A stretch of 64,000 bases of DNA, taken from Candidatus Saccharimonas sp. Its GTDB lineage: Bacteria > Patescibacteriota > Saccharimonadia > Saccharimonadales > Saccharimonadaceae. The translations under genes and the position numbers were made by a program. The first letter of the stretch is position 1, and each line of letters starts with the position of its first letter. The stretch is from the NCBI GenBank assembly GCA_022736555.1, contig DZCW01000003.1, positions 1 to 64,000 of the forward strand, in the 5' to 3' direction. Positions 1 through 64,000 of this stretch are shown here, one piece after another. The notes below the pieces were generated by a model that was given only the letters and a program-made list of their open reading frames with translations, ran no database searches and had not been told where the DNA came from.

Positions 1-10
1 GTACCAAATA

Positions 11-40
11 AAATAGACAGTCTCTAGAAACTGTCTATTT
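11..40. terminator. Bidirectional intrinsic terminator
   Basis: A perfect 11-bp inverted repeat (11-21 with 30-40) encloses an 8-nt loop and is followed by T-runs on both strands. It lies downstream of the leftward rsmD gene and could also stop rightward transcription entering from outside the window. Confidence 0.75.
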
Positions 41-64
41 TTAATATTAATTATCTCAACTAAC

Positions 65-93
65 GAAATAGCGGCCTCTCTGACCGCTATTTC
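65..93 (-). other. Hairpin spanning the rsmD stop codon
   Basis: A perfect 10-bp stem (65-74 with 84-93) with a 9-nt loop covers the last codons and stop of rsmD. It has no U-run directly after it, so it is not a classic terminator. It may act together with the stronger terminator at 11-40 as a 3'-end stabiliser. Confidence 0.45.
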
Positions 94-626
94 TGGCGGT
101 AGAAAGCGATAGCCGCTGTTCCATAACTACGATTGTCCACCACAACAACTCCGTCTATGGTCGGCACATCTCCCCTACCTGGGTATGATAGTACCATAAG
201 CCCATTATTTTTTAAAAGGTTGCCTAAACAACGAACTGTGGATAACTGCAAGTCATTATAGGGTGGATCGGCAAAAATAATGTCGTATTTTTTGTCTAAA
301 TTCTTGTCAATCCAAGTTCTAGCACCGATTCTTATAACGTCTGATTGTGGTATAACATTCATCTTTTCTATATTTTCAACTAGGATCTTACTAGCTAGTT
401 TATCGCGTTCAATAAAAGTAACATGATTAGCACCACGACTGAGAGATTCAATACCTAGTGACCCAGAACCCGCAAAGATATCCAAGACATCAGCATTCTT
501 GATTTCTGTACCTATTATATTAAATAGTGAACCGCGCACCCGTTCACTCATAGGATGTGTAATCTTGCCATCCGGAGCTTGGATTACTCGACCACTGAAT
601 TCACCCGCTACGATACGTAAATTCAC
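87..626 (-). CDS. rsmD: 16S rRNA (guanine966-N2)-methyltransferase RsmD
   Basis: RsmD transfers a methyl group from SAM to N2 of G966 of 16S rRNA during 30S assembly. The 179-aa protein is the usual family length. The N-terminus carries the RIVAGEFSGR signature; residues 24-36 contain the conserved HPMSERVRGSLFN segment. SAM-binding motif I (LDIFAGSGSLGIES) is at about 48-61, and the catalytic DPPY tetrad is at 120-123. The start is GTG, and the gene begins 1 nt after the upstream gene stops, so the two are probably cotranscribed. The product is a clear family member; the exact target base is by homology. Confidence 0.93.
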   Translation of the reverse strand: MNLRIVAGEFSGRVIQAPDGKITHPMSERVRGSLFNIIGTEIKNADVLDIFAGSGSLGIESLSRGANHVTFIERDKLASKILVENIEKMNVIPQSDVIRIGARTWIDKNLDKKYDIIFADPPYNDLQLSTVRCLGNLLKNNGLMVLSYPGRGDVPTIDGVVVVDNRSYGTAAIAFYRQK

Positions 627-627
627 C

Positions 628-1431
628 TTACGATTCTTTCGCTAATATTAACGCTTGATACCAGGCTAAGGTTACAATTTTTACGATTTCAGGCAGCAGT
701 TGCTTCCTTACCTTGGCAGCTAAACGCCAAGTCCAACCTTTTTTGCAAAATTCATCATATAATTTCATATCATAGATTTTTTGCAACGATTCCATGAAAA
801 TAATTTCAAAACCATCCTTTTCTAGTCGAGTAATATCTTTTTTATCAGGGCTACTACCCTCGAATTTATCGGGTATAATCGCCGTAGCCACACCCATCTC
901 AAACATCAAATGAGCCGTGAAAACTCCACCCGCTCCCCAATATTGCCAGTTTTTAGACAACGTGTCGCGCTTACTAGAGCCACGGATGATATTTTTATCC
1001 CTTAGGTTTACTCGCTCATCACGTGGCTTACCCCATAACTCTTCGATTTTATCTCCTAACGGATAGTGGTGAGCTGGTGTCAGCCCATCAGTAACAGCAT
1101 GAGCTAGCCAGGCAGATTCAAAGCCCGCTCTAGTTTTATTATTCTTTTTCAAAGCCTCGGTCAGGTTAAAAATATGGTCATTAATCAATGAAATAAGCAT
1201 TCTGTCTTCGGGTTTGGTTGGATCTATAAAATGCCAAGGTTCGTCCTTGTTCATGTATCTAATAGCATCCGGCCCATTAGTACCTTCAAAATGAAGAATA
1301 TCGCGAATACCAGGGAAATCAGCCCCTTTGGCGATATATTTAGTTAAGTGACGGCGAGCGGCACGATCGATTTTTTGATGAACGCCTAGAATTCTTCCTG
1401 AATCGCGGCGAAAAGTTGTTCCTGAATACAT
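628..1431 (-). CDS. S1/P1 nuclease- or zinc phospholipase C-like protein, uncharacterised
   Basis: I do not recognise a named family with certainty. The 267-aa protein looks alpha-helical and rich in histidine. Residues 111-121 read HAVTDGLTPAH, which matches the H-x3-D-x3-P-x-H zinc-ligand pattern of S1/P1 nucleases and zinc-dependent phospholipase C. Further histidines at 18, 28, 67 and 86, with an aspartate at 70, could supply the other ligands. There is no signal peptide, unlike most secreted members of that fold, so a cytoplasmic hydrolase is possible. It sits directly upstream of rsmD with a 1-nt gap. The metal-site reading is an inference from spacing. Confidence 0.5.
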   Translation of the reverse strand: MYSGTTFRRDSGRILGVHQKIDRAARRHLTKYIAKGADFPGIRDILHFEGTNGPDAIRYMNKDEPWHFIDPTKPEDRMLISLINDHIFNLTEALKKNNKTRAGFESAWLAHAVTDGLTPAHHYPLGDKIEELWGKPRDERVNLRDKNIIRGSSKRDTLSKNWQYWGAGGVFTAHLMFEMGVATAIIPDKFEGSSPDKKDITRLEKDGFEIIFMESLQKIYDMKLYDEFCKKGWTWRLAAKVRKQLLPEIVKIVTLAWYQALILAKES

Positions 1432-1474
1432 ATATAATAAATGTTTGGCTTTAGGTTTTTAGTTTAAATACAAA

Positions 1475-3505
1475 TTAGTTTAATGTTGTTAGGCGTTGAT
1501 AATACTGAACATCAGCGGCTAGTTGTTTATATTGTAGCAGATTCATGCCACTTGCAACGAATGATTTGGCTTGTTTTTGAGCTCTGGCAATTAATTTAGT
1601 ATCCGCCAGAGTGGCTATTTGTAGGTTGAGAGCGCCGTGCTGAGCCTTGCCATAGATTTCGCCCGGACCGCGTAATTTCAAATCAACCTCGGCCAGATAA
1701 AAACCATCGTTGCTCTTTTCGATAGCCCTTAAACGTTCTGACGGTTTAGCGCTAGTACTGGTGATTAAATAACAATAACTCTGATAAATACTTCTGCCAA
1801 CTCGACCGCGTAACTGATGTAATTGTGAGAGTCCAAACCTATCAGCATCCTCGATTACGATTACTGTGGCATTAGGGACATCCACTCCGACCTCAACCAC
1901 CGTAGTTGAGACCAGAATATCAATATCGCCCATAGCAAACTGTCGCATCACCGCATCTTTTTCGTCCGCTTTTAATTTACCATGTAGTAGTCCAATGCGA
2001 CGATGTTTAAATGCAGAGTTTTGTAGTTTCTTGTGTTCCGCTTGAACACTTTTAATTTCATTATCGGGGTTTTCCTCGATTAAGCTACATATCAGATAAG
2101 CTTGACGACCAGCCTCTATCTCGGCATCGATTTTCTCGTACAACTGGGCACGACTATTCGGCGACCATATCTTGGTCATAATTGGTTTACGACCGGCCGG
2201 TAATTCATCCAAAATACTGACATCTAGCTCGCCATAAACCGTCAGAGCCAAGCTACGCGGAATCGGCGTGGCCGTCATCGCCAACATGTGTGGCATATAT
2301 TTGGATTTTTTCAATAATTGATGGCGCTGTTCAACCCCGAAACGATGCTGTTCATCGATAACCACAAAACCAAGTTTATGAAACTTGACCGCTTCTTGGA
2401 TTAAAGCGTGGGTACCAACAATTACATCGACACCGCCGTTAGTAATTTGCTCATATAGCTTTTTACGCGCCACACCTTTTACACTACCAGTTAATATACC
2501 AACACTAATTCCTAATGGTCGTAGCAATTTATCGAGAGTATCGGCATGTTGGCTGGCTAATATTTCAGTTGGTGCCATTATAGCTGTCTGAAAACCAGCA
2601 TGCGCTACCTGGCAAGCGACTAAACCAGCGACCACAGTTTTTCCCGAACCAACATCACCCTGCAATAACCTATTCATCGGCGTTTTTCGCTCTAAATCCT
2701 GGATTATTTCCCAAGCCGCTCGACGTTGTGCCGACGTTAGACTAAACGGTAGTCGTTTGACAAAATCAGCCACGACAGGTTGTTCGAATGGAATATGCCA
2801 ACCAGTTAATTTGGCATTTTCCTGACGATTTAATTGGCTAGCTAGTAACAGCTGAAATAATTCCTCAAAAGCCAAACGTTCACGCGCCCTTTCTATATCA
2901 GCCATACTATCAGGAAAATGCATCGCCAGTAGCGCCTGGCTACGTGATAATAATTTCTCACTGGAGATTATACTATCAGGCAGAGTCTCGGGCAACATCG
3001 TTATCAGTGGTCGTAGTTCAGCTAATATCTTGCGGACTAACGTGGTTTTCAAACCCTTAATTGAACGATAAACTGGTAATACTCGGTCGGTTTGTACTGG
3101 CATATTACTAACCCGCTCGGCGCTGGGGTTAGTCAACTGATAGCGGTTATAATTAAACTCAAACTCGCCCGAAAAAAAGAAGTCTTCACCAGATTTTAGC
3201 TGAGTTTCACGATACGGTTGGTTAAACCAAACCGCCTGCAATTTGCCAGTGCTATCCGCAAGCGTTGCGGTTGTAATACGTAACCCTCGGCGAACTGGAC
3301 GAGTTGTGATTTTTTCACAGCGCGCTCTTATGGTGGCCTTGCCTGGTTTGATATTAGAAATTGTCGCGATATGCGAAAAATCCTCGTGTACGCGTGGCAG
3401 GAAACTAATTAAATCACCGACTGTTTCGATACCAGCTAATGCGAACTGCTCGCCAGTTTTTAGACCAACACCCTTAACCTTAGCTAGCGTAGTCGTTAAA
3501 TTCAT
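1475..3505 (-). CDS. recG: ATP-dependent DNA helicase RecG
   Basis: RecG remodels stalled forks and branched DNA. The 676-aa protein has the wedge/OB-fold region at about 55-130, the Walker A motif GDVGSGKT at 283-290, the RecG-specific DEQH box at 384-387 (DEQHRFG), a TATPIPRSL segment and a C-terminal QLRGRVGR motif VI. Length is typical. A TACAAT -10 box lies 6 nt before the ATG, so the mRNA is probably leaderless. The neighbouring HAD gene has its own promoter. Confidence 0.96.
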   Translation of the reverse strand: MNLTTTLAKVKGVGLKTGEQFALAGIETVGDLISFLPRVHEDFSHIATISNIKPGKATIRARCEKITTRPVRRGLRITTATLADSTGKLQAVWFNQPYRETQLKSGEDFFFSGEFEFNYNRYQLTNPSAERVSNMPVQTDRVLPVYRSIKGLKTTLVRKILAELRPLITMLPETLPDSIISSEKLLSRSQALLAMHFPDSMADIERARERLAFEELFQLLLASQLNRQENAKLTGWHIPFEQPVVADFVKRLPFSLTSAQRRAAWEIIQDLERKTPMNRLLQGDVGSGKTVVAGLVACQVAHAGFQTAIMAPTEILASQHADTLDKLLRPLGISVGILTGSVKGVARKKLYEQITNGGVDVIVGTHALIQEAVKFHKLGFVVIDEQHRFGVEQRHQLLKKSKYMPHMLAMTATPIPRSLALTVYGELDVSILDELPAGRKPIMTKIWSPNSRAQLYEKIDAEIEAGRQAYLICSLIEENPDNEIKSVQAEHKKLQNSAFKHRRIGLLHGKLKADEKDAVMRQFAMGDIDILVSTTVVEVGVDVPNATVIVIEDADRFGLSQLHQLRGRVGRSIYQSYCYLITSTSAKPSERLRAIEKSNDGFYLAEVDLKLRGPGEIYGKAQHGALNLQIATLADTKLIARAQKQAKSFVASGMNLLQYKQLAADVQYYQRLTTLN

Positions 3506-3511
3506 GTATTT

Positions 3512-3517
3512 ATTGTA
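3512..3517 (-). promoter_or_regulatory. -10 box of recG, leaderless layout
   Basis: TACAAT on the minus strand ends 6 nt before the recG ATG (3505). Transcription would be expected to start at or next to the A of the start codon. No Shine-Dalgarno sequence fits in the interval. Confidence 0.6.
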
Positions 3518-3523
3518 GCGCGA

Positions 3524-4282
3524 CTAATCTGTAACGCCTAGGATACCCTCTAGAACCAAGGCGGTATCTTCCCAGCATTTAACTTCGATCGTATCAATGC
3601 CTAAGGCTTTCACCGGATAATCATTGCCACCTTCTTGTAATTTATCACCAATAAACAGGATATCGTCCTGGTTAATTTTCATCTCTTCGGTAAGTTTCTT
3701 CATACCATAGGCTTTATCGACACCTATCATAGTAACGTCAACCGAGGTCGTACCACCTACGCGAACCTCGAGGTCAGTGAGTAGTGGTGCAATATGGTCG
3801 CGCAGTTTGAATTTTTTAGCACCAGTTGGATCCCAGGCGTACTTAGCCTCAGCCGGAGCTTGTTGCCCCAGGGCTGAAAAAGTAATTTGTGATCCACGAT
3901 CTTCGATAATGTCGCCATATGGTTTAGCTTCCCATAAACCAAGCTCCCTAGCACCATCCTCTAGGGCCTTAGTTACTCGAGATTTCTGCTCTTCGGTTAA
4001 TGAGTTTTCGTATTGCAATTGCCAATCTTCGGTTAATTCGCTGTAGCGATAATATTTAGTACCACAAGTTGGCATTAGATGTAGTCTAGTTAAATCTCTT
4101 GACGAGACCGTTAGCCGATCAACAACCTGTATTTTAAATTGATGAAAAGCACCACCAGAAATAACACATACGTCGTATTTTTTTAAAAGTGATGCTAATA
4201 GTTCACCCATGCGATCCGATATAGGTGATTTCGTAACTGCTAGTGTATCGTCCAGATCAAACGCGATTATTTTTTTCTTCAT
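3524..4282 (-). CDS. HAD-superfamily hydrolase, phosphomannomutase-like
   Basis: A 252-aa HAD protein with the nucleophile motif DLDDT at 9-13 and the C-terminal metal motif GDKLQEGGNDYP near residue 215. The layout (large cap inserted between motifs II and III) and the GGNDYPV ending resemble the Cof/eukaryotic-type phosphomannomutase branch (HAD-IIB). It may be a sugar-phosphate phosphatase or a mutase supplying mannose-1-phosphate; the substrate cannot be read from the sequence. It lies between tyrS and recG and has its own leaderless-type promoter. Confidence 0.8.
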   Translation of the reverse strand: MKKKIIAFDLDDTLAVTKSPISDRMGELLASLLKKYDVCVISGGAFHQFKIQVVDRLTVSSRDLTRLHLMPTCGTKYYRYSELTEDWQLQYENSLTEEQKSRVTKALEDGARELGLWEAKPYGDIIEDRGSQITFSALGQQAPAEAKYAWDPTGAKKFKLRDHIAPLLTDLEVRVGGTTSVDVTMIGVDKAYGMKKLTEEMKINQDDILFIGDKLQEGGNDYPVKALGIDTIEVKCWEDTALVLEGILGVTD

Positions 4283-4289
4283 AGTAAAT

Positions 4290-4295
4290 ATTATA
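4290..4295 (-). promoter_or_regulatory. Extended -10 of the HAD gene, leaderless layout
   Basis: TATAAT preceded by TGG (extended -10) lies 7 nt before the ATG at 4282. No Shine-Dalgarno sequence is present. Confidence 0.65.
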
Positions 4296-4301
4296 CCAGC
4301 G

Positions 4302-5516
4302 TTAACGCACCAATATAAAATTATTCTTGCCTTTTTTAATCAAACAGGTTTGATTTATGAGTGAGTCTTCGGTTATTTTTTGGCCATCAACAGTTACCGC
4401 GCCGCTATCAATTAATCGCCTAGCATCACCCTTGCCGCCAGCAAATCCCGCTTCAATCAAGTATTCGGTTACTGTTTTGCCTGTGGCAAATTTTGGTATC
4501 TCACCCGATAGCATATCTAGTTCTTCATTATTTAACGATTTGAAATCAGCACCGCCGAACAGAACACTAGTTACTCGCTCGACATTAGTAGTACGCTCTG
4601 CACCATGCACTATCATAGTTACTTCGTGCGCTAAAGCTTTCTGAGCGCTACGCGCGCCAGGATTTTGTTGAACCTGGCTGGATAAATCATCGATTGTCGT
4701 TTTATCTAATAACGTATATATTTTTAGATAATCGATTACACCGGCATCATCAGCATTTAACCAAAATTGATAAAAGCTATAGACACTGGTTTTATTAGCA
4801 TCCAGCCAAATTGCGCCATCCTCGGATTTACCGAATTTAACACCGGTAGTTTTATTAATAACTAGCGGTGTAGAATATACATTAGCTTCTTTGCCTTCGA
4901 TTCGACGTATCAAATCGACACCAGTAACCGAGTTACCCCACTGGTCAGCACCGCATAATTGCAAAGTTACGCCATATTCGCGGAATAAATGTACGAAATC
5001 ATAACCTTGGATTAGCGAATAGCTAAATTCGGCGTAGCTGATCCCCGAACCGTCTGAACCTAATCGGGATTGAACAAAATCACGACCTAGCATCTGGCTC
5101 ATCGGTACATATTTACCAATATTACGCAAAAAATCTAAATAATTTAGGTCTTTAAACCAGTCATAATTATCAACTAACTTAAACTCTTGTCCGGCCATAA
5201 TCTGACTATATTGAGCAGCTATACAAACTTTGTTTTTATTTATCTCGTCGATTGCTTTTAGATTACGCTCGTTAGATTTGCCATCTGGATCACCAATCAG
5301 GCCAGTCGCACCACCAACCAACAGATACGCCTTGTGCCCATGATTAATAAAATGTCGCACCATCATAATAGATGCTAAATTACCAATCGTCATACTGTCG
5401 GCGCTAGGATCAACGCCAATATAGAATGATATCGGTTCGCCATCAAGTGCCGTTATATCTTTGTAAGTAGTTTGATTAACAAAGCCGCGCCAGGTTAGTT
5501 CGTCAGAGAGTTTCAT
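4302..5516 (-). CDS. tyrS: Tyrosyl-tRNA synthetase
   Basis: This class I synthetase charges tRNA-Tyr. The 404-aa protein has the HIGH-like signature DPSADSMTIGN at 36-46, a Rossmann catalytic core, the KMSKS-like KFGKS near residue 230 and a C-terminal S4 RNA-binding domain at about 335-404 (GDARRLIDSGAVTVDG). Length is normal. The ATG has a GGGGG Shine-Dalgarno sequence 5-10 nt upstream, and a TGC-TATACT extended -10 lies at 5551-5556, so this gene has a conventional short leader unlike recG and the HAD gene downstream. Confidence 0.96.
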   Translation of the reverse strand: MKLSDELTWRGFVNQTTYKDITALDGEPISFYIGVDPSADSMTIGNLASIMMVRHFINHGHKAYLLVGGATGLIGDPDGKSNERNLKAIDEINKNKVCIAAQYSQIMAGQEFKLVDNYDWFKDLNYLDFLRNIGKYVPMSQMLGRDFVQSRLGSDGSGISYAEFSYSLIQGYDFVHLFREYGVTLQLCGADQWGNSVTGVDLIRRIEGKEANVYSTPLVINKTTGVKFGKSEDGAIWLDANKTSVYSFYQFWLNADDAGVIDYLKIYTLLDKTTIDDLSSQVQQNPGARSAQKALAHEVTMIVHGAERTTNVERVTSVLFGGADFKSLNNEELDMLSGEIPKFATGKTVTEYLIEAGFAGGKGDARRLIDSGAVTVDGQKITEDSLINQTCLIKKGKNNFILVR

Positions 5517-5550
5517 ATTGCCCCCATTATTTTATCGGTATTCATCTGGT

Positions 5551-5559
5551 AGTATAGCA
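5551..5559 (-). promoter_or_regulatory. Extended -10 promoter of tyrS
   Basis: TGCTATACT on the minus strand, about 35 nt upstream of the ATG, leaves a leader of roughly 28 nt that holds a G-rich Shine-Dalgarno sequence. Confidence 0.55.
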
Positions 5560-5619
5560 AAAACCAGTTATACATGTACATAATCAACTAATTGTAAATA
5601 ATAATTGAAGCTAACTTAG

Positions 5620-5628
5620 TGGTATAAT
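5620..5628 (+). promoter_or_regulatory. Extended -10 promoter of the penicillin-binding protein gene
   Basis: TGG-TATAAT precedes the GTG start by 32 nt. No convincing -35 box is seen at 17 bp, which fits an extended -10 promoter. Confidence 0.6.
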
Positions 5629-5660
5629 AGGCGTATTAATGCTTATGGGAAATATATAAA

Positions 5661-8309
5661 GTGGCCAAAAAACCATCCAAATCACGCAAGCTCAGTTTGT
5701 ACTCTAATTTGTCGCGCACGCGCAAAGTTAAAAAAGATGCCGATAGTAAAAAATACGCTCAGTATCTGGCATTATTACCAAAACAGCCAATCCAGCGTAT
5801 ACTCTACAGATTAAACCCAAAAAACGCCGCTAAATTCTGGTTCAGCAAACACGGTTTATTATTGTCATTAAAGATCATGGGTGTAACCGCCCTGATATTC
5901 TGTCTACTAGTCGGTGGGCTGTTTGTTTACTTCCGTAAAGACCTAGACACTATTCGCCCAGGTGAATTAGCCAAGCGTGTTCAGACCACAGTCACTACAT
6001 ATTTAGACCGTAATGGACAGGTATTATGGGAAGACAAAGGCGATGGCGACTATAAACTAGTTGTTGACGACAGTGGGCTCAGTAAATATCTCAAAGATGC
6101 CACTGTTGCAATCGAAGACAAAGATTTTTATAAACATGGAGGCATCAGCGCCACCGGTCTACTGAGAGCTGTAATTAACAACGTCGGTGGTGGTAGCACC
6201 CAGGGCGGATCAACTCTAACCCAACAATTAGTTAAACAAGTATTCTTTGCTGACGAAGCTCAAAAGCGCGGCCTAAGCGGTATACCGCGCAAGATAAAAG
6301 AAGTCGTATTGTCGATTGAAGTTGAGCGCATGTATAACAAAACTCAAATCCTAGACCTATATCTTAACGAATCCCCATACGGTGGCCGTCGTAACGGTGT
6401 AGAATCGGCCGCCCAAACTTATTTTGGCAAATCAGCCAAAGATCTAACAATTGCCGAAGCAGCCCTACTAGCAGCCATTCCTCAGAATCCATCAGTTTAT
6501 AATCCATATAACGTAGCTGGGCACGCATCATTAATATCGCGACAGCACACAGTTATAAATAACATGGCCGAACAAGGCTATATAACCAAAGCCCAGGCCG
6601 ATGAAGCCAAGAAATACCCTATTCTCGACCATATAACGCCAGAGGCAAGTCAATATACCAATATCAAGGCGCCTCATTTCGTACAGATGGCACGCGCCGA
6701 ACTCGAAAAAGAATTGGGTAAAGCGACCGTCGGTAAGGGTGGATTGGTAGTCAAAACCACGCTTGATCTACGTATTCAAACTAAACTCGAAGAAGCTATG
6801 AACGATATGTTCACCTCATATGTTCCAAACTGGGCTGGATTCAGTAACGGCGCTGCTACCGTCGAAGATACCAAAACCGGACAAATCGTCGCTCTTATGG
6901 GTAGTCGTGATTTTAATTACACCGGATATGGCCAAGATAACGCCACGATCGCCTCTATTCAACCTGGATCTACCGTCAAAGCATTAATATACGCCGAATT
7001 ATTCCAGAAAAAAGCATCAGGTCAAGCAAACTATGGTAGCGGGAGCATCATCAATGACGTGAATATCGACTCACTCTACGGAGCCAAGCTATTCAATGCT
7101 GACCACACTTTTAAGGGACCAATGACTGCCAGGTCAGCACTAGCCACTTCACGAAATATTCCGGCTGTTGCAGCGATGCATATATCAGGGATAAAACCGA
7201 CACTTGATATGATTCATAAAATGGGTGGCACTAGCTACTGCACACAAGGCGATGAGATCCAAGTAGGCTTGGCTGCAGCAATCGGTGGCTGTGGCATACA
7301 GCAAATAGACCTAGTAAACGCTTACGCCTCACTAGCCCGTAGTGGAGCCTATAAACCACAGTCAACTATCCTGGAAGTTAAAAACAACAATGGCGAAACC
7401 TTAAAAAAGTGGACCGACACCGCGGCTGTTCAGGTTATCGACCCTCAGTCAGCGTATATAGTAAGCGATATTCTGAGTGATGATATAGCTCGCGCTCCAC
7501 TGGACGGCCGACATGCTGTTGGTATGGAAATCCCCGGGGTTAGAACTTCTACTAAAACAGGTACTTCAGACAAAGAAGGTAACGCCAAAGATATTTGGAT
7601 GATGAGTTACAGCCCAGTACTAACTATGGGCGTATGGCTAGGCAATTCCGATGCTACTATCTTAAAACGCGGAACTTCATCAATACCTGGGTCTATCATT
7701 GCCAAGGTTATGGAATACTCACACAAAACAGTCTATGCTTCGGAAGGCCTCTGGAAATCAGGTGATTGGTTCACTCCACCTACTGGTATTCAAACTGTCA
7801 GCGGCGAGCTGTACCCATCATGGTGGAACAAAACTCAAGGCCAAACCACTACTAAGTTAACATTTGACCGCGTTTCTAAGAAAAAAGCTGTCGACGGTTT
7901 AACTCCTGATGGCGCTCGTATTGAATTAGACGTTTCGAAAACGGTCGACCCAGTGACGAAAAAAGATATCTATATTGCGCCAGACGGTTACGATGCCAGT
8001 AGTGATGATAATGTTCACAAGAGCACCGATCAAAAACCAACCGTTGCTATTACTCTCGCTCAGACAAACAATAGTTACATAGTTAACGTAACAGTCACAC
8101 CTGGTACGGCCCCAACAATCACTAACGTACAAATCAAAGTCGGTAGTGTGATAGTAGCAAATACAGACGCATCAGCTACTAACACCTATACCTACAGCGG
8201 CACGTTGACAAAATCAGATACTGCGCCAATAGCGGTTTCAGCCACAGCTACTGATAATTATTACTATATCGGCAATGATACTGCCGAGATTCCAGCCTAC
8301 GATAATTAG
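5661..8309 (+). CDS. Class A penicillin-binding protein (transglycosylase-transpeptidase)
   Basis: This bifunctional enzyme polymerises and cross-links peptidoglycan outside the cytoplasmic membrane. The 882-aa protein has a basic cytoplasmic N-terminus, one membrane helix at about 66-91, a GT51 transglycosylase domain (catalytic Glu in AIEDKDFYKHGG, 150-161; QGGSTLTQQ at 181-189), and a transpeptidase domain with S437-T-V-K440, an SRN box near 496 and KTGT at 632-635. The C-terminal 90 residues are Thr/Ser/Val-rich and look like an Ig-type beta domain, perhaps for wall binding. The start is GTG; an in-frame alternative is not obvious. It is the only rightward gene in the first 16 kb and has its own promoter. 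Confidence 0.95.
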   Translation: MAKKPSKSRKLSLYSNLSRTRKVKKDADSKKYAQYLALLPKQPIQRILYRLNPKNAAKFWFSKHGLLLSLKIMGVTALIFCLLVGGLFVYFRKDLDTIRPGELAKRVQTTVTTYLDRNGQVLWEDKGDGDYKLVVDDSGLSKYLKDATVAIEDKDFYKHGGISATGLLRAVINNVGGGSTQGGSTLTQQLVKQVFFADEAQKRGLSGIPRKIKEVVLSIEVERMYNKTQILDLYLNESPYGGRRNGVESAAQTYFGKSAKDLTIAEAALLAAIPQNPSVYNPYNVAGHASLISRQHTVINNMAEQGYITKAQADEAKKYPILDHITPEASQYTNIKAPHFVQMARAELEKELGKATVGKGGLVVKTTLDLRIQTKLEEAMNDMFTSYVPNWAGFSNGAATVEDTKTGQIVALMGSRDFNYTGYGQDNATIASIQPGSTVKALIYAELFQKKASGQANYGSGSIINDVNIDSLYGAKLFNADHTFKGPMTARSALATSRNIPAVAAMHISGIKPTLDMIHKMGGTSYCTQGDEIQVGLAAAIGGCGIQQIDLVNAYASLARSGAYKPQSTILEVKNNNGETLKKWTDTAAVQVIDPQSAYIVSDILSDDIARAPLDGRHAVGMEIPGVRTSTKTGTSDKEGNAKDIWMMSYSPVLTMGVWLGNSDATILKRGTSSIPGSIIAKVMEYSHKTVYASEGLWKSGDWFTPPTGIQTVSGELYPSWWNKTQGQTTTKLTFDRVSKKKAVDGLTPDGARIELDVSKTVDPVTKKDIYIAPDGYDASSDDNVHKSTDQKPTVAITLAQTNNSYIVNVTVTPGTAPTITNVQIKVGSVIVANTDASATNTYTYSGTLTKSDTAPIAVSATATDNYYYIGNDTAEIPAYDN

Positions 8310-8333
8310 ATAAAACAGCTAGATGAACTCTTA

Positions 8334-9230
8334 TCAATTCTGGTTATTGACTAGATTAATAAGATCTTGTTCGCCCTTGGTCGATTTATTATATCGTTTT
8401 CTATTATTGGTTTTATTGGCTAATCGTCGGTCGTTATTGTCACTATGAAATACGTTAGGATTTTTACTCTGTGGGTTTTGACTAGTCACGGGTTTATTAT
8501 TGTTATTATTTTGTCTCTTGGCACTAGTTTGAGGTTTTTTATTGTCAACTAATTTAGCAAACATCATCTTGCCAGCGGCAGTCTGCAGGCTACGAACAAA
8601 TTCAATCTCGACGGTTTTACCAATACGATCACTGGCGCGTTCGACAACCACCATAGTACCGTCAGTTAGATGACCTACTGCCTGATGAGAATCCTGACCT
8701 TTTTGAGTTAGTTCCAAGAGCATTTTTTCACCTGGCAAATACGCCATACGCAAGCTCATAGCCAAATCATTAACGTTCAGGACTTTAATATCTTCAACCT
8801 GGGCGACTTTATTTAGATTGTAATCAATCGTACAGATTGATCCCTGGTATTTCTTGGCAAGCATTAATAAACGCTCATCAACACCTTCTTCGGCTCGACT
8901 GCCATCTTGAAATATTTGGACTTTAACACCAGGCATATTTTGTAATTCAGATACAACATCTAGACCGTGTCTGGCCCGACTACGTTTTTCAGCATCCGAA
9001 TTATCCGCTAGAAACTGCAATTCACCGATCACACTACGGGGGATACTCAGGACCCCACTAACAAAACCGGAACTAGCGACAGCCAGAATTCGCCCGTCGA
9101 TCAGAACAGAAGTGTCAACGAATATTGGTCTAATTTCACTCTTGTGCGATATTTTTTTAGTATTAACGGCGACCAAATAAGACACTTCCGCTAAAATAAT
9201 TAATGCTAATATAATGATAATAATTTCCAT
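8334..9230 (-). CDS. Membrane-anchored PIN-TRAM domain protein (YacL-like)
   Basis: The 298-aa protein has one N-terminal hydrophobic helix (2-22), a PIN nuclease-fold domain with acidic residues D39, D45 and a later TIDYNLNKVA segment, then a TRAM RNA-binding domain at about 180-240. The last 60 residues are rich in Asn, Lys and Ser and probably disordered. YacL of Bacillus has the same PIN-TRAM order but usually several N-terminal helices; here there is only one. It follows radA by 9 nt with an AAGGAA Shine-Dalgarno sequence, the same order as radA-yacL in Firmicutes. A nuclease role is inferred from the fold. Confidence 0.85.
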   Translation of the reverse strand: MEIIIIILALIILAEVSYLVAVNTKKISHKSEIRPIFVDTSVLIDGRILAVASSGFVSGVLSIPRSVIGELQFLADNSDAEKRSRARHGLDVVSELQNMPGVKVQIFQDGSRAEEGVDERLLMLAKKYQGSICTIDYNLNKVAQVEDIKVLNVNDLAMSLRMAYLPGEKMLLELTQKGQDSHQAVGHLTDGTMVVVERASDRIGKTVEIEFVRSLQTAAGKMMFAKLVDNKKPQTSAKRQNNNNNKPVTSQNPQSKNPNVFHSDNNDRRLANKTNNRKRYNKSTKGEQDLINLVNNQN

Positions 9231-9239
9231 AATAATTCC

Positions 9240-10595
9240 TTACTTTTGTAGATAGTCAATTAGCGCCGTGCGCAAATCACTAACATCTTTAATAAATATA
9301 TTTTTAGTTAAACCCCTAGGTGCAATCGCCTGAGTAAACCCTAATTTTTTAGCCTCTGAAACTCGCCGATCGGCCGAGCTGACTGATCGCACCTCACCTC
9401 CTAGACCAACTTCACCAAACACGACAATACCGTCATCGATCCGCCGCGATACTGCCGCACTGGCAATGGCCATACAAATAGCCAAATCAGCCGCCCTATC
9501 ATTGAGCTTTAAACCGCCAACTACATTGATATAGATATCTTTGTCGGATAGGTTTAGCTTCGTGCGGCGCTCTAGCACTGCAATTAATAAATTCAATCGG
9601 TTTAAATCAAAACCACTAGCCGCTCGCTTAGGATAACCGAAACTGGTTGGATTAACAAGAGCTTGGATTTCAACCAGTAGCGGCCTAGTCCCTTCTATAG
9701 TCGCCATAATAACCGATCCATCAACATTTTGTCGTTCAGCCAGTAGTGCAGCCGAAGGATTCTCGACTAACCTTAGGCCTTCATGATACATTTCGAAAAT
9801 CGCCGCTTCGTTAGTTGAACCAAAACGGTTCTTAGCTGCCCTCACGATCTTGAAACCACCATAACGATCACCTTCAAATTGCAATACTACATCAACTAAA
9901 TGCTCTAGAACCTTTGGCCCGGCAATACTACCCTCTTTGGTGACATGACCGACTAAAACTACCGCCGCACCGGACTGTTTGGCTGCCCGAATCACTACAT
10001 TGCTACTATTTGTGATCTGACTGACAGTCCCTGGTGCAGAAACAATCTCATCTAATGCCAAGGTTTGAATAGAATCAATAATTACTAATTTATAATCGCC
10101 AGACCTAATTGTAGCCGCGATATCATCAGCACTGGTGCTCGATGCAAAATTGAGCTGCTCGCTTTTCTCAGCCCCTAGTCGTTCGGCGCGCAATTTAACT
10201 TGGGTAGCGGACTCTTCACCGCTAACATACATAACAGGCTCTGTTTTAGCTATATAGGCCGATAACTGCAATAGTAGCGTACTTTTACCAATACCAGGCT
10301 GCCCGGCCATTAGAATCACGCTACCGGGCAATATTCCGCCGCCCAAGACATCATCTAGGTCACTAAAACCGGTCAATAACCGCTTATTAGCTTCATTAAT
10401 GGATATCGATCGCATAGTCTGAACACCCAGGACTTTACCAGAGGTGCCACTCCTAGCAACAACCGATTTACCCACCGAAGCCGGTATTTGTTCTAATAGA
10501 CTATTCCACTCACCGCAGTTATCACACTTGCCTACCCATTTAGGGTAACCCGCACCGCAATTTTGACAGACAAACTGAGTTTTAGATTTTACCAT
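9240..10595 (-). CDS. radA: DNA repair protein RadA (Sms)
   Basis: RadA is a RecA-like motor that drives branch migration in recombination and repair. The 451-aa protein has the N-terminal zinc finger C10-x2-C13...C24-x2-C27, Walker A GQPGIGKST at 98-106, the RadA-specific KNRFG motif near 250 and a C-terminal Lon-protease-like domain (KLNDRAADLAICMAIASA). Length is standard. A TATAAT box 7 nt before the ATG suggests a leaderless mRNA that continues into the PIN-TRAM gene. Confidence 0.96.
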   Translation of the reverse strand: MVKSKTQFVCQNCGAGYPKWVGKCDNCGEWNSLLEQIPASVGKSVVARSGTSGKVLGVQTMRSISINEANKRLLTGFSDLDDVLGGGILPGSVILMAGQPGIGKSTLLLQLSAYIAKTEPVMYVSGEESATQVKLRAERLGAEKSEQLNFASSTSADDIAATIRSGDYKLVIIDSIQTLALDEIVSAPGTVSQITNSSNVVIRAAKQSGAAVVLVGHVTKEGSIAGPKVLEHLVDVVLQFEGDRYGGFKIVRAAKNRFGSTNEAAIFEMYHEGLRLVENPSAALLAERQNVDGSVIMATIEGTRPLLVEIQALVNPTSFGYPKRAASGFDLNRLNLLIAVLERRTKLNLSDKDIYINVVGGLKLNDRAADLAICMAIASAAVSRRIDDGIVVFGEVGLGGEVRSVSSADRRVSEAKKLGFTQAIAPRGLTKNIFIKDVSDLRTALIDYLQK

Positions 10596-10602
10596 TACAA
10601 CT

Positions 10603-10608
10603 ATTATA
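10603..10608 (-). promoter_or_regulatory. -10 box of radA, leaderless layout
   Basis: TATAAT lies 7 nt before the radA ATG (10595), in the 15-bp gap after the HExxH gene. Confidence 0.6.
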
Positions 10609-10610
10609 CT

Positions 10611-11630
10611 CTAAACTGATGGCGCCGGAGCAAGCGTACTATCTATACTGTTATATAGTTTTTTAGATTCAGAAGCGATCGAATTATATTCGTCCAGAGT
10701 TGCATTATACTTTACAACATCAGCATTAATCGTCGTACGAGTAACATCTAAATCAGCTACACGACTAGATATCCTATTTCTCTCGGCATAAAATTGCGAC
10801 AAAGACGAAAAATCACCATCAGTTGCTCGCTTATTAAATGCAGTTATGTCGTTATTTAAGGTTTGAGCATCGGTATTATATTGGGCTGAACTAGTGGTTA
10901 TAGTTGCTGCGAGCACCTTTAACTGATCCGAAAGTTCACTGGCACGGTTAGATAATTTTTGGAAAACGCTAATATATTTATTATAAAGATTTACCACTTT
11001 TTGACGATCTGCAAAATACTTTTTATAATGTGTTTCTAATTCAGGGCTAATGTTAGCAATTTCAGTCCCAATTACCGAATGTAGTTCGTTGCCGCGTTGC
11101 CCGGGTTCGGTCCGCGCGTAAAACGCCATCATTTCAGTTAAATCTTTGTTATTTGCTAATTTCTTATATTCGGCCTCGACTAGTGTATTGACCTTGGCTT
11201 TTTCATCCAAGCTCATGCGTATATAAGCCGCGTGTAACGTTTCATGAGCAGCCGTAACTTCCTTGATACCATCTAATTGCGGATCAGTCACATCATATAT
11301 ATAAATATGGTAGTCGCTATAGCAACCTAAAATAGAAGTGATCTTTTCAACGCGATCACATTCATTATTAAAACTCTGAGTGGCATCTACTTTGGGTTTA
11401 CTCGCGAGGTATAAAAACTTGCCGTAATCATTAACACCAGTTCGATCTATCAAGGCTGTGATAGCGCTGGTTGGATGGTATTGCCAGACGGCTATTCGGT
11501 CGATAACGTATTGACGATTAAAAACCAAAAACAATGACATAGCCGTCAAAACACAGCTGATTACTATAATAACTATAGTCCCAAATCTATTACTATGACT
11601 CTGTGGTGACATCGACTCTAATCTCTCCAT
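10611..11630 (-). CDS. Membrane-anchored HExxH protein, putative metalloprotease
   Basis: No named family is recognised. The 339-aa protein has a short basic N-terminus, one membrane helix at about 17-36, an extracytoplasmic domain containing H129-E-T-L-H133 (zincin HExxH motif), and a downstream ExLHSVIGTE segment (182-190) that could provide a third metal ligand. Cys91 and Cys103 could form a disulphide. Residues 205-335 are predicted coiled coil. The start overlaps the end of clpC by 38 bp, so translation is probably coupled. Placement between clpC and radA suggests a role in envelope protein quality control; that is inference. Confidence 0.7.
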   Translation of the reverse strand: MERLESMSPQSHSNRFGTIVIIVISCVLTAMSLFLVFNRQYVIDRIAVWQYHPTSAITALIDRTGVNDYGKFLYLASKPKVDATQSFNNECDRVEKITSILGCYSDYHIYIYDVTDPQLDGIKEVTAAHETLHAAYIRMSLDEKAKVNTLVEAEYKKLANNKDLTEMMAFYARTEPGQRGNELHSVIGTEIANISPELETHYKKYFADRQKVVNLYNKYISVFQKLSNRASELSDQLKVLAATITTSSAQYNTDAQTLNNDITAFNKRATDGDFSSLSQFYAERNRISSRVADLDVTRTTINADVVKYNATLDEYNSIASESKKLYNSIDSTLAPAPSV

Positions 11631-14070
11631 CTTGTACTCCGATTGTTAAAACGCTGCCTTTTTCATATTCACCCGACAAAATACCATCAGCAATTCGGTT
11701 CTCTATTTCATCCTGAATTGCGCGCCGCAGCGGTCTTGCCCCGAACTTTTCGTTATAACCTTTTTTAATAACCAGCCTTTTGGCGGTAAGTTTGATAACC
11801 AAATGAATACCCTTTGGGACTAACCGTTGCTGTAGCTCTTCAATTAGATTATCAAAAATCTTATTAATTTGCTCACGAGTTAAGGCTCTAAATGTTATTA
11901 CGCTATCGAATCGATTTATTAGCTCTGGTCGCATAATTTTACCAAGCGCCGTTTCAGCCGCCTCGGCATTTTCCTGGTGTAAAATATCCAAGCGTTTTTG
12001 GTCGTTTTTAGAGGAGGCGTGAAATCCTAGATTAGATTCTTTCATCATCTGGTTAGCACCTAGGTTGCTAGTTAAAATGATAATCGCATTACTAAAATTA
12101 ACTTGCCGCCCCTTGGCGTCGGTCAAAGTACCGTCCTCGAGAATTTGTAGCAACAGATTAAACACACTCGGATGGGCTTTTTCGATTTCATCAAACAGAA
12201 CTACGCTATAAGGTTGTCGACGAATCTTATCGGTTAATTGACCACCGTCGTCATAACCAATATATCCAGCTGGAGCACCCAGTAAACGACTAGTATTGTG
12301 CTTTTCGCCAAATTCGCTCATATCAATTTTAATTAGTGAGCTTTCGCTACCAAAAACTTCGCGCGCCAACACTCTAGCTAGTTCAGTTTTACCAACACCG
12401 GTCGGCCCCATAAATACGAATGAACCGATCGGACGATGGCCACTCGCAACCCCACTGCGGCTACGTCTGATAGCCCGAGCCACCTTTTCGACAGCTTCGG
12501 ACTGGCCGATTATATATTTACCTAAGTGTTTTTCCAGATTGCGAAGTAGCTTGGCCTCGGATTTTTGGACTCGCTGCACCGGGATACCCGTCATCGAGGC
12601 AATAGCGCGCGCTACATCATCATCTGTTAAATTGATTGGCGTTTTAGTTTCGAATTCAGCCCGAGTCTCGTCAATCTTTGACGTTATTTGGCTAATGCGT
12701 GTTTTATACAAGGCCGCTCGTTCGTAATCCTCGGCAACCACAGCTTCATCCATTTTTTCGTTCAACTGCTTTAATTGCTTGGTCAAATCACGCATACGAC
12801 TAGGCTTTTGGTTAGAGCGAACCCGAACTAACGCAGCTGCTTCATCGATCACATCAATCGCCTTGTCTGGCATGAAACGCTCGCTTATATAGCGATCCGC
12901 CATATAAACCGCATCCTCGATAACTTCGTCGCTCATATTAACGCCGTGGTGTTTTTCGTAGTTATGGCGTAACCCCTTCAGAATTGCGATCGAAGCCTTC
13001 ACGCTAGGCTCGGGAACTAATATAGTCTGAAGTCGTCGCTCCAACGCACTATCCTTTTCGATATATTTGCGATATTCATCAGAGGTTGTCGCCCCAATCA
13101 ATCTAATCTCGCCACGCGCTAATGCTGGTTTTAGAATATTAGCCGCATCAATTGAGCCTTCGGCAGCGCCAGCACCAACTAATAAGTGTAATTCGTCAAT
13201 AAATAGGATAATATTTTTACGTTTTTGCAATTCAGAAATGACCTTTTTCAAGCGTTCTTCGAATTCACCACGATATTTAGTGCCAGCAATCATGCCAGCC
13301 AAATCTAGCTGGATAACGCGTTTATCTAATAAATTATCGGGCACATCCTCACGAATAATTCGCTGGGCCAACCCTTCGGCAATTGCCGTTTTACCGACAC
13401 CAGGTTCACCAATTAAGACTGGGTTGTTTTTAGTACGACGGCTAAGGATAGTTACCATACGTTCCTCTTGCGACTCCCTGCCTATAACTGGGTCTAATTT
13501 GCCAGCCTTAGCTAGATCGGTCAAATCAACCCCAAACACATCGAGCGCACCTTTGGCGACCGCCCGTTTTTCTGTATGAGCTGACATCGGTTCGTAATCG
13601 CCGTCGAGCATATCTTGGTCTTGATTTAGGTACTCTTCGATTTCCAATGACATTCCCATTAAATCAACGCCCATATCGCGCAGTAACGCTGCCGCCCTAG
13701 AATTCTTTTGCCTCAAAATGCTAAATAGAATATGCTCCGTACCCAAAAAATCCTGATGAAATTCCTGTGCAACATCCCAACTCATCTTAAGTGTGAGTTT
13801 AGCCATTTCACTCAGACTCTTTGCCTCGGTACCAACTACTACTGTCAGTGGCGCCATATTCAAAGCATTCTGAGCCCTACCTAAGGTTACGCCAGCATCA
13901 ATCAATAATTTAGCACTAGTCGAAGAGCCCTGCGCTAAAATCCCAAGTAATAAATGCTCTGTACCGATATACGAACTACCATACCCCTGAGCAATAGTAT
14001 TAGCGTGGTACAGACTAGTCCGTGCATTATCGGTCAGATGCGAAATAAATTCCGAAAAATCATCTGCCAT
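11593..14070 (-). CDS. clpC: AAA+ unfoldase ClpC
   Basis: ClpC unfolds proteins and feeds them to ClpP. The 825-aa protein has two N-terminal Clp repeats (residues 5-75 and 80-150), AAA+ module 1 with Walker A GEPGVGKT at 221-228, a short UVR-containing middle domain (about 430-475) that marks ClpC rather than ClpB, AAA+ module 2 with GPTGVGKT near 550 and an LGF loop (SNLGFHA) that docks on ClpP. Its TATAAT box lies 6 nt before the ATG. No McsA/McsB/CtsR genes flank it. Confidence 0.95.
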   Translation of the reverse strand: MADDFSEFISHLTDNARTSLYHANTIAQGYGSSYIGTEHLLLGILAQGSSTSAKLLIDAGVTLGRAQNALNMAPLTVVVGTEAKSLSEMAKLTLKMSWDVAQEFHQDFLGTEHILFSILRQKNSRAAALLRDMGVDLMGMSLEIEEYLNQDQDMLDGDYEPMSAHTEKRAVAKGALDVFGVDLTDLAKAGKLDPVIGRESQEERMVTILSRRTKNNPVLIGEPGVGKTAIAEGLAQRIIREDVPDNLLDKRVIQLDLAGMIAGTKYRGEFEERLKKVISELQKRKNIILFIDELHLLVGAGAAEGSIDAANILKPALARGEIRLIGATTSDEYRKYIEKDSALERRLQTILVPEPSVKASIAILKGLRHNYEKHHGVNMSDEVIEDAVYMADRYISERFMPDKAIDVIDEAAALVRVRSNQKPSRMRDLTKQLKQLNEKMDEAVVAEDYERAALYKTRISQITSKIDETRAEFETKTPINLTDDDVARAIASMTGIPVQRVQKSEAKLLRNLEKHLGKYIIGQSEAVEKVARAIRRSRSGVASGHRPIGSFVFMGPTGVGKTELARVLAREVFGSESSLIKIDMSEFGEKHNTSRLLGAPAGYIGYDDGGQLTDKIRRQPYSVVLFDEIEKAHPSVFNLLLQILEDGTLTDAKGRQVNFSNAIIILTSNLGANQMMKESNLGFHASSKNDQKRLDILHQENAEAAETALGKIMRPELINRFDSVITFRALTREQINKIFDNLIEELQQRLVPKGIHLVIKLTAKRLVIKKGYNEKFGARPLRRAIQDEIENRIADGILSGEYEKGSVLTIGVQDGEIRVDVTTES

Positions 14071-14076
14071 ACCACT

Positions 14077-14082
14077 ATTATA
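14077..14082 (-). promoter_or_regulatory. -10 box of clpC, leaderless layout
   Basis: TATAAT lies exactly 6 nt before the clpC ATG (14070). No Shine-Dalgarno sequence fits. No CIRCE or CtsR-type repeat is evident. Confidence 0.65.
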
Positions 14083-14100
14083 ACCTAATTATGAGTAGTT

Positions 14101-15222
14101 TTATTCAGCTGATTCTTCGACGGCATCGAGTAAACTATCCTCGATATTTTTGTGCTTTGCCGGTGTAGCCGATTTTGGAGCAACCGCCTGTTCGATATCA
14201 AGTTCATAACCAGTCAATCGGCTAGCTAGGCGTACGTTTTGTCCAGCACGTCCAATTGCAATTGATTGTTGGTCTTCGTTAACAAAAACGGTGGCGCGTT
14301 TGGCTTTTTCGTCGATTTCAACCTTAGCAACTTCGGCTGGGCTGAGCGCGTTTTTAATGAATTGGTCAATATTATCACTATAGGCAATAATATCGATTTT
14401 TTCCTGATCACCGATTTCATTCATAACAGTCTGGACACGTGTGCCGTGACCACCAACGAATGTTCCAATTGGATCAACGCCTGGGACCGTACTGGCTACA
14501 GCGATTTTAGTACGTCGGCCAGCTTCGCGAGCGATTGACTTAATCTCGACGGCACCAGTTTCGATCTCTGGTACTTCCTGACTAAATAAGTACTCAACGA
14601 ACTTTTCACTACCACGACTAAGAATTAGTTGTGGACCATGATTATCGCGTTCGATATCTTTGATGTAAACCTTGATACGGCTACCAACATTATAAAATTC
14701 GCCTTGGATTTGCTCGCTCTGTGGAATAATTCCACTAGCTTTACCCAGGTCAACCCTGACAACTCGTGGTTCAACTCGTTGAATAGTACCGTTAACTACG
14801 GTGCCGATCTTGTCTTCGTATTCGACTAGGACAACTTCGCGCTCTGCTTCACGTAGACGTTGCAAAACAACCTGTTTAGCAGTCTGGGCGGCAACTCGTC
14901 CGAAACTAGTGACATCGAAAGAGTCTTCGATGCTATCACCTACTTTGGCATCTTCTTTGATTTTCTTAGCATCATCTAAACTAATTTCGACTGCTGGAGA
15001 GCCGACTTCTTCGACGACTTCACGAGCCACAAAAACTTTGGCAGTACCATCATTGATATTTAGCTCACTACGAACTTCTTGCTCGCGCTCACCATTATCG
15101 CGGCGCCAAGCAGCGGCGATAGCCTGTTCGATAACCGATAGAACGGTCTCTTCGGGTAGGTTTTTTTCCTCTGCAATAGTGTGGACTGCTAGGACTAATT
15201 GTTTAACATTAATTTCTTCCAT
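14101..15222 (-). CDS. nusA: Transcription termination/antitermination factor NusA
   Basis: NusA binds RNA polymerase and controls pausing and termination. The 373-aa protein has the N-terminal polymerase-binding domain (1-130), an S1 domain (about 138-205, IGTVVNGTIQRVEPRVVRVDLG) and two KH domains (from about 230, with GGHGTRVQ and IGRAGQNVRLA GxxG-type loops). It lacks the extra acidic repeats of the E. coli protein, as in most bacteria, and ends in a short acidic tail. The ATG has a strong AAAGGAG Shine-Dalgarno sequence. Its leader carries a terminator-like hairpin, described separately. It stands alone, without rimP or infB. Confidence 0.95.
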   Translation of the reverse strand: MEEINVKQLVLAVHTIAEEKNLPEETVLSVIEQAIAAAWRRDNGEREQEVRSELNINDGTAKVFVAREVVEEVGSPAVEISLDDAKKIKEDAKVGDSIEDSFDVTSFGRVAAQTAKQVVLQRLREAEREVVLVEYEDKIGTVVNGTIQRVEPRVVRVDLGKASGIIPQSEQIQGEFYNVGSRIKVYIKDIERDNHGPQLILSRGSEKFVEYLFSQEVPEIETGAVEIKSIAREAGRRTKIAVASTVPGVDPIGTFVGGHGTRVQTVMNEIGDQEKIDIIAYSDNIDQFIKNALSPAEVAKVEIDEKAKRATVFVNEDQQSIAIGRAGQNVRLASRLTGYELDIEQAVAPKSATPAKHKNIEDSLLDAVEESAE

Positions 15223-15250
15223 AATTATCTCCTTTTTACGTTATCGTATT

Positions 15251-15274
15251 AAAAAAGTCGACCTGCCGGCCGAC
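15251..15274 (-). terminator. Intrinsic-terminator-like hairpin in the nusA leader
   Basis: An imperfect GC-rich stem (GTCG-CC paired with GG-CGAC, 15257-15274, one A/C mismatch) is followed on the minus strand by six T (15256-15251). It lies between a clear promoter and the nusA Shine-Dalgarno sequence. It could either end transcription of the HNH gene or attenuate nusA. Confidence 0.6.
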
Positions 15275-15296
15275 GAAATGCAATGTACTAAGTCTC

Positions 15297-15325
15297 ATTA
15301 TACTCCAATTTCATGGATTTGGCAA
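15297..15325 (-). promoter_or_regulatory. Sigma70-type promoter of nusA
   Basis: TTGCCA (15325-15320), a 17-bp spacer and TATAAT (15302-15297) on the minus strand form the best canonical promoter near nusA. The -35 box lies inside the end of the HNH gene. The predicted leader is about 70 nt long. Confidence 0.7.
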
Positions 15326-16009
15326 TAATTGATCTAGGCATTTTGCCAGAATATTTGCCATTTCGTCGTGTTCGGCCTGGGTCAGCCATAATTCATATTT
15401 CTGTTTAATAGCGATCTGGCGGGCTACATATTGGCACCGAAATGGTTTATTTGGCGGCAACCAAGTAGCTGCATCGCCATCGCTCTTGTTCATATTAGCC
15501 TGACCATCTACGGCCAATAATTCTAATGGGTCATTAGCTAGCGTAACCCTCTGTTGATAAGTTAACTTCTGAGCCCCTTTTTGCCAAGCATCGGATAATG
15601 CCACTACATGATCTATCTGCACCAAACTACTAGTCGAGCCACCTCTGATGAATTGAATTATTTTGCCAGTATAGGGATCATTCAATAAACCACTGGTCAC
15701 ATTGCAACTTTCATCAATTAAAACATTCGTTAGATCACGATTTAAAATAATATTGCGCGTATCGCAGCCGCCAGTTACATTCCAATCTTTGCCAAATTGC
15801 TCTCTGGAATAATCAGTTTTCGGCGCACGGCCTTTGATTGCTAGCGTAGTCAGAACTTGTAAGGCCGTACCATTATCAATGGTAACATTATTCGGTGATG
15901 ATACTGGATCAGCTTGGGTTTGATTTGGTATATTTATAAATATCACTGCGGCAAAGATTATAAGCGATAAATAAGTCACAATAACCCGGCGTTTTTTATA
16001 TACATCCAT
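15311..16009 (-). CDS. Exported HNH nuclease, DUF1524/GmrSD-C type
   Basis: A 232-aa predicted secreted or membrane-tethered nuclease. The start at 16009 is chosen because it gives a clean signal peptide: KKRR followed by a hydrophobic stretch (about 9-27) and a possible cut after TQA (33). The HNH core shows D133-H134-V-V-A-L, NDPLELLAVD (159-168) and N174-K-S-D-G-D with WLPP, closely matching actinobacterial secreted DUF1524 nucleases. Cys82, Cys102, Cys192 and Cys224 may form disulphides. A longer start at 16069 would run into the divergent peptidase promoter. Likely use is nucleic-acid scavenging or competitor attack; inference only. Confidence 0.82.
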   Translation of the reverse strand: MDVYKKRRVIVTYLSLIIFAAVIFINIPNQTQADPVSSPNNVTIDNGTALQVLTTLAIKGRAPKTDYSREQFGKDWNVTGGCDTRNIILNRDLTNVLIDESCNVTSGLLNDPYTGKIIQFIRGGSTSSLVQIDHVVALSDAWQKGAQKLTYQQRVTLANDPLELLAVDGQANMNKSDGDAATWLPPNKPFRCQYVARQIAIKQKYELWLTQAEHDEMANILAKCLDQLLPNP

Positions 16010-16039
16010 TACACAACCTATTATGCACGTCCGACCTAG

Positions 16040-16048
16040 TGCTACAAT
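16040..16048 (+). promoter_or_regulatory. Extended -10 promoter of the M13 peptidase gene
   Basis: TGC-TACAAT lies 39 nt before the ATG, leaving a leader of about 30 nt that contains an AAAAAGGA Shine-Dalgarno sequence. Confidence 0.55.
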
Positions 16049-16086
16049 GGACGATATATTCCAACCCACCTAAAAAGGAAAAGCTA

Positions 16087-18009
16087 ATGACAATTTTTGA
16101 TAAAAAACTACGTCCCCAAGATGATTTTTTCGGCTATGTAAACAATAATTGGCTCAAAAATAACCCAATCCCGCCAAACGAAAGTGTCTGGGGGACCTTT
16201 TACGTCCTGAGAGAGAAGTCTGCAAAAGCGATTAATGAAATCGTCGATAAAATATCGCATACACCAGACGATAATCTGACACGCGATCAGAATTTAATTA
16301 AAACCTTTTTTTCAACCGCCATGTCATTTTCGGACTATAGAAATAACCATCTAGAGACTCTCGGCATGGAATTGCAAAAAATTCGTGATGTCACAGACAA
16401 AAGCCAGATTCCATACTACCTTGGACACGCACATCGGCATGATTCTATGCCATTTTGGTCAGATTATGTTTCCGTTGATGATGAAAACAGCCAGATTCAG
16501 GTATTGCGTATACACCAAAGCGGATTATGTATGCCTAACAGAGATTATTACCTAGATAATATTGCTCGCATGAGACATATCAGAAAAGAATATGAAACAT
16601 ATTTTAATGCCGTTCACGATCTAATACTAGAACATTCGCCAAGTGTCTGGGATGCCGTATTTAATATAGAATTAAAACTTGCAAAATCATCCTGGACTGA
16701 CGTTAAATTACGTGACATCAAAAAAAATTACACCAGATTCACAATCCAAGAATTGCAATCGCGGTTCCCTAGATTTAATTGGCTAGAATACTTTAAGGGA
16801 TTAGGTTGGGACAGACCAAACGATAATATAGTCGTCGATCAACCACCATTCATCGACACGGTTTTAGATATCATAGATGAATATTCACTAGATGAAATAA
16901 AGGAATATTTATCTTGGCACGTCATAAATAGCTTACTCAATTGGACGGATGAAGCCGCAGCAAAAATATGTTTCGATTTTTACGGCAAGGTTATTGGCGG
17001 CAAAATGGAAAATAACCCACTCTGGAAACGTATAATACTACAAGCCGACGAACTAATTATCGGCGAAGCGCTAGGTCGAGAATATGCCGCTCATTATTTC
17101 CCAGAATCATCTAAAAAAGCCATAGCCGAAATGGTCGAGGACGTCAGGTTGGCATACCACGAACGTATAAATAAAGTAACTTGGATGAGCGATAATACAA
17201 AAAAAAGAGCTCATAAAAAACTAGATAATATAAGAGTGTTGATCGGGTATCCATCAGTTTGGATTAATTTAGATAAATTAGAGTTTTGCAATAATAACCA
17301 ATTAAAGAATATATTATCCGCACGTAGTTTCGAGACGGATATCGAGCTAGCCAAAATAGGTCAAAAAACACCACTCGAAGATTGGCAGATGAATGCTCAT
17401 ACGGTTAATGCCTATAACGATCCAAATCAACTAGTAATATGTTTTCCTGCTGCTATATTGCAGCCACCTTTTTACGATCCGAGTGCTAGCTATGCGACGA
17501 ATCTTGGTGGTATCGGCGCGGTTATTGGTCATGAATTTACTCATGGTTTTGATGATCAAGGCGCAGAATTCGACGAGCAAGGTAATGCAGTAAGATGGCA
17601 AACCAAATCCGAGCAAAAAGAATTCAAAATAATAGCCAATAACATGATCAAACAAGCTAATACTTATGAGGCCCTACCTGGAATGTTCTTAAGGGGCGAA
17701 TTAATATTAGGCGAAGCAATTGCAGATATCGGCGGGTTGGAACTCGCGACCGAAGCGTTACGTGCAAAAACCAATATTAATGATATGAATAGCGCTCTTC
17801 GCGAATTATTCGTCAATTCCGCGATCGCTGAACGCGGAGCCCAAAGGGACGAATATCTATTACAGCAAATTAAAACCGACCCTCACCCACCTTCTCGCTT
17901 CCGTATAAATTGTGTCGTTCCGCACGTTGATGCTTTTTATGAAGCTTATAATATTACACCGAGCGACAAATTATATCTACCCCTGGAAGATCGTGTCCAT
18001 ATTTGGTAA
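16087..18009 (+). CDS. M13-family zinc metallopeptidase (neprilysin/PepO-like)
   Basis: A 640-aa gluzincin peptidase that probably cuts oligopeptides. The catalytic HEFTH is at 482-486, and the third zinc ligand lies in GEAIADIGG (E543, with D547), the M13 hallmark. The N-terminal half is the large helical lid domain (KLRPQDDFFGYVNNNWL at the start is typical of the family). The C-terminus ends in VHIW; M13 enzymes usually end in W. The start at 16087 has an AAAAGGA Shine-Dalgarno sequence; an upstream in-frame codon lacks one. No signal peptide or membrane helix is seen, so the enzyme looks cytoplasmic like PepO. Confidence 0.93.
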   Translation: MTIFDKKLRPQDDFFGYVNNNWLKNNPIPPNESVWGTFYVLREKSAKAINEIVDKISHTPDDNLTRDQNLIKTFFSTAMSFSDYRNNHLETLGMELQKIRDVTDKSQIPYYLGHAHRHDSMPFWSDYVSVDDENSQIQVLRIHQSGLCMPNRDYYLDNIARMRHIRKEYETYFNAVHDLILEHSPSVWDAVFNIELKLAKSSWTDVKLRDIKKNYTRFTIQELQSRFPRFNWLEYFKGLGWDRPNDNIVVDQPPFIDTVLDIIDEYSLDEIKEYLSWHVINSLLNWTDEAAAKICFDFYGKVIGGKMENNPLWKRIILQADELIIGEALGREYAAHYFPESSKKAIAEMVEDVRLAYHERINKVTWMSDNTKKRAHKKLDNIRVLIGYPSVWINLDKLEFCNNNQLKNILSARSFETDIELAKIGQKTPLEDWQMNAHTVNAYNDPNQLVICFPAAILQPPFYDPSASYATNLGGIGAVIGHEFTHGFDDQGAEFDEQGNAVRWQTKSEQKEFKIIANNMIKQANTYEALPGMFLRGELILGEAIADIGGLELATEALRAKTNINDMNSALRELFVNSAIAERGAQRDEYLLQQIKTDPHPPSRFRINCVVPHVDAFYEAYNITPSDKLYLPLEDRVHIW

Positions 18010-18027
18010 TTTAATAGTGTAAATTAT

Positions 18028-19062
18028 TTATATCTCGACAAATTCAATAACTTCTGGTGGTGTATTGGCGGTAGATATTGCCACTAAACATAAATTAACA
18101 TCACCCAAATCATGGCAATGAACAAAAAGCTTTGCCGCAAATTTCATTTGGTTAAGCTTCTTTTTAATAATAATTTCCAAGCCACCACCCTGACGGTCGG
18201 TTTTACGATATTTAACTTCGCAAAAATATATCGTGTCGCCTTTTTGGGATACGATATCAATTTCACAATATTTAGTTTTCCAATTACGATCTAGGATCTT
18301 ATGACCGGCACGGACTAAATATTCAGAAGCTGCATTTTCCGCCAAATCGCCAATTCGTTTGCTAGTTGGTTTCACCGAAGCGTTCCGAACTCCCTTTTGC
18401 ATCAAAACATCTACAGCCCGAGCGTAATAAGGCGCCGTGGCCCTTATCGTGCCCGCCGCGAAGCCGTTTTGGTCAAAAGTGGAGCCAGGCCGATCATTAT
18501 TACGATATTTCGCTAATGGCGCAAATGATAGTCTATGCAGTGGCGTAACGCCCAACTTATCAATAGCCTGAATATGCATGGCTGTGCCATACCCAACATG
18601 GTTTTTAAAACCATAACCCGGGTATATATCATCCTGTGATTCCATATAATTATCACGGGCAACCTTGGCGACGATCGATGCCGCCGACACACTAGGCACT
18701 AGTAAATCGGCCTTTTTCATAGTCGTGACGTACTGGCCTTTGCTGGTTCCTGCCAAAAAATTAACAGTGCCGTCAATTATAATCTCATGGTAAGGCACAG
18801 TTATTTGTTCGACCGCCAGTTTAGTCGCCAATACCAATGATCGCGACAGGCCGATCTCGTCAATTACAGCCGCCTCGACCCAACCTAGGCCGATACCAGC
18901 GGCTTTGGCGCGAATCTCGATATCTAACCTGTTGCGTTGTTTTTTAGTTAGTTTTTTACTGTCAGTTAAGCCATCAATTACAGCTCCACCTAAAACTACC
19001 GCGCCAATCACTAGCGGTCCCGCCCAAGGCCCCCGCCCAACTTCATCAATGCCAAGTATCAT
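18028..19062 (-). CDS. rnhB: Fusion of ribonuclease HII and YraN (UPF0102)
   Basis: A 344-aa two-domain protein. Residues 1-200 are RNase HII, which nicks RNA in DNA-RNA hybrids: MILGIDEVGRGPWAGP carries the catalytic D6-E7, and SVSAASIVAKVARD and GYGT...H motifs follow. After a linker of about 30 residues, residues 235-344 match the YraN/UPF0102 nuclease-like fold (GDLAENAASEYL, then E-x-D in CEIDIV and EVKYR, the PD-(D/E)XK signature). rnhB and yraN are neighbours in many bacteria, but a fused protein is uncommon. There is no stop codon between the two parts. It follows rplS, as in the classical operon. Confidence 0.9.
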   Translation of the reverse strand: MILGIDEVGRGPWAGPLVIGAVVLGGAVIDGLTDSKKLTKKQRNRLDIEIRAKAAGIGLGWVEAAVIDEIGLSRSLVLATKLAVEQITVPYHEIIIDGTVNFLAGTSKGQYVTTMKKADLLVPSVSAASIVAKVARDNYMESQDDIYPGYGFKNHVGYGTAMHIQAIDKLGVTPLHRLSFAPLAKYRNNDRPGSTFDQNGFAAGTIRATAPYYARAVDVLMQKGVRNASVKPTSKRIGDLAENAASEYLVRAGHKILDRNWKTKYCEIDIVSQKGDTIYFCEVKYRKTDRQGGGLEIIIKKKLNQMKFAAKLFVHCHDLGDVNLCLVAISTANTPPEVIEFVEI

Positions 19063-19078
19063 TTAATTATAATAACAT

Positions 19079-19106
19079 CAAAAAATCCCGCCTAGATGGC
19101 GGGATT
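19079..19106 (-). terminator. Intrinsic terminator of rplS
   Basis: A 9-bp GC-rich stem (19084-19092 with 19098-19106) and 5-nt loop followed by at least five T on the minus strand. It sits between rplS and the rnhB-yraN fusion, so the fusion may rely on readthrough or its own promoter. Confidence 0.85.
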
Positions 19107-19128
19107 AGTTATCTTTTACAGATTTGGA

Positions 19129-19650
19129 TTACGCTTCGGCGTGACGAGCTTCGACTTCGGCTTGCTTAGCGACTAGTTCAGCCTCGGCAGCAGCCTTTTC
19201 GGCTAGTTTAGCTTCGGCTTCGGCAACGGCTAGCTCTTTTAGGCGAGCAGCTTCGATTTCGGCAGCTTCGTCGTCAATATCGTTAACACCCTCACGGTCA
19301 AAGTTAAGGTTTTTGAGACGAGCACTCTTACCACTACGTTCACGCAAAAAGCTAAGATAATTACGACGAACCTTAGCACGTCTAACGATTTCAATCTTTT
19401 CAACCAATGGGCTGTGGATCATAAAACCTTTTTCAACACCAACACCGCTAGCAATTTTGCGAACGGTAATTCGTGAAGTGTGTGATAATTTACGATCGGT
19501 ACGGATTACAACGCCTTCAAAGATCTGAATACGCTCTTTGGCACCTTCTCTAATTTTTTGATGTACACGAACAGTATCGCCGCTACGAACGTCAACTACA
19601 TTAGACTTTTTCTGGGCTTCATTAACCTTTTTGATTAGTTCAAAACTCAT
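19129..19650 (-). CDS. rplS: 50S ribosomal protein L19 with long acidic tail
   Basis: L19 sits at the 30S-50S interface. Residues 1-115 match the family (DVRSGDTVRVHQKIREG, IQIFEGVVIR, VEKIEIVRRAKVRRNYLSFLRERSGKSARLK). L19 is normally about 115 aa, but this protein has 173, with a C-terminal 55-residue tail made mostly of Ala, Glu and Lys (probable long helix). The ATG at 19650 is preferred over a GTG at 19662 because the GTG lies in the purine stretch that would serve as the ribosome binding site. Confidence 0.94.
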   Translation of the reverse strand: MSFELIKKVNEAQKKSNVVDVRSGDTVRVHQKIREGAKERIQIFEGVVIRTDRKLSHTSRITVRKIASGVGVEKGFMIHSPLVEKIEIVRRAKVRRNYLSFLRERSGKSARLKNLNFDREGVNDIDDEAAEIEAARLKELAVAEAEAKLAEKAAAEAELVAKQAEVEARHAEA

Positions 19651-19740
19651 TACTATACTCACTTTTACAATTTATAATACAATCGATTATTGACTATACC
19701 ACAGTGGTAGGGATTATAAAAGAGGTAATTTTATAAAAGT

Positions 19741-21366
19741 TTAAATCGCACGATTAATTTCATCTAATGTAGTCTCGCCGCGAAGTGCAGCCAATATGCC
19801 ACTTTCTAGCAGTGTTACCATGCCTGATTTACGAGCAGTATTCTCTATTGTCTCGGAATGAACATCTAGCTCATCGCCGCGTAAAAATCGCTGAATCTCA
19901 TCATTAACAACCATTTGCTCCATAATCACAATTCGTCCATTAAAGCCAAATGGCGAAGTGCTACTGACGACTGGCCGCCACAATTTAAAGTTATCTAGAT
20001 CTGGTTTTTGAATATGGGCTGGCAAATCCTTTAATGCGTTTTGAACCCAGCGTTTAGTCGCTTCGTCTGGTTCATATTCTTCTTTGGTTTCGTCATCTAA
20101 TCGGCGTACTAATCGCTGCGCAATAACCAGACGAATAGCCGAGCTGAATATCGGGTTAACGCCAATCAAATCGATCATACGGCTAAAGGCGGTAGAGGTA
20201 GAAATCGCATGAAAGCTAGAAAGTACTAAATGACCAGTTATCGATGCCTGTATGGCCGTCTTGGCAGTGTCAGCATCACGAATTTCACCAACCATCACAA
20301 CATCAGGGTCTAATCGCAAAACCGCCCTCAGACCGTCAGCAAAGCTCTGACCATTCGAAGTATCAATTGGGATTTGTGAGATACCAGTAATTCCATATTC
20401 AATTGGATCCTCGAGCGTAATAATTTTACGTCCAGTGGTATTAAGAGCATTTATAATACTGTAAAGCGTAGTCGATTTACCGCTACCAGTCGGACCAACC
20501 ATCAAAACCATACCTCTAGGATGATTAATAACTTCATCAATCTCGGCTCGTTCAGTTGGCCCAATACCTAATCGATCTAAATTGAGCATAGATTCATCAA
20601 AATTAAACAACCTCAAAACTGCATCTTGGCCATACATTGTCGGCACGGTTTCAACACGCAAATTTAATAAATGAGTTACGCCATCACGCGTTATCTCCTT
20701 TTGCATATGACCCGACTGAGATTCTTTGGCAGCTGTCGAGATATTAGCCCGTGATGCCAAGGCACTCAATATTACTCTATAGCGATCGTTTTCTAGATCA
20801 GCCACTGGATGTAAAACACCATCGATACGCATACGAATCCTCATATGAGTACGCTGGTTTTCAATGTGTATATCACTAGCACCCAAGCGATCAGCTTGAT
20901 CTATTAGATAATCAAATACTTCGTCACTGCCAACAGAGTTGAGAGTCTTACTAACCTCGGTAATAGTGTTACTGTCACCTTCCCTAGCAATTTTAATATC
21001 ATCGTGGACGACTTTTACGACTGGGTCATAACGATCCATTAGTCGTCGATAGCCAGCGTTACTAATTAGGAAAAATTTGATATTTTTACCAGTGTCATTA
21101 TATTGTTTAGATAATTCACGGATAAAAGATTGAGGGGTTTGAGTAGTAACACCGAATTGCCACGGTTTGCCATCCCCATTGCTGGATGTTAATGGTATGA
21201 CACGACTTTGATGCATAATATCAACACTAATAATACCGTTTAAGAGCGCGATGGTATCTTCGAATTGACGAGTATCTAAATACTGAAGACTCAAAATAGC
21301 CGCTCGTTGTGAAGTGGCCTGTTCATCAGCTTCACGTCTACTTTGCTGGATTTTATCTTCTTCCAT
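19741..21366 (-). CDS. Type IV pilus/type II secretion assembly ATPase (PilB/GspE family)
   Basis: A 541-aa hexameric ATPase that powers pilin polymerisation at the inner membrane. Walker A GPTGSGKST is at 291-299, the Asp box and Walker B (VVMVGEIRDADTAK) follow, then a His box (TGHLVLSSFHA). The N-terminal MshEN-like part is short. The tetra-cysteine zinc site found after ARRL in most PilB/GspE proteins is absent: LVRRL is followed by acidic residues with no CxxC. No other pilus gene is in the window. A TGC-TATAAT box lies 9 nt before the ATG. Confidence 0.92.
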   Translation of the reverse strand: MEEDKIQQSRREADEQATSQRAAILSLQYLDTRQFEDTIALLNGIISVDIMHQSRVIPLTSSNGDGKPWQFGVTTQTPQSFIRELSKQYNDTGKNIKFFLISNAGYRRLMDRYDPVVKVVHDDIKIAREGDSNTITEVSKTLNSVGSDEVFDYLIDQADRLGASDIHIENQRTHMRIRMRIDGVLHPVADLENDRYRVILSALASRANISTAAKESQSGHMQKEITRDGVTHLLNLRVETVPTMYGQDAVLRLFNFDESMLNLDRLGIGPTERAEIDEVINHPRGMVLMVGPTGSGKSTTLYSIINALNTTGRKIITLEDPIEYGITGISQIPIDTSNGQSFADGLRAVLRLDPDVVMVGEIRDADTAKTAIQASITGHLVLSSFHAISTSTAFSRMIDLIGVNPIFSSAIRLVIAQRLVRRLDDETKEEYEPDEATKRWVQNALKDLPAHIQKPDLDNFKLWRPVVSSTSPFGFNGRIVIMEQMVVNDEIQRFLRGDELDVHSETIENTARKSGMVTLLESGILAALRGETTLDEINRAI

Positions 21367-21375
21367 TTGATCCTT

Positions 21376-21384
21376 ATTATAGCA
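21376..21384 (-). promoter_or_regulatory. Extended -10 of the pilB-like gene
   Basis: TGC-TATAAT lies 9 nt before the ATG (21366). The predicted leader is only 2-3 nt, or the AAGGAT in between acts as a very short ribosome binding site. Confidence 0.5.
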
Positions 21385-21416
21385 GAAAGTGCTAATGTTT
21401 TACAGGTCAGACAAAG

Positions 21417-22007
21417 TTAAATAATACTGATAATCGCCAGTGATTGTTCGATTTTCTTAACGACCGAACGACCAATCAACCATTCATCAACAGCCTTAGC
21501 CGCCCCTGGCAAGGCCGCATTACTATAATCGTCGACCACAATAACAGACCCCGACACTAGATGCGATTCAATCACTCTTAATGAATCGATAACCGAGCCA
21601 TAATAGTCACCATCTAAAAAAGCAAAAGATATGACTTCGGGCATATCGGACTTTATCAAATCCGAAAACCAAGCCTTCTTTATATAAGGCATCGGGACTC
21701 TAGCCTGAGTGAGGTTTTTAACTAATTGTTTTTTAGTAGCATGCAATTCACCAACTTGAAATTGTTGACCCAAAGGGCTTAGGTCTTGTCTAGTTTTTTC
21801 GGGTAACCCCTCGAAAGAATCATAAACATATAGTCGTTTATCGGTCGCCATCAGCGTTTTAGTTAAATGAACTGTCGTGGTACCGACATAACAGCCCAGC
21901 TCGACAACATCACCGGTGATTTTTTTATTGATCACTCGATTTAATTCTCGAATAATTATTTCGATTTCTTTTGTATTAACTTGATCGGATAGTAGACCCT
22001 TAGTCAT
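21417..22007 (-). CDS. TylF/MycF-like SAM-dependent methyltransferase
   Basis: A 196-aa class I methyltransferase. SAM motif I is VVELGCYVGTTTVHL (about 35-49), followed by LYVYDSFEGLP, the segment shared by macrocin O-methyltransferases (TylF) and related sugar methyltransferases; the metal-binding VVDDYSN motif is near 155. The expected substrate is a sugar or glycan hydroxyl, but this is not visible from the sequence. It is shorter than TylF (about 250 aa) at the N-terminus. A TAGATT box 6 nt before the ATG may be a leaderless promoter, less certain than others. Confidence 0.8.
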   Translation of the reverse strand: MTKGLLSDQVNTKEIEIIIRELNRVINKKITGDVVELGCYVGTTTVHLTKTLMATDKRLYVYDSFEGLPEKTRQDLSPLGQQFQVGELHATKKQLVKNLTQARVPMPYIKKAWFSDLIKSDMPEVISFAFLDGDYYGSVIDSLRVIESHLVSGSVIVVDDYSNAALPGAAKAVDEWLIGRSVVKKIEQSLAIISII

Positions 22008-22087
22008 TCATTTAATCTAATTAGATTGGTGTGATTTGTAAATACTAATCTGAATATATAGTTGCAAATATATACATAGATATTACA

Positions 22088-22582
22088 ATGGCTAGAATGT
22101 CAGAAATTATCGTTATCGCTCATAATATCCGTTCAACCCATAATATTGGGGCAATTTTTCGCACCGCTGAAGGTTTTGGCGTGTCAAAAATCATACTAAG
22201 CGGCTACAGCCCATACCCAAGAACACAAAATGACGAACGATTGCCGCACATTGCCGATAAACTTACACTGCAGATTCACAAAACCGCCCTTGATGCCGAA
22301 ACTATGGTGCCATTTGAACATCAACCCGAGCCAAATTTGGACCTATTAAAACAGAAGGGGTTCACTATCGTAGGGCTTGAACAAGATAAACGCAGTATTA
22401 TGCTACAAAAATACCAAAAACCACAAAAAATAGCCCTGTTATTAGGCGAAGAAGTTAATGGTATAACTGACGAATTACGCGAAAAATGTGACGATTTGTT
22501 AGAAATCCCGATGGTCGGTCAAAAAGAATCTTTTAATGTGAGTGTGGCCGCTGGCATAGCCCTGTACGCACTAACTATTTAA
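22088..22582 (+). CDS. SpoU/TrmH-family RNA 2'-O-methyltransferase
   Basis: A 164-aa SPOUT-class enzyme. The three family motifs are visible: motif 1 NIRSTHNIGAIFRTAEGFG (13-31), motif 2 ALLLGEEVNGI (about 118-128) and motif 3 LEIPMVGQKESFNVSVAAGI (about 138-157). The protein consists of the catalytic domain only, like TrmL, so the target (tRNA or rRNA) is open. No Shine-Dalgarno sequence precedes the ATG; a second ATG lies three codons in. The end overlaps the convergent dnaE by 8 bp. Confidence 0.9.
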   Translation: MARMSEIIVIAHNIRSTHNIGAIFRTAEGFGVSKIILSGYSPYPRTQNDERLPHIADKLTLQIHKTALDAETMVPFEHQPEPNLDLLKQKGFTIVGLEQDKRSIMLQKYQKPQKIALLLGEEVNGITDELREKCDDLLEIPMVGQKESFNVSVAAGIALYALTI

Positions 22583-25500
22583 CAATAACACTCTCTTTGC
22601 CGATTATTTCTACCAAAGAATTAGTTAGACCATCATTTATATCAACCCTGAATGGTAATTTTATAGCCGATTTTTTATCAGCGCCTAGAACTAAAACCAC
22701 ATCAGCTAGCCCTGGGTGACTGCTACAAGCTTGTTTTAAAGAAAGTAGCGCATCATGATCATCGGGATTTTTAATATGGATGTAAACTTTTTTTATCTCT
22801 TTTGCCACTTCTGGAATCGGTTTCGACACCGGCACTACCGTTGATTTTGGTTTGGCGGCAGTCACCCGTGTCGCTTGGACTCTACCAGATACTTTCGGTC
22901 GATCCATCTTGCGACCAGTTGCGACATAACCATTTAGCTCCTGGTCAGTTATAAATTGTATGTCGTCGGCAATAACCTTGGCATCCGTGCCTAGATTACC
23001 GTCACGATCACGCGCACTAATTTTGCCAGTAATTTTAACGACCGCATCCTGAATTAGTTTTGCGCCACATTGTTCAAAGAGGTTAGGAAAAATAATAATC
23101 TCGCCTTCACCAGTTTTGTCCTCTAACCCCACAAAAGCCATCTTTGAACCACTTTTAGTTACAATCGTACGAACTCGTGATATTAAACCGCCAACCGTAA
23201 CTGATTTACCATCCGTATCGGGCTTAATTTGACTAAGCGACACCGTCTGCTCTTCGAAATAAGCATCATAATTATCGAGTGGATGAGCACTAACGTATAG
23301 TCCCATAAGTTCTCGCTCCCACCCTAATCGCTCCTTGTCGGAATATTTTACAGGCGAAGTTTGCATAGTTATCGTAGGTTGCAAGCCGGATGATTCACCT
23401 AAATCACCGAACAAATCAGTCTGACCACTACTAACCTCTTTTTGTATTTTACTAGCAAAGGCCTGAACGGTTTCTAGATTAAATAATATATCCGAACGAT
23501 CACCCAGACTATCAAAACCGCCGGATTTAATTAACGAATCCCAAGCTTTTTTATTGAATTTGCTAGTCGAAACGCGCTTAGCAAAATCTTCGATGCTATT
23601 GAATTTACCGCCATCTTTACGAGCCCGAAGTACTTCCTCGACAGCCCCAGTACCCACACCCTTAACAGCTGCCATACCAAAACGAATTTCCTTGGTATCT
23701 GGTACGACTGCAAATTCAACATATCCATCATTCACGTCCGGCGGTAATACCTTGATACCCATATGTTTACATTCATTAATTTCAATTGCAAGCCTATCGG
23801 TGTCATCGTGATCACCCGTCATCAGAGCTGCCATAAAGGCCTCTGGATAGTGCGCCTTGAGGTAAGCTGTCCAATAGGCAATAAGGGCGTAACAAGCGGC
23901 ATGGGACTTGTTGAAACAGTAGTTAGCGAACTCTTCTAGCTGTGACCAGAAAGTTTCGGCGACCTTAGGGTCGGCGCCGCTAAAACTAACCGCGCCGTTA
24001 ACGAAGTCGTCTTTGACTTTGCGCATCAGATCGATTTTCTTTTTACCAACGGCTTTACGAAGGGTATCAGCCTGCCCTCCGGTAAACCCGGCAAATTCTT
24101 TGGAAATTTGCATGAACTGTTCCTGATAAACCAAAATGCCATAAGTTTGCTTTAGAGAATTTTCAAACTTTGGGTGCAAATAAGTAATCGGTTCTTGACC
24201 ATGTTTTCGCTTAATAAAACTGTCGATGAATTGCATTGGGCCTGGACGATAGAGCGCCACCATAGCAATAATGTCGTCGAAAACTGATGGTTTTAGCTCA
24301 CGTAGGTACCTCTTCATACCAGCCGATTCAAGCTGAAATACGCCAGTTGAATCACCGCGTTGCAGCAATTTATAGGCTTTCTCGTCATCAAGTGGGATAT
24401 CGCCTAAATCAATCTTAACCTTGTTAACCTTTTTGATAATACGCAGCGCATTATTGATCGTGGTAAGGTTAGATAGCCCCAAAAAGTCCATCTTGAGTAG
24501 ACCTAATTCCTCAACCTGATTCATCGGAAATTGTGTTGAAACAACGCCTTTTTGAGCAAATTCGAGCGGCAAGAATTTCACTAATTTGTCTGGGGCGATC
24601 ACCACACCGCAGGCATGAACACCATGTGAACGAATCGTACCCTCTAGCCTAATCGCAAAATCAAATATCTCCTTGGTTACCGGGCTACTCTCGTAGGCAG
24701 CCTTCAGACCCGCATCTTCGACGATACTCACCTTTAGCGGAATATGGCGACCTTGCGAAGGTGGTGGCACTAATTTCGCTAGTCGATCACTTTCGGCATA
24801 AGGAATTTGCAAAACACGAGCCACATCACGCACAGCGGCGCGCGCCGCCATTTTGCCGAAAGTTACAATGTTCGAGACACGCTCCTCACCATATTTTTGG
24901 GCACAATATTGCACCACTTCGTCGCGACGAGTGTCTTGGATATCAACATCAATATCAGGCATAGAAATACGATCGGGGTTCAAGAAACGCTCAAAAAGTA
25001 GTCCGTATTTAAGCGGATCGAGATCAGTAATATTCAATGAATAAGCAATAATCGAACCGGCTGCCGAACCACGACCTGGCCCAAATATAATACCTTGCGA
25101 TTTACCCCAGTTGATAAAATCCTGGACGATCAAAAAATAGCCGTTAAATCCCATACCATCAACTACACCCAACTCGAATATGGCTCGTTGTAATACATCC
25201 TCTGGTATAAAGACCGCAGCTTCTTCCATGGTCATATCGACCACCTCATCACGTGTTTTACCACCGTAGCGATGCGCCATACCGCGATATACTAATTTAT
25301 CGAGAAACGATTTTTCACTTTCGCCATCAGGTACTGGGAAGGTTGGAATTAAAATCCTACCGAGCTCTAATGTAACATCGCAACGATCAGCAACCTTTTT
25401 CGTGTTCAAAACCGCCTCTGGACAAGTTTTACCCCAACGAGCGATTAAATCCTTTGGATCCGTTACGTATAAATCAAAATCTTTTAGACTCATCCTTTTT

Positions 25501-26234
25501 TCATCAGATAGATAAGCGCCCGTACCAACACAAAGTAATATCTCGTGCGCATCTTGATCGGCATGCGTTAAATAGTGACCATCATTGCTGACAACTAGCG
25601 GTACGTCAATCTCTTTTGACATACGCTGTAGGTACGTGTTTGCCTTTTCTTGCTCGCCCCAATGCCTTGGACAATCTGGGTGACCATGGTCTTGCATTTC
25701 TAGATAATAACGATCACCAAATATTGATTTATACCACAGGGCAATTTCTTTGGCGCCCTCGTAATCATCTTCACGAAGTCTCATACTAACTTCGCTACTA
25801 GCGCATCCCGATAGCACAATTAAGCCTTCGCTGTATTTTTCAATAATTTCATGATCGATTCTGGGTTTGTAATACATACCCTCGAGATTAGCAATTGTGC
25901 TGAGCTGCATCAGGTTTTGGTAACCCTCATTATTCATTGCTAGTAGCGTAATGTGATAACGAACCTTGTCCTTGCTTGGATCGCGATCATGCCTTGACCT
26001 GGCCGCTACATACGCCTCAATACCTAAAATGGGCTTGATACCAACTTCGATAGCAGCCTTGTAAAGCTCGATCACACCAGACATAGTACCGTGGTCAGTG
26101 ATTGCCACAGCTTCCATCCCTAGTTCTTTGACACCGTTGACGAGATCAGGGATCTTAGTCAAACCGTCCAAGAGGCTATGATGAGTGTGATTATGTAGAT
26201 GTACATAATCTGATGGTTTTAATTCGACCCCCAT
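22575..26234 (-). CDS. dnaE: DNA polymerase III subunit alpha
   Basis: The replicative polymerase of 1219 aa. The N-terminal PHP domain keeps HLHNHTHHSLLDG and ITDHGTMSG metal-ligand segments. The polymerase active site PDIDVDIQD lies at about 426-434, with the third aspartate region further on. A helix-hairpin-helix region near 880 and an OB-fold near 1010-1090 follow, and the C-terminal 60 residues resemble the tau-binding part. Length is typical of DnaE1. A TATACT box lies 11 nt before the ATG, so the leader is only a few nt. Confidence 0.96.
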   Translation of the reverse strand: MGVELKPSDYVHLHNHTHHSLLDGLTKIPDLVNGVKELGMEAVAITDHGTMSGVIELYKAAIEVGIKPILGIEAYVAARSRHDRDPSKDKVRYHITLLAMNNEGYQNLMQLSTIANLEGMYYKPRIDHEIIEKYSEGLIVLSGCASSEVSMRLREDDYEGAKEIALWYKSIFGDRYYLEMQDHGHPDCPRHWGEQEKANTYLQRMSKEIDVPLVVSNDGHYLTHADQDAHEILLCVGTGAYLSDEKRMSLKDFDLYVTDPKDLIARWGKTCPEAVLNTKKVADRCDVTLELGRILIPTFPVPDGESEKSFLDKLVYRGMAHRYGGKTRDEVVDMTMEEAAVFIPEDVLQRAIFELGVVDGMGFNGYFLIVQDFINWGKSQGIIFGPGRGSAAGSIIAYSLNITDLDPLKYGLLFERFLNPDRISMPDIDVDIQDTRRDEVVQYCAQKYGEERVSNIVTFGKMAARAAVRDVARVLQIPYAESDRLAKLVPPPSQGRHIPLKVSIVEDAGLKAAYESSPVTKEIFDFAIRLEGTIRSHGVHACGVVIAPDKLVKFLPLEFAQKGVVSTQFPMNQVEELGLLKMDFLGLSNLTTINNALRIIKKVNKVKIDLGDIPLDDEKAYKLLQRGDSTGVFQLESAGMKRYLRELKPSVFDDIIAMVALYRPGPMQFIDSFIKRKHGQEPITYLHPKFENSLKQTYGILVYQEQFMQISKEFAGFTGGQADTLRKAVGKKKIDLMRKVKDDFVNGAVSFSGADPKVAETFWSQLEEFANYCFNKSHAACYALIAYWTAYLKAHYPEAFMAALMTGDHDDTDRLAIEINECKHMGIKVLPPDVNDGYVEFAVVPDTKEIRFGMAAVKGVGTGAVEEVLRARKDGGKFNSIEDFAKRVSTSKFNKKAWDSLIKSGGFDSLGDRSDILFNLETVQAFASKIQKEVSSGQTDLFGDLGESSGLQPTITMQTSPVKYSDKERLGWERELMGLYVSAHPLDNYDAYFEEQTVSLSQIKPDTDGKSVTVGGLISRVRTIVTKSGSKMAFVGLEDKTGEGEIIIFPNLFEQCGAKLIQDAVVKITGKISARDRDGNLGTDAKVIADDIQFITDQELNGYVATGRKMDRPKVSGRVQATRVTAAKPKSTVVPVSKPIPEVAKEIKKVYIHIKNPDDHDALLSLKQACSSHPGLADVVLVLGADKKSAIKLPFRVDINDGLTNSLVEIIGKESVIVK

Positions 26235-26296
26235 GTATACATACTAGTATAACCAATTTGCACGTAGTTTGTATGTAGTAAAAAACAATTCGGGGC

Positions 26297-26569
26297 TTAA
26301 TGTGACACCGTAATGATTATCTGGTTAAGATAAGTGCCTATAGATGGGAACCAATGAGCTATTTGACTTAGAATCCAAATCAGAAACGCCACAACAACCG
26401 TACCGCCAATCAATGTGCCTAAACCAAAGAATATCCCACGAGTGAAGTTCATCCAATACACCTGGAAACGGTTGCGATTAAAATCGTAGAACAACTCTTC
26501 GATTAGCTGCTTGCGAGCACCTAGTTCATTGGTATTTTTTATCGTTTTAGCGATTTTTTTGTGTATCAT
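26297..26569 (-). CDS. Small membrane protein, DUF5665-like
   Basis: A 90-aa protein with a charged N-terminal half, then FYDFNRNRFQVYWMNFTRG and a glycine-rich membrane helix (about 48-68). The pattern agrees with DUF5665, a family common in Patescibacteria with no known function. A second hydrophobic stretch (about 70-86) is amphipathic. It follows the YtxH-like gene by 12 nt and is probably in one operon with it and the gene at 26896. Confidence 0.65.
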   Translation of the reverse strand: MIHKKIAKTIKNTNELGARKQLIEELFYDFNRNRFQVYWMNFTRGIFFGLGTLIGGTVVVAFLIWILSQIAHWFPSIGTYLNQIIITVSH

Positions 26570-26581
26570 GTTAACTAAGTT

Positions 26582-26890
26582 TTATTTCTTGTCGAAAAAA
26601 CCTTTTTTAGCACCTTCGACTGCGCGTTCCGTACGACGTTTTAGATCTTCGGCATCTTTTTTTACATCAGCTGCTGCATCTTGAGCTTTGTCTTTGATGT
26701 CATTAGCCATCTCACTGGTCTCGGCAATAATACAATCCGTTTTATCGACTACTTTGGATTTGATTTCGTCAGTCTTCGTCTTGATTTCATTGCGCATCTC
26801 TTTGCCGGTTTTAGGTGTAGTTAGTATTCCAGTTACAAAACCTGCGGCTGCGCCAATTAGAGCTCCGATTGCAAATTTGCCTTTTGACAT
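26582..26890 (-). CDS. YtxH-like envelope protein
   Basis: A 102-aa protein with the YtxH pattern: SKGKFAIGALIGAAAGFVTGIL forms one glycine/alanine-rich membrane helix, followed by TPKTGKEMR and a long charged coiled coil of Lys/Asp/Glu repeats. YtxH-like proteins are stress or envelope proteins of unknown mechanism. The ATG has an AAAAGGGGA Shine-Dalgarno sequence. It is the middle gene of a three-gene cluster of small membrane proteins. Confidence 0.75.
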   Translation of the reverse strand: MSKGKFAIGALIGAAAGFVTGILTTPKTGKEMRNEIKTKTDEIKSKVVDKTDCIIAETSEMANDIKDKAQDAAADVKKDAEDLKRRTERAVEGAKKGFFDKK

Positions 26891-26895
26891 AATAA

Positions 26896-27153
26896 TTATT
26901 TCCCCTTTTGATTTGTTTTAAATTTTTTAATAATTTTACTCACCATTTCGGCTACGAATATGGGCGACATCATTTTAGAAAAACCAGCTACGGTCGATTC
27001 TAAACCATCAACGGTCCGTTCGGCCGATTTAGTTATTTTGCGAATTTGTCGCGTTAGTACTATTAGATATACAACCAAAACCATTCCTAAAATCAAAAAG
27101 AAAGTTAAGGCTATGGACAATATCACGACTAGAATTTCTGCTGCTGAGCTCAT
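26896..27153 (-). CDS. Small DUF948-like membrane protein
   Basis: An 85-aa protein with one strong N-terminal membrane helix (about 7-33) followed by an amphipathic charged tail, RQIRKITKSAERTVDGLESTVAG. This order is that of DUF948 proteins, which are often encoded next to YtxH genes, as here (5 nt upstream). An AAAGG Shine-Dalgarno sequence precedes the ATG and TATAAC upstream may be the -10 box. Confidence 0.6.
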   Translation of the reverse strand: MSSAAEILVVILSIALTFFLILGMVLVVYLIVLTRQIRKITKSAERTVDGLESTVAGFSKMMSPIFVAEMVSKIIKKFKTNQKGK

Positions 27154-27228
27154 AAATACCTTTCTCGGTACTTGTTATAGAGTAACCTAATCACATAATA
27201 GCATTACCGCTATAAATAAAGCAATCGA

Positions 27229-28104
27229 CTATTGTAAGCGCTTTTTAAGAAAGTCTGAAAAAGCTTCGCTATGTTCTGAGCTCTGGAGTGTCATATCGAC
27301 GACAGTTTGAATATACTTTACAGGATCACCAGTGTCATGATATACGCCGTCAATAACCTGACCGCACACCTTCCCTTCTTTTGCTAGTATATTAATATTC
27401 TCGGACATAGTAATTTCGCCTTTTCTATCAACTCTCTCTTCAGCAAGAATCGGAAATATATCAGGGGTAAGTAAGTATCCCATCAACGAAGCGTAATTAC
27501 TTGGACGATTGGCTTCGCCCGGCTTCTCAACCATTTCCTTAACTTCATATGTCCCATCACCTAAATCATCACCTATTGCAGCCATACCATACTTATCGGC
27601 ATCGGAAGATGGGATTTCATAAAGACAAATAACAGATTTACCAGTCTTGTTGTAGGCCTCTTTCATCTGCACGGCACGAGGTATTTCGCCGCTAAAGAAA
27701 TCGTCAGCCGAAAACACAAAGAACGGTTCATCGTCATCAATTAAGTGTTGGGCGTTCAAAACCGGACGGGCATTGCCTTTCGGATAACCTTTTTGACGAA
27801 CATAGACGAAATTAGCTAGCTCAGCGATTTCTTTTATACGATCAGCTAGATCTTCTTTACCTTTTTCGCGAAGCTCTGCTTCTAATTCGTCGCTTCTATC
27901 GAAGTGGTCTTCTATGGACCGCTTGGTGCTACCGGTAACAATTATTATCTCTGTCACTCCGGCAGCAACAGCTTCTTCTACTACTAACTGAATAACTGGT
28001 TTGTCGATAATTGGTAACATCTCCTTAGGCATAGCCTTGGTCTGAGGCAAGAACCTAGTGCCTAAACCGGCCGCACAAATAATAGCCTTGGTTGGTTGTT
28101 TCAT
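27229..28104 (-). CDS. galU: UTP-glucose-1-phosphate uridylyltransferase
   Basis: GalU makes UDP-glucose from UTP and glucose-1-phosphate for glycan and lipid glycosylation. The 291-aa protein has the nucleotidyltransferase start KAIICAAGLGTRFLPQTKAM with K and EMLPI downstream, the SADDFF metal motif (near 131-136) and EMVEKP in the sugar-binding part. Length is typical. It begins 1 nt after the gatB stop and seems to be the last gene of the gatCAB transcript. Confidence 0.95.
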   Translation of the reverse strand: MKQPTKAIICAAGLGTRFLPQTKAMPKEMLPIIDKPVIQLVVEEAVAAGVTEIIIVTGSTKRSIEDHFDRSDELEAELREKGKEDLADRIKEIAELANFVYVRQKGYPKGNARPVLNAQHLIDDDEPFFVFSADDFFSGEIPRAVQMKEAYNKTGKSVICLYEIPSSDADKYGMAAIGDDLGDGTYEVKEMVEKPGEANRPSNYASLMGYLLTPDIFPILAEERVDRKGEITMSENINILAKEGKVCGQVIDGVYHDTGDPVKYIQTVVDMTLQSSEHSEAFSDFLKKRLQ

Positions 28105-28105
28105 A

Positions 28106-29581
28106 TTATTTTATCCTTTCCCTAATTAGTTTCTGGGCTAGCACTGGGTTAGCTTTGCCGCCCGATTTTCTCATGACTTGGCCTACTAGGAACCCAATAG
28201 CTTTGTCGTTGCCCTCTCTTAAATCCTCGACGGCTTTGACTGCAGATGGATTATTTAATACCTCGTCGACGATTTTAATAATCTCATCTTCGTCACTAAC
28301 CTGCAGATAGCCCTTTTCTTTGGCGTAATTTTCAACATCAGGTAATGAATCCGCGCTAGCTAATTCTCGGAATAAAATCTTGGCATTAGTCGAGCTAAGT
28401 TTATTTTGCTCAATCAATTCACAAATGGTTAATTCTAGTTTGAAATAATCAATATTCGTTAAGTTAAAATCATCTTCACGCAGTAACGGTATAAATACAT
28501 TAACATTCCAGTTAGCGATAAATTTCGCTTTTGCTGGATCACTAATGACAGACTCCACCATATCCAGTATCGCGACTTTGCCACGATATTCATTCTCGGC
28601 GTAGATTAATGTTTCAATCTGAGAATATTCTAACCCCAAATCACCGAGGATTTTTCGCCACTCGCCAGGTAATCTAGGCACATCAGCCTGGATCTTGGTG
28701 ATTTCTTCGTCAGACAAAATAATTGGCGGAATATCGGCATCAGGCATATATCTGTAATCTTGCGAATCCTCTTTATTACGCTGACTTGAGGTTTTTTGTT
28801 TAGCATCATCCCAACCACGAGTCTCCTGCACGATCTTTTCACCGCGTTCCAGCAGTTCAACCTGATGACGGAATTCATATTCCGTAGCGCGCTCGACACT
28901 TCGAAACGAGTTTAGGTTTTTAACTTCGGCACGTGTGCCTAATTTATCAGAGCCCTTAAGCGCCGCAGATACATTAACATCAAAGCGCATATTACCATGG
29001 TATAAATCACCGCGAGTTACGCCAGCATAAGTCATTAAATGATACAGTTCCGTAGCGTAAGCTTTCGCCCCTAAGGCAGAATGAATATCCGGCTCTGACA
29101 CGATTTCAATTAATGGTGTGCCAGCACGATTCAAATCAACCAGACTATATGTGCCATAATGAGTTAATTTACCAGCATCTTCCTCGAGGTGAGCATGATT
29201 AATACGCACATCGATTAATTCACCACCCTCGAGCGCAACATGAACCACGCCAGCGCCGATAATTGGGCTATACATCTGCGTAGTCTGGTAGCCTTTCGGT
29301 AAGTCTGGATAGAAATAATGTTTGCGGTCAAATCGACTGATTGGCGCTATCTTACCATTTAGGGCTTTACCGGCACGAATGGCCAAATCAACTGCGCCGC
29401 GGTTCAAGACCGGCAACATACCAGGCAAACCGTAATCGATTGGGCTAACAACACTATTTGGTGATTTATCACGTTCATCATTGTCGGCGCCGCTGAATAA
29501 TTTAGTATCAGTGGCTAGCTGCACATGGCATTCTATACCAACTGTCATTTCGTATTTTTCTAAAATCTCATCTGTTAACAT
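28106..29581 (-). CDS. gatB: Aspartyl/glutamyl-tRNA amidotransferase subunit B
   Basis: GatB is the kinase and tRNA-binding subunit of GatCAB, which converts misacylated Glu-tRNA-Gln (and Asp-tRNA-Asn) to the amide form. The 491-aa protein shows TVGIECHVQLATDTKLFSGA, the GLPGMLPVLN segment and YFYPDLPKGYQ (the GatB hallmark), followed by the C-terminal helical and YqeY-like domain. Length is normal. It lies 1 nt downstream of a HEPN-like gene that separates it from gatA. Confidence 0.96.
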   Translation of the reverse strand: MLTDEILEKYEMTVGIECHVQLATDTKLFSGADNDERDKSPNSVVSPIDYGLPGMLPVLNRGAVDLAIRAGKALNGKIAPISRFDRKHYFYPDLPKGYQTTQMYSPIIGAGVVHVALEGGELIDVRINHAHLEEDAGKLTHYGTYSLVDLNRAGTPLIEIVSEPDIHSALGAKAYATELYHLMTYAGVTRGDLYHGNMRFDVNVSAALKGSDKLGTRAEVKNLNSFRSVERATEYEFRHQVELLERGEKIVQETRGWDDAKQKTSSQRNKEDSQDYRYMPDADIPPIILSDEEITKIQADVPRLPGEWRKILGDLGLEYSQIETLIYAENEYRGKVAILDMVESVISDPAKAKFIANWNVNVFIPLLREDDFNLTNIDYFKLELTICELIEQNKLSSTNAKILFRELASADSLPDVENYAKEKGYLQVSDEDEIIKIVDEVLNNPSAVKAVEDLREGNDKAIGFLVGQVMRKSGGKANPVLAQKLIRERIK

Positions 29582-29582
29582 A

Positions 29583-30005
29583 TTAAATTGCTCCCAAATC
29601 TCTTAACGCTCTCTTGAAACAAGCCAATGCTTTGCGGGCCTCATCGTAGGTCAAATCAACGTCGGACTCATGAGCGATGTGGTTGCGCAGTTTATGTGCC
29701 GACCACAAACCATTTAGATCGCTGAATTTTGCGGCCGATTTTTTTAGTCGTTCACCCATCGTCTCACCCTTTACGCCGCTTTCTATCAGGGCTTTGTCTA
29801 CTAGCTTATCGGCGTTTAATACCGCCAATTGATAAGATGAAGATTCATTTTGTTTTAAACGATTTTCAATTTCTAAATACTTAACACGATATCGTTCCAC
29901 ATCCAAACGTTTGCCTGTTTTTTTGTTAGCCAGACAAATTGCAGTCAGTAATAAAGCACCAACAATAATTATTATGGCGAAAAAGAAAATAATCGATTGA
30001 TCCAT
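29583..30005 (-). CDS. Membrane-anchored HEPN-like protein inside the gat operon
   Basis: I do not recognise a named family. The 140-aa protein has one N-terminal membrane helix (4-25), a charged coiled segment (31-60) and a C-terminal helical domain ending with LRNHIAHES. R107-NHIA-H112 fits the R-x4-6-H active-site motif of HEPN ribonucleases and related helical bundles. The start overlaps the gatA stop by 1 nt, and gatB follows after 1 nt, so it is cotranscribed with the amidotransferase genes. RNase or nucleotide-binding activity is an inference from one motif; a purely structural helical domain is possible. Confidence 0.6.
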   Translation of the reverse strand: MDQSIIFFFAIIIIVGALLLTAICLANKKTGKRLDVERYRVKYLEIENRLKQNESSSYQLAVLNADKLVDKALIESGVKGETMGERLKKSAAKFSDLNGLWSAHKLRNHIAHESDVDLTYDEARKALACFKRALRDLGAI

Positions 30006-31387
30006 TATTTAGTCTCCATAGATCGCGCCAAAGCCAATAAATCAGCATCGCTTTGTCTAGGACCTATAAATTGAACACCTATTGGTAGTCCAGTCTGGCT
30101 GAAACCAGCCGGAACGCTAATTGCAGGCAACCCAGCTAGCGAGGCAGGTACAGTCATGATATCTTCTAGATACATCTTGATTGGATCGGATGTGTTTTCG
30201 CCTAATTTAAAGGCCGTCGTTGGAGCGACCGGTCCGATTAGCAGATCGTAACTAGCAAATAATTTATTAAATTCGTTTATTAATAAAGTTCGAGCCTTTT
30301 GAGCCTGTAGATAATAGGCATCAAAAAAACCACTGGACAATACATAACTACCGATCATAATACGACGTTTATTTTCGGTCACAAATCCCTCATCGCGAGT
30401 TCTACCATATAGTTCTGCCAAAGTTTTTACACTTTCGGCGCGATGACCATATCTAATACCGTCAAACCGTGCCAGGTTACTACTGATTTCAGCTGGAACG
30501 ATAATGTAATAGATAGCTAACGCATATTCGGCCATCGGCAGGCTGACTTCTTCGACAGTATGACCAGCGGCACGCAGTTTTTCGACATATTCATTAACCT
30601 TTGCGCGAACATCACTATCCACATCATCAGTCATGAAGTCTTTGATTAACCCAATTTTTTGTCCAGGCTTTGCATCTGTTTTGACCTGAAAGAAATCTGA
30701 CATAGTCGTCATATCGCGTGGATCTAGCCCAGACATAATATCCATCACCATCTCCACATCAGAAACATTGGTTGCAAAAGCGCCGATAGTATCAGTACTG
30801 CTGGCCATTGCGATCACACCGTAACGGCTAACCATACCATAGGTCGGTTTAATACCAATGACACCGTTAAAGCTGGCTGGCTGGCGAATCGAACCACCAG
30901 TATCACTGCCTAACGCGAACGGCACAACATTAAGCGCCGTAAAGACCGCTGAACCACCGCTACTACCACCAGATACCCTAGACTGGTCGTAGGCGTTTTT
31001 AGTCGGACCATAGGCCGAGTTTTCAGTACTACCACCGTGAGCAAAAGCATCGAGGTTAGTTTTACCGATACAGATTGCGCCTTCAGCCTCAAGTTTTTCA
31101 ACCGCAGTCGCCTGCAGCGGCGCATCGAACTTTTCTAGCATTTTGCTAGCTGCAGTGGTTGGTGCTCCGAAAGCCAAGAAATTATCTTTTACTAAAAACG
31201 GCACGCCGGCCAATTTACCAGTGATTTTACCAGCATCGACTTCGTCGGCCAGTTTTAAGGCTCGCTCTTCGGTCAAGTTCAAAATTGCATGATATTGCTC
31301 GTTTTCCCTAGCTAATTTAATGGAATTCTCGACCACCGCCCTGGCGGAGGTAGCTTTAATCTGATTCTGTATATCTGTAATTGTCAT
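30005..31387 (-). CDS. gatA: Aspartyl/glutamyl-tRNA amidotransferase subunit A
   Basis: GatA is the amidase that releases ammonia from glutamine for GatCAB. The 460-aa protein carries the amidase-signature triad: K67 in GVPFLVKDN, the cis-Ser in SGGSSGGSA (140-147) and the nucleophile Ser166 in SDTGGSIRQPA. It follows gatC by 2 nt. A gatCAB operon next to only a single tRNA-Gln in the window agrees with the indirect route to Gln-tRNA. Confidence 0.96.
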   Translation of the reverse strand: MTITDIQNQIKATSARAVVENSIKLARENEQYHAILNLTEERALKLADEVDAGKITGKLAGVPFLVKDNFLAFGAPTTAASKMLEKFDAPLQATAVEKLEAEGAICIGKTNLDAFAHGGSTENSAYGPTKNAYDQSRVSGGSSGGSAVFTALNVVPFALGSDTGGSIRQPASFNGVIGIKPTYGMVSRYGVIAMASSTDTIGAFATNVSDVEMVMDIMSGLDPRDMTTMSDFFQVKTDAKPGQKIGLIKDFMTDDVDSDVRAKVNEYVEKLRAAGHTVEEVSLPMAEYALAIYYIIVPAEISSNLARFDGIRYGHRAESVKTLAELYGRTRDEGFVTENKRRIMIGSYVLSSGFFDAYYLQAQKARTLLINEFNKLFASYDLLIGPVAPTTAFKLGENTSDPIKMYLEDIMTVPASLAGLPAISVPAGFSQTGLPIGVQFIGPRQSDADLLALARSMETK

Positions 31388-31389
31388 AT

Positions 31390-31680
31390 TTATAATACCT
31401 TTGGTACTTTGACCTGGTTTTGATCTGATTCTGGAGCGCGGGCAAGTAATTCTTCGCGGGTGACACCGTAATTTATAACCGTGTCTTCACGCCAAACATT
31501 ATTTAACCCGGTTACCTGATAAGTTGGCTCGACACCGTTAGTGTCCAGTTTACTCAACTGCTCAACATAACCTAAAATATTACCTATATCGGTCTGTAGA
31601 CCATCAATTTCAGTTTCATTAAGTTCCAAGCTAGAAAGTTGTGCTAAATGCAGCACATCGTCACGAGATATCTGTGTCAT
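31390..31680 (-). CDS. gatC: Aspartyl/glutamyl-tRNA amidotransferase subunit C
   Basis: GatC is a small belt protein that stabilises GatA-GatB. The 96-aa protein matches the family: VLHLAQLSSLELNETEID, LGYVEQL, LDTNGVEPTYQV and a late WREDTV segment. It is the first gene of the operon gatC-gatA-HEPN-gatB-galU. A TATAAT box 7 nt before the ATG suggests that the operon transcript is leaderless. Confidence 0.94.
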   Translation of the reverse strand: MTQISRDDVLHLAQLSSLELNETEIDGLQTDIGNILGYVEQLSKLDTNGVEPTYQVTGLNNVWREDTVINYGVTREELLARAPESDQNQVKVPKVL

Positions 31681-31687
31681 GTTTATT

Positions 31688-31693
31688 ATTATA
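31688..31693 (-). promoter_or_regulatory. -10 box of the gatC operon, leaderless layout
   Basis: TATAAT lies 7 nt before the gatC ATG (31680), with no Shine-Dalgarno sequence between. Confidence 0.6.
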
Positions 31694-31726
31694 TCCTAAT
31701 TACATAGAAGTTTGAATAACTACTAA

Positions 31727-31758
31727 TAAAAACTGGGCGACCGAAATCGCCCAGTTTT
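31727..31758. terminator. Intrinsic terminator of the DEAD-box helicase gene
   Basis: A perfect 12-bp stem (31729-31740 with 31747-31758), 6-nt loop and T-run on the minus strand lie 18 bp after the helicase stop. A-runs on the other side would let it work in both directions. Confidence 0.88.
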
Positions 31759-31776
31759 AAATATGTGCCAGTTATT

Positions 31777-32994
31777 TTATCGTCTAGAATCGATAAAAGT
31801 ATGAGCACGGCCAGATGCGCCACCACGGCCAGTACGACCGATACGGTGAATATAATCTTCGTAACATTGTGGCGTGTCAAAGTTAATAACATGCGACACA
31901 TTAGGAATATCTAGTCCACGGGCAGCAACATCAGTTGCAACCATTACTCGAACACGGCCGTCTTTGAACTGTTTTAGGGCTCGTTGACGTTGTGATTGGT
32001 TTTTATTACCGTGGATCGCAATTGATGGGATACCACTGTTATCTAGGTGATCGCTTAGACGTTGAACACCAAATTTAGTTTCACCGAATACTAATACTTT
32101 GTCGTATTGTTCGATATCGCGTAGCATTTCAGTCAATATTTCGACTTTATGGGCTTTGTCGCGAGCTTCGATCACATCTTGTTCGATATGTTCGTTAGTT
32201 TCGCTAGTACGAACCGATATAGTAACAGGGTTCTTCGAAAAGTTGTTAATGATTGCCGAAATATCAGGCGTAATCGTCGCACTAAATAATAGAGTCTGAC
32301 GATTAGCTGGAGTCTCGTTAACGATCGCACGGATATCAGGCAAAAAGCCCATGTCTAGCATACGATCAGCCTCATCAAGCACTAAAGTGTTGACGGCATC
32401 TAATCGAATATAACGACGGTTCATCAGATCCTTCAGACGACCTGGAGTACCAATAATAAAGTGTGGACGACGTTTAAGTTCACGAATTTGTCGGTCGACA
32501 GGCACGCCACCAACTACCAATGCCGAGTATAAACCCAGACCTTGGCCGAATTCACGGAACTGCTCATCAATTTGCTGAGCCAACTCGCGAGTTGGAGCAA
32601 TAATTAACACACTTGGGCGCTCCGAAACACCAGTTTGGCGTTCAATTATAGGTAGTAGGAATGCTGCGGTCTTACCAGTACCGGTATTAGCAATACCAAT
32701 AACATCTTTGCCCTCAAGAATATGTGAAATTGCCTGGTCTTGGATTGACGAAGTAGCTTCGTAACCTTTTTTGATAATATTTTGTTGCAGTTGATTACCA
32801 AAAGCAAAATCTGAAAACTTATGTTCAGAAACATAAGGAATCTCGTCAGCCTTGGCGGTTGCGTGGTTTATAAATTTACTAGGGTTAATATATTTTTTGG
32901 TCGAACCTGAACGACCGCCACGGCTTCGTCCGCGGTTAAAAGTTGAAGTGCGTGCACCACTGGGGCGACCGCCACTACGTTGTTGATATGCCAT
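31777..32994 (-). CDS. DEAD-box RNA helicase
   Basis: A 405-aa ATP-dependent RNA helicase. The N-terminus is basic and Gly/Arg/Ser-rich (about 1-35). The core shows FGNQLQQNIIKKGYEATSSIQDQAI (Q motif), ANTGTGKTAAF (Walker A), PTRELA, DEAD (VLDEADRML), SAT and HRIGRTGRGG (motif VI). It ends shortly after the core without a long C-terminal extension. The ATG at 32994 is preferred to an upstream in-frame TTG because the residues before it are not helicase-like. A long structured leader precedes it. RhlE/CshA-type roles in mRNA decay or ribosome assembly are likely. Confidence 0.93.
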   Translation of the reverse strand: MAYQQRSGGRPSGARTSTFNRGRSRGGRSGSTKKYINPSKFINHATAKADEIPYVSEHKFSDFAFGNQLQQNIIKKGYEATSSIQDQAISHILEGKDVIGIANTGTGKTAAFLLPIIERQTGVSERPSVLIIAPTRELAQQIDEQFREFGQGLGLYSALVVGGVPVDRQIRELKRRPHFIIGTPGRLKDLMNRRYIRLDAVNTLVLDEADRMLDMGFLPDIRAIVNETPANRQTLLFSATITPDISAIINNFSKNPVTISVRTSETNEHIEQDVIEARDKAHKVEILTEMLRDIEQYDKVLVFGETKFGVQRLSDHLDNSGIPSIAIHGNKNQSQRQRALKQFKDGRVRVMVATDVAARGLDIPNVSHVINFDTPQCYEDYIHRIGRTGRGGASGRAHTFIDSRR

Positions 32995-33147
32995 ATCTAA
33001 ATAGTCTTTCTGTAATAGTAATAATTTATGCAATTTCGTAAAAACAAGAGATTAATTCGGTGGTAGCGCCTAAATATCCGTTGGGATATTCATATTTATG
33101 GGTGCGCTCGTCTTTGAAAGAGGCCCTGGCATTTCATCGAATGCAAT
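32995..33147 (-). promoter_or_regulatory. Long structured 5' leader of the DEAD-box gene
   Basis: About 150 nt lie between a TGA-TATTAT extended -10 (33162-33154) and the ATG. The leader can fold a compound hairpin: a 7-bp apical stem with a 4-nt loop (33073-33079 with 33084-33090) nested in an AGCGC/GCGCT stem (33065-33069 with 33104-33108). A smaller GCATT/AATGC hairpin lies near its 5' end. It matches no riboswitch I know. Cold-shock control of a helicase gene would be a reasonable guess. Confidence 0.45.
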
Positions 33148-33197
33148 AACCCAATAATATCATAGTAATCGTAATTTTGCAATAGCCATTAGGACTA

Positions 33198-35165
33198 TTA
33201 CAGTTTAGATCTAATATCCGCAATGGTGTCGCGTAATTCGGCTGCTTTTTCGAATTCTAGATTGGCGCTGGCTAGTTCCATCTGACCGGTTAACTCGCGA
33301 ATTAAGCCAGGATATTCGTCACGAGGGATCTTTTTAAGATTAAGTTTAGCTGATTCATCGGCTTTTTTAGGTATTAGGGCGCGCAAACCCTCACTCACCC
33401 CCTTGGCGATACTTTCGGGTGTAATGTTATGCTCCAGATTATAAGCCAGCTGGATATCACGTCGACGATCCATTTCGGCAATCGCCCGTTTCATTGAATC
33501 GGTCATATTATCGGCATACATATAAACCTTGCCCTCAACATGCCTAGCGGCTCGCCCACTAGTCTGAATCAGAGCACCAGCACTTCGCAGAAAGCCTTCT
33601 TTGTCGGCATCCATAATCGCCACCATACTGACTTCTGGCAAATCCAAACCTTCACGTAGCAGGTTGATACCCACTAGAACATCATAAATACCATTTCTGA
33701 GGTCACGCAAGATATCGCCACGCTCCATAGTATCAACATCACTGTGAATATAAGCGGTCTTGATACCCATTTCTTGCAAAAAAGTCGACAAATCCTCGGC
33801 CATACGTTTAGTTAGGGTTGTCACTAACACACGCTGTTTCTTAACGACTCGTTCATTTATTTCGGCGATTAAATCATCAATTTGACCTTTGGTTGGGCGA
33901 ATAATGATTTCCGGCTCGACTAGCCCAGTTGGACGGATAATCTGCTCAGCCGGAGCTGGGCTATGTGATAATTCATATTCGCTAGGTGTGGCTGAAACAT
34001 AAATCGCCTGGTTGATGTGATGATTGAACTCGGCAAAAGTTAGTGGACGGTTATCTAGGGCACTAGGCATACGGAATCCGTATTCAACCAGCACTTCTTT
34101 ACGCGCCCGATCACCGTTATACATACCACGAACTTGTGGTAGCGACATGTGACTCTCGTCTACTATCAATAAAAAATCATCCGAGAAATAATCCAGCAGA
34201 GTCGCTGGCTGCTCGCCTGGTTCGCGATTAGTTAGATAGCGGCTATAATTTTCGATACCCTTTACGAAACCAGTTTCCTCGAGCATTTCGATATCGTATT
34301 TAGTGCGCTGTGATAAACGCTGAGCCTCGAGTAGCTTATTATTACGCTCGAAGAACTCCAAACGTTCGGCAAACTCTTTTTTGATATTAGTAATGGCATG
34401 CTCTAATTTTTCCTTTGGAGTTACATAATGACTGCTAGGAAAAATTGAAACTTCATTAGGTTCGGCTAAAATCTCGCCAGTTAATGGATCAATCCTGGTT
34501 AAACGCTCAACCACATCGCCGAAAAACTCAATTCGATAAGCCGAATCACTACCAGCTAGATACACATCGACAATATCGCCGCGTACCCGGAATGTACCAC
34601 GATGAAAATCAATGTCATTACGATGATATTGAATATCGGTGAGAAGCCGTACAAATTTATCTTGTTGGCGGCGTTCACTTAATCTAACCGTAATAGACAT
34701 ACTGGCATAATCTTCGGGCGAACCGATGCCGTAAATACAGCTAACACTGGCAATGATAATTGTGTCACGACGAGTAAGCAGTGCCGTAGTAGCAGCATGA
34801 CGTAGACGATCGATCTCGTCATTAATCTTGCTATCCTTTTCGATATAAGTGTCACTACTAGCCATATAAGCCTCGGGCTGATAATAATCGAAATAGCTGA
34901 CGAAATAATGGACTTCATTTTCAGGAAAATAAGCTTTGAATTCACTATATAGCTGCGCCGCCAGTGTCTTGTTATGCGCTAGCACTAGGGTCGGAACTTG
35001 ACGATTAGCGATGATATTAGCCATCGTAAAGGTCTTACCGCTACCGGTCACGCCTAGGAGCGTTTGCTCTTTTTCGCCCGCCTCTAAACCAGCCACTAAT
35101 TGCTTGATGGCAGATGGCTGATCACCGGTCGGTTGATAATCACTCTTTAAGAGAAATTCGCTCAC
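33198..35165 (-). CDS. uvrB: Excinuclease ABC subunit B
   Basis: UvrB verifies DNA damage in nucleotide excision repair and loads UvrC. The 655-aa protein has Walker A GVTGSGKTFTMAN (about 38-50), the beta-hairpin segment YFDYYQPEAY, the DESH box, helicase motifs near the C-terminus (SGRAARH) and a terminal UVR motif LEFEKAAELRD for UvrC/UvrA contact. The start is GTG, and a TGA-TATAAT box lies 6 nt before it. Confidence 0.97.
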   Translation of the reverse strand: MSEFLLKSDYQPTGDQPSAIKQLVAGLEAGEKEQTLLGVTGSGKTFTMANIIANRQVPTLVLAHNKTLAAQLYSEFKAYFPENEVHYFVSYFDYYQPEAYMASSDTYIEKDSKINDEIDRLRHAATTALLTRRDTIIIASVSCIYGIGSPEDYASMSITVRLSERRQQDKFVRLLTDIQYHRNDIDFHRGTFRVRGDIVDVYLAGSDSAYRIEFFGDVVERLTRIDPLTGEILAEPNEVSIFPSSHYVTPKEKLEHAITNIKKEFAERLEFFERNNKLLEAQRLSQRTKYDIEMLEETGFVKGIENYSRYLTNREPGEQPATLLDYFSDDFLLIVDESHMSLPQVRGMYNGDRARKEVLVEYGFRMPSALDNRPLTFAEFNHHINQAIYVSATPSEYELSHSPAPAEQIIRPTGLVEPEIIIRPTKGQIDDLIAEINERVVKKQRVLVTTLTKRMAEDLSTFLQEMGIKTAYIHSDVDTMERGDILRDLRNGIYDVLVGINLLREGLDLPEVSMVAIMDADKEGFLRSAGALIQTSGRAARHVEGKVYMYADNMTDSMKRAIAEMDRRRDIQLAYNLEHNITPESIAKGVSEGLRALIPKKADESAKLNLKKIPRDEYPGLIRELTGQMELASANLEFEKAAELRDTIADIRSKL

Positions 35166-35171
35166 CCAACC

Positions 35172-35180
35172 ATTATATCA
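35172..35180 (-). promoter_or_regulatory. Extended -10 of uvrB, leaderless GTG start
   Basis: TGA-TATAAT lies exactly 6 nt before the GTG (35165). This is the only GTG start in the window with the leaderless spacing. Confidence 0.65.
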
Positions 35181-35210
35181 ATAACTACGAATTATAGAGA
35201 CAGCGCTATT

Positions 35211-35819
35211 TTAACCCCAGTCGGCGTAGCGTTCAGTAAGGTTGCCGTCGGTTCCGTTGTGTTTGAAATTAATATATTTAGCATCTAGCGCTTTGATGAT
35301 TTTTTCGACTAAGCGTTCTGGGCTATTATCATAGATGATATTTTTCGTACCGGGGGCTTCGACATTCTGTAAAAGTGTCGGGATATAATCAGCCAAACCG
35401 CCGCTACCTAGTAGCACGCCAACTACTTTTTGACTCTCTAGGGCGGTTGCAAATTCATGCAAACTACCCATACGCCCGCCTACAGTAATAACTGCATCAC
35501 TGCTACGAACTAGATGCACATTACGACCAACATATGCCATACCAGTAAAGTTAATATAATCAAATTCAACAGTTGGTAATTTATAAACCACGACGTGTTC
35601 ACGAAAGGAACTGGCTGGCGAGAAACCAATCGAAGCGCCCATTCGGTCTTTGACACTGAACGCACCCTGAGCAGCAAACCATGGCAAGCCAACAGTCGCC
35701 CCAGTCATTAGGGTCTTACCAGATTTGGCAATCGCCTTACCTAGATCAAAAGCTAGTTGATGTGAAGCTTCGATAGTAGCGCCCGAAGCCGCGCCTGATA
35801 CACAAATTTGATATTTCAC
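35211..35819 (-). CDS. SLOG/LOG-family Rossmann protein
   Basis: A 202-aa protein of the SLOG fold (TIGR00725/LOG-like). The key nucleotide/phosphate-binding motif is GGRMGSLHEFATAL (about 114-127), equivalent to PGGxGTxxE. The N-terminal MKYQICVSGAASG is the first beta strand and glycine loop. Members include cytokinin-type phosphoribohydrolases and nucleotide sensors; which applies here is open. The start is GTG with a strong AAGGAG Shine-Dalgarno sequence 9 nt upstream and TATACT at 35845-35850, a conventional leader unlike uvrB next door. Confidence 0.75.
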   Translation of the reverse strand: MKYQICVSGAASGATIEASHQLAFDLGKAIAKSGKTLMTGATVGLPWFAAQGAFSVKDRMGASIGFSPASSFREHVVVYKLPTVEFDYINFTGMAYVGRNVHLVRSSDAVITVGGRMGSLHEFATALESQKVVGVLLGSGGLADYIPTLLQNVEAPGTKNIIYDNSPERLVEKIIKALDAKYINFKHNGTDGNLTERYADWG

Positions 35820-35888
35820 CTAAAGAGACTCCTTCGAAATTAACAGTATATAATCCTACTGATGTTGCTTATGATTATAACATTCATA

Positions 35889-36356
35889 TTAGTCCTGCAG
35901 TAGCCCAATTTCACGAGCGATCTGCCGAGTAGTTGGTTCATGAGTACGAGCATGATTTACATAACGCCCGACTAATTCACCACGCAAACTGCACTGACCA
36001 TGACCGATAATTTGTCTTTCATAAGATAATTCGTGATGAGCGTTCTCGATAACATCGATAAGGTTAAACGATATTACTTTATCGTCCAGAATAATCAAAA
36101 TATAATCAGTGTCTGCTAATAATGAATCGGCCGATCCATTAGCTACCAATACTTTTAACGCGGAGTATAGCTCGCGACCAGTAGTATCGTTTATATCCAA
36201 CCTCAGAAATCGCATGACTCGATGCGCCTTGGTAGTTATATCGGCAATCAAACGAACATCAACAGCGCTATGGCCGGTTGATTTTTCTAATCTAGCCATA
36301 CCAGCACTAAACATAGGTTCTCTGAGGCCAAGGATTGATTGCAAAAATTGAGCCAT
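35889..36356 (-). CDS. Unknown protein at the end of the pentose-phosphate operon
   Basis: The 155-aa protein is not recognised. It is soluble, with mixed alpha/beta character: a central part of hydrophobic strands (DYILIILDDKVISFNLIDVI, about 83-102) and a His-rich C-terminal half (HHELSYERQIIGHGQCSLRG). No signal peptide or membrane helix is present. It starts 21 nt after the pfkB-like gene, so it is probably cotranscribed with the sugar-phosphate genes; the role cannot be inferred from that alone. Confidence 0.6.
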   Translation of the reverse strand: MAQFLQSILGLREPMFSAGMARLEKSTGHSAVDVRLIADITTKAHRVMRFLRLDINDTTGRELYSALKVLVANGSADSLLADTDYILIILDDKVISFNLIDVIENAHHELSYERQIIGHGQCSLRGELVGRYVNHARTHEPTTRQIAREIGLLQD

Positions 36357-36377
36357 AATCGACTTTCTTATATTAAT

Positions 36378-37349
36378 TTACTTTGAAAACGGTTTTTCAC
36401 TGAGTGGCATAGCATGTAATACGGCACCTTTGTGTAAAATCCCAGCTTTGGCACCAATCTTGGTCACAACCGACGTTGAATTCGCACTAGCAAATACAAT
36501 CGAATCCTTGAGTGATTTACCCTGAGCCCAATAGCTTAAAAAGCCTGAGCCAAAAGCATCGCCTGCCCCAGTTCGATCAATCACTTTGACATCCTCGTAC
36601 ATACCCGCTCGCACAATTACTTTGCCATCACTGGCAATAACACCGTTAGGCCCATCACTGACAATCGCTACCGGAACGTAATGTAATAACCTGCGGACTA
36701 AATCCTCGATACTACTACCTTCTACTATCTGCTGAGCCTCTTCTCGATTAACCGATAATACATCAACGTCTTCTAGTAGGGTTTTTACCTTGGCGGCTTG
36801 TCGTAGTTCGTCTTTGCCCGGGTTAAAGAACACTTTAGTTTTTAGTTTTTTAGCTTGACGGAATATTTTATCGACTATATCAACATTACCAGCCATACTA
36901 GTCATATATAGCCAATCAGCCTGGGCGTTGCCCAAATCGAAGTTTTTGATGTCGTAATGAGTCGAAGCCCCACGATACGTCAAAAAAGTGCGTTCACCAG
37001 TTGAAGCTAGTAATACCACCGAATAACCAGTGTGGTGCTTGTCTGAATAGCTAATATAGGTCGTATCAACACCTTCTTTATCCAGAGCCTCTAATACTGA
37101 TGCTCCGGCAGGATCATGAGCGATAGTACCCATAAATTGCGCCTCTAGCCCTTGTCTAGCGAAGGTAACGGCGGCATTAGTCGCCCCACCACCAGTACTG
37201 AAGTCTATATTATTAACATCATTCTTTGAACCTAGTTCAATTTTGATAAATAACTCATCGGCGGTTTTATCAGACACCGGTTTGAGTTCAGGGCTATGGC
37301 TCAAGAACACATCTTGAACAGCCGCCCCGATAGTTAACATTTTAACCAT
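36378..37349 (-). CDS. PfkB-family carbohydrate kinase
   Basis: A 323-aa ribokinase-fold sugar or nucleoside kinase. The N-terminal GGGATNAA (53-60) binds substrate, and the C-terminal signature DRTGAGDAFGSGF (258-270) supplies the catalytic base D264 and anion hole. The substrate could be ribose, fructose-6-phosphate or a nucleoside. Its place directly after an aldolase gene (1-nt TAATG overlap) makes a phosphosugar substrate attractive, because a classical PfkA is not seen here; that is an inference. Confidence 0.88.
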   Translation of the reverse strand: MVKMLTIGAAVQDVFLSHSPELKPVSDKTADELFIKIELGSKNDVNNIDFSTGGGATNAAVTFARQGLEAQFMGTIAHDPAGASVLEALDKEGVDTTYISYSDKHHTGYSVVLLASTGERTFLTYRGASTHYDIKNFDLGNAQADWLYMTSMAGNVDIVDKIFRQAKKLKTKVFFNPGKDELRQAAKVKTLLEDVDVLSVNREEAQQIVEGSSIEDLVRRLLHYVPVAIVSDGPNGVIASDGKVIVRAGMYEDVKVIDRTGAGDAFGSGFLSYWAQGKSLKDSIVFASANSTSVVTKIGAKAGILHKGAVLHAMPLSEKPFSK

Positions 37350-38272
37350 TAAATTATCGCTTTCCCCGCACTGTTAAAGGCGTTGATCTTTTCTTCGACA
37401 ACAGCCTGAACCGCATCAGAAACCACTGGCATAAGTTTAACCACGGCATATTCGTCAGGATTATCCTGCAGGGCTTTTTCTAAAGTCGTACGGAAGGCAT
37501 AACGTAAATCACTATTAATATTAATTTTGCTAACACCAATTTTTACGGCATCCTCAAAATAATGTAATGGGGTATCACTGCCACCATGCAGGCTAATGAA
37601 AGCGTTAGGGCCAATTGCATCACGAATGCGTTGCAATAAATCTAGATCCAAAACTTTAGGCACTGGGTATTTACCGTGCAAATTGCCAATAGCAGCCGCA
37701 AATGTGTCGATTCCGGTAGCTTCTATAAATTCTTTGGATCCTTCTGGGGTGCTGAAAGTTTTCTTGATCTCTTCGTAATCAATCGCTTCTTTGAACACAT
37801 CTGATGATCCACCGAAATAATGTGGCTCGGCCTCGACAACCGCACCGGTGGTTTTAGCATATTCGACTACTTCCTGAGTGAACTTAATTATTTCCTCATC
37901 AGTCGCATCGTGTTTTCCTTGGCTGATATCTATGTGAATAAACTCGTAACCGGCATCAATTGCTTGTTTGCAATCTTCGACAGTTGGGCTGTGATCTAGA
38001 TTAATATACATTTCGATCCCATAGGATTTCTTGTAGTTATCAACCATGTCTCTGATATTTTCGAGACCCATAGAACTTACTTCATTTTTGCTAAGCTCAA
38101 CCATAACTGGTGAATTTAATTTCTTGGCCGCCCGACAAATAGCAATTAGGGTTTCCTGGTTATCAATATTAAAAGCACCGACTGCAAAATGTTGTTCCAT
38201 AGAACGCTGCATTAATTGTCTGGCTTTGGCATTATTTTCGCGGATTTGTTCGATTGTCGGTCTTTGTCTCAT
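37349..38272 (-). CDS. fba: Class II fructose-bisphosphate/tagatose-bisphosphate aldolase
   Basis: A zinc-dependent aldolase of 307 aa that cleaves or forms ketose bisphosphates. Zinc-site signatures are NLDHSPTVED (D93, H94), EAEPHYFGG, AIGNLHGKYP and SLHGGSDTP, followed by KININSDLRYAF for phosphate binding. The DHS in place of the usual DHG and EPHYFGG in place of ExGxxGG mark a divergent branch, so fructose versus tagatose or another bisphosphate is not settled. It is in the rpiB operon, 23 nt after the transketolase C subunit. Confidence 0.9.
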   Translation of the reverse strand: MRQRPTIEQIRENNAKARQLMQRSMEQHFAVGAFNIDNQETLIAICRAAKKLNSPVMVELSKNEVSSMGLENIRDMVDNYKKSYGIEMYINLDHSPTVEDCKQAIDAGYEFIHIDISQGKHDATDEEIIKFTQEVVEYAKTTGAVVEAEPHYFGGSSDVFKEAIDYEEIKKTFSTPEGSKEFIEATGIDTFAAAIGNLHGKYPVPKVLDLDLLQRIRDAIGPNAFISLHGGSDTPLHYFEDAVKIGVSKININSDLRYAFRTTLEKALQDNPDEYAVVKLMPVVSDAVQAVVEEKINAFNSAGKAII

Positions 38273-38295
38273 ATTTTGATTTCCTATCTATTTTA

Positions 38296-39291
38296 TTAAT
38301 CTCGGTGGTACTGCGGCGTATCGCGCACAAAATCTGCAACTTTGTCGGCAATATACTCACCCGTTAGCCCGAAAAAGTCGAATAATTCAGCTGGCGTACC
38401 ACTTTCGCCATATCTATCCTGCATACCTAAGCGTAATATCGGTGTTGGTAATTTTTCGCCCAATAGTTCCGCTACTGCGCCGCCTAAGCCACCAGCAATC
38501 TGGGCTTCTTCGGCAGTTACCACGCGTCCAGTCTTATGTGCACTAGCCAGAATTATCTCACGATCAAGTGGCTTAATTGTTGGAACGTGTACGACTTCGG
38601 CGTTTATGCCTTGACCTGCCAATATTCTAGCGGCAGATAATAACTGGTAAGTCATAGTACCTGTGCCTATTAAACTAACGTCGTGGCCTTCGCGCAATAT
38701 ATAGGCAACACCGATCTCGAATGGTGATTCTTCAGTACTAAATATCGGAGTTTTTTCACGGCACATACGCAAATAACTAGGTTTGTTGTTTTTGGCGATC
38801 GCCAGAGTAGCTTTTTCGGCCTCGATGCTATCACCAGGTACGATTACTATCATATTCGGCATGACCCGCATAAGAGCAATATCCTCTAACATTTGATGAG
38901 TTGCGCCGTCGGGACCAACGCTAATACCAGCATGTGAACCGATAATTTTTACTGGTTGATCATTTAAGGCTATGGTCGTTTTGATTTGTTCCCAGTTACG
39001 ACCTGGGCTAAATGCTGCATAACCGCTAGCAAAAGCAACTTTGCCAGCCATAGCTAGACCACTGGCGACCGTTACCAAGTTCTGTTCAGATATACCAGTC
39101 TCGACGAATCTATCTGGGAAAGTCTGACGGAATAATTCCACCTGAGTGCTTTCAGTTAAATCAGCACACAAGGCGACAACCTTGTCGTCAGCTTCGCCAG
39201 CAGCCTTGAGACCACGCCCAAAACCAGCTCGTATAGGTTCCATTTTAACTTTATCGCTAAATAAATCTGGGTTTAATGGATATTCGTTCAT
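38296..39291 (-). CDS. Transketolase, C-terminal subunit
   Basis: The pyrimidine-binding and C-terminal domains of a split transketolase (331 aa). The conserved Glu that activates thiamine diphosphate is in DRFVETGISEQN (about 61-72), and GSHAGISVGPDGATHQ contains ligand histidines. It overlaps the N-subunit stop by 1 nt. Split transketolases are common in archaea, Actinobacteria and Patescibacteria. Together the two subunits exchange two-carbon units between pentose and hexose phosphates. Confidence 0.93.
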   Translation of the reverse strand: MNEYPLNPDLFSDKVKMEPIRAGFGRGLKAAGEADDKVVALCADLTESTQVELFRQTFPDRFVETGISEQNLVTVASGLAMAGKVAFASGYAAFSPGRNWEQIKTTIALNDQPVKIIGSHAGISVGPDGATHQMLEDIALMRVMPNMIVIVPGDSIEAEKATLAIAKNNKPSYLRMCREKTPIFSTEESPFEIGVAYILREGHDVSLIGTGTMTYQLLSAARILAGQGINAEVVHVPTIKPLDREIILASAHKTGRVVTAEEAQIAGGLGGAVAELLGEKLPTPILRLGMQDRYGESGTPAELFDFFGLTGEYIADKVADFVRDTPQYHRD

Positions 39292-40145
39292 TATTTAGTA
39301 TCCTCGCTATCACTCGATGCTTTTAGTTCTCGTAAAGCCGTCTCGGTTTGTTCTGCGTTCGGAGCTACGCCGTGCCATTTATAGTCATATTCCATGAAAT
39401 TAACACCTTTACCTGGGATGGTGTAGGAAATGATCATACATGGTCGGTTAGTAATCGCTTTAGCCATATTGACGGTATTAATGATGCTCTGAATATTATG
39501 ACCATCGATTTCAAAAACATGCCAACCAAACGATCGCCATTTAGCAGCCAGATCGCCGATAGGCATGACGTCTTCGGTGTTGCCGTCAATTTGAATATTA
39601 TTTCGATCAATAAAAGCGATTAGTTGGGATAGTTTATATTTACCGGCAAACATAGCCGCTTCCCAAACATTGCCTTCGTCCAGTTCCCCATCACCCAGAA
39701 TTGCGTAGACGAAACGATGTTTACTATTATCCATATATTGCAATGAGTAGGCATAGCCAGCAGCTTGTGATAGTCCGCTACCAAGTGGACCGCTAGTATT
39801 TTCTAAACCTGGCAATCTAGCTCGTTCTGGATGCCCTTGCAAGCGACTACCTAATTTACGGAGTGTCATTAATTCTTCTTTATCAAAAAAACCAGCCTCC
39901 GCCATAGCCGCATATTGAACCGGAACGGTATGCCCATTGCTTAGTAGAAATATGTCACGATCAGACCAATCGGGATTACTAGGATCGATTTTCATAATAT
40001 CGAAATAAAGCGCCGCCAATATATCAGCCAGATCCAACGAACCTGCAGTATGACCACTACCGGCCGCGCCCAACATACGGATAATATCCTGCCGTATATC
40101 ATTAGCTTTGGATTGTAATTGATCTATCGTTAGTCGCTTATTCAT
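39291..40145 (-). CDS. Transketolase, N-terminal subunit
   Basis: The diphosphate-binding half of the split transketolase (284 aa). It has GSGHTAGSLDLADILAALY (29-47), SNGHTVP and the ThDP/Mg motif GDGELDEGNVWEA (about 150-162). Length matches other split N subunits. It follows the rpe-like gene by 4 nt, and the C subunit follows with a 1-nt overlap, so equal expression of the two halves is likely. Confidence 0.94.
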   Translation of the reverse strand: MNKRLTIDQLQSKANDIRQDIIRMLGAAGSGHTAGSLDLADILAALYFDIMKIDPSNPDWSDRDIFLLSNGHTVPVQYAAMAEAGFFDKEELMTLRKLGSRLQGHPERARLPGLENTSGPLGSGLSQAAGYAYSLQYMDNSKHRFVYAILGDGELDEGNVWEAAMFAGKYKLSQLIAFIDRNNIQIDGNTEDVMPIGDLAAKWRSFGWHVFEIDGHNIQSIINTVNMAKAITNRPCMIISYTIPGKGVNFMEYDYKWHGVAPNAEQTETALRELKASSDSEDTK

Positions 40146-40149
40146 TAAA

Positions 40150-40794
40150 CTATATTATCCCCTGTTTATTAATTTCTTCGATCATAGCGGCATAGACGCC
40201 ATCTGGGTTCTCGGCGTTGGCTATTGCACCACCAACGTTCAATACGTTGACTCCACCTTGGGTTAGTAAAAAGGTGTTTTCCACGACAACTCCACCATCC
40301 CAACCAATTTCAACATTCGGATTAATACCCCGAACTAATCTAACTTTTTCGAGTTGCATTAAACTAGCCTTACCGCCGTAATGACCCAGGTCGCCCGAGA
40401 ATATCAGGACATGGTCAACTGCTTTTATGTAATTCTCAAACGTCTTTGGCACTGTAGTTTTAAGTAACGCTACACCCGCTTCAATGCCGTATTTTTTAAT
40501 TTTTTCAAAAATTGGCAGTAAATCAACATCAGTTTCAGCATGAAATATGATCAGATGCGGCTTTAACGCAATTAATTTGTCAACATAATCTAATGGGTGC
40601 GAAACCATAGCGTGGATATCTACGGTCCAACCCTGAGGCCACCATATCTTTTCAGGACCTAATAAAAATGCCGGAGCAAATTCACCATCACTAATATCAA
40701 TTTGCACCCTTTGTGCAAAAGGTTTTATTTTTTCGACAACCGCTTCGAATTCATATTCGGTCTCGACAGTGATACAAGGAGCAATCTCACTCAT
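40150..40794 (-). CDS. Ribulose-phosphate 3-epimerase-like protein
   Basis: A 214-aa TIM-barrel epimerase. Compared with Rpe, the metal site is QIDISDGEF (31-39), DIHAMV with H61 and a late IGWDGGV Asp. The first histidine ligand of canonical Rpe (H in the HxDxMDG motif) is Gln31 here, and the Met is Ser, while the aspartates are kept. Either the metal site is altered or the substrate differs. Position between rpiB and transketolase supports a ribulose-5-phosphate/xylulose-5-phosphate role. Confidence 0.82.
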   Translation of the reverse strand: MSEIAPCITVETEYEFEAVVEKIKPFAQRVQIDISDGEFAPAFLLGPEKIWWPQGWTVDIHAMVSHPLDYVDKLIALKPHLIIFHAETDVDLLPIFEKIKKYGIEAGVALLKTTVPKTFENYIKAVDHVLIFSGDLGHYGGKASLMQLEKVRLVRGINPNVEIGWDGGVVVENTFLLTQGGVNVLNVGGAIANAENPDGVYAAMIEEINKQGII

Positions 40795-41244
40795 TTAAAG
40801 CTCGTCAATCTGCGCATTCCTACGCTTAAACCGTGTAGCAGTAGCAAATGGAGTATTTAACCAAGTCTCGATTATACCCTGCCAAACTCCATCTTCGTCA
40901 TTCAATATACGAGCCGGCAAACATAGCATATTGCTGTCATTATCATTACGTGTCATTTTGGCCTCAAACGCATCCCAAATAACACTGGCGCGAATGCCAC
41001 GAAATCGGTTAGCGGCAATCGCCATACCCTGACCACCACCACAAATCAATATACCGCGGGGATCTTTGTTATCACTACCAATAATCTTTAGAGCTGCTGC
41101 CTGAGCAAATTCTGGAAAGTCATCATTTGGATCAAGCACTTTATCGCCAACATCTTCAACATCGCAGTTATGTTTCGCTAGATATGCAAAAACTTTTTCT
41201 TTTAAATAAAACCCTTGATGATCGCTGCCGATAAATATCTTCAT
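40795..41244 (-). CDS. rpiB: Ribose-5-phosphate isomerase B
   Basis: A 149-aa sugar-phosphate isomerase interconverting ribose-5-phosphate and ribulose-5-phosphate. It has the IFIGSDHQGFYLKEKV start and the catalytic cysteine in ILICGGGQGMAIAANRFRGIRA, where the family usually has CGTGIG. It is the first gene of the sugar operon, directly abutting the rpe-like gene. A TATACT box 7 nt before the ATG suggests a leaderless operon mRNA. Confidence 0.92.
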   Translation of the reverse strand: MKIFIGSDHQGFYLKEKVFAYLAKHNCDVEDVGDKVLDPNDDFPEFAQAAALKIIGSDNKDPRGILICGGGQGMAIAANRFRGIRASVIWDAFEAKMTRNDNDSNMLCLPARILNDEDGVWQGIIETWLNTPFATATRFKRRNAQIDEL

Positions 41245-41251
41245 ACTACAA

Positions 41252-41257
41252 AGTATA
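41252..41257 (-). promoter_or_regulatory. -10 box of the rpiB operon, leaderless layout
   Basis: TATACT lies 7 nt before the rpiB ATG (41244); the divergent rel gene starts 86 bp away. Confidence 0.6.
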
Positions 41258-41315
41258 AGCGTTATATGGTTAGTTATGCAAGTTTCGGTTTATATGATAA
41301 GGCGGGTTTTTATCG

Positions 41316-41321
41316 TATACT
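41316..41321 (+). promoter_or_regulatory. -10 box of the rel gene
   Basis: TATACT lies 9 nt before the first ATG (41331) and 12 nt before the second (41334), leaving at most a few leader nucleotides. No Shine-Dalgarno sequence is present. Confidence 0.5.
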
Positions 41322-41330
41322 TAATATAGC

Positions 41331-42854
41331 ATGATGAAAAAGAGTGAATTATTAGCCCATGCTAAACCCCACTACAACTCAGATCAACTACTAGAAATTG
41401 ATCATGCTATCGACCTTGCGACAAAAGCCCACGCTAATCAGAAACGAGCCAGTGGCGAACCTTATATAATACATCCTATGATAGTTGCCGACACCTTGAT
41501 TGCGTGGGGTATGGATACCGATAGTATATTAGCTGGTTTACTACACGACACCGTCGAAGATACTAATATTACACTTGTAGAAATAGAAAATATATTCGGC
41601 AGAGATGTTGCGAATCTAGTCGATGGCGTAACAAAAGTTGGCAAAGCTAGGTCTGGTATGCGTGACTTGACCAGCTACTCACCTCAAACCAAAGATAACT
41701 TGTCTAAATTACTGATCGCAATCGGTCAAGATATTCGCGTTATAATGATTAAACTTGCCGATCGACTACATAACCTGTCTACATTACAATATTTGCCACC
41801 CGATAAACAGACAAAAATCGCTCGTGAATCGTTAGAAGTTTTCGGACCTATGGCTGATCGCTTAGGTATGGGTCGGGTTCGTATGCAAATCGAAGAATTG
41901 GCTTTTAGCTACCTAGATCCCAAAGAATTCAAGAGACTAAAAAACTTAATGAAAAAACGTCTTGGACGAAGTACTCGTAAATTAGGCAAAATATACGAAG
42001 AAGTAGAAGTTGCCATAAAGAAACACGACATAAAATTCGAGATAGATGGTCGAGTTAAAAGCGTATATAGCCTGCATAAAAAACTAGCCAAAGTACAGGG
42101 CAGCATTGATGACATATATGATTTAATAGCACTGCGCATAATCGTCGACAAAAAAGAAGACTGTTATTTAGTGCTCAGTATCTTACATACACTTTATAAA
42201 ACAATGATTGGTCGTATCAAGGACTATATAGCCACACCAAAACCAAACGGCTATCAAAGCCTACATACGACAGTTATCACTACCGCCGAGCAGATCGTTG
42301 AATTCCAGATACGAACCCATGAAATGCATGAATATGCCGAACGTGGACTAGCCGCCAGTTTTCATTACCATGATCAAAAACTATCGAAAAATTATATAAA
42401 GGGCAAGAAAAGCGCTACCTTGCCAAATAGCATGCAGTGGATCACACAACTCCAAGAAGTTGCCGCTAAACTCAAAGACAACGAAGAAATATCCAAAGCC
42501 CAGTTAAATATCGACTTGTTCAAGAATCGCATATTCGTTCATTCACCAAAGGGTGATATTTACAACCTACCCGAAGGAGCATTGCCGTTAGACTTTGCTT
42601 ACTTGGTGCACAGCGATATTGCCAAACGTGCCTATAGTTTTAGGGTTAACGGCAAAATACATCCATTCGATAAACCACTGCAAAACGGCGACATAGTTGA
42701 AGTTGTTACGAATAAGTTATCGCAACCAAAACAAACCTGGCGCAGTATGGTCACTACTACCCACGCCAGAAATAAATTACAAGGTCAGCTCAGAAAGATT
42801 GGCATGGCCGAAATGATAGCTAATGCCGCCAGTGTAATCCGCCGTAAAAAATAA
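41331..42854 (+). CDS. (p)ppGpp synthetase/hydrolase, Rel/SpoT type, short form
   Basis: A stringent-response enzyme of 507 aa that makes and degrades (p)ppGpp. The HD hydrolase domain keeps HDTVED at 72-77. The synthetase domain has GRIKDYIATPKPNGYQSLHTTV; the RxKD type (rather than ExDD) is that of bifunctional enzymes. A TGS domain follows at about 400-460. The C-terminal helical, zinc-finger and ACT domains of full-length Rel (usually over 700 aa) are missing, so ribosome sensing may differ. It is convergent with ppa, 1 bp apart. Confidence 0.93.
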   Translation: MMKKSELLAHAKPHYNSDQLLEIDHAIDLATKAHANQKRASGEPYIIHPMIVADTLIAWGMDTDSILAGLLHDTVEDTNITLVEIENIFGRDVANLVDGVTKVGKARSGMRDLTSYSPQTKDNLSKLLIAIGQDIRVIMIKLADRLHNLSTLQYLPPDKQTKIARESLEVFGPMADRLGMGRVRMQIEELAFSYLDPKEFKRLKNLMKKRLGRSTRKLGKIYEEVEVAIKKHDIKFEIDGRVKSVYSLHKKLAKVQGSIDDIYDLIALRIIVDKKEDCYLVLSILHTLYKTMIGRIKDYIATPKPNGYQSLHTTVITTAEQIVEFQIRTHEMHEYAERGLAASFHYHDQKLSKNYIKGKKSATLPNSMQWITQLQEVAAKLKDNEEISKAQLNIDLFKNRIFVHSPKGDIYNLPEGALPLDFAYLVHSDIAKRAYSFRVNGKIHPFDKPLQNGDIVEVVTNKLSQPKQTWRSMVTTTHARNKLQGQLRKIGMAEMIANAASVIRRKK

Positions 42855-42855
42855 G

Positions 42856-43386
42856 TTATTTATTATTCCAACGGTCAATTGATTGGTGAATAATTGTTTT
42901 AGCTTCTTCAATCTCACCCCATCCCTTAACGATTGTACTGCCTGGTTTTTTAAGGTCTTTATAGTGACTGAAATGATGAGTTATTTGGTCAATAGTTTGT
43001 TTTGAGATGTCGCCCATAGTTTTAATAGCATTACCCGTATTGCGATCATCGGCTGGAACGGCTACTATCTTGTCGTCAACTTCACCGTCGTCTTCAAATT
43101 TCATTACACTAATAACATTAGCCTCTAAGAATATACCAGTAGGCAACGGCTCGTCAGTGATAAGTAGAACATCTAACTCATCACCATCTTCATCGATAGT
43201 TTGCGGAATAAATCCATAATTAGTTGGTTTTGCAAAAATCTTTGGCTCAACACGATCGAGTTGAAAAGCGGCCTTTTCACGGTTCCACTCAATTTTGTTA
43301 TTACTGCCAGCTGGAATCTCGATAACTACGTTTATAATGCCATTATCGACATCACCGGGTGTCAGTATTTTGTTAAAATCTGCCAT
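42856..43386 (-). CDS. ppa: Inorganic pyrophosphatase
   Basis: A 176-aa family I pyrophosphatase that hydrolyses PPi. The signature DGDELDVLL (67-75) carries the metal-binding aspartates; the N-terminal VVIEIPAGSNNKIEW and YGFIPQT segments are typical. A GAGGAG Shine-Dalgarno sequence and a TGG-TATAAT promoter (43424-43432) precede it, with a leader of about 30 nt. Confidence 0.96.
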   Translation of the reverse strand: MADFNKILTPGDVDNGIINVVIEIPAGSNNKIEWNREKAAFQLDRVEPKIFAKPTNYGFIPQTIDEDGDELDVLLITDEPLPTGIFLEANVISVMKFEDDGEVDDKIVAVPADDRNTGNAIKTMGDISKQTIDQITHHFSHYKDLKKPGSTIVKGWGEIEEAKTIIHQSIDRWNNK

Positions 43387-43423
43387 ATTTATCTCCTCAA
43401 GTTTTATAAAATAACTAAATAAT

Positions 43424-43432
43424 ATTATACCA
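43424..43432 (-). promoter_or_regulatory. Extended -10 promoter of ppa
   Basis: TGG-TATAAT lies 37 nt before the ppa ATG; the leader contains a clear GAGGAG ribosome binding site. Confidence 0.6.
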
Positions 43433-43452
43433 CGCGACAGATTAGATAATTA

Positions 43453-44388
43453 TTACCTATCTAGGCTATGCAAATATTCACGAATACTGATTGCAGCGGT
43501 TACACCATCACCGACAGCGCTAGCGATCTGCATAGTAGCGCCATTACGTACGTCACCACTAGCAAATACACCAGATATGTTTGTTTGAAAATCAGAGTTT
43601 GTCTTAATGAAGCCAATTTCATTAAGCTCGATATCACTATTATCTAAGAATTTAGTATTTGGCCTTAGTCCGGCAAAAATAAACACGCCATTAGCTTCGA
43701 TTATCATAGGTTCACCATTCTTAGTAGCTCGGACCGAGCTAACATGACCGTCAGTTGCCATAATCTCATCCACGGAAGTTTCTAAATGAATCGTTATTTT
43801 ACCAGCAGCTACGAGTTTCTGTAAATCTTTTTTTAATACTTCGCTAGCTTTAATACTACTTCTTACCAATAAATCAATATGAGTAGCAAATCGTGTTAGA
43901 TAAATCGCTTCCTGAATTGCCGAATTCGCTCCACCCACCACAATCAAACGCTTGCCGTGGTAAAAAGCCCCGTCACAAGTCGCACAATAATGTACTCCTC
44001 GTCCAAAAAATTCCAATTCACCAGGTGCACCTAAATTACCATAGCTTCGTCCTGTAGCTATCAGCACCGCCTTGGCTCTTATTTCAACACCATCAACTAC
44101 TAAAATTTTAAAATCACCATTATCGCGAACAGATGACACATCACCAAATTCTATATTAGCGCCAAACCTCTTGGCTTGTTTTTCTAGCTGATCAACTAAA
44201 TTCAAACCTTCAATGCCATCGGGGAACCCAGGATAATTATCAACATTATCGATCGTCGCTACTATTCCGCCAACGACAGCTTTTTCATATAGAACCGTAT
44301 CAATACCTTCGCGAGTTGTATAAATTGCTGCCGCTAAAGCACTGGGACCAGCACCGACTATAACTAAATCTCTGATTTTATCACTCAT
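43453..44388 (-). CDS. trxB: Thioredoxin reductase
   Basis: A 311-aa flavoprotein that moves electrons from NADPH to thioredoxin. FAD motif GAGPSALAAAIYTTREG (12-28), redox-active CATC (about 134-137, CATCDGAF), NADPH motif VVGGANSAIQEA (about 150-161) and the terminal ASGDVRNG FAD segment are present. It follows the FKBP gene by 10 nt and has its own AGGTAGG Shine-Dalgarno sequence. Confidence 0.95.
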   Translation of the reverse strand: MSDKIRDLVIVGAGPSALAAAIYTTREGIDTVLYEKAVVGGIVATIDNVDNYPGFPDGIEGLNLVDQLEKQAKRFGANIEFGDVSSVRDNGDFKILVVDGVEIRAKAVLIATGRSYGNLGAPGELEFFGRGVHYCATCDGAFYHGKRLIVVGGANSAIQEAIYLTRFATHIDLLVRSSIKASEVLKKDLQKLVAAGKITIHLETSVDEIMATDGHVSSVRATKNGEPMIIEANGVFIFAGLRPNTKFLDNSDIELNEIGFIKTNSDFQTNISGVFASGDVRNGATMQIASAVGDGVTAAISIREYLHSLDR

Positions 44389-44398
44389 ATATACCTAC

Positions 44399-44971
44399 CT
44401 ATCCAATTTTATGAACAATAACGATAAATTCTAGCGGTGAATTGGCTGGGATAATACCAGATTCCTGGGCACCGTATGCCTTGGCGGCTGGAATAGTTAA
44501 CCTGACCACGCTACCAACCTTAACGCCAGTTAAACCCTCAGTCCAGCCAGCTATGACACTACTAAGCGCAAAACTAGTAGGTTTATCGCTCGCTACTTTA
44601 GTCTTTAAATCTGACGCCTTACTACTGCTATCGAATATTTTACCATCGGCCATCCAGCCAAAATAACTACAGTTAATAGTATCGGTAGTTTTGACGACAG
44701 CGCCAGTGCCCTCTGTTAGTATTTCTACATTCAATTTTGTCACACTAGCCGCATCAAATGTCCTAGTTGAATAACCAGGCAGTGGTTGGCTAATATAAGC
44801 CCCGTACTGGGCTGATGCTTTTTGTTGTTCTTGCACTTTTTTATATTGGGCTAAATCGACTTTTTGATTACTAATACTAAGTCCCATGACTAGAAAAGAG
44901 CCTAATGTCCCGAGTGTCATTACAATCGCAATTATCCAAATACCGATCCGCTGCGATTTTCGTGTCGCCAT
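44399..44971 (-). CDS. Membrane-anchored FKBP-type peptidyl-prolyl isomerase
   Basis: A 190-aa protein with one N-terminal membrane helix (about 11-33), a short linker and a C-terminal FKBP domain (about 90-190): INCSYFGWMADGKIFDSS, FALSSVIAGWTEGLTGVKVGSVVRLTIP and AYGAQESGIIPANSPLEF. It most likely acts on exported proteins outside the membrane. It has a TGC-TATACT promoter (45005-45013) and a GAGGGGG Shine-Dalgarno sequence, and heads a two-gene unit with trxB. Confidence 0.92.
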   Translation of the reverse strand: MATRKSQRIGIWIIAIVMTLGTLGSFLVMGLSISNQKVDLAQYKKVQEQQKASAQYGAYISQPLPGYSTRTFDAASVTKLNVEILTEGTGAVVKTTDTINCSYFGWMADGKIFDSSSKASDLKTKVASDKPTSFALSSVIAGWTEGLTGVKVGSVVRLTIPAAKAYGAQESGIIPANSPLEFIVIVHKIG

Positions 44972-45004
44972 AAAATATAACCCCCTCTGTATTGCTATAA
45001 GTCC

Positions 45005-45013
45005 AGTATAGCA
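45005..45013 (-). promoter_or_regulatory. Extended -10 promoter of the FKBP-trxB unit
   Basis: TGC-TATACT on the minus strand, 33 nt upstream of the FKBP ATG, in the gap after pheT. Confidence 0.6.
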
Positions 45014-45028
45014 AAAATCTCAAAAAAA

Positions 45029-47524
45029 TTAGATGACAATCGCTTGGTTTTGCGAAGTAACTGAATTTATAAGACCATCAATAACATCATTAGCCTCTTT
45101 ACTAGTTAATGTATGGTCATATGAAGTTAGTTTTATACGAATCGTAATATTTTTGGTTTCGCCATCAATTGGTTGATAAATATCAACTGGTGAAATTGCG
45201 GTATCTAGGTCTATTGAAACCACGGCATTATTTAAAGAATTGATAATTCGATCATAAGATAAGTCTTTACTCACCTGAAAGCATATGTCACGTTCGGCCG
45301 AAGGATATCGACTCAAGGGTTTATATCTATTACCTAGTTCCTTAGTACTTTCAAATAAACCACGCGCATTAATCTCGAAACCAGCAGAGTACTCAGGCAA
45401 TTTAAACTGTCTGGCGACCGATTTTTTATATTCACCGATAATACCTATGATCGTGCCTGTTCGTAAATCAACTAATTTAGCACTACGACGATATTCAAAA
45501 GGTATTGATAGCAAATCGTCGGTTTTTTGATCTATATTCTGATAAGCCAGCTCTATACCAAATGATTGGCATAAATAATCAAATATTCGCTTTGCTTGGT
45601 AGTACGGCGAGCCAGCTTTTTTATTTTTACTAGTTACGACTAGTGAAATCGAATCGGTTTCAATAGGCACATTTTCATCCGTCAAACCATGTTGTTTTTG
45701 ATGTGTTTTATTGATTTCGAATATCGCAAAATTATCATAGCCTTGTTTTACATTAGGGTATATTAAGCCCAGTAGACTAGGCGTTAAAGTCTGACGATAA
45801 TATTGCAAATTAGGACTAATTGAATTAACTATACGATACGAATTTTCGACGTTATGGTCGGCCTTTTGCAAGATATCGCCATGGATAAAGCTATACGATA
45901 GTACTTCGTTGGCGCCAGCACGCACCAGACTTTGTCGAACTTTGGCACGAAACTCATCAAACTCATTTGGACGAGTGGCCTTAAAATCGCGTGTCGGCAA
46001 AGTTGGATTTATATTGTCAAAACCATTCAATCGACCGATTTCCTCGGCAACGTCCTCGAATATATTGATATCAGCTCGCCACCATGGGGCCGTTACTGTG
46101 ATAGTATTCATATTTTCAACCGATTCCGTTATAAATTCGGCATTTTTTAGCGTACTGACCATATCATTTTCACTAAACGAGCTACCCAATATTCCGTTCA
46201 CTTTATCTACAGCAAAACTAATTGCGACTAGCGGCTTTTTGCCAGGGTATGCTTCGGCTAGAGGGCTAACACATTTCGCGCCAGACCACTCCCCCATCAA
46301 ATTAATAGCATCATATAACACCGGTGTGGTTAATTCAGGCGACTGACCCTTGGTAAACCTAGTGATCGCCTCACTAAAAATCCCATGGCGCATTTGAGTT
46401 GAGCGCAAATTATACAGATTAAATGTCGCACTTTCGATAATAATATTACGAGTATTTTGATCTATGGCTGTATTTGCACCGCCCATAGCACCAGCTAGAC
46501 CAATAGCCGTTTCACCAGCCGCAATAACGATATCACCAGAGTCTAATTCAATCGTTCGCCCGTCTAATAAAGCTAACCTTTCACCGTTATACCCAGTACG
46601 AACATGGATATCAGCACTGCCACCACCCACAGACACTAACTTGTCATAATCAAAAGCGTGCAATGGCTGACCAGTCAGCATCATCAGATAATTAGTCACA
46701 TCAACCACGGCATTAATCGGACGTACGCCAACTCGCGATAAGTATGTCTGAATTTTGAGCGGTGATTTCCGGTTACTATCAGCATCCGACACTACAATAG
46801 CCTGATATCTAGCGGATAATTCAGAATTATCGATGGTAGCGCTTAGTTTGAATTCGCTCGATTCTATATTATTAAAATCAGGTGAAGTTTGAGCTAACCA
46901 TTCAGGTGTTTTAAACGTTTTACCCGATATAGCCGCTACTTCACGAGCAAAACCAATAATGCCAAAACAATCTGGGCGATGCGTTAATGATTTATTTTCT
47001 ATATCCAGCAGATAATCATCTAATTCATAAGCAGTCGCAAACAAAGTGCCTGGTGTTATATCACCGTCTAATTCCAAGATTCCATCATGCTCATCAAACA
47101 AATCAAGCTCGCGAGCGCTGGCGATCATACCATTACTCATCACGCCACGTAATTCGCGCGAACCTAATATAAATTGCTCCGCAGTATTATATGTATTTGG
47201 CACAATTGATCTAGGTGGTAGCCAAGCAACTATTTGCCCCACCTTTATATTCGACGCACCGCAAACAACCTGTATTAAACCATTTTTATCACGCTCGATA
47301 TCTGTGGTAATACCACCATCATCAATTTTAGTGATATTTAAGTGATCAGAGCCTTCTAATTTACCGGCTTCAACCACCCTCACCACTAGGGTATCCTTGT
47401 ATTTTACGTTTAGGTCGATGACTTGTTCGACTTCGACCAAACGCGCACCGATTAATGTGACCAATTCGTCAATTGGCATATCAATATCAGTGAATTTTTT
47501 TAACCAGTTTAGTGAAATAATCAT
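45029..47524 (-). CDS. pheT: Phenylalanyl-tRNA synthetase beta subunit
   Basis: The 831-aa beta subunit of PheRS. Domain order: EMAP-like tRNA-binding domain (about 40-155), B3/4 editing domain (about 210-390), B5 domain (about 410-480), a catalytic-like core, and the C-terminal FDX-ACB anticodon-binding domain (about 735-831, RYPSAERDICFQVSKD). The ATG overlaps the pheS stop as ATGA. Length is typical of the long PheT form. Confidence 0.96.
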   Translation of the reverse strand: MIISLNWLKKFTDIDMPIDELVTLIGARLVEVEQVIDLNVKYKDTLVVRVVEAGKLEGSDHLNITKIDDGGITTDIERDKNGLIQVVCGASNIKVGQIVAWLPPRSIVPNTYNTAEQFILGSRELRGVMSNGMIASARELDLFDEHDGILELDGDITPGTLFATAYELDDYLLDIENKSLTHRPDCFGIIGFAREVAAISGKTFKTPEWLAQTSPDFNNIESSEFKLSATIDNSELSARYQAIVVSDADSNRKSPLKIQTYLSRVGVRPINAVVDVTNYLMMLTGQPLHAFDYDKLVSVGGGSADIHVRTGYNGERLALLDGRTIELDSGDIVIAAGETAIGLAGAMGGANTAIDQNTRNIIIESATFNLYNLRSTQMRHGIFSEAITRFTKGQSPELTTPVLYDAINLMGEWSGAKCVSPLAEAYPGKKPLVAISFAVDKVNGILGSSFSENDMVSTLKNAEFITESVENMNTITVTAPWWRADINIFEDVAEEIGRLNGFDNINPTLPTRDFKATRPNEFDEFRAKVRQSLVRAGANEVLSYSFIHGDILQKADHNVENSYRIVNSISPNLQYYRQTLTPSLLGLIYPNVKQGYDNFAIFEINKTHQKQHGLTDENVPIETDSISLVVTSKNKKAGSPYYQAKRIFDYLCQSFGIELAYQNIDQKTDDLLSIPFEYRRSAKLVDLRTGTIIGIIGEYKKSVARQFKLPEYSAGFEINARGLFESTKELGNRYKPLSRYPSAERDICFQVSKDLSYDRIINSLNNAVVSIDLDTAISPVDIYQPIDGETKNITIRIKLTSYDHTLTSKEANDVIDGLINSVTSQNQAIVI

Positions 47525-48528
47525 GCGAATTTCCTCAAAAATTGTAATTTACCGGACTCGAAATAGCGTAGGTCTTCGATGCCGTACTTCAGCATCACTA
47601 ATCGCTCAATCCCACCACCCCAAGCAAAACCACGATATTCATTAGGGTCAATACCAGCTGAACTTAGAACATTAGGATGAATCATTCCGCAACCCAACAT
47701 CTCCAACCACTCACCGGATTTGCCACCCAAAGCTGCTGGTTTTTCAATCGCAAACTCCAGACCTGGCTCAACAAACGGAAAGTACGCTGGCTGAGTTTTG
47801 ATTTTTAACTTTTGACCATAATAAGTCTCGAAAAAACTACGCAAAGTGCCTAACATTTGACCTAATGTCGCATCACGACTAACAAATACACCTTCACACT
47901 GATAAAAAGTGTGTTCGTGTGTAGCATCTACATCCTCGTTGCGAAAAACTCGTCCGTAACTAACTGCCGCGATCTGTCCACCAGCCTCTAATTTTGCCTT
48001 GCCGTCCTTTAAGATACGATTTTGCATAGTACTAGTGTGCGCTGGTGGAATAAAACCCTCTTCGGTACGAAAAGTATCGTAGCCATCACGAGCCGGATGG
48101 TTTTCAGGGAAATTCAATGTCCCAAACATATGTTCATCATCATCAATTTGACGAGATTCGAACGCTTCAAAACCCATACGAGTGAATATATCGACGACAT
48201 TAGCTAATTCGGTCGTTAATGGATGTTGAGTGCCATATTCGGTTGGTAATAAATCCAAAGAGCCAGTATTAGCATCCCATGGCGCAGTAACATCTATTGC
48301 CTCGACGTTTACGTCCTCTAATTCAGACTCACGGCTTAATACCGCCGCTTCTAATTTAACGCGTAGCTCATTAACATTTTTACCATAAGCACCGCGATCC
48401 TCAGCTGGTAAATCCTTGATTACGCCATAGAGCTTTTTTAGTTCCGGTGTTTTTAATAATTCACGAGGCGCATCGCTAGCTGCGATTTTTGTTAGTAAGT
48501 CTTTTTGAACGTCTTCAATATTCTGCAT
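47521..48528 (-). CDS. pheS: Phenylalanyl-tRNA synthetase alpha subunit
   Basis: The catalytic alpha subunit (335 aa). An N-terminal coiled coil (1-80) is followed by class II core motifs: RDGYDTFRTEEG, HTSTMQNRIL, GRVFRNEDVDATHEHTFYQCEG (motif 2 region) and GGGIERLVMLKYGI (motif 3). Its stop codon TGA is shared with the pheT start, evidence that TGA is read as stop here. No clear Shine-Dalgarno sequence is seen. Confidence 0.96.
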   Translation of the reverse strand: MQNIEDVQKDLLTKIAASDAPRELLKTPELKKLYGVIKDLPAEDRGAYGKNVNELRVKLEAAVLSRESELEDVNVEAIDVTAPWDANTGSLDLLPTEYGTQHPLTTELANVVDIFTRMGFEAFESRQIDDDEHMFGTLNFPENHPARDGYDTFRTEEGFIPPAHTSTMQNRILKDGKAKLEAGGQIAAVSYGRVFRNEDVDATHEHTFYQCEGVFVSRDATLGQMLGTLRSFFETYYGQKLKIKTQPAYFPFVEPGLEFAIEKPAALGGKSGEWLEMLGCGMIHPNVLSSAGIDPNEYRGFAWGGGIERLVMLKYGIEDLRYFESGKLQFLRKFA

Positions 48529-48542
48529 AATATCTATTTATC

Positions 48543-48782
48543 TTAACGCGTTACACTTAACACCGTCAACCACACAATAATTCCTAAGATCGCAATAATT
48601 ATAATCGCCCACGCCCACGCTAGATTCGTGGTCTTTTTCATACCCTCGATATATTGAGAATCGTCAACGCCATCAGGCCTATCGGCCAATCTAGAACGGT
48701 CTATAACTTTGGCTTGTAGTTCTGCCGCTATTTTTTTCTGTAGTTCGGTACGTTGGTCGTTTTGATTAACAAATAATGCCAT
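48543..48782 (-). CDS. Small C-tail-anchored membrane protein
   Basis: A 79-aa protein of unknown family. Residues 1-50 are charged and predicted helical; one membrane helix (about 54-77) is at the C-terminus, so the bulk should face the cytoplasm. It sits 14 nt upstream of pheS in the same direction and may be its cotranscribed leader gene. An extended -10 (TGG-TATACT) lies exactly 6 nt before the ATG, the clearest leaderless arrangement in the window. Confidence 0.7.
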   Translation of the reverse strand: MALFVNQNDQRTELQKKIAAELQAKVIDRSRLADRPDGVDDSQYIEGMKKTTNLAWAWAIIIIAILGIIVWLTVLSVTR

Positions 48783-48788
48783 ATTACT

Positions 48789-48797
48789 AGTATACCA
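48789..48797 (-). promoter_or_regulatory. Extended -10, leaderless layout, of the small membrane protein gene
   Basis: TGG-TATACT ends 6 nt before the ATG (48782). It faces the near-identical TGG-TATACT of the divergent aquaporin gene. Confidence 0.7.
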
Positions 48798-48821
48798 CTT
48801 GTGTTTGTTTTACTGCCAATG

Positions 48822-48830
48822 TGGTATACT
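48822..48830 (+). promoter_or_regulatory. Extended -10 promoter of the aquaporin gene
   Basis: TGG-TATACT, then a leader of about 28 nt with a perfect AAGGAGG Shine-Dalgarno sequence (48848-48854), 10 nt before the ATG. Confidence 0.7.
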
Positions 48831-48864
48831 ATGGTCATATTTCACTTAAGGAGGGAACAAGTCC

Positions 48865-49734
48865 ATGGCAACCAAAACAGCCATTTCGTCGAGCAAAAAA
48901 TCGACAGATGAAAAACCTAAAACATCAACCGTGGAAGCAATTGACAACGGATCATCTACGATGACTCTTAAATCAATTCGCGAATTCGTTAACAAGATGC
49001 CAATTATTGGTAAGCTAGTCGCTGAATTTATCGGCACTTTCCTACTAACCGCAGCATTTTTCGAAATGCCAAACAACCCAATCCCAATAGCATTTGCAAT
49101 GATCGGCATAGTATTGATTATTGGCGGAGTATCAGGCTCACATATTAACCCAGCTATGACTATCGGCGCATTCGTAACCCGAAGAATTAGTGGTTTACGT
49201 GCTATCGGCTTCATCATCGCTCAATTCTTGGGCGCAGGTGCAGGTTACTTGGTATTAAACGCTTTCGTAAAGGCCAATGAAGTAACAACTATAGCAGCAA
49301 GCACATCATCAATTTTCCACGCAGCTTCAATAACAGATCTAACTGACAGCAAAAAATGGTACTTGTTCTTTGCTGAACTATTAGGCGCAGCTATATTGGG
49401 TCTTGGTTTTGCAGCAGCTTTGCGTATTAAGAAAAACAAGACAGCTTCTGCTTTTTCAGCCGGTTTTGCTATGCTGATCGCACTATACATTACTATGTCA
49501 CTAACTATATCGTTACTAACCGAATCAGGTACTGGTCTAACTTTCCTAAACCCAGCAGTTGCATTTGCAGCTAACGGTCTATTATGGAGCCTATGGCCAA
49601 TTGCAATCTTTGTTATATCACCAATCTTGGGTGGAATCATCGGATTTGCAGTACAAAGCTTCCTACAGTCTCAGACCATAAACACTAGCGATTGTGATTG
49701 TAGCAATTGCTGTGAGTGTGACAACTGTAAATAA
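48865..49734 (+). CDS. Aquaporin-family channel with atypical filter and Cys-rich tail
   Basis: A 289-aa MIP-family channel. A charged N-terminal extension (about 1-45) precedes six membrane helices. The two pore motifs are NPA at 95-97 (SHINPAMT) and 229-231 (FLNPAV). In water and glycerol channels the second NPA is followed by the selectivity-filter Arg; here residue 232 is Val. The last 13 residues hold six cysteines (277, 279, 282, 283, 285, 288), a possible metal- or redox-binding tail. The family is clear; the substrate is not. The very strong ribosome binding site suggests high expression. Confidence 0.9.
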   Translation: MATKTAISSSKKSTDEKPKTSTVEAIDNGSSTMTLKSIREFVNKMPIIGKLVAEFIGTFLLTAAFFEMPNNPIPIAFAMIGIVLIIGGVSGSHINPAMTIGAFVTRRISGLRAIGFIIAQFLGAGAGYLVLNAFVKANEVTTIAASTSSIFHAASITDLTDSKKWYLFFAELLGAAILGLGFAAALRIKKNKTASAFSAGFAMLIALYITMSLTISLLTESGTGLTFLNPAVAFAANGLLWSLWPIAIFVISPILGGIIGFAVQSFLQSQTINTSDCDCSNCCECDNCK

Positions 49735-49757
49735 CACTAAATAAATACTTGAAATAT

Positions 49758-49783
49758 AAATCCCCACCAATCGGTGGGGATTT
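49758..49783. terminator. Intrinsic terminator between aquaporin and rmuC
   Basis: A perfect 11-bp stem (49758-49768 with 49773-49783) with a 4-nt loop lies between two convergent genes. It ends in AAA/TTT on both sides but lacks a long U-run, so it may be a moderate bidirectional terminator. Confidence 0.8.
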
Positions 49784-49806
49784 AACTTGCCCATTGTTAT
49801 CTGTAT

Positions 49807-50880
49807 TTAATTATTATCTTGTGGCTTATCTAGCAGTAGCGGATCAACTTCAGGGTCTATACCAGAGATCTTGATAACGTCTTTATCGACTTTGCCTAGT
49901 TCTTTATGAGCATCATTATAATGACCAACCGTCTGCCCTAATGATCGCCCTAGTTTTTGCATATACTCATCAAATCGACCAATATGTTGGCCTAATTTAC
50001 CGACTCTAATTTGAATATCCTTGGCTTGTTCTTCGATTTGAAGACTACGAAGACCCTGTAGCACTGTCTGTAAGTAAGCCATAAAGCTAGTTGGACTAAC
50101 AATGATTACTTTTTTATCACGGAACGCATACTCGATCAAATCACGTGCGCTCGAGCCAGTACCAACATCACCGATCAACAGATCGTAATACAATGATTCG
50201 CTAGGAATAAACATAAATGCAAAATCCATAGTTTTTTCGCTAGGTCTAATGTATTTGCTAGTTTCATCGATGCGGTTTTTCAAATCAGTTCTGACTTTGG
50301 CTAATAGTTTTTCACGATCCGCCTTGTTAGCTTCGCCGACCATGCGATTATAATTTTCCAAGCTAAATTTACTATCGATCGGCAGAATTTGACCTTTATC
50401 CAGGAAAACGACCGCATCGACAATCTCGCCATCCTTGAACTTGTACTGCATCTGATAGTTTTTTGACGGCAAAATATTGCCTAGTACCGACTCTAAATAA
50501 TACTCGCCAAACACACCACGCTGCTTAGGATTTTGTAATACATTCTGTAAAGTCTTTAACTCATCGGCCACATCGATTACCCGTCGATTAGTCTCGTCAA
50601 GCTTGGCTAGGCGCTGCGTAACGTCCGAAACTAGTTTAGCGCTCTCACTAAGCTGTTTTTGCATCGAAGTCTGCATAGATAGGTTGTTACGTTCTAATTT
50701 ATCACCCACCGCCTGCTGTAAGATATTTATATTTCTAGATAACTCGACAACGTCGCCTTTTAACATTTCGGCTGCACCAGAGTTTTTAAGCTCCTGTAAT
50801 TTATGATTTAGCACGTAAAGTACCGCGCCAAAACCAGCAATCACTACAATTAGAATAATAACCATAACTACTTGATTCAT
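49807..50880 (-). CDS. rmuC: RmuC-family protein
   Basis: A 357-aa protein with an N-terminal membrane helix (3-24), a coiled coil (about 30-110) and the RmuC PD-(D/E)XK-like domain: KQRGVFGEYYLE, YKFKDGEIVDAVVFLDKGQILPIDSKFSLENY and a late SPTSFMAYLQTVLQGL. E. coli RmuC limits inversion rearrangements, probably as a nuclease; activity is by homology. TATACT lies 6 nt before the ATG, a leaderless layout. Confidence 0.92.
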   Translation of the reverse strand: MNQVVMVIILIVVIAGFGAVLYVLNHKLQELKNSGAAEMLKGDVVELSRNINILQQAVGDKLERNNLSMQTSMQKQLSESAKLVSDVTQRLAKLDETNRRVIDVADELKTLQNVLQNPKQRGVFGEYYLESVLGNILPSKNYQMQYKFKDGEIVDAVVFLDKGQILPIDSKFSLENYNRMVGEANKADREKLLAKVRTDLKNRIDETSKYIRPSEKTMDFAFMFIPSESLYYDLLIGDVGTGSSARDLIEYAFRDKKVIIVSPTSFMAYLQTVLQGLRSLQIEEQAKDIQIRVGKLGQHIGRFDEYMQKLGRSLGQTVGHYNDAHKELGKVDKDVIKISGIDPEVDPLLLDKPQDNN

Positions 50881-50886
50881 ATCACA

Positions 50887-50892
50887 AGTATA
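50887..50892 (-). promoter_or_regulatory. -10 box of rmuC, leaderless layout
   Basis: TATACT lies exactly 6 nt before the rmuC ATG (50880), in the 15-bp gap after the preceding gene. Confidence 0.6.
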
Positions 50893-50895
50893 ACA

Positions 50896-51333
50896 TTATA
50901 GAGATGCGATGATACGAATAGTTACAACAACTATCACGATAGCAAAAGCGATCGGCGTAAACTGCTTGTTACGAACTAACCAAGAAAATAAGACATAGGC
51001 CAAAGTATATAAAATCACATCCCAAACCATAATCTCAACCCAGCCCAAACCGCTAGTCCAACTAACCAATCCCCATAATGATATTGCGGTCGCCACCGCT
51101 ACAACCAGTGGTCTGACCATCGATAATTTAACCATCATCATAGTGCCGACGGTCGCAACTAGGACTGTTGCAATATCACCAGCTGTATTTTCTGCGTTAA
51201 CCCAACTTTTTATGGCTGCAGACAACACCCAGAATAATAACCCCACTAGAACACCCAGAATAACACTTTGCCATAATGAACCAACTGGAACTGCAATTTG
51301 TCGCTGTGTACTAGTTTCGATAATTTTCGCCAC
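50896..51333 (-). CDS. Four- or five-helix membrane protein, unknown
   Basis: A 145-aa hydrophobic protein with membrane helices at about 22-42, 53-72, 74-93, 98-116 and 122-143. No family is recognised and no functional motif is seen. The start is GTG with a GGAG Shine-Dalgarno sequence 8 nt upstream and TATAAT further up. It lies between rmuC and a PAP2-like phosphatase gene, all leftward, but has its own promoter. Confidence 0.6.
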   Translation of the reverse strand: MAKIIETSTQRQIAVPVGSLWQSVILGVLVGLLFWVLSAAIKSWVNAENTAGDIATVLVATVGTMMMVKLSMVRPLVVAVATAISLWGLVSWTSGLGWVEIMVWDVILYTLAYVLFSWLVRNKQFTPIAFAIVIVVVTIRIIASL

Positions 51334-51392
51334 AAAAGCACTCCGTATAATTACCTTTATTATACATCATTCTTGTATTTATAGCAAACCGG

Positions 51393-51869
51393 TTAAGCTT
51401 TTTTGGTTATTGTCGGGTTTAAATACCAGAGTGCGCCAATCAACGCAATCACTATACCGCCAATCACATCAATTGGCGTATGGACTAACGCTAATACCCT
51501 GCCAACCCCAATCACGATTACTAGCGAAGCTAGGATTAGTGTTATCCATTTCTGCTTGGTCTCAAACCAAACGGCACAGGTTAAAACTGTTACAAATAGG
51601 ATATGGTCAGACGGAAAACCGGGGTTATTGAGGAATGATGCCCCAGCGGCCGCACCTAATAATTCAAAAGGCCGCTCACCCTCTGGTTGATAGACTATAG
51701 CGATTAATTGAGCTAATAAATAAGCGATCAACCCGGCCATTAATATACGTTTATAAGCTTCTAATCGGTGTTCTTTGGGGATTTTAAAAACCAAGGCGTA
51801 AGCCCCAATTAATAAAACTGGAATCATAGCATAATCAGCCATAATGCGAATCATTAGTTCATTACTCAT
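51393..51869 (-). CDS. PAP2-superfamily lipid phosphatase
   Basis: A 158-aa membrane protein of the PAP2 fold. The second and third motifs are visible: PSDH (about 92-95, normally PSGH) and GRVLALVHTPIDV (R-x5-H-x3-D). In motif 1 the RP of K-x6-RP is present (EGERPF), but the lysine is not. Such enzymes recycle undecaprenyl or other lipid pyrophosphates outside the membrane; the missing Lys and Gly make catalytic efficiency uncertain. It is divergent from the glycosyltransferase gene. Confidence 0.8.
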   Translation of the reverse strand: MSNELMIRIMADYAMIPVLLIGAYALVFKIPKEHRLEAYKRILMAGLIAYLLAQLIAIVYQPEGERPFELLGAAAGASFLNNPGFPSDHILFVTVLTCAVWFETKQKWITLILASLVIVIGVGRVLALVHTPIDVIGGIVIALIGALWYLNPTITKKA

Positions 51870-51928
51870 ATATATAGACTAGCACAAGCTATAATATGGC
51901 GCGACGTTTTTTTAAACTAACAATCACG

Positions 51929-51937
51929 TGATACAAT
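51929..51937 (+). promoter_or_regulatory. Extended -10 of the glycosyltransferase gene, leaderless layout
   Basis: TGA-TACAAT lies 7 nt before the ATG (51945). No Shine-Dalgarno sequence is present. Confidence 0.6.
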
Positions 51938-51944
51938 TTTAACT

Positions 51945-53018
51945 ATGAATATATTTATTGACGCTCGATGGACCAGGACCGATTATCACGATGGCATTAG
52001 CCGCTACACAGCCGGAATAGTTCAAGGATTTATAGAAAACCAAATCCCGATCACTGTTTTAGTGAAAGACCTAGAACAGCTAAAAATGTTGCCTAGTAAC
52101 GTGCCTTATATCCTAGTTAATAACCCAATCTCGATCAAGGAATTATTTATCGCCTATAAATTAAACCGCCTAGGCGCAGACTTAGTGTTTAGCCCGTTCC
52201 AAGTTATGGGAACTTGGGGTAGAAAATATAAACTAATTTTTACATTGCATGACACGATTTATTATCTACACCCCAAAGCACCAACTAACCTTGCCTTGCC
52301 TATCCGCATTGTTTGGCGTTTGTTCCATATGGCAAAATGGCCACAGAGGTTTTTATTGAACCAAGCCGATTATGTAGCTACTGTCAGTAATTTATCTAAG
52401 AAATTTATCCAACAATTTCACCTAACCGATCGTGAAATTGCCGTCGTTTACGATGCGCCCAGCTTAATACCAGACCAGGTCAAACGTGATGCAAAAACCA
52501 ACAATATCGTTTACATGGGTTCATTTATGCCATACAAGAACGTCGAGGTTTTGATACGTGGTATGGAACATTTACCTCATACCTATACATTACACCTACT
52601 CAGCAGAATATCCGATGAACGCAAGGCCGAATTGTCACAGCTAATCAAACGTGGTGTAAAAGTTGAATTCCATAACGGCGTTAGTGATAGCGAATATATC
52701 CAATTATTACAAAATGCCTTTTGTTTGGCCACAGGATCGAAAGAAGAAGGTTTCGGATTACCTATTATCGAAGCTCAGGAACTCGGCACGCCAGTTATCT
52801 GTAGTGACATGGAAATATTCAAAGAGGTCGCCGGTAAAGGTGCATTATATTTCAATTACGACAATCCCAAAGAATTCGCTTCTCAGGTGCTGAAACTAAC
52901 CGAGCGTAAAGTAAAATCTGACCTAATTACGGCAGGTTACGCTCAGGCTAAAAAATTCTCTTGGAAAGAATCAGTTAAAGCACTTTACGCCGTCTGCGAA
53001 AAGCTCAACAAAGCTTAG
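51945..53018 (+). CDS. Glycosyltransferase family 4 (GT-B fold)
   Basis: A 357-aa retaining glycosyltransferase. The N-terminus MNIFIDARWTRTDYHDGISRYT carries the glycine loop; the donor-binding C-terminal domain has NIVYMGSFMPYKNVEVLIRG and the E-x7-E motif EEGFGLPIIEAQELGTPV (about 265-282). The acceptor is unknown; cell-surface glycan or lipid are likely. It overlaps the convergent MgtA-like gene by 4 bp. Confidence 0.9.
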   Translation: MNIFIDARWTRTDYHDGISRYTAGIVQGFIENQIPITVLVKDLEQLKMLPSNVPYILVNNPISIKELFIAYKLNRLGADLVFSPFQVMGTWGRKYKLIFTLHDTIYYLHPKAPTNLALPIRIVWRLFHMAKWPQRFLLNQADYVATVSNLSKKFIQQFHLTDREIAVVYDAPSLIPDQVKRDAKTNNIVYMGSFMPYKNVEVLIRGMEHLPHTYTLHLLSRISDERKAELSQLIKRGVKVEFHNGVSDSEYIQLLQNAFCLATGSKEEGFGLPIIEAQELGTPVICSDMEIFKEVAGKGALYFNYDNPKEFASQVLKLTERKVKSDLITAGYAQAKKFSWKESVKALYAVCEKLNKA

Positions 53019-55459
53019 TTTGGTTTCGATATACCGACAGTTTGGCTGCCATAAAATCGGCGCTTAATAAGTTCGGCAAAACATAGATATACCGCCACTA
53101 CGCAAACTAAAGCCCCAATCTGAACCGGTGATAATAGACCGAAACGAAAGATCTCGCGTATTGGCAGTAATATAACCAACAGCGCAGCTGTAATTACTAA
53201 TAACGTACTAGCGATTAGCGGCTTTGATGGTTTACTTTCCTTAAATGGGTTTAGTCTGGTTCTGATAATGTAAACTACAAAGATCTGAGTCATGATCGAT
53301 TCGATGAACCATCCAGCTTGAAAATGGGCCTGATCAGCCCGAAAAACCAACATTAAAATCCCAAAGGTTATAAAATCAAAGATTGAACTTAGTAGCCCAT
53401 AAGACCACATGAATTTTCTAATTTCTTTGATATTCAAGGTATGTGGTTTTAGAACTTCGGAATCGTCGACATTATCTAGTGGAATCGCAAATTGTGAAGT
53501 GTCATACAGCAGATTATTTAGCAAAATCTGAGTAGCTAACATCGGCAAAAACGGCAAAAACAACGAAGCCCCAGCCATCGAAAACATATTTCCAAAATTC
53601 GAGCTAAGGCTCATGCGTAAATATTTCATAGTGTTAGCAAAAGTTTTGCGACCCTCGGTGACACCGTTTATTAGCTCATGTAGATTTTTGCGCAGCAATA
53701 TGAAATCGGCCGCATCCTTAGCGACATCAACTGCATTATTAACCGACATACTAACATCAGCGGCACGAAGACTCGGTGCATCATTAACCCCATCGCCCAT
53801 ATAGCCAACAATGTGGCCATTAGCCTGCAAGGCCTGGATGATCTGCATTTTTTGTTCTGGATTCACTCTGGCAAAAATTGTTGTTTTTTCAACAGCAGTC
53901 TCTAATTCACGCTTTGATAGTTTATCTATTTCATCACCGTTCAGAGAACCTTCGATTGGCAATCCGATATCCGAGGCTATTTTTTCGGTAACATAGATAT
54001 TATCACCGGTAATGATTTTAATAGAAATACCCATAGTGCGCATTCGTTCCAGCGTATCAGATACTGAGTCCTTTGCTGGATCCAAAAACGCCAAAAAGCC
54101 GTAAAACGACATATCTTTCTCGTCTGTCGGTTCATAACGCTTTTCCGGCTCAATCTCCTTAGAGGCAACAGCCAGAACTCGAAAACCGTCACGACTCAAT
54201 TTGTCATAAGTATCCTGAATAGTGACCCTTAGTTGATCGGTAATATGAATCTTGTCCGATCCATAGGTTTTAGAAATCTTTAGAACTTCCTCGGGCGCAC
54301 CCTCGACTACCAGAAAACGTCGTTTGTCGTTTGTATGATGTATAACGACCGCTTCGCGTTTGCGCTCGAAATCGAATGGTATCTCGTCAATTTTTCGATA
54401 CATAGTTATATCAACGCCTTTATGCGCTTTTACTGCCACATCAAGCGGGTTGCTAAGGCTAGTCGAAAAAGAACTAACTAGATAGCCTAGTTTCAGAACG
54501 TATTCCGAATCATTATTCTTACCATCAACATATTTGACTAAACTAATCTTATTTTCGGTTAACGTGCCTGTTTTATCAGTACATAATATATCCATACTGC
54601 CAAAATTTTGGACGGCTGATAATTGTTTGACGATTACACCCTCTTTAGCCATCTTTAGTGAACCCTTAGTAAGGTTAAGGGTAATGATCAGCGGCAATAG
54701 TTCGGGTGTTAAGCCAACCGCTAGGGCTAGGCTAAATAATATCGATTCCAGCAGATCGCGATGAAACAAAACATTTATCGTCATTACAAATAGGACTAAA
54801 CAAAAAGTAATTTTGATAATCAGTACACTGAATTCCTTAATTTCGGTCTCAAATTCAGTAACCCTATGTACCGACTGTAGCGACTTAGCTATATGAGCGA
54901 ACTGCGTAGCCGAACCGGTTTTAGTAACGCGCATCATACCCAATCCACTAATAACTCCACTACCCATAAATACTTCCGCATCAATCAGTTTGCCTTGCGG
55001 GAAAGATTCACCAGTCAGGGCCGCCTCGTTAGTCGACAGATCCTTGCCGTCAATAATCACGCCGTCAGCCGGGATAACCTTGCCGGCCGAAAGCAGTACA
55101 ATATCGCCGGGCACTAATTCACTAACCGCCACTAAATGCTCGCTGCCTTCACGGATAACATGGGCTTTGACTCTGACTTTATCTTTTAGCGCTTCGGCTG
55201 CTCGTTCTGATCGATAAGTATTCAAAAAATCCAACCCAACACTCAAGGCTACGATCGCAATAATGATAAAAAAACTAGCCCTATCGCCAAAGAAAAGCGA
55301 CAGCGAAGCCGCTAGTAGTAGAATTATAACCAGAGGGTTTTTGAATCTCGCTAGTAGTGCTAATAATGCTTTGTTTTTGCGATGGTCTTCTTGTAATATA
55401 TTCAGACCATACTGTCGTTGTAACTTTTTAACATCCCTAAACGAAAGACCTTTTATCAT
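53015..55459 (-). CDS. mgtA: P-type ATPase, magnesium-importing MgtA type (P3B)
   Basis: An 814-aa ion pump. The actuator TGES (about 151-154, ALTGESFPQG), phosphorylation site CTDKTGTLT (near 300), GDGVNDAPSLRAADV hinge and C-terminal membrane helices are seen. SSNFGNMFSMAGASLFLPFLPML and NNLLYDTSQFAIPLDNVD match MgtA/MgtB rather than calcium or sodium pumps. TATAAT lies 7 nt before the ATG, so no long Mg-sensing leader like that of enteric mgtA exists here. Confidence 0.92.
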   Translation of the reverse strand: MIKGLSFRDVKKLQRQYGLNILQEDHRKNKALLALLARFKNPLVIILLLAASLSLFFGDRASFFIIIAIVALSVGLDFLNTYRSERAAEALKDKVRVKAHVIREGSEHLVAVSELVPGDIVLLSAGKVIPADGVIIDGKDLSTNEAALTGESFPQGKLIDAEVFMGSGVISGLGMMRVTKTGSATQFAHIAKSLQSVHRVTEFETEIKEFSVLIIKITFCLVLFVMTINVLFHRDLLESILFSLALAVGLTPELLPLIITLNLTKGSLKMAKEGVIVKQLSAVQNFGSMDILCTDKTGTLTENKISLVKYVDGKNNDSEYVLKLGYLVSSFSTSLSNPLDVAVKAHKGVDITMYRKIDEIPFDFERKREAVVIHHTNDKRRFLVVEGAPEEVLKISKTYGSDKIHITDQLRVTIQDTYDKLSRDGFRVLAVASKEIEPEKRYEPTDEKDMSFYGFLAFLDPAKDSVSDTLERMRTMGISIKIITGDNIYVTEKIASDIGLPIEGSLNGDEIDKLSKRELETAVEKTTIFARVNPEQKMQIIQALQANGHIVGYMGDGVNDAPSLRAADVSMSVNNAVDVAKDAADFILLRKNLHELINGVTEGRKTFANTMKYLRMSLSSNFGNMFSMAGASLFLPFLPMLATQILLNNLLYDTSQFAIPLDNVDDSEVLKPHTLNIKEIRKFMWSYGLLSSIFDFITFGILMLVFRADQAHFQAGWFIESIMTQIFVVYIIRTRLNPFKESKPSKPLIASTLLVITAALLVILLPIREIFRFGLLSPVQIGALVCVVAVYLCFAELIKRRFYGSQTVGISKPN

Positions 55460-55466
55460 AACCTAT

Positions 55467-55472
55467 ATTATA
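55467..55472 (-). promoter_or_regulatory. -10 box of the mgtA-like gene, leaderless layout
   Basis: TATAAT lies 7 nt before the ATG (55459). Confidence 0.6.
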
Positions 55473-55498
55473 ACTTAGATTATATTAATAGATGAAGT

Positions 55499-55729
55499 TT
55501 ACAATTTTAACATTTTTAGAACTTCATAAACGATCATAGCCGGCCAGACAAGCGCCTTTAGAATTGATAGTACCCCAGCCCAAAAACCGGCAGCTGTTTG
55601 CAGAAAATAAATGAGCGCCCCGATAAGCCCAAATCCATAAACAGCACCGCCGCCAGCCCCGTGATTAACGTGTTTTACGACCGTGTGTTTTTCGTTTTTA
55701 CATTTTTCTGTAGCCATATCTTTTTCCAT
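55499..55729 (-). CDS. Small membrane protein, unknown
   Basis: A 76-aa protein with a hydrophilic His/Lys-rich N-terminus (KCKNEKHTVVKHVNHG), a glycine-rich stretch and one or two membrane segments (about 30-50 and 53-72). No family is recognised. The ATG at 55729 has an AAAGGTAGG ribosome binding site; a second in-frame ATG lies four codons later. A TGC-TAAAAT extended -10 lies near 55763. It is divergent from the radical SAM gene. Confidence 0.6.
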   Translation of the reverse strand: MEKDMATEKCKNEKHTVVKHVNHGAGGGAVYGFGLIGALIYFLQTAAGFWAGVLSILKALVWPAMIVYEVLKMLKL

Positions 55730-55801
55730 TCTATACCTACCTTTATGTTATAGATTTTAGCATAAAACACATATTAATAACCGTTCACGACAGACCCCGC
55801 T

Positions 55802-55939
55802 TAACCTGAGTCTCAAAACCCATTCCGCGGGTGGCGTTCGGCGGGGCAGCACCCGATTTTATACAAAACGGTAATCCGTTTTTATAAATCAGGGGCGGAC
55901 CGGACGACAGGACCCGAGGGGATTTTGAGACTCAGGTTA
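55802..55939. other. Rod-like inverted-repeat element, candidate structured RNA or mobile palindrome
   Basis: A perfect 17-bp inverted repeat (55802-55818 with 55923-55939) encloses 104 bp. Inside, further complementary pairs keep the same order: 55828-55832 with 55912-55916, 55836-55841 with 55900-55905, 55852-55854 with 55892-55894, and an apical stem 55855-55871 with 55876-55890 closed by a 4-nt TAAT loop. The whole element can form one long interrupted hairpin. The flanks of the apical stem are strikingly GC-rich compared with neighbouring DNA. It lies between divergent genes and ends 42 nt before the radical SAM start. No known riboswitch or RNA family is recognised. Confidence 0.65.
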
Positions 55940-55981
55940 CTTATGCTTGCATTCGTCTGCAGTATCTCGGAACATATACCT

Positions 55982-56962
55982 ATGACCCACGATGAGATTC
56001 CGAAGAGGCTTTTTGTACCTAATGTAATAGACATTGAGGTTACTGGTAATTGTGAGTTTAATTGCCCGGGTTGCTGGGGATCTAAACCAAGTCATGATAA
56101 TAAAGAATTAACGACTAAGCAATGGCTAAAAATATTTGAAAAAATTGATGATTACAGTTTTTTCGATAGTAATGAACGAGTTGTTATTACTGGTGGCGAA
56201 CCATTATTGCGTAATGATCTAATTGAAATAATAGACGGGCTATCTGGTAATGATCGTCAAATATCGTTGTCTACTACTGGGCTGGATCGACATAATTTAT
56301 TAAAAAGAGCAATAGGTAAACTATCAACTATCGGTATTCCTATCGATGGGTCTTCGCCTGAAATAAATTCTAGCTGGCGCAGGCATAACATTATGCCCGA
56401 CGGTGGTTTAAATACATCCCTGGATGCTCTGAGGCTAATTCAGGAAAATACCCCAGATTTATATACATCCGTTCGTACGTTAGTCCATCACGAAAATGTC
56501 AACAAAATCGCCGAAATACCAGAATTCTTAACAAAATCAGGCATCGATATTGCCCGCCTTAGATGGATTCTATACGAACTCAATGAGCGTAAGATCACAC
56601 CTAATAAGTTCCCACGATTAGTTTCGACCAAGGCAACAGAGTATTTTGCTGCAGGGTCTAATGATTTTGAGCCATCAATGGAATATTCAGGCCGAGGGTT
56701 CCAGGAAGTCGTTGTACGGACTATCGGAAAAATGGCCTATAGGAATTTCATCATAAACCCAAGCGGAGAAACGCGCGCAATCGTTCCGTCCAGTAGCTGT
56801 GATGAATCTATCGAAATCGAGTTTGGCAATTTGCATAAGGACTTTAGGAACACCATGAAATCATTCAATGATTCCGAAGAAAAATATTTCTTTTCTTGGG
56901 ATGCAGCAGACAGCCCCGAAGGTTTTTATATCAGACAAGATATGGGGCTAATGGATATTTAA
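55982..56962 (+). CDS. Radical SAM protein with a single 4Fe-4S site
   Basis: A 326-aa radical SAM enzyme of unknown substrate. C24-x3-C28-x2-C31 (CEFNCPGC) binds the SAM cluster and GGEP at 71-74 binds the SAM amino group. Outside this motif only one cysteine is apparent (in SSSCDES), so there is no SPASM or twitch auxiliary cluster. The start at 55982 is chosen because homologous sequence begins there; frames open from a TTG at 55925 inside the inverted repeat. It has no cofactor or peptide-modification genes beside it. RNA, lipid or protein modification are all possible. Confidence 0.85.
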   Translation: MTHDEIPKRLFVPNVIDIEVTGNCEFNCPGCWGSKPSHDNKELTTKQWLKIFEKIDDYSFFDSNERVVITGGEPLLRNDLIEIIDGLSGNDRQISLSTTGLDRHNLLKRAIGKLSTIGIPIDGSSPEINSSWRRHNIMPDGGLNTSLDALRLIQENTPDLYTSVRTLVHHENVNKIAEIPEFLTKSGIDIARLRWILYELNERKITPNKFPRLVSTKATEYFAAGSNDFEPSMEYSGRGFQEVVVRTIGKMAYRNFIINPSGETRAIVPSSSCDESIEIEFGNLHKDFRNTMKSFNDSEEKYFFSWDAADSPEGFYIRQDMGLMDI

Positions 56963-56965
56963 AAG

Positions 56966-57622
56966 CTAGAGTACGCTGGCAGTAGTTGCTAGAAAAACTG
57001 TGTCGATTTTGCCGGTGCAATCAAACGAGAATGAAATTACTTGATTGTTTGCAGCCTTGCCCACTACCGAAATACTCGTAAAATATTGAGAATACGAACC
57101 TTGTTTGTAGGTATTTAATGTAGCAGCTGGTAGTGAGAAATTATAATCCCATGAATTAATATCGTCCGAGATGAAACTGGTTACATCAGCAACTGCCTGA
57201 GCGGGTGTTTGTTGGCCATAAGCCTCGGAGGCTGCCAGAATTACATTCACGCTCGAAGCCATATAACATTCCAGTGCGGCAGTATTGCCTGATGTTATTG
57301 ATGCTTCAATATTTCCAATAACTGTTGCTGTAGGCGCTATTTCAGTGCAAGCAACGGAATCATCACCTGCTTTGTCAGCTATTTGTTTATTAAGTAGTCT
57401 TATAACATTTTGATTTTTGGAAATATTATCGGATTGTAGTTTTTCGAAATTATTAGCCTGGCTATCGCGCCAATAATAAGCACCCGCGGCCGAAGCGAGC
57501 ATTAAAACCAGAATTAGCACACCCATTAGCACAGATTTGCTAATTAACGGCTGCCTTTTCGGTTTTTGAGTTTTTATTTCAGTAGCTTGGGTTTCTTTGA
57601 CTTCTTCTACTTCTTCGTTCAT
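56966..57622 (-). CDS. Membrane-anchored extracytoplasmic protein, unknown
   Basis: A 218-aa protein with a charged Glu/Lys/Gln-rich cytoplasmic N-terminus (1-28), one membrane helix (about 29-50) and an outer domain of about 165 residues rich in Ala, Ser and Thr with three cysteines (near 92, 118 and 202). No family is recognised. A TGC-TATAAT promoter and an AGGGGA Shine-Dalgarno sequence precede it. Confidence 0.65.
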   Translation of the reverse strand: MNEEVEEVKETQATEIKTQKPKRQPLISKSVLMGVLILVLMLASAAGAYYWRDSQANNFEKLQSDNISKNQNVIRLLNKQIADKAGDDSVACTEIAPTATVIGNIEASITSGNTAALECYMASSVNVILAASEAYGQQTPAQAVADVTSFISDDINSWDYNFSLPAATLNTYKQGSYSQYFTSISVVGKAANNQVISFSFDCTGKIDTVFLATTASVL

Positions 57623-57647
57623 AGATATATCCCCTAATTATGCTTAG

Positions 57648-57656
57648 ATTATAGCA
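57648..57656 (-). promoter_or_regulatory. Extended -10 promoter of the 218-aa membrane protein gene
   Basis: TGC-TATAAT on the minus strand, 25 nt before the ATG, leaving room for the AGGGGA ribosome binding site. Confidence 0.6.
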
Positions 57657-57672
57657 TAAGTGGTTTTTGAGT

Positions 57673-57702
57673 TTGGGTGTACTAAACAAATAGTATTATA
57701 AT
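57673..57702 (+). promoter_or_regulatory. Promoter of the peptidase E gene
   Basis: TTGGGT, an 18-bp spacer and TATAAT (57697-57702). The leader is about 33 nt and has GGGAG 5 nt before the ATG. Confidence 0.55.
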
Positions 57703-57741
57703 GACTAGTATCTATATAGTTATGAACTACGCGGGAGTAAT

Positions 57742-58407
57742 ATGAAATTAATTTTAGCATCGTCAGGTTTTGAATCAAAAGAAGCAGTAGAAAAATGCAT
57801 TGAGTTCGTCGGCAAACCAGCAAAAGAGATAAACTTTGCCATCATCAACGAAGCCTACGCCGTCGAACATGGCGACCATCATTGGATTCTCGACGATATG
57901 GATAGTATACGCAATAACTTCGGTGGCAATGTTGAGTTTGTAAATTTGTTAGCACTCAATATAGATAAAGTCGAGGAAAGGATAAATGCCGCCGATGTAA
58001 TCTTTGTCGTCGGAGGTAATACAGAATATCTAAAAACTGTTTTTGATAAAACGGGTTTTTCTAAATTACTGCCGAAATTGCTAGAAAAGAAGGTATATGT
58101 CGGTAGCTCGGCCGGATCGATGATATTAGGTAGACAACCGAGTTATAAAACTCAGGACGAGATATACGGCGAAGTTGATTATTTCGGCGTTCATGAATAT
58201 TTAAATTTGTTAAATTTTTCAATCTTGCCTCATTTACATAGTGAGTATTTTTCCGAGCGGGCTGATGAATGGGCTATCCGAGAATCAGAAAATGTCAACT
58301 ACCCAGTTTACGCTATTTCTGACAATGCAGCCGTGGTGATTGATGGGGATGAGGAGTATGTTGTTAGTCACGACTATATTAAGCTGATTAACGGCAAAAA
58401 TATATAA
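57742..58407 (+). CDS. Peptidase E-like serine peptidase (S51)
   Basis: A 221-aa cytoplasmic peptidase of the S51 family, whose E. coli member PepE cleaves Asp-X dipeptides. The nucleophile elbow is GSSAG at 121-125 (Ser123), the GGNTEYL motif lies at 91-97, and the His of the triad is probably in ILPHLHSEYF. Length is typical. With peptide-scavenging metabolism this would help to recycle imported peptides. Confidence 0.9.
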   Translation: MKLILASSGFESKEAVEKCIEFVGKPAKEINFAIINEAYAVEHGDHHWILDDMDSIRNNFGGNVEFVNLLALNIDKVEERINAADVIFVVGGNTEYLKTVFDKTGFSKLLPKLLEKKVYVGSSAGSMILGRQPSYKTQDEIYGEVDYFGVHEYLNLLNFSILPHLHSEYFSERADEWAIRESENVNYPVYAISDNAAVVIDGDEEYVVSHDYIKLINGKNI

Positions 58408-58454
58408 CCTATATAGCTAGGGGTATAACGATCAAGAGCACAATGGATCAGCAA

Positions 58455-58682
58455 TTAGCGATTCTGATTTTTGAATTTTTCCATAGTTTGTCTTGTTCGT
58501 GTTTCCACTTCGTCGGATTCTACAGCTTGTTGTTCTAGTATCGTGGCTTGATTATCAAGTTGGCCTGCTAAACGCTTGAGATCATCCTCTAATTGATGCA
58601 TCTCACTAGCCTGATCCCGTTTTTGTCGGGCCTGCGCTCTAGTCTTTTTTGCTGCATCCCTTACTTCATCTCCCGCTGTCAT
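58455..58682 (-). CDS. Small coiled-coil protein, unknown
   Basis: A 75-aa, highly charged helical protein with heptad-like leucines (HQLEDDLKRLAGQLDNQATIL). No family is recognised. The start needs choosing: GTG 58688, ATG 58685 and ATG 58682 are consecutive in frame. An AAGGAGG sequence at 58688-58694 overlaps the first two, so the third ATG, 5 nt downstream, is the best start. TATACT lies about 15 nt further upstream. Confidence 0.55.
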   Translation of the reverse strand: MTAGDEVRDAAKKTRAQARQKRDQASEMHQLEDDLKRLAGQLDNQATILEQQAVESDEVETRTRQTMEKFKNQNR

Positions 58683-58843
58683 CATCACCTCCTTTGTTTT
58701 TAGTATAGCACTTATTAATTATCTGATTTGTTTAATGCCATAATAAGCACTTTATGTAAAGCGTACAGACTTGGATGGAAATAGAGGGTGGTAGTTAAGG
58801 TTAGAACCACCATGCACTATTTAAAAGTATTTTTTAAAGCAAG

Positions 58844-59137
58844 TTATAATTTGTCGGCACCATCAGCGAGTTCACCTAATAAAATAGCTGTTTCGTCGTC
58901 GATAATTTCTTTCAAATCTGGCACGTTTCGTTTAAGCCATTCACCTAATTCCTCGTCGGTACCTTGTTCGCGTATAGCGTTTAGCTGTTTCAGCTGATCC
59001 ACATTAAGCTCCTGGGCTATCTCGTCGACAACTCGATTATCGAGTGTCGTTTCAAAATGTTCTGACAGCACTTCCAAATTTTGGTCTGACATAATTACAC
59101 CTAAGTCGTCTATTAATTGCTTCGTGATAACACCCAT
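58844..59137 (-). CDS. DUF5663-like small acidic protein
   Basis: A 97-aa acidic, helical protein. The pattern (E-H-F-E-x-x-L-D-x-R-V-V-D-E-I-A then ELGEWLKRNVPDLKEIIDDE) agrees with DUF5663, a domain found mainly in Patescibacteria and without known function. A GGAG sequence is 11 nt upstream. It lies 5 nt after the 265-aa coiled-coil gene and is probably in one operon with it. Confidence 0.6.
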   Translation of the reverse strand: MGVITKQLIDDLGVIMSDQNLEVLSEHFETTLDNRVVDEIAQELNVDQLKQLNAIREQGTDEELGEWLKRNVPDLKEIIDDETAILLGELADGADKL

Positions 59138-59142
59138 TTTAA

Positions 59143-59940
59143 TTAAGCTCCTTCTTCATTAATATCTTGTTCGATTTTATTATCGGCATCTTTTTCGTTG
59201 TTATTAATATACGCTTGAGCTTTTCCTCGTTCTTGACCTTGAACAACTTTCTCGGCCTGGGATCGAATTCGCTTCTTGAAAGCTGGCTGCTCGACATATT
59301 GCTTGATTGCAGCTTCGCGCTCTTCGTATGCGTATTGCGAGTAGTCATGCTCGAGTTTGCGACGTTGTTTTATGCTTTCATGACGAATTATTCGACGTTC
59401 GATAGCCGCCAGGCGCGCTTCATGTAATTCTTTTCGCCTAGCATTAATAACTTCTTGACGTTCTTTGCTGCGTGTATCAGCACGATCTAAACGATCTTGC
59501 ATCATCCCTGTATGTTCAGTATGGGTTTGGGTGACAAAGTACAACTCGGCAGATGCAGCTTGAGCTTTTTTCTCGTGGTGTCGGTTTATAAAATCAAAAC
59601 GGCTAGTATCTAATTTTTTGGATCTGCGATCATACTTCTGTTTAGCTTTTTCTACACGCCAGCCCAAGATGATGTCTTTAGGCGTGCTTAATAAGTTTTT
59701 GCCCTTAGCAACCGAAGCCTCAATTGTCGAAATAGCTTTCGTGGCCTCTTGGCGTACATCAGCCTTTAAGTCTTGGAATTGGAGTAGAAATTCTGCCGCG
59801 CTACGCTCCTCGAGCTCACGCTCTAGGTTAGCCCGATCGGCTATTTCTTCGCCCAGCTCGGTCTGTTCAGCTGGTATATCCCGATCTATGATTTCCGGCA
59901 CATATTCATCACTTTGTTTGTTTGATAGCATTTCTGACAT
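59143..59940 (-). CDS. Long charged coiled-coil protein, unknown
   Basis: A 265-aa protein with no recognised family. It is strongly charged: an acidic N-terminus (1-60), then long Lys/Arg/Glu/Gln-rich helices (about 60-250) and an acidic tail. No membrane helix or signal peptide is seen. A TGC-TATAAT extended -10 lies 9 nt before the ATG. It is followed by the DUF5663-like gene; the pairing may indicate a structural complex, which is inference. Confidence 0.6.
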   Translation of the reverse strand: MSEMLSNKQSDEYVPEIIDRDIPAEQTELGEEIADRANLERELEERSAAEFLLQFQDLKADVRQEATKAISTIEASVAKGKNLLSTPKDIILGWRVEKAKQKYDRRSKKLDTSRFDFINRHHEKKAQAASAELYFVTQTHTEHTGMMQDRLDRADTRSKERQEVINARRKELHEARLAAIERRIIRHESIKQRRKLEHDYSQYAYEEREAAIKQYVEQPAFKKRIRSQAEKVVQGQERGKAQAYINNNEKDADNKIEQDINEEGA

Positions 59941-59949
59941 ATTTATTTC

Positions 59950-59958
59950 ATTATAGCA
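59950..59958 (-). promoter_or_regulatory. Extended -10 of the coiled-coil gene
   Basis: TGC-TATAAT lies 9 nt before the ATG (59940), giving a leader of 2-3 nt at most. Confidence 0.5.
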
Positions 59959-60085
59959 TTGTTGTTATTAGGGGCAAATGACCGCCAACCAAAAAGCCAT
60001 TACACTCGGTTAATTTGAACTGATTGATATAAATACAACCCCGAATGTTCACTCAAGGCTTCGAATCCCGACAGCCAAGTTATAG

Positions 60086-60119
60086 AAAAAGTCCTAGGAT
60101 TAAAAACCTAGGACTTTTT
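60086..60119. terminator. Intrinsic terminator of tRNA-Gln
   Basis: A 13-bp stem (60086-60098 with 60107-60119) with an 8-nt loop and T/A runs on both strands lies 4 bp after the tRNA 3' end. The rest of the 59941-60123 gap holds no gene that I can support. Confidence 0.85.
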
Positions 60120-60123
60120 TCTA

Positions 60124-60198
60124 TGGCTGGGATGGAGGGGTTCGAACCCCCGAATGTCGGCACCAAAAGCCGATGCCTTACCACTTGGCGACATCCCA
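60124..60198 (-). tRNA. tRNA-Gln (UUG)
   Basis: A 75-nt cloverleaf on the minus strand: 7-bp acceptor stem TGGGATG/CATCCCA, D arm with GTGGTA, anticodon stem TCGGC/GCCGA with loop TTTTGGT (anticodon TTG), T loop TTCGAAC and encoded CCA. The U1-A72 pair is typical of tRNA-Gln. GatCAB in this window would amidate Glu on this tRNA. Confidence 0.96.
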
Positions 60199-60210
60199 CC
60201 AGTGGTACTG

Positions 60211-60239
60211 ATTGTACACTAATTAGCAGATCAGCTCAA
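60211..60239 (-). promoter_or_regulatory. Sigma70-type promoter of tRNA-Gln
   Basis: TTGAGC (60239-60234), 17-bp spacer, TACAAT (60216-60211); the tRNA 5' end lies 12 nt downstream. Confidence 0.7.
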
Positions 60240-60255
60240 GTGACGATAATTAATA

Positions 60256-60786
60256 TTATGATTTATGAGCCGAAATTACATGGTTAAAATATGATCGAAT
60301 TTCGAACAGTAAATAGGCACCGATCGCAGCTCCGATAGCAATGCCGACCAAACTCGATAGAAATAGAAAAATATTTAAGCTAATCAATAAATTAATTATT
60401 TCCGCTACGATTTTTACAATAAATACCAAGAATAGCAAATCCCAACCCTTCTTTTTCATATTTTTCAAAGGATTTATGGCGCTAGCAGTTATGATAGTTA
60501 CGCCCGCCATAAAAAGCAAAGATATCATGGACGAGAACATCCACCAGCTAGTATGCCCAAATGGGTTATAACTATGCCACAAGTTAGAATTAATTGTAAA
60601 TATTGTCGCGGTCGTGGACATAGTCGACAATAATGCCCATATCGTAATAACTGACACGACCACACTTACGATCATAATCCACCATATATTATCAGCTCCC
60701 CATTTTCGCCAAGTTGAAGGCAAATGAGGAATTGGTTTTAGCCATCCTTCGATCATATTCTCGAGTTTACGAACTGATATTACCAT
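60256..60786 (-). CDS. Four-helix membrane protein, unknown
   Basis: A 176-aa membrane protein with hydrophobic helices at about 33-55, 82-105, 115-136 and 138-162 and Trp-rich loops. No family is recognised. It follows the gene at 60804 with an AAAGGGGG Shine-Dalgarno sequence and a 17-nt gap, so the two membrane proteins probably form one unit. Confidence 0.6.
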   Translation of the reverse strand: MVISVRKLENMIEGWLKPIPHLPSTWRKWGADNIWWIMIVSVVVSVITIWALLSTMSTTATIFTINSNLWHSYNPFGHTSWWMFSSMISLLFMAGVTIITASAINPLKNMKKKGWDLLFLVFIVKIVAEIINLLISLNIFLFLSSLVGIAIGAAIGAYLLFEIRSYFNHVISAHKS

Positions 60787-60803
60787 CTTAGATCCCCCTT
60801 TAA

Positions 60804-61277
60804 TTATTTACGACACCCGGGCCACAAACCATAACTAGACCATGCCGCTAATATTCCGAGTGCTACGCTGACAAGTATCGCCCATGGTCCACACGACAGA
60901 TCAGCTATCGTGCCCAAAAAACAAAAGTTAGGAACGCCGCTGACATTCGTATTTAACCAAATCGCTAACATAAACCACAAAAATGGCACCAGCCAACCCA
61001 GACCCATACTAACAATACGCATTAACGGACTAATCGACATATTTAATAGAAATGGCAGGGCAAAGACCTCGCTAACCACGATAATTCCACCTAATAAATA
61101 AGCAGCTGCATCACCACCAGGTAAATTAAAGCTGGCTAGCAGTGGCAAGAACTTATCAAAAGTAAACAGCTGAGCCAATACGAAAATAACTAATATAGCC
61201 CCGTATACATACGCCATAATCTGCGACTCGCGCGTTCTAGGCTTTTTGGCCTGAGTGGCTCTTACTAATACGCTCAT
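60804..61277 (-). CDS. Four-helix membrane protein, unknown
   Basis: A 157-aa protein with a basic N-terminus and four membrane helices at about 22-40, 56-78, 84-107 and 130-148. Two cysteines in the loop before the last helix (FCFLGTIADLSCGPW) may form a disulphide. The overall shape recalls DoxX-like proteins but no decisive motif is present. TATACT lies exactly 6 nt before the ATG (61284-61289). Confidence 0.6.
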   Translation of the reverse strand: MSVLVRATQAKKPRTRESQIMAYVYGAILVIFVLAQLFTFDKFLPLLASFNLPGGDAAAYLLGGIIVVSEVFALPFLLNMSISPLMRIVSMGLGWLVPFLWFMLAIWLNTNVSGVPNFCFLGTIADLSCGPWAILVSVALGILAAWSSYGLWPGCRK

Positions 61278-61283
61278 ACCCTA

Positions 61284-61289
61284 AGTATA
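61284..61289 (-). promoter_or_regulatory. -10 box of the 157-aa membrane protein gene, leaderless layout
   Basis: TATACT lies 6 nt before the ATG (61277). The remaining 160 bp up to the trmD terminator are AT-rich and show no gene. Confidence 0.6.
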
Positions 61290-61447
61290 AACTAAATAGA
61301 TTATAAATCACAAATGTTGTTATTTTTATCATTGTGCTTGCGCTTTTTAAATTGGTAAATTATAGTACGGATAAGCGAAAGTTACAAAAACAAACATAAT
61401 TATAAAAAACATATGTTGTGACCGATCGCTCTACGACATCCACCACA

Positions 61448-61479
61448 ACAAAAAAAGCGCCTCTGCAAAGGGGCGCTTT
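61448..61479 (-). terminator. Intrinsic terminator of trmD
   Basis: An 11-bp stem (61454-61464 with 61469-61479, one G-U pair) is closed by a 4-nt loop and followed by a T-run on the minus strand, 26 bp after the trmD stop. Confidence 0.9.
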
Positions 61480-61504
61480 CCGTCTCATTTAATCCCTATA
61501 ATTA

Positions 61505-62164
61505 TCAGTTGGGACCAGACTTTAAAGAATTTTCAGCCCGCCATTTGGCGATTTCGGCATGGTTGCCGCTAAGTAGAACTTTGGGTACTTCCATACCATT
61601 AAAAACCTCGGGGCGAGTGTATTGTGGAAATTCCAAGGTTTCACCATCGCTGAAACTCTCGATCGCCGCACTATTCTCGCCGCCCAACACCCCTGGGATT
61701 AGACGCACTATGCTATCAATAATCGTCATAGCCGGCAGTTCACCGCCAGTCAATATATAATCACCTACACTAATTTGGCTATCAACCAAACTCAAAATAC
61801 GCTCATCATAGCCCTCATAGCGACCACAAACAAAAATATAGCCATTATCACTGTCCGCCCAAGCTTGTGCCGTAGCCTGCTTCCAGCGATCCCCACGTGG
61901 GGTCATTAGCACTACTTTGGCGCTAGGATCATAGTTCTTGGCATCACCGATTGCTGCGAATAATGGTTCTGGCATTAATAACATGCCGTCACCACCGCCA
62001 TATGGTGTGTCGTCAACCTGTTTACGTGGCCCTAGGCCGAAATCTCGTAAATTAACCATGCGAAATTCAACAATCTGACGATCCTGTGCCTTCCACATCA
62101 TGGAATTATTTAGAACACCGTCAAACATTTCAGGGAATAATGTAACTACTTGGATTTTCTTCAT
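61505..62164 (-). CDS. trmD: tRNA (guanine37-N1)-methyltransferase
   Basis: TrmD methylates G37 next to the anticodon to prevent frameshifting. The 219-aa SPOUT enzyme shows VVTLFPEMF, VDDTPYGGGDGMLLMPEPL, the knot region ICGRYEGYDER (as VCGRYEGYDER) and GDYILTGGELPAM. Length is typical. It is separated from khpA by a terminator and has its own putative promoter. rimM, which usually precedes trmD, is missing here. Confidence 0.96.
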   Translation of the reverse strand: MKKIQVVTLFPEMFDGVLNNSMMWKAQDRQIVEFRMVNLRDFGLGPRKQVDDTPYGGGDGMLLMPEPLFAAIGDAKNYDPSAKVVLMTPRGDRWKQATAQAWADSDNGYIFVCGRYEGYDERILSLVDSQISVGDYILTGGELPAMTIIDSIVRLIPGVLGGENSAAIESFSDGETLEFPQYTRPEVFNGMEVPKVLLSGNHAEIAKWRAENSLKSGPN

Positions 62165-62172
62165 CTGTTACC

Positions 62173-62178
62173 ATCATA
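62173..62178 (-). promoter_or_regulatory. Putative -10 box of trmD
   Basis: TATGAT lies 8 nt before the trmD ATG, just downstream of the terminator at 62191-62215. It would restart transcription with almost no leader. A weaker match than others. Confidence 0.4.
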
Positions 62179-62190
62179 AACTATTGCCAC

Positions 62191-62215
62191 AAAAAAACCA
62201 CCCCTAGAGGTGGTT
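62191..62215 (-). terminator. Intrinsic terminator between khpA and trmD
   Basis: A 7-bp stem (62196-62202 with 62209-62215), a 6-nt loop and seven T on the minus strand. It splits the conserved rpsP-khpA-trmD unit. The 62221-62307 segment before it contains a perfect AT-rich palindrome (CAACAATATATATTGTTG) but no gene. Confidence 0.8.
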
Positions 62216-62307
62216 CTTTCGACATATAAATCTCTCAACAATATATATTGTTGCTCGCATAGAGCTTTTTATTCTCGCAGTTTAGGCATTGCCTTAACTA
62301 CTTATGA

Positions 62308-62700
62308 TTATATATCTAGGTCGTCTAGTTCCGCAAGCTCTTCACGAGTCTTTTTTGAGTAATCACTAGTGTTATCCACAGGTTCATCTGTAGAGTTTTT
62401 CACAGGCTCGCTACTAACTCCATCTGATGATGTTGTATAGTTTTCACGCTGATCGTCATTATTAACGATCTTAAGGTTATATCGAGCATCGTTTTTAGTG
62501 CCAAGCGCTCGTAATAGAGTGCGTAGACTCTGAGCGGTTACGCCACGTTTGCCAATAACTCGTCCTAAATCCTCAGGATTGACGGTCAATGATAACAAAA
62601 CACCTTTTTCATCGATTAAACGCTCAACTGAAACATCATCTGGATGTCCAACTAGCGATTTTACGATATATTCTACGAATTGTTGATCTATTGTCGACAT
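62308..62700 (-). CDS. khpA: KH-domain RNA-binding protein KhpA
   Basis: A 130-aa small RNA-binding protein. The KH domain covers residues 1-80, with GRVIGKRGVTAQSLR (GKRG loop at 50-53). KhpA is usually about 80 aa; here a 50-residue acidic, Ser/Asn/Asp-rich tail follows. The ATG has a GAGGGGA ribosome binding site. It lies between rpsP and trmD, the standard neighbourhood. Confidence 0.93.
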   Translation of the reverse strand: MSTIDQQFVEYIVKSLVGHPDDVSVERLIDEKGVLLSLTVNPEDLGRVIGKRGVTAQSLRTLLRALGTKNDARYNLKIVNNDDQRENYTTSSDGVSSEPVKNSTDEPVDNTSDYSKKTREELAELDDLDI

Positions 62701-62757
62701 ACTTATCCCCTCACCTATTCGGTCGCTACTAGTTTTTGTAATTTAATTGTATCACGT

Positions 62758-63141
62758 TTATTCTTGTGGGGTAACGTCAGCTGATTCTTCAGCTTCGACT
62801 GTTTCGACAACTTCGACTTCAGCTTTTGGCTGATTTTTGCGAAGTTTATCAGAGTGGCGAGTGTTTTTGGCTTTTTTGTTGTCAGCTTCGATAACCCATT
62901 TTGGCATCTTGACACCGGCAGTTTTTAGCAATTTAACGACACGTGGAGATGGTTGAGCACCGTTATCTAGGTATTTTTGAGCTACTTCGACTTGGATTTT
63001 AGCATCTTTGGTATGTGGGTCATAGGTACCAACATAAGCAACTACACGGCCACTTAATGGATGACGTTGAGATTCTTGTACGGCAATGCGGTATACGGCA
63101 TGACCTGTACGACCGACACGTTGCAAACGGATTGCGAGCAT
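62758..63141 (-). CDS. rpsP: 30S ribosomal protein S16
   Basis: S16 assists 30S assembly. Residues 1-80 match the family (MLAIRLQRVGRTGHAVYRIAV, VAYVGTYDPH, NGAQPSPRVVKLLKTAG). The start at 63141 is supported by family alignment and an AAGGAAG Shine-Dalgarno sequence; an in-frame upstream start would add 18 unmatched residues. The 127-aa protein has a charged C-terminal tail of about 40 residues that most S16 proteins lack. Confidence 0.95.
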   Translation of the reverse strand: MLAIRLQRVGRTGHAVYRIAVQESQRHPLSGRVVAYVGTYDPHTKDAKIQVEVAQKYLDNGAQPSPRVVKLLKTAGVKMPKWVIEADNKKAKNTRHSDKLRKNQPKAEVEVVETVEAEESADVTPQE

Positions 63142-63227
63142 AAATATATAACTTCCTTTTATCTTATCTTTAAAATTGATTTTACTCTTGGCCAATTCTA
63201 CACTGTTTTTAGCAGATAGTCAATCAG

Positions 63228-63935
63228 TTAGCGCTTGGCGTAAGCGTCTAACGCTGCCTGAGCTGCCTGTTGTTGAGCCACTTGTTTACTAGGACCGCTA
63301 CCAGTTCCCATCAATTTGTCGCCAACATAAACTCCAAGTGTAAATATCTTATCGTGATCTGGACCGGTTTCTTCGATGACACGATATTGCGGTGTCTGAT
63401 TATCAATCTGTTGCGATACCTCTTGTAGGTGGGATTTAGCATCACGCCAGCTACCAGATTCTAAAATACCATCCAGTTTACTAATAATATTGTTATGAAT
63501 AAAAGTGGCCGCATCATCATAGCCGCGCTCTAGGTAAATCGCGCCAGTTACGGCTTCGAACGCGTTGGCTAATATTTGTTGTCTAGCCCGATCACTACCT
63601 TGTTTTTCACCACGGCTCATTCTAACTAATGGTTCATACCCAAGTCCGACACCAGCAGCACCAATACTTTCAGTCCTAACTAGAGAAGCACGCCAACTAG
63701 TTAATATTCCCTCTGGTTCCGAGAAATTATGATACAAATAATCAGTTACAACCAATTCCAAAACGGCATCACCTAAAAATTCTAACCGTTCGTTATGCTC
63801 GTTGACACTTTTTTTATGTTCGTTGACGTAACTACGATGAGTCAGAGCAGTAACTAGTAGTTGAATATCCGCGAATTCAAAACCTAATTTCTCTCTGGCA
63901 AAATCTTGATATGGCGCCACCTGCATCCCGCTCAT
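63228..63935 (-). CDS. rnc: Ribonuclease III
   Basis: RNase III cuts double-stranded RNA in rRNA and mRNA processing. The 235-aa protein has the catalytic signature NERLEFLGDAVLELVVTDYLY (about 47-67) with E and D metal ligands, a second acidic pair in ANAFEAVTGAIYLERG, and a C-terminal dsRNA-binding domain (about 160-235). The ATG overlaps the stop of the upstream gene as ATGA and has an AGGAG ribosome binding site. Confidence 0.96.
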   Translation of the reverse strand: MSGMQVAPYQDFAREKLGFEFADIQLLVTALTHRSYVNEHKKSVNEHNERLEFLGDAVLELVVTDYLYHNFSEPEGILTSWRASLVRTESIGAAGVGLGYEPLVRMSRGEKQGSDRARQQILANAFEAVTGAIYLERGYDDAATFIHNNIISKLDGILESGSWRDAKSHLQEVSQQIDNQTPQYRVIEETGPDHDKIFTLGVYVGDKLMGTGSGPSKQVAQQQAAQAALDAYAKR

Positions 63936-64000
63936 AATTTCTCCTGTCTAATTCTTTTCATAGCTAACAACATTAATTTTCCAATATCTTCATATTCAAT
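63932..64000 (-). CDS. Partial gene cut by the window edge
   Basis: An open frame runs in from the right edge for 22 codons (ending LAMKRIRQEKL) and stops at TGA overlapping the rnc ATG by 4 nt. The fragment is too short to identify; the ATGA overlap is the main support that it is a real gene coupled to rnc. Confidence 0.5.
   Translation of the reverse strand: MEYEDIGKLMLLAMKRIRQEKL

Follow-up and report, generated by a model that had tools for sequence, protein, structure and literature searches.

A palindromic element of Saccharibacteria, probably mobile and MITE-like, with an apparently selected core fold

The palindrome described here lies in a 64,000-nucleotide stretch of a Candidatus Saccharimonas sp. 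contig (the window), between two divergently oriented ORFs, one of them a radical SAM gene (Table 1). With the TTG start under which it was listed, the radical SAM ORF overlaps the palindrome's right foot; an ATG at 55982 is the likelier start. The perfect 17-bp inverted repeat claimed by an earlier note on this DNA is present, its arms spaced by 104 nt, and helices of 5 bp (CGGGT/ACCCG), 6 bp (GTTCGG/CCGGAC, with one G.U) and 3 bp (CCC/GGG) follow in register inside it, as the note had described; the AT-rich apical stem with its TAAT loop, reported there as 15 bp, is paired over about 13 bp and has a bulge in the MFE fold. Folding of the whole 138 bp as one hairpin was borne out by an RNA fold of -67.3 kcal/mol, compared with -39.9 (sd 4.0) for 200 dinucleotide shuffles (z -6.8), none of which folded as well (0/200). 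Rfam returned nothing for the palindrome at the gathering threshold, nor at E up to 10, in agreement with the note's failure to recognise a known family; on the same covariance-model search, its suggestion of a 6S-like trans RNA finds no support, and 6S or another known RNA was rejected as an identity. The site had further been placed between divergent promoters: the flanking ORFs are indeed divergent, but a consensus scan of 55400-56100 gave no promoter, and no terminator either. A bidirectional terminator was discarded, given the absence of a T-run terminator from that scan and the occurrence of copies in divergent spacers and genes as well. The sole Rfam match in the window is a tRNA gene at 60127-60198 on the minus strand.

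Table 1. Features of the palindromic element and its flanking ORFs, in window coordinates.
Feature	Position	Strand	Basis or remark
Flanking ORF	55505..55729	-	
Entire palindrome, with feet and structured core	55802..55939	.	sequence, fold
Left arm of perfect inverted repeat, TAACCTGAGTCTCAAAA	55802..55818		
Left foot ACCTGAGTCTCAAAACC, TIR-like end common to many unrelated Saccharibacterial hairpins	55804..55820	+	
Conserved structured core, recurring with unrelated flanks	55828..55916	+	89 nt here, 73-105 nt elsewhere
P1 5' strand CGGGT, partner 55912-55916	55828..55832	+	covariation
Purine of non-Watson-Crick pair with 55907	55834	+	G.A/A.G counts
P2 5' strand GTTCGGC, covarying strongly with 55899-55905	55836..55842	+	covariation
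Internal-loop GGGGCA	55843..55848	+	GGGG unchanged in 94 of 95 distinct copies
Variable apical stem-loop, TAAT loop here	55855..55890	+	fold
P2 3' strand ACCGGAC	55899..55905	+	covariation
Partner purine of 55834	55907	+	G.A/A.G counts
Invariant AGG bulge	55909..55911	+	95 distinct copies
P1 3' strand ACCCG	55912..55916	+	covariation
Right foot, one mismatch (CCTGAGTCTCAAAATC on minus strand)	55921..55937	-	
Right arm of perfect inverted repeat, TTTTGAGACTCAGGTTA	55923..55939		
Radical SAM ORF, neighbour outside the element	55925..56962	+	TTG start as listed

The part of the palindrome that recurs elsewhere is its inner 89 nt, the core, whose boundaries are sharp and whose flanks are unrelated between copies. 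The copy count proposed by the earlier note came out as single in the genome itself and dispersed in its relatives: many genomes of the genus gave strong matches, and a search with a covariance model built from the core was positive in 53 of 199 sampled family genomes, with up to 14 copies per genome. Across the phylum the same model matched 6 of 287 genomes, three of them within the same genus and three weak and distant. Scanned with a pattern, 84,980 species genomes gave at least 118 matching stretches; among the matches listed, the named records were almost all Candidatus Saccharibacteria, with a few other labels (one Chloroflexi, one Nomurabacteria MAG). The core had no match in IMG/VR or in phage or plasmid collections, on which ground phage or plasmid cargo was rejected. 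Altogether, 131 non-redundant core copies were collected, and 95 distinct ones were used for the structure statistics. Some copies depart from the basic form: in L055 and L062 the apical stem is swapped for another hairpin containing GCAAGGAAA...TTCCGATG, and eight loci (L065, L076, L079, L124, L217, L227, L232 and L259) carry after the core a conserved 3' extension, GCGACCTACGT...ACGACGGGAGCGG (peptide SDLR...DGSG), these being a longer form with a second hairpin.

The 95 distinct copies, fitted to the covariance model of the core, have 93.4% of cells paired (76.7% when shuffled), both sides changed in 16 of 24 pairs and a covariation score of 0.439 versus 0.136 shuffled, counts that overstate the number of events since related copies are not independent. 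An independent MAFFT alignment of 39 copies gave 94.4% paired, 13 double-changed pairs and a score of 0.348 versus 0.124. The outer P1 pair, for instance, is C-G in the window copy and G-C, U-A or A-U in others, while GGGG and AGG in the loops hardly vary across the 95 distinct copies. At positions 7/83 of these copies (55834/55907), a non-Watson-Crick purine pair occurs in two exchanged forms, G.A in 57 copies and A.G in 34, alongside A.A in three, A.T in one and G.G in none. The exchange is also found in place, as a full G.A to A.G swap between the orthologous sites L059 and L063 with the fold kept, and between the cysS orthologues L083 and L181 four pairs outside the apical stem show compensated changes, again with the fold kept; such in-place compensated changes could also be produced by gene conversion between copies. 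Because the stems vary yet keep their pairing while the loop bases stay fixed, the core fold appears to be under selection.

The outer repeat of the window copy belongs to a wider set of sequences. Its 17 bp are part of conserved feet, ACCTGARTCTCAAAACC. With at most one mismatch allowed, 19 of 247 genomes from the order have the feet, some of them at several places; a reversed control gave three single matches. These feet bound hairpins of many different interiors. Most core copies lack them; the window copy and the other hairpins have them as shared terminal repeats. Direct repeats around 15 foot-bounded elements average 4.9 bp, compared with 1.6 bp when flanks were randomly re-paired, and reach 5 bp or more in 40% of the elements versus 6% of the re-paired controls; the direct repeats include TTAATTACTA, TTTCTCTAA and TTCTAAA. 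Around the window copy itself there is only a weak CTTA repeat, offset by two bases, and no clear target duplication was seen at core-only copies. Since the feet bound many hairpins, some with direct repeats, the window copy appears to be a hairpin that has TIRs at its ends and carries the structured core. A search of 3-kb loci for an autonomous partner found no second foot (up to two mismatches) 1-2 kb away. The foot-bounded hairpins themselves (L262-L291, L088, L090-L092 and L098) are 90-135 bp long with differing interiors, several showing target duplications of 5-10 bp, and the one at L280 resembles the core in opposite orientation. The reverse complement of the feet, GGTTTTGAGACTCAGGTT, encodes GFETQV, and at L089, L262, L267 and L278 the feet match apparent valS coding sequence (GFETQV) where the palindrome is absent. 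An origin of the feet as a valS-derived arm is not favoured, as the same feet bound many different hairpins, and the valS match is tentatively treated here as coincidence or ancestry. The single viral match to the 17-mer (L002) has no palindrome beside it.

With ORFs called mechanically, 26 copies lie in sense and 24 in antisense in spacers between co-directional genes; the other classified copies are in convergent spacers (24), in divergent spacers (20), inside ORFs (23) or near contig edges (10). No constant neighbour gene was found beside the 131 copies. This random orientation fits a mobile palindrome and not a regulatory leader. Nineteen copies stand in open frame within long conserved, mostly housekeeping genes, in three reading frames and on both strands. 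NCBIfam supplied names for eight tested hosts (CysS, RNase HII, KsgA, GltX, MnmA, LepA, Der and DnaX, where for DnaX the family name alone was used, the first residues of the query being inexact), and TopA, a Trm11-like methyltransferase and the Dus-like and TrmA-like hosts were named by sequence only; gene symbols of in-frame hosts accordingly include cysS, der, dnaX, mnmA, lepA, rnhB, topA, ksgA and gltX. Translated, the element reads RVxxGGAAP...GADxxxGP or AGDxxRGSA...GADxxAGP, and AGPVxxSAP...GAAPxxATR from the other strand. Compared with the solved homologue 3sp1, CysS has the extra segment between two residues that are contiguous in 3sp1. Empty orthologous sites were found in relatives for cysS, for der and for two gene junctions (L060 and L071), and one cysS (L332) holds a shortened in-frame remnant of the element. 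Intron-like splicing is not favoured, as the inserts are open in frame on either strand and the L332 remnant is in frame. The dnaX gene at L080 (genome G003) has a second, different palindrome in frame, with the peptide ARSDSGPGVGSDLGS. At L217 and L234 a single frame continues from RNase HII to a YraN-family domain, and the element lies where the two meet; the family matches were obtained for L217.

A particular arrangement was observed in the MAG JARIHL (G534), where 11 copies (L182, L166, L179, L187, L155, L256, L251, L208, L261, L149 and L254) sit at the apex of near-perfect inverted repeats of 24-41 bp whose sequence is unique to each site, some reaching into the 3' ends of the two convergent genes alongside. 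Searched in relatives, the junctions matched JARIHL alone and no empty sites were found. Inverted repeats of this sort are known to arise by template switching (PMC8604942). The regularity of these repeats may mean that the long repeat accompanies insertion.

Dispersal, sharp boundaries, unrelated flanks, random orientation, empty sites and in-frame copies are the reasons for which we read the 138 bp, from sequence comparison, as a miniature non-autonomous palindromic mobile element of Saccharibacteria, MITE-like and with a selected core fold, a reading to which we assign a probability of roughly 0.84. The palindromic DNA or MITE option of the earlier note is supported by its dispersed copies, random orientation and empty sites and by the target duplications around hairpins sharing the feet. 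The note had taken covariation together with a radical SAM association as the mark of a regulatory RNA and dispersal as that of a MITE; covariation and dispersal were both found, the radical SAM association was not. Copies would be moved in trans by an enzyme recognising a folded single strand, most likely ssDNA and possibly RNA. Insertions would be tolerated in spacers, or wherever every reading frame remains usable, those within genes becoming translated linkers, and the radical SAM gene would be an incidental neighbour. Integron attC sites are recognised as a folded strand with conserved extrahelical bases. By analogy with them, folded-strand recognition of the core is plausible; on inspection, the conserved AAC/GTT core sites of attC were not seen at its ends and there are no cassette arrays. 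Against the mobile-element reading count that no mobilising enzyme was found for the core, that target duplication is not clear at core-only copies and limited to the weak CTTA at the window copy, and that at orthologous sites the fold is kept with compensatory changes after insertion, which exceeds the needs of a dead MITE.

The position of the palindrome 5' of the radical SAM ORF had suggested a cis-regulatory leader of that gene, which we consider very improbable: elsewhere the same core adjoins unrelated genes in random orientation, no radical SAM association appears in relatives, and the gene has no close homologue among 100 relatives. Its link to the palindrome is judged incidental because weak radical-SAM-domain matches in five of those 100 are all it has. 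A more serious competitor, though still unlikely, is that the core is a functional structured RNA (a ribozyme, a protein-binding RNA or a small trans RNA) working at each location and dispersed by chance, so that its conserved loops, its G.A/A.G pair and its in-place compensatory changes stem from RNA function. The covariation, the near-invariant loops and the purine swap, including the exchange between L059 and L063 and the heavy stem turnover with pairing kept in CysS orthologues L083/L181, speak for such a function; random orientation, insertion on either strand of housekeeping genes with open frames, the want of a constant neighbour, the many family genomes without the core and the absence of an Rfam relative speak against it, and what looks like in-place change could come from gene conversion between copies. 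A combined possibility, also improbable in our estimate, is that the core represents a novel catalytic or protein-binding structured RNA, mobile in Saccharibacteria and folded and active wherever inserted, coding sequences included, with at least one lineage inserting by a fold-back that duplicates up to 41 bp of host flank in inverted form.

The other competitors concern the mechanism by which such a palindrome spreads or persists. A REPIN-type element, in which a RAYT (Y1, IS200/IS605-like) transposase acts on a single-stranded hairpin, would agree with the Y1 transposases found above the family cut-off in 17 of 28 genus genomes, several of them RAYT-like in sequence, and with the resemblance of an imperfect inverted hairpin of about 90 nt to REPINs (PMC3116915). 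Yet the Y1 genes carry short hairpins of their own with an ACGGA loop, the core is absent within 1.5 kb of eight Y1 genes, co-occurrence of core and Y1 is not significant (15/7/2/4, Fisher p = 0.17), several high-copy genomes such as G004 (nine copies) have no Y1 match, and the core ends in CGGGT/ACCCG with variable flanks, the terminal GTAG or CGTC tag being absent; we regard this mechanism as rather unlikely. Distinctly less probable is that pairing is kept by mutation, with template switching copying arm onto arm and the element being an inert palindrome. Template switching makes the arms of an inverted repeat more alike and flips spacers (PMC8604942), the site-unique repeats of JARIHL are of the expected kind, and same-interior hairpins in opposite orientation exist (L090, L091); it yields Watson-Crick pairs, however, so that a reciprocal G.A to A.G exchange without G.G lies beyond its reach, and it cannot hold unpaired loop bases fixed.

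Among known systems, the Rickettsia palindromic elements (RPE; Ogata et al. 2000; described in PMC2229807 and PMC10969869) are alike in being dispersed palindromes of about 100-150 bp with stable long stem-loops (here an element of 138 bp with a core of 73-105 nt), in lying both between genes and in frame inside conserved protein genes, and in that no mobilising enzyme is identified. They differ in belonging to another phylum. The Saccharibacterial core is set apart by stems that covary, loops that hardly vary and a G.A pair that swaps, and the element occurs in either orientation and in three or more reading frames. The MITEs Correia/NEMIS, ERIC and RUP (PMC2229807) are likewise small and non-autonomous, with some in-frame fusions, and the Saccharibacterial foot-bounded hairpins share TIR-like ends and target duplications with them; unlike these, the core mostly recurs without feet, then shows no clear target duplication, and has no autonomous partner found. 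REPIN/REP elements with RAYTs (PMC3116915) also form an imperfect hairpin of two inverted halves, and REPs, of which GTAG- and CGTC-tagged classes are described, occur inside genes too (PMC3733652); the core differs in having neither tag, in not flanking a transposase gene and in its low copy number. The RAYT-like Y1 transposases of the genus (L324-L329 and others) are a separate observation: several are flanked by ACGGA-loop hairpins (e.g., AAGG-ACGGA-CCTT), possibly their own REPs.

The literature searched, mostly outside subscription journals, held no description of such an element in Saccharibacteria or other CPR, and as far as that search goes the hairpin family is previously unrecognised and works like the Rickettsia palindromic elements. 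Earlier descriptions of protein-coding palindromic elements concern Rickettsia and Wolbachia; in 2024 a review treated the same in other prokaryotes as merely conceivable (PMC10969869). They are now found in a separate, epibiotic phylum with reduced genomes, where core genes such as cysS, der, topA and gltX contain them. How protein-coding palindromes move has been a standing question since 2000, and the selected fold offers an entry to it, with the swapping non-Watson-Crick pair as a handle on the recognising protein or chemistry. For the proteins of Saccharibacteria, it follows that linkers of 25-30 aa may be inserted DNA rather than domains.
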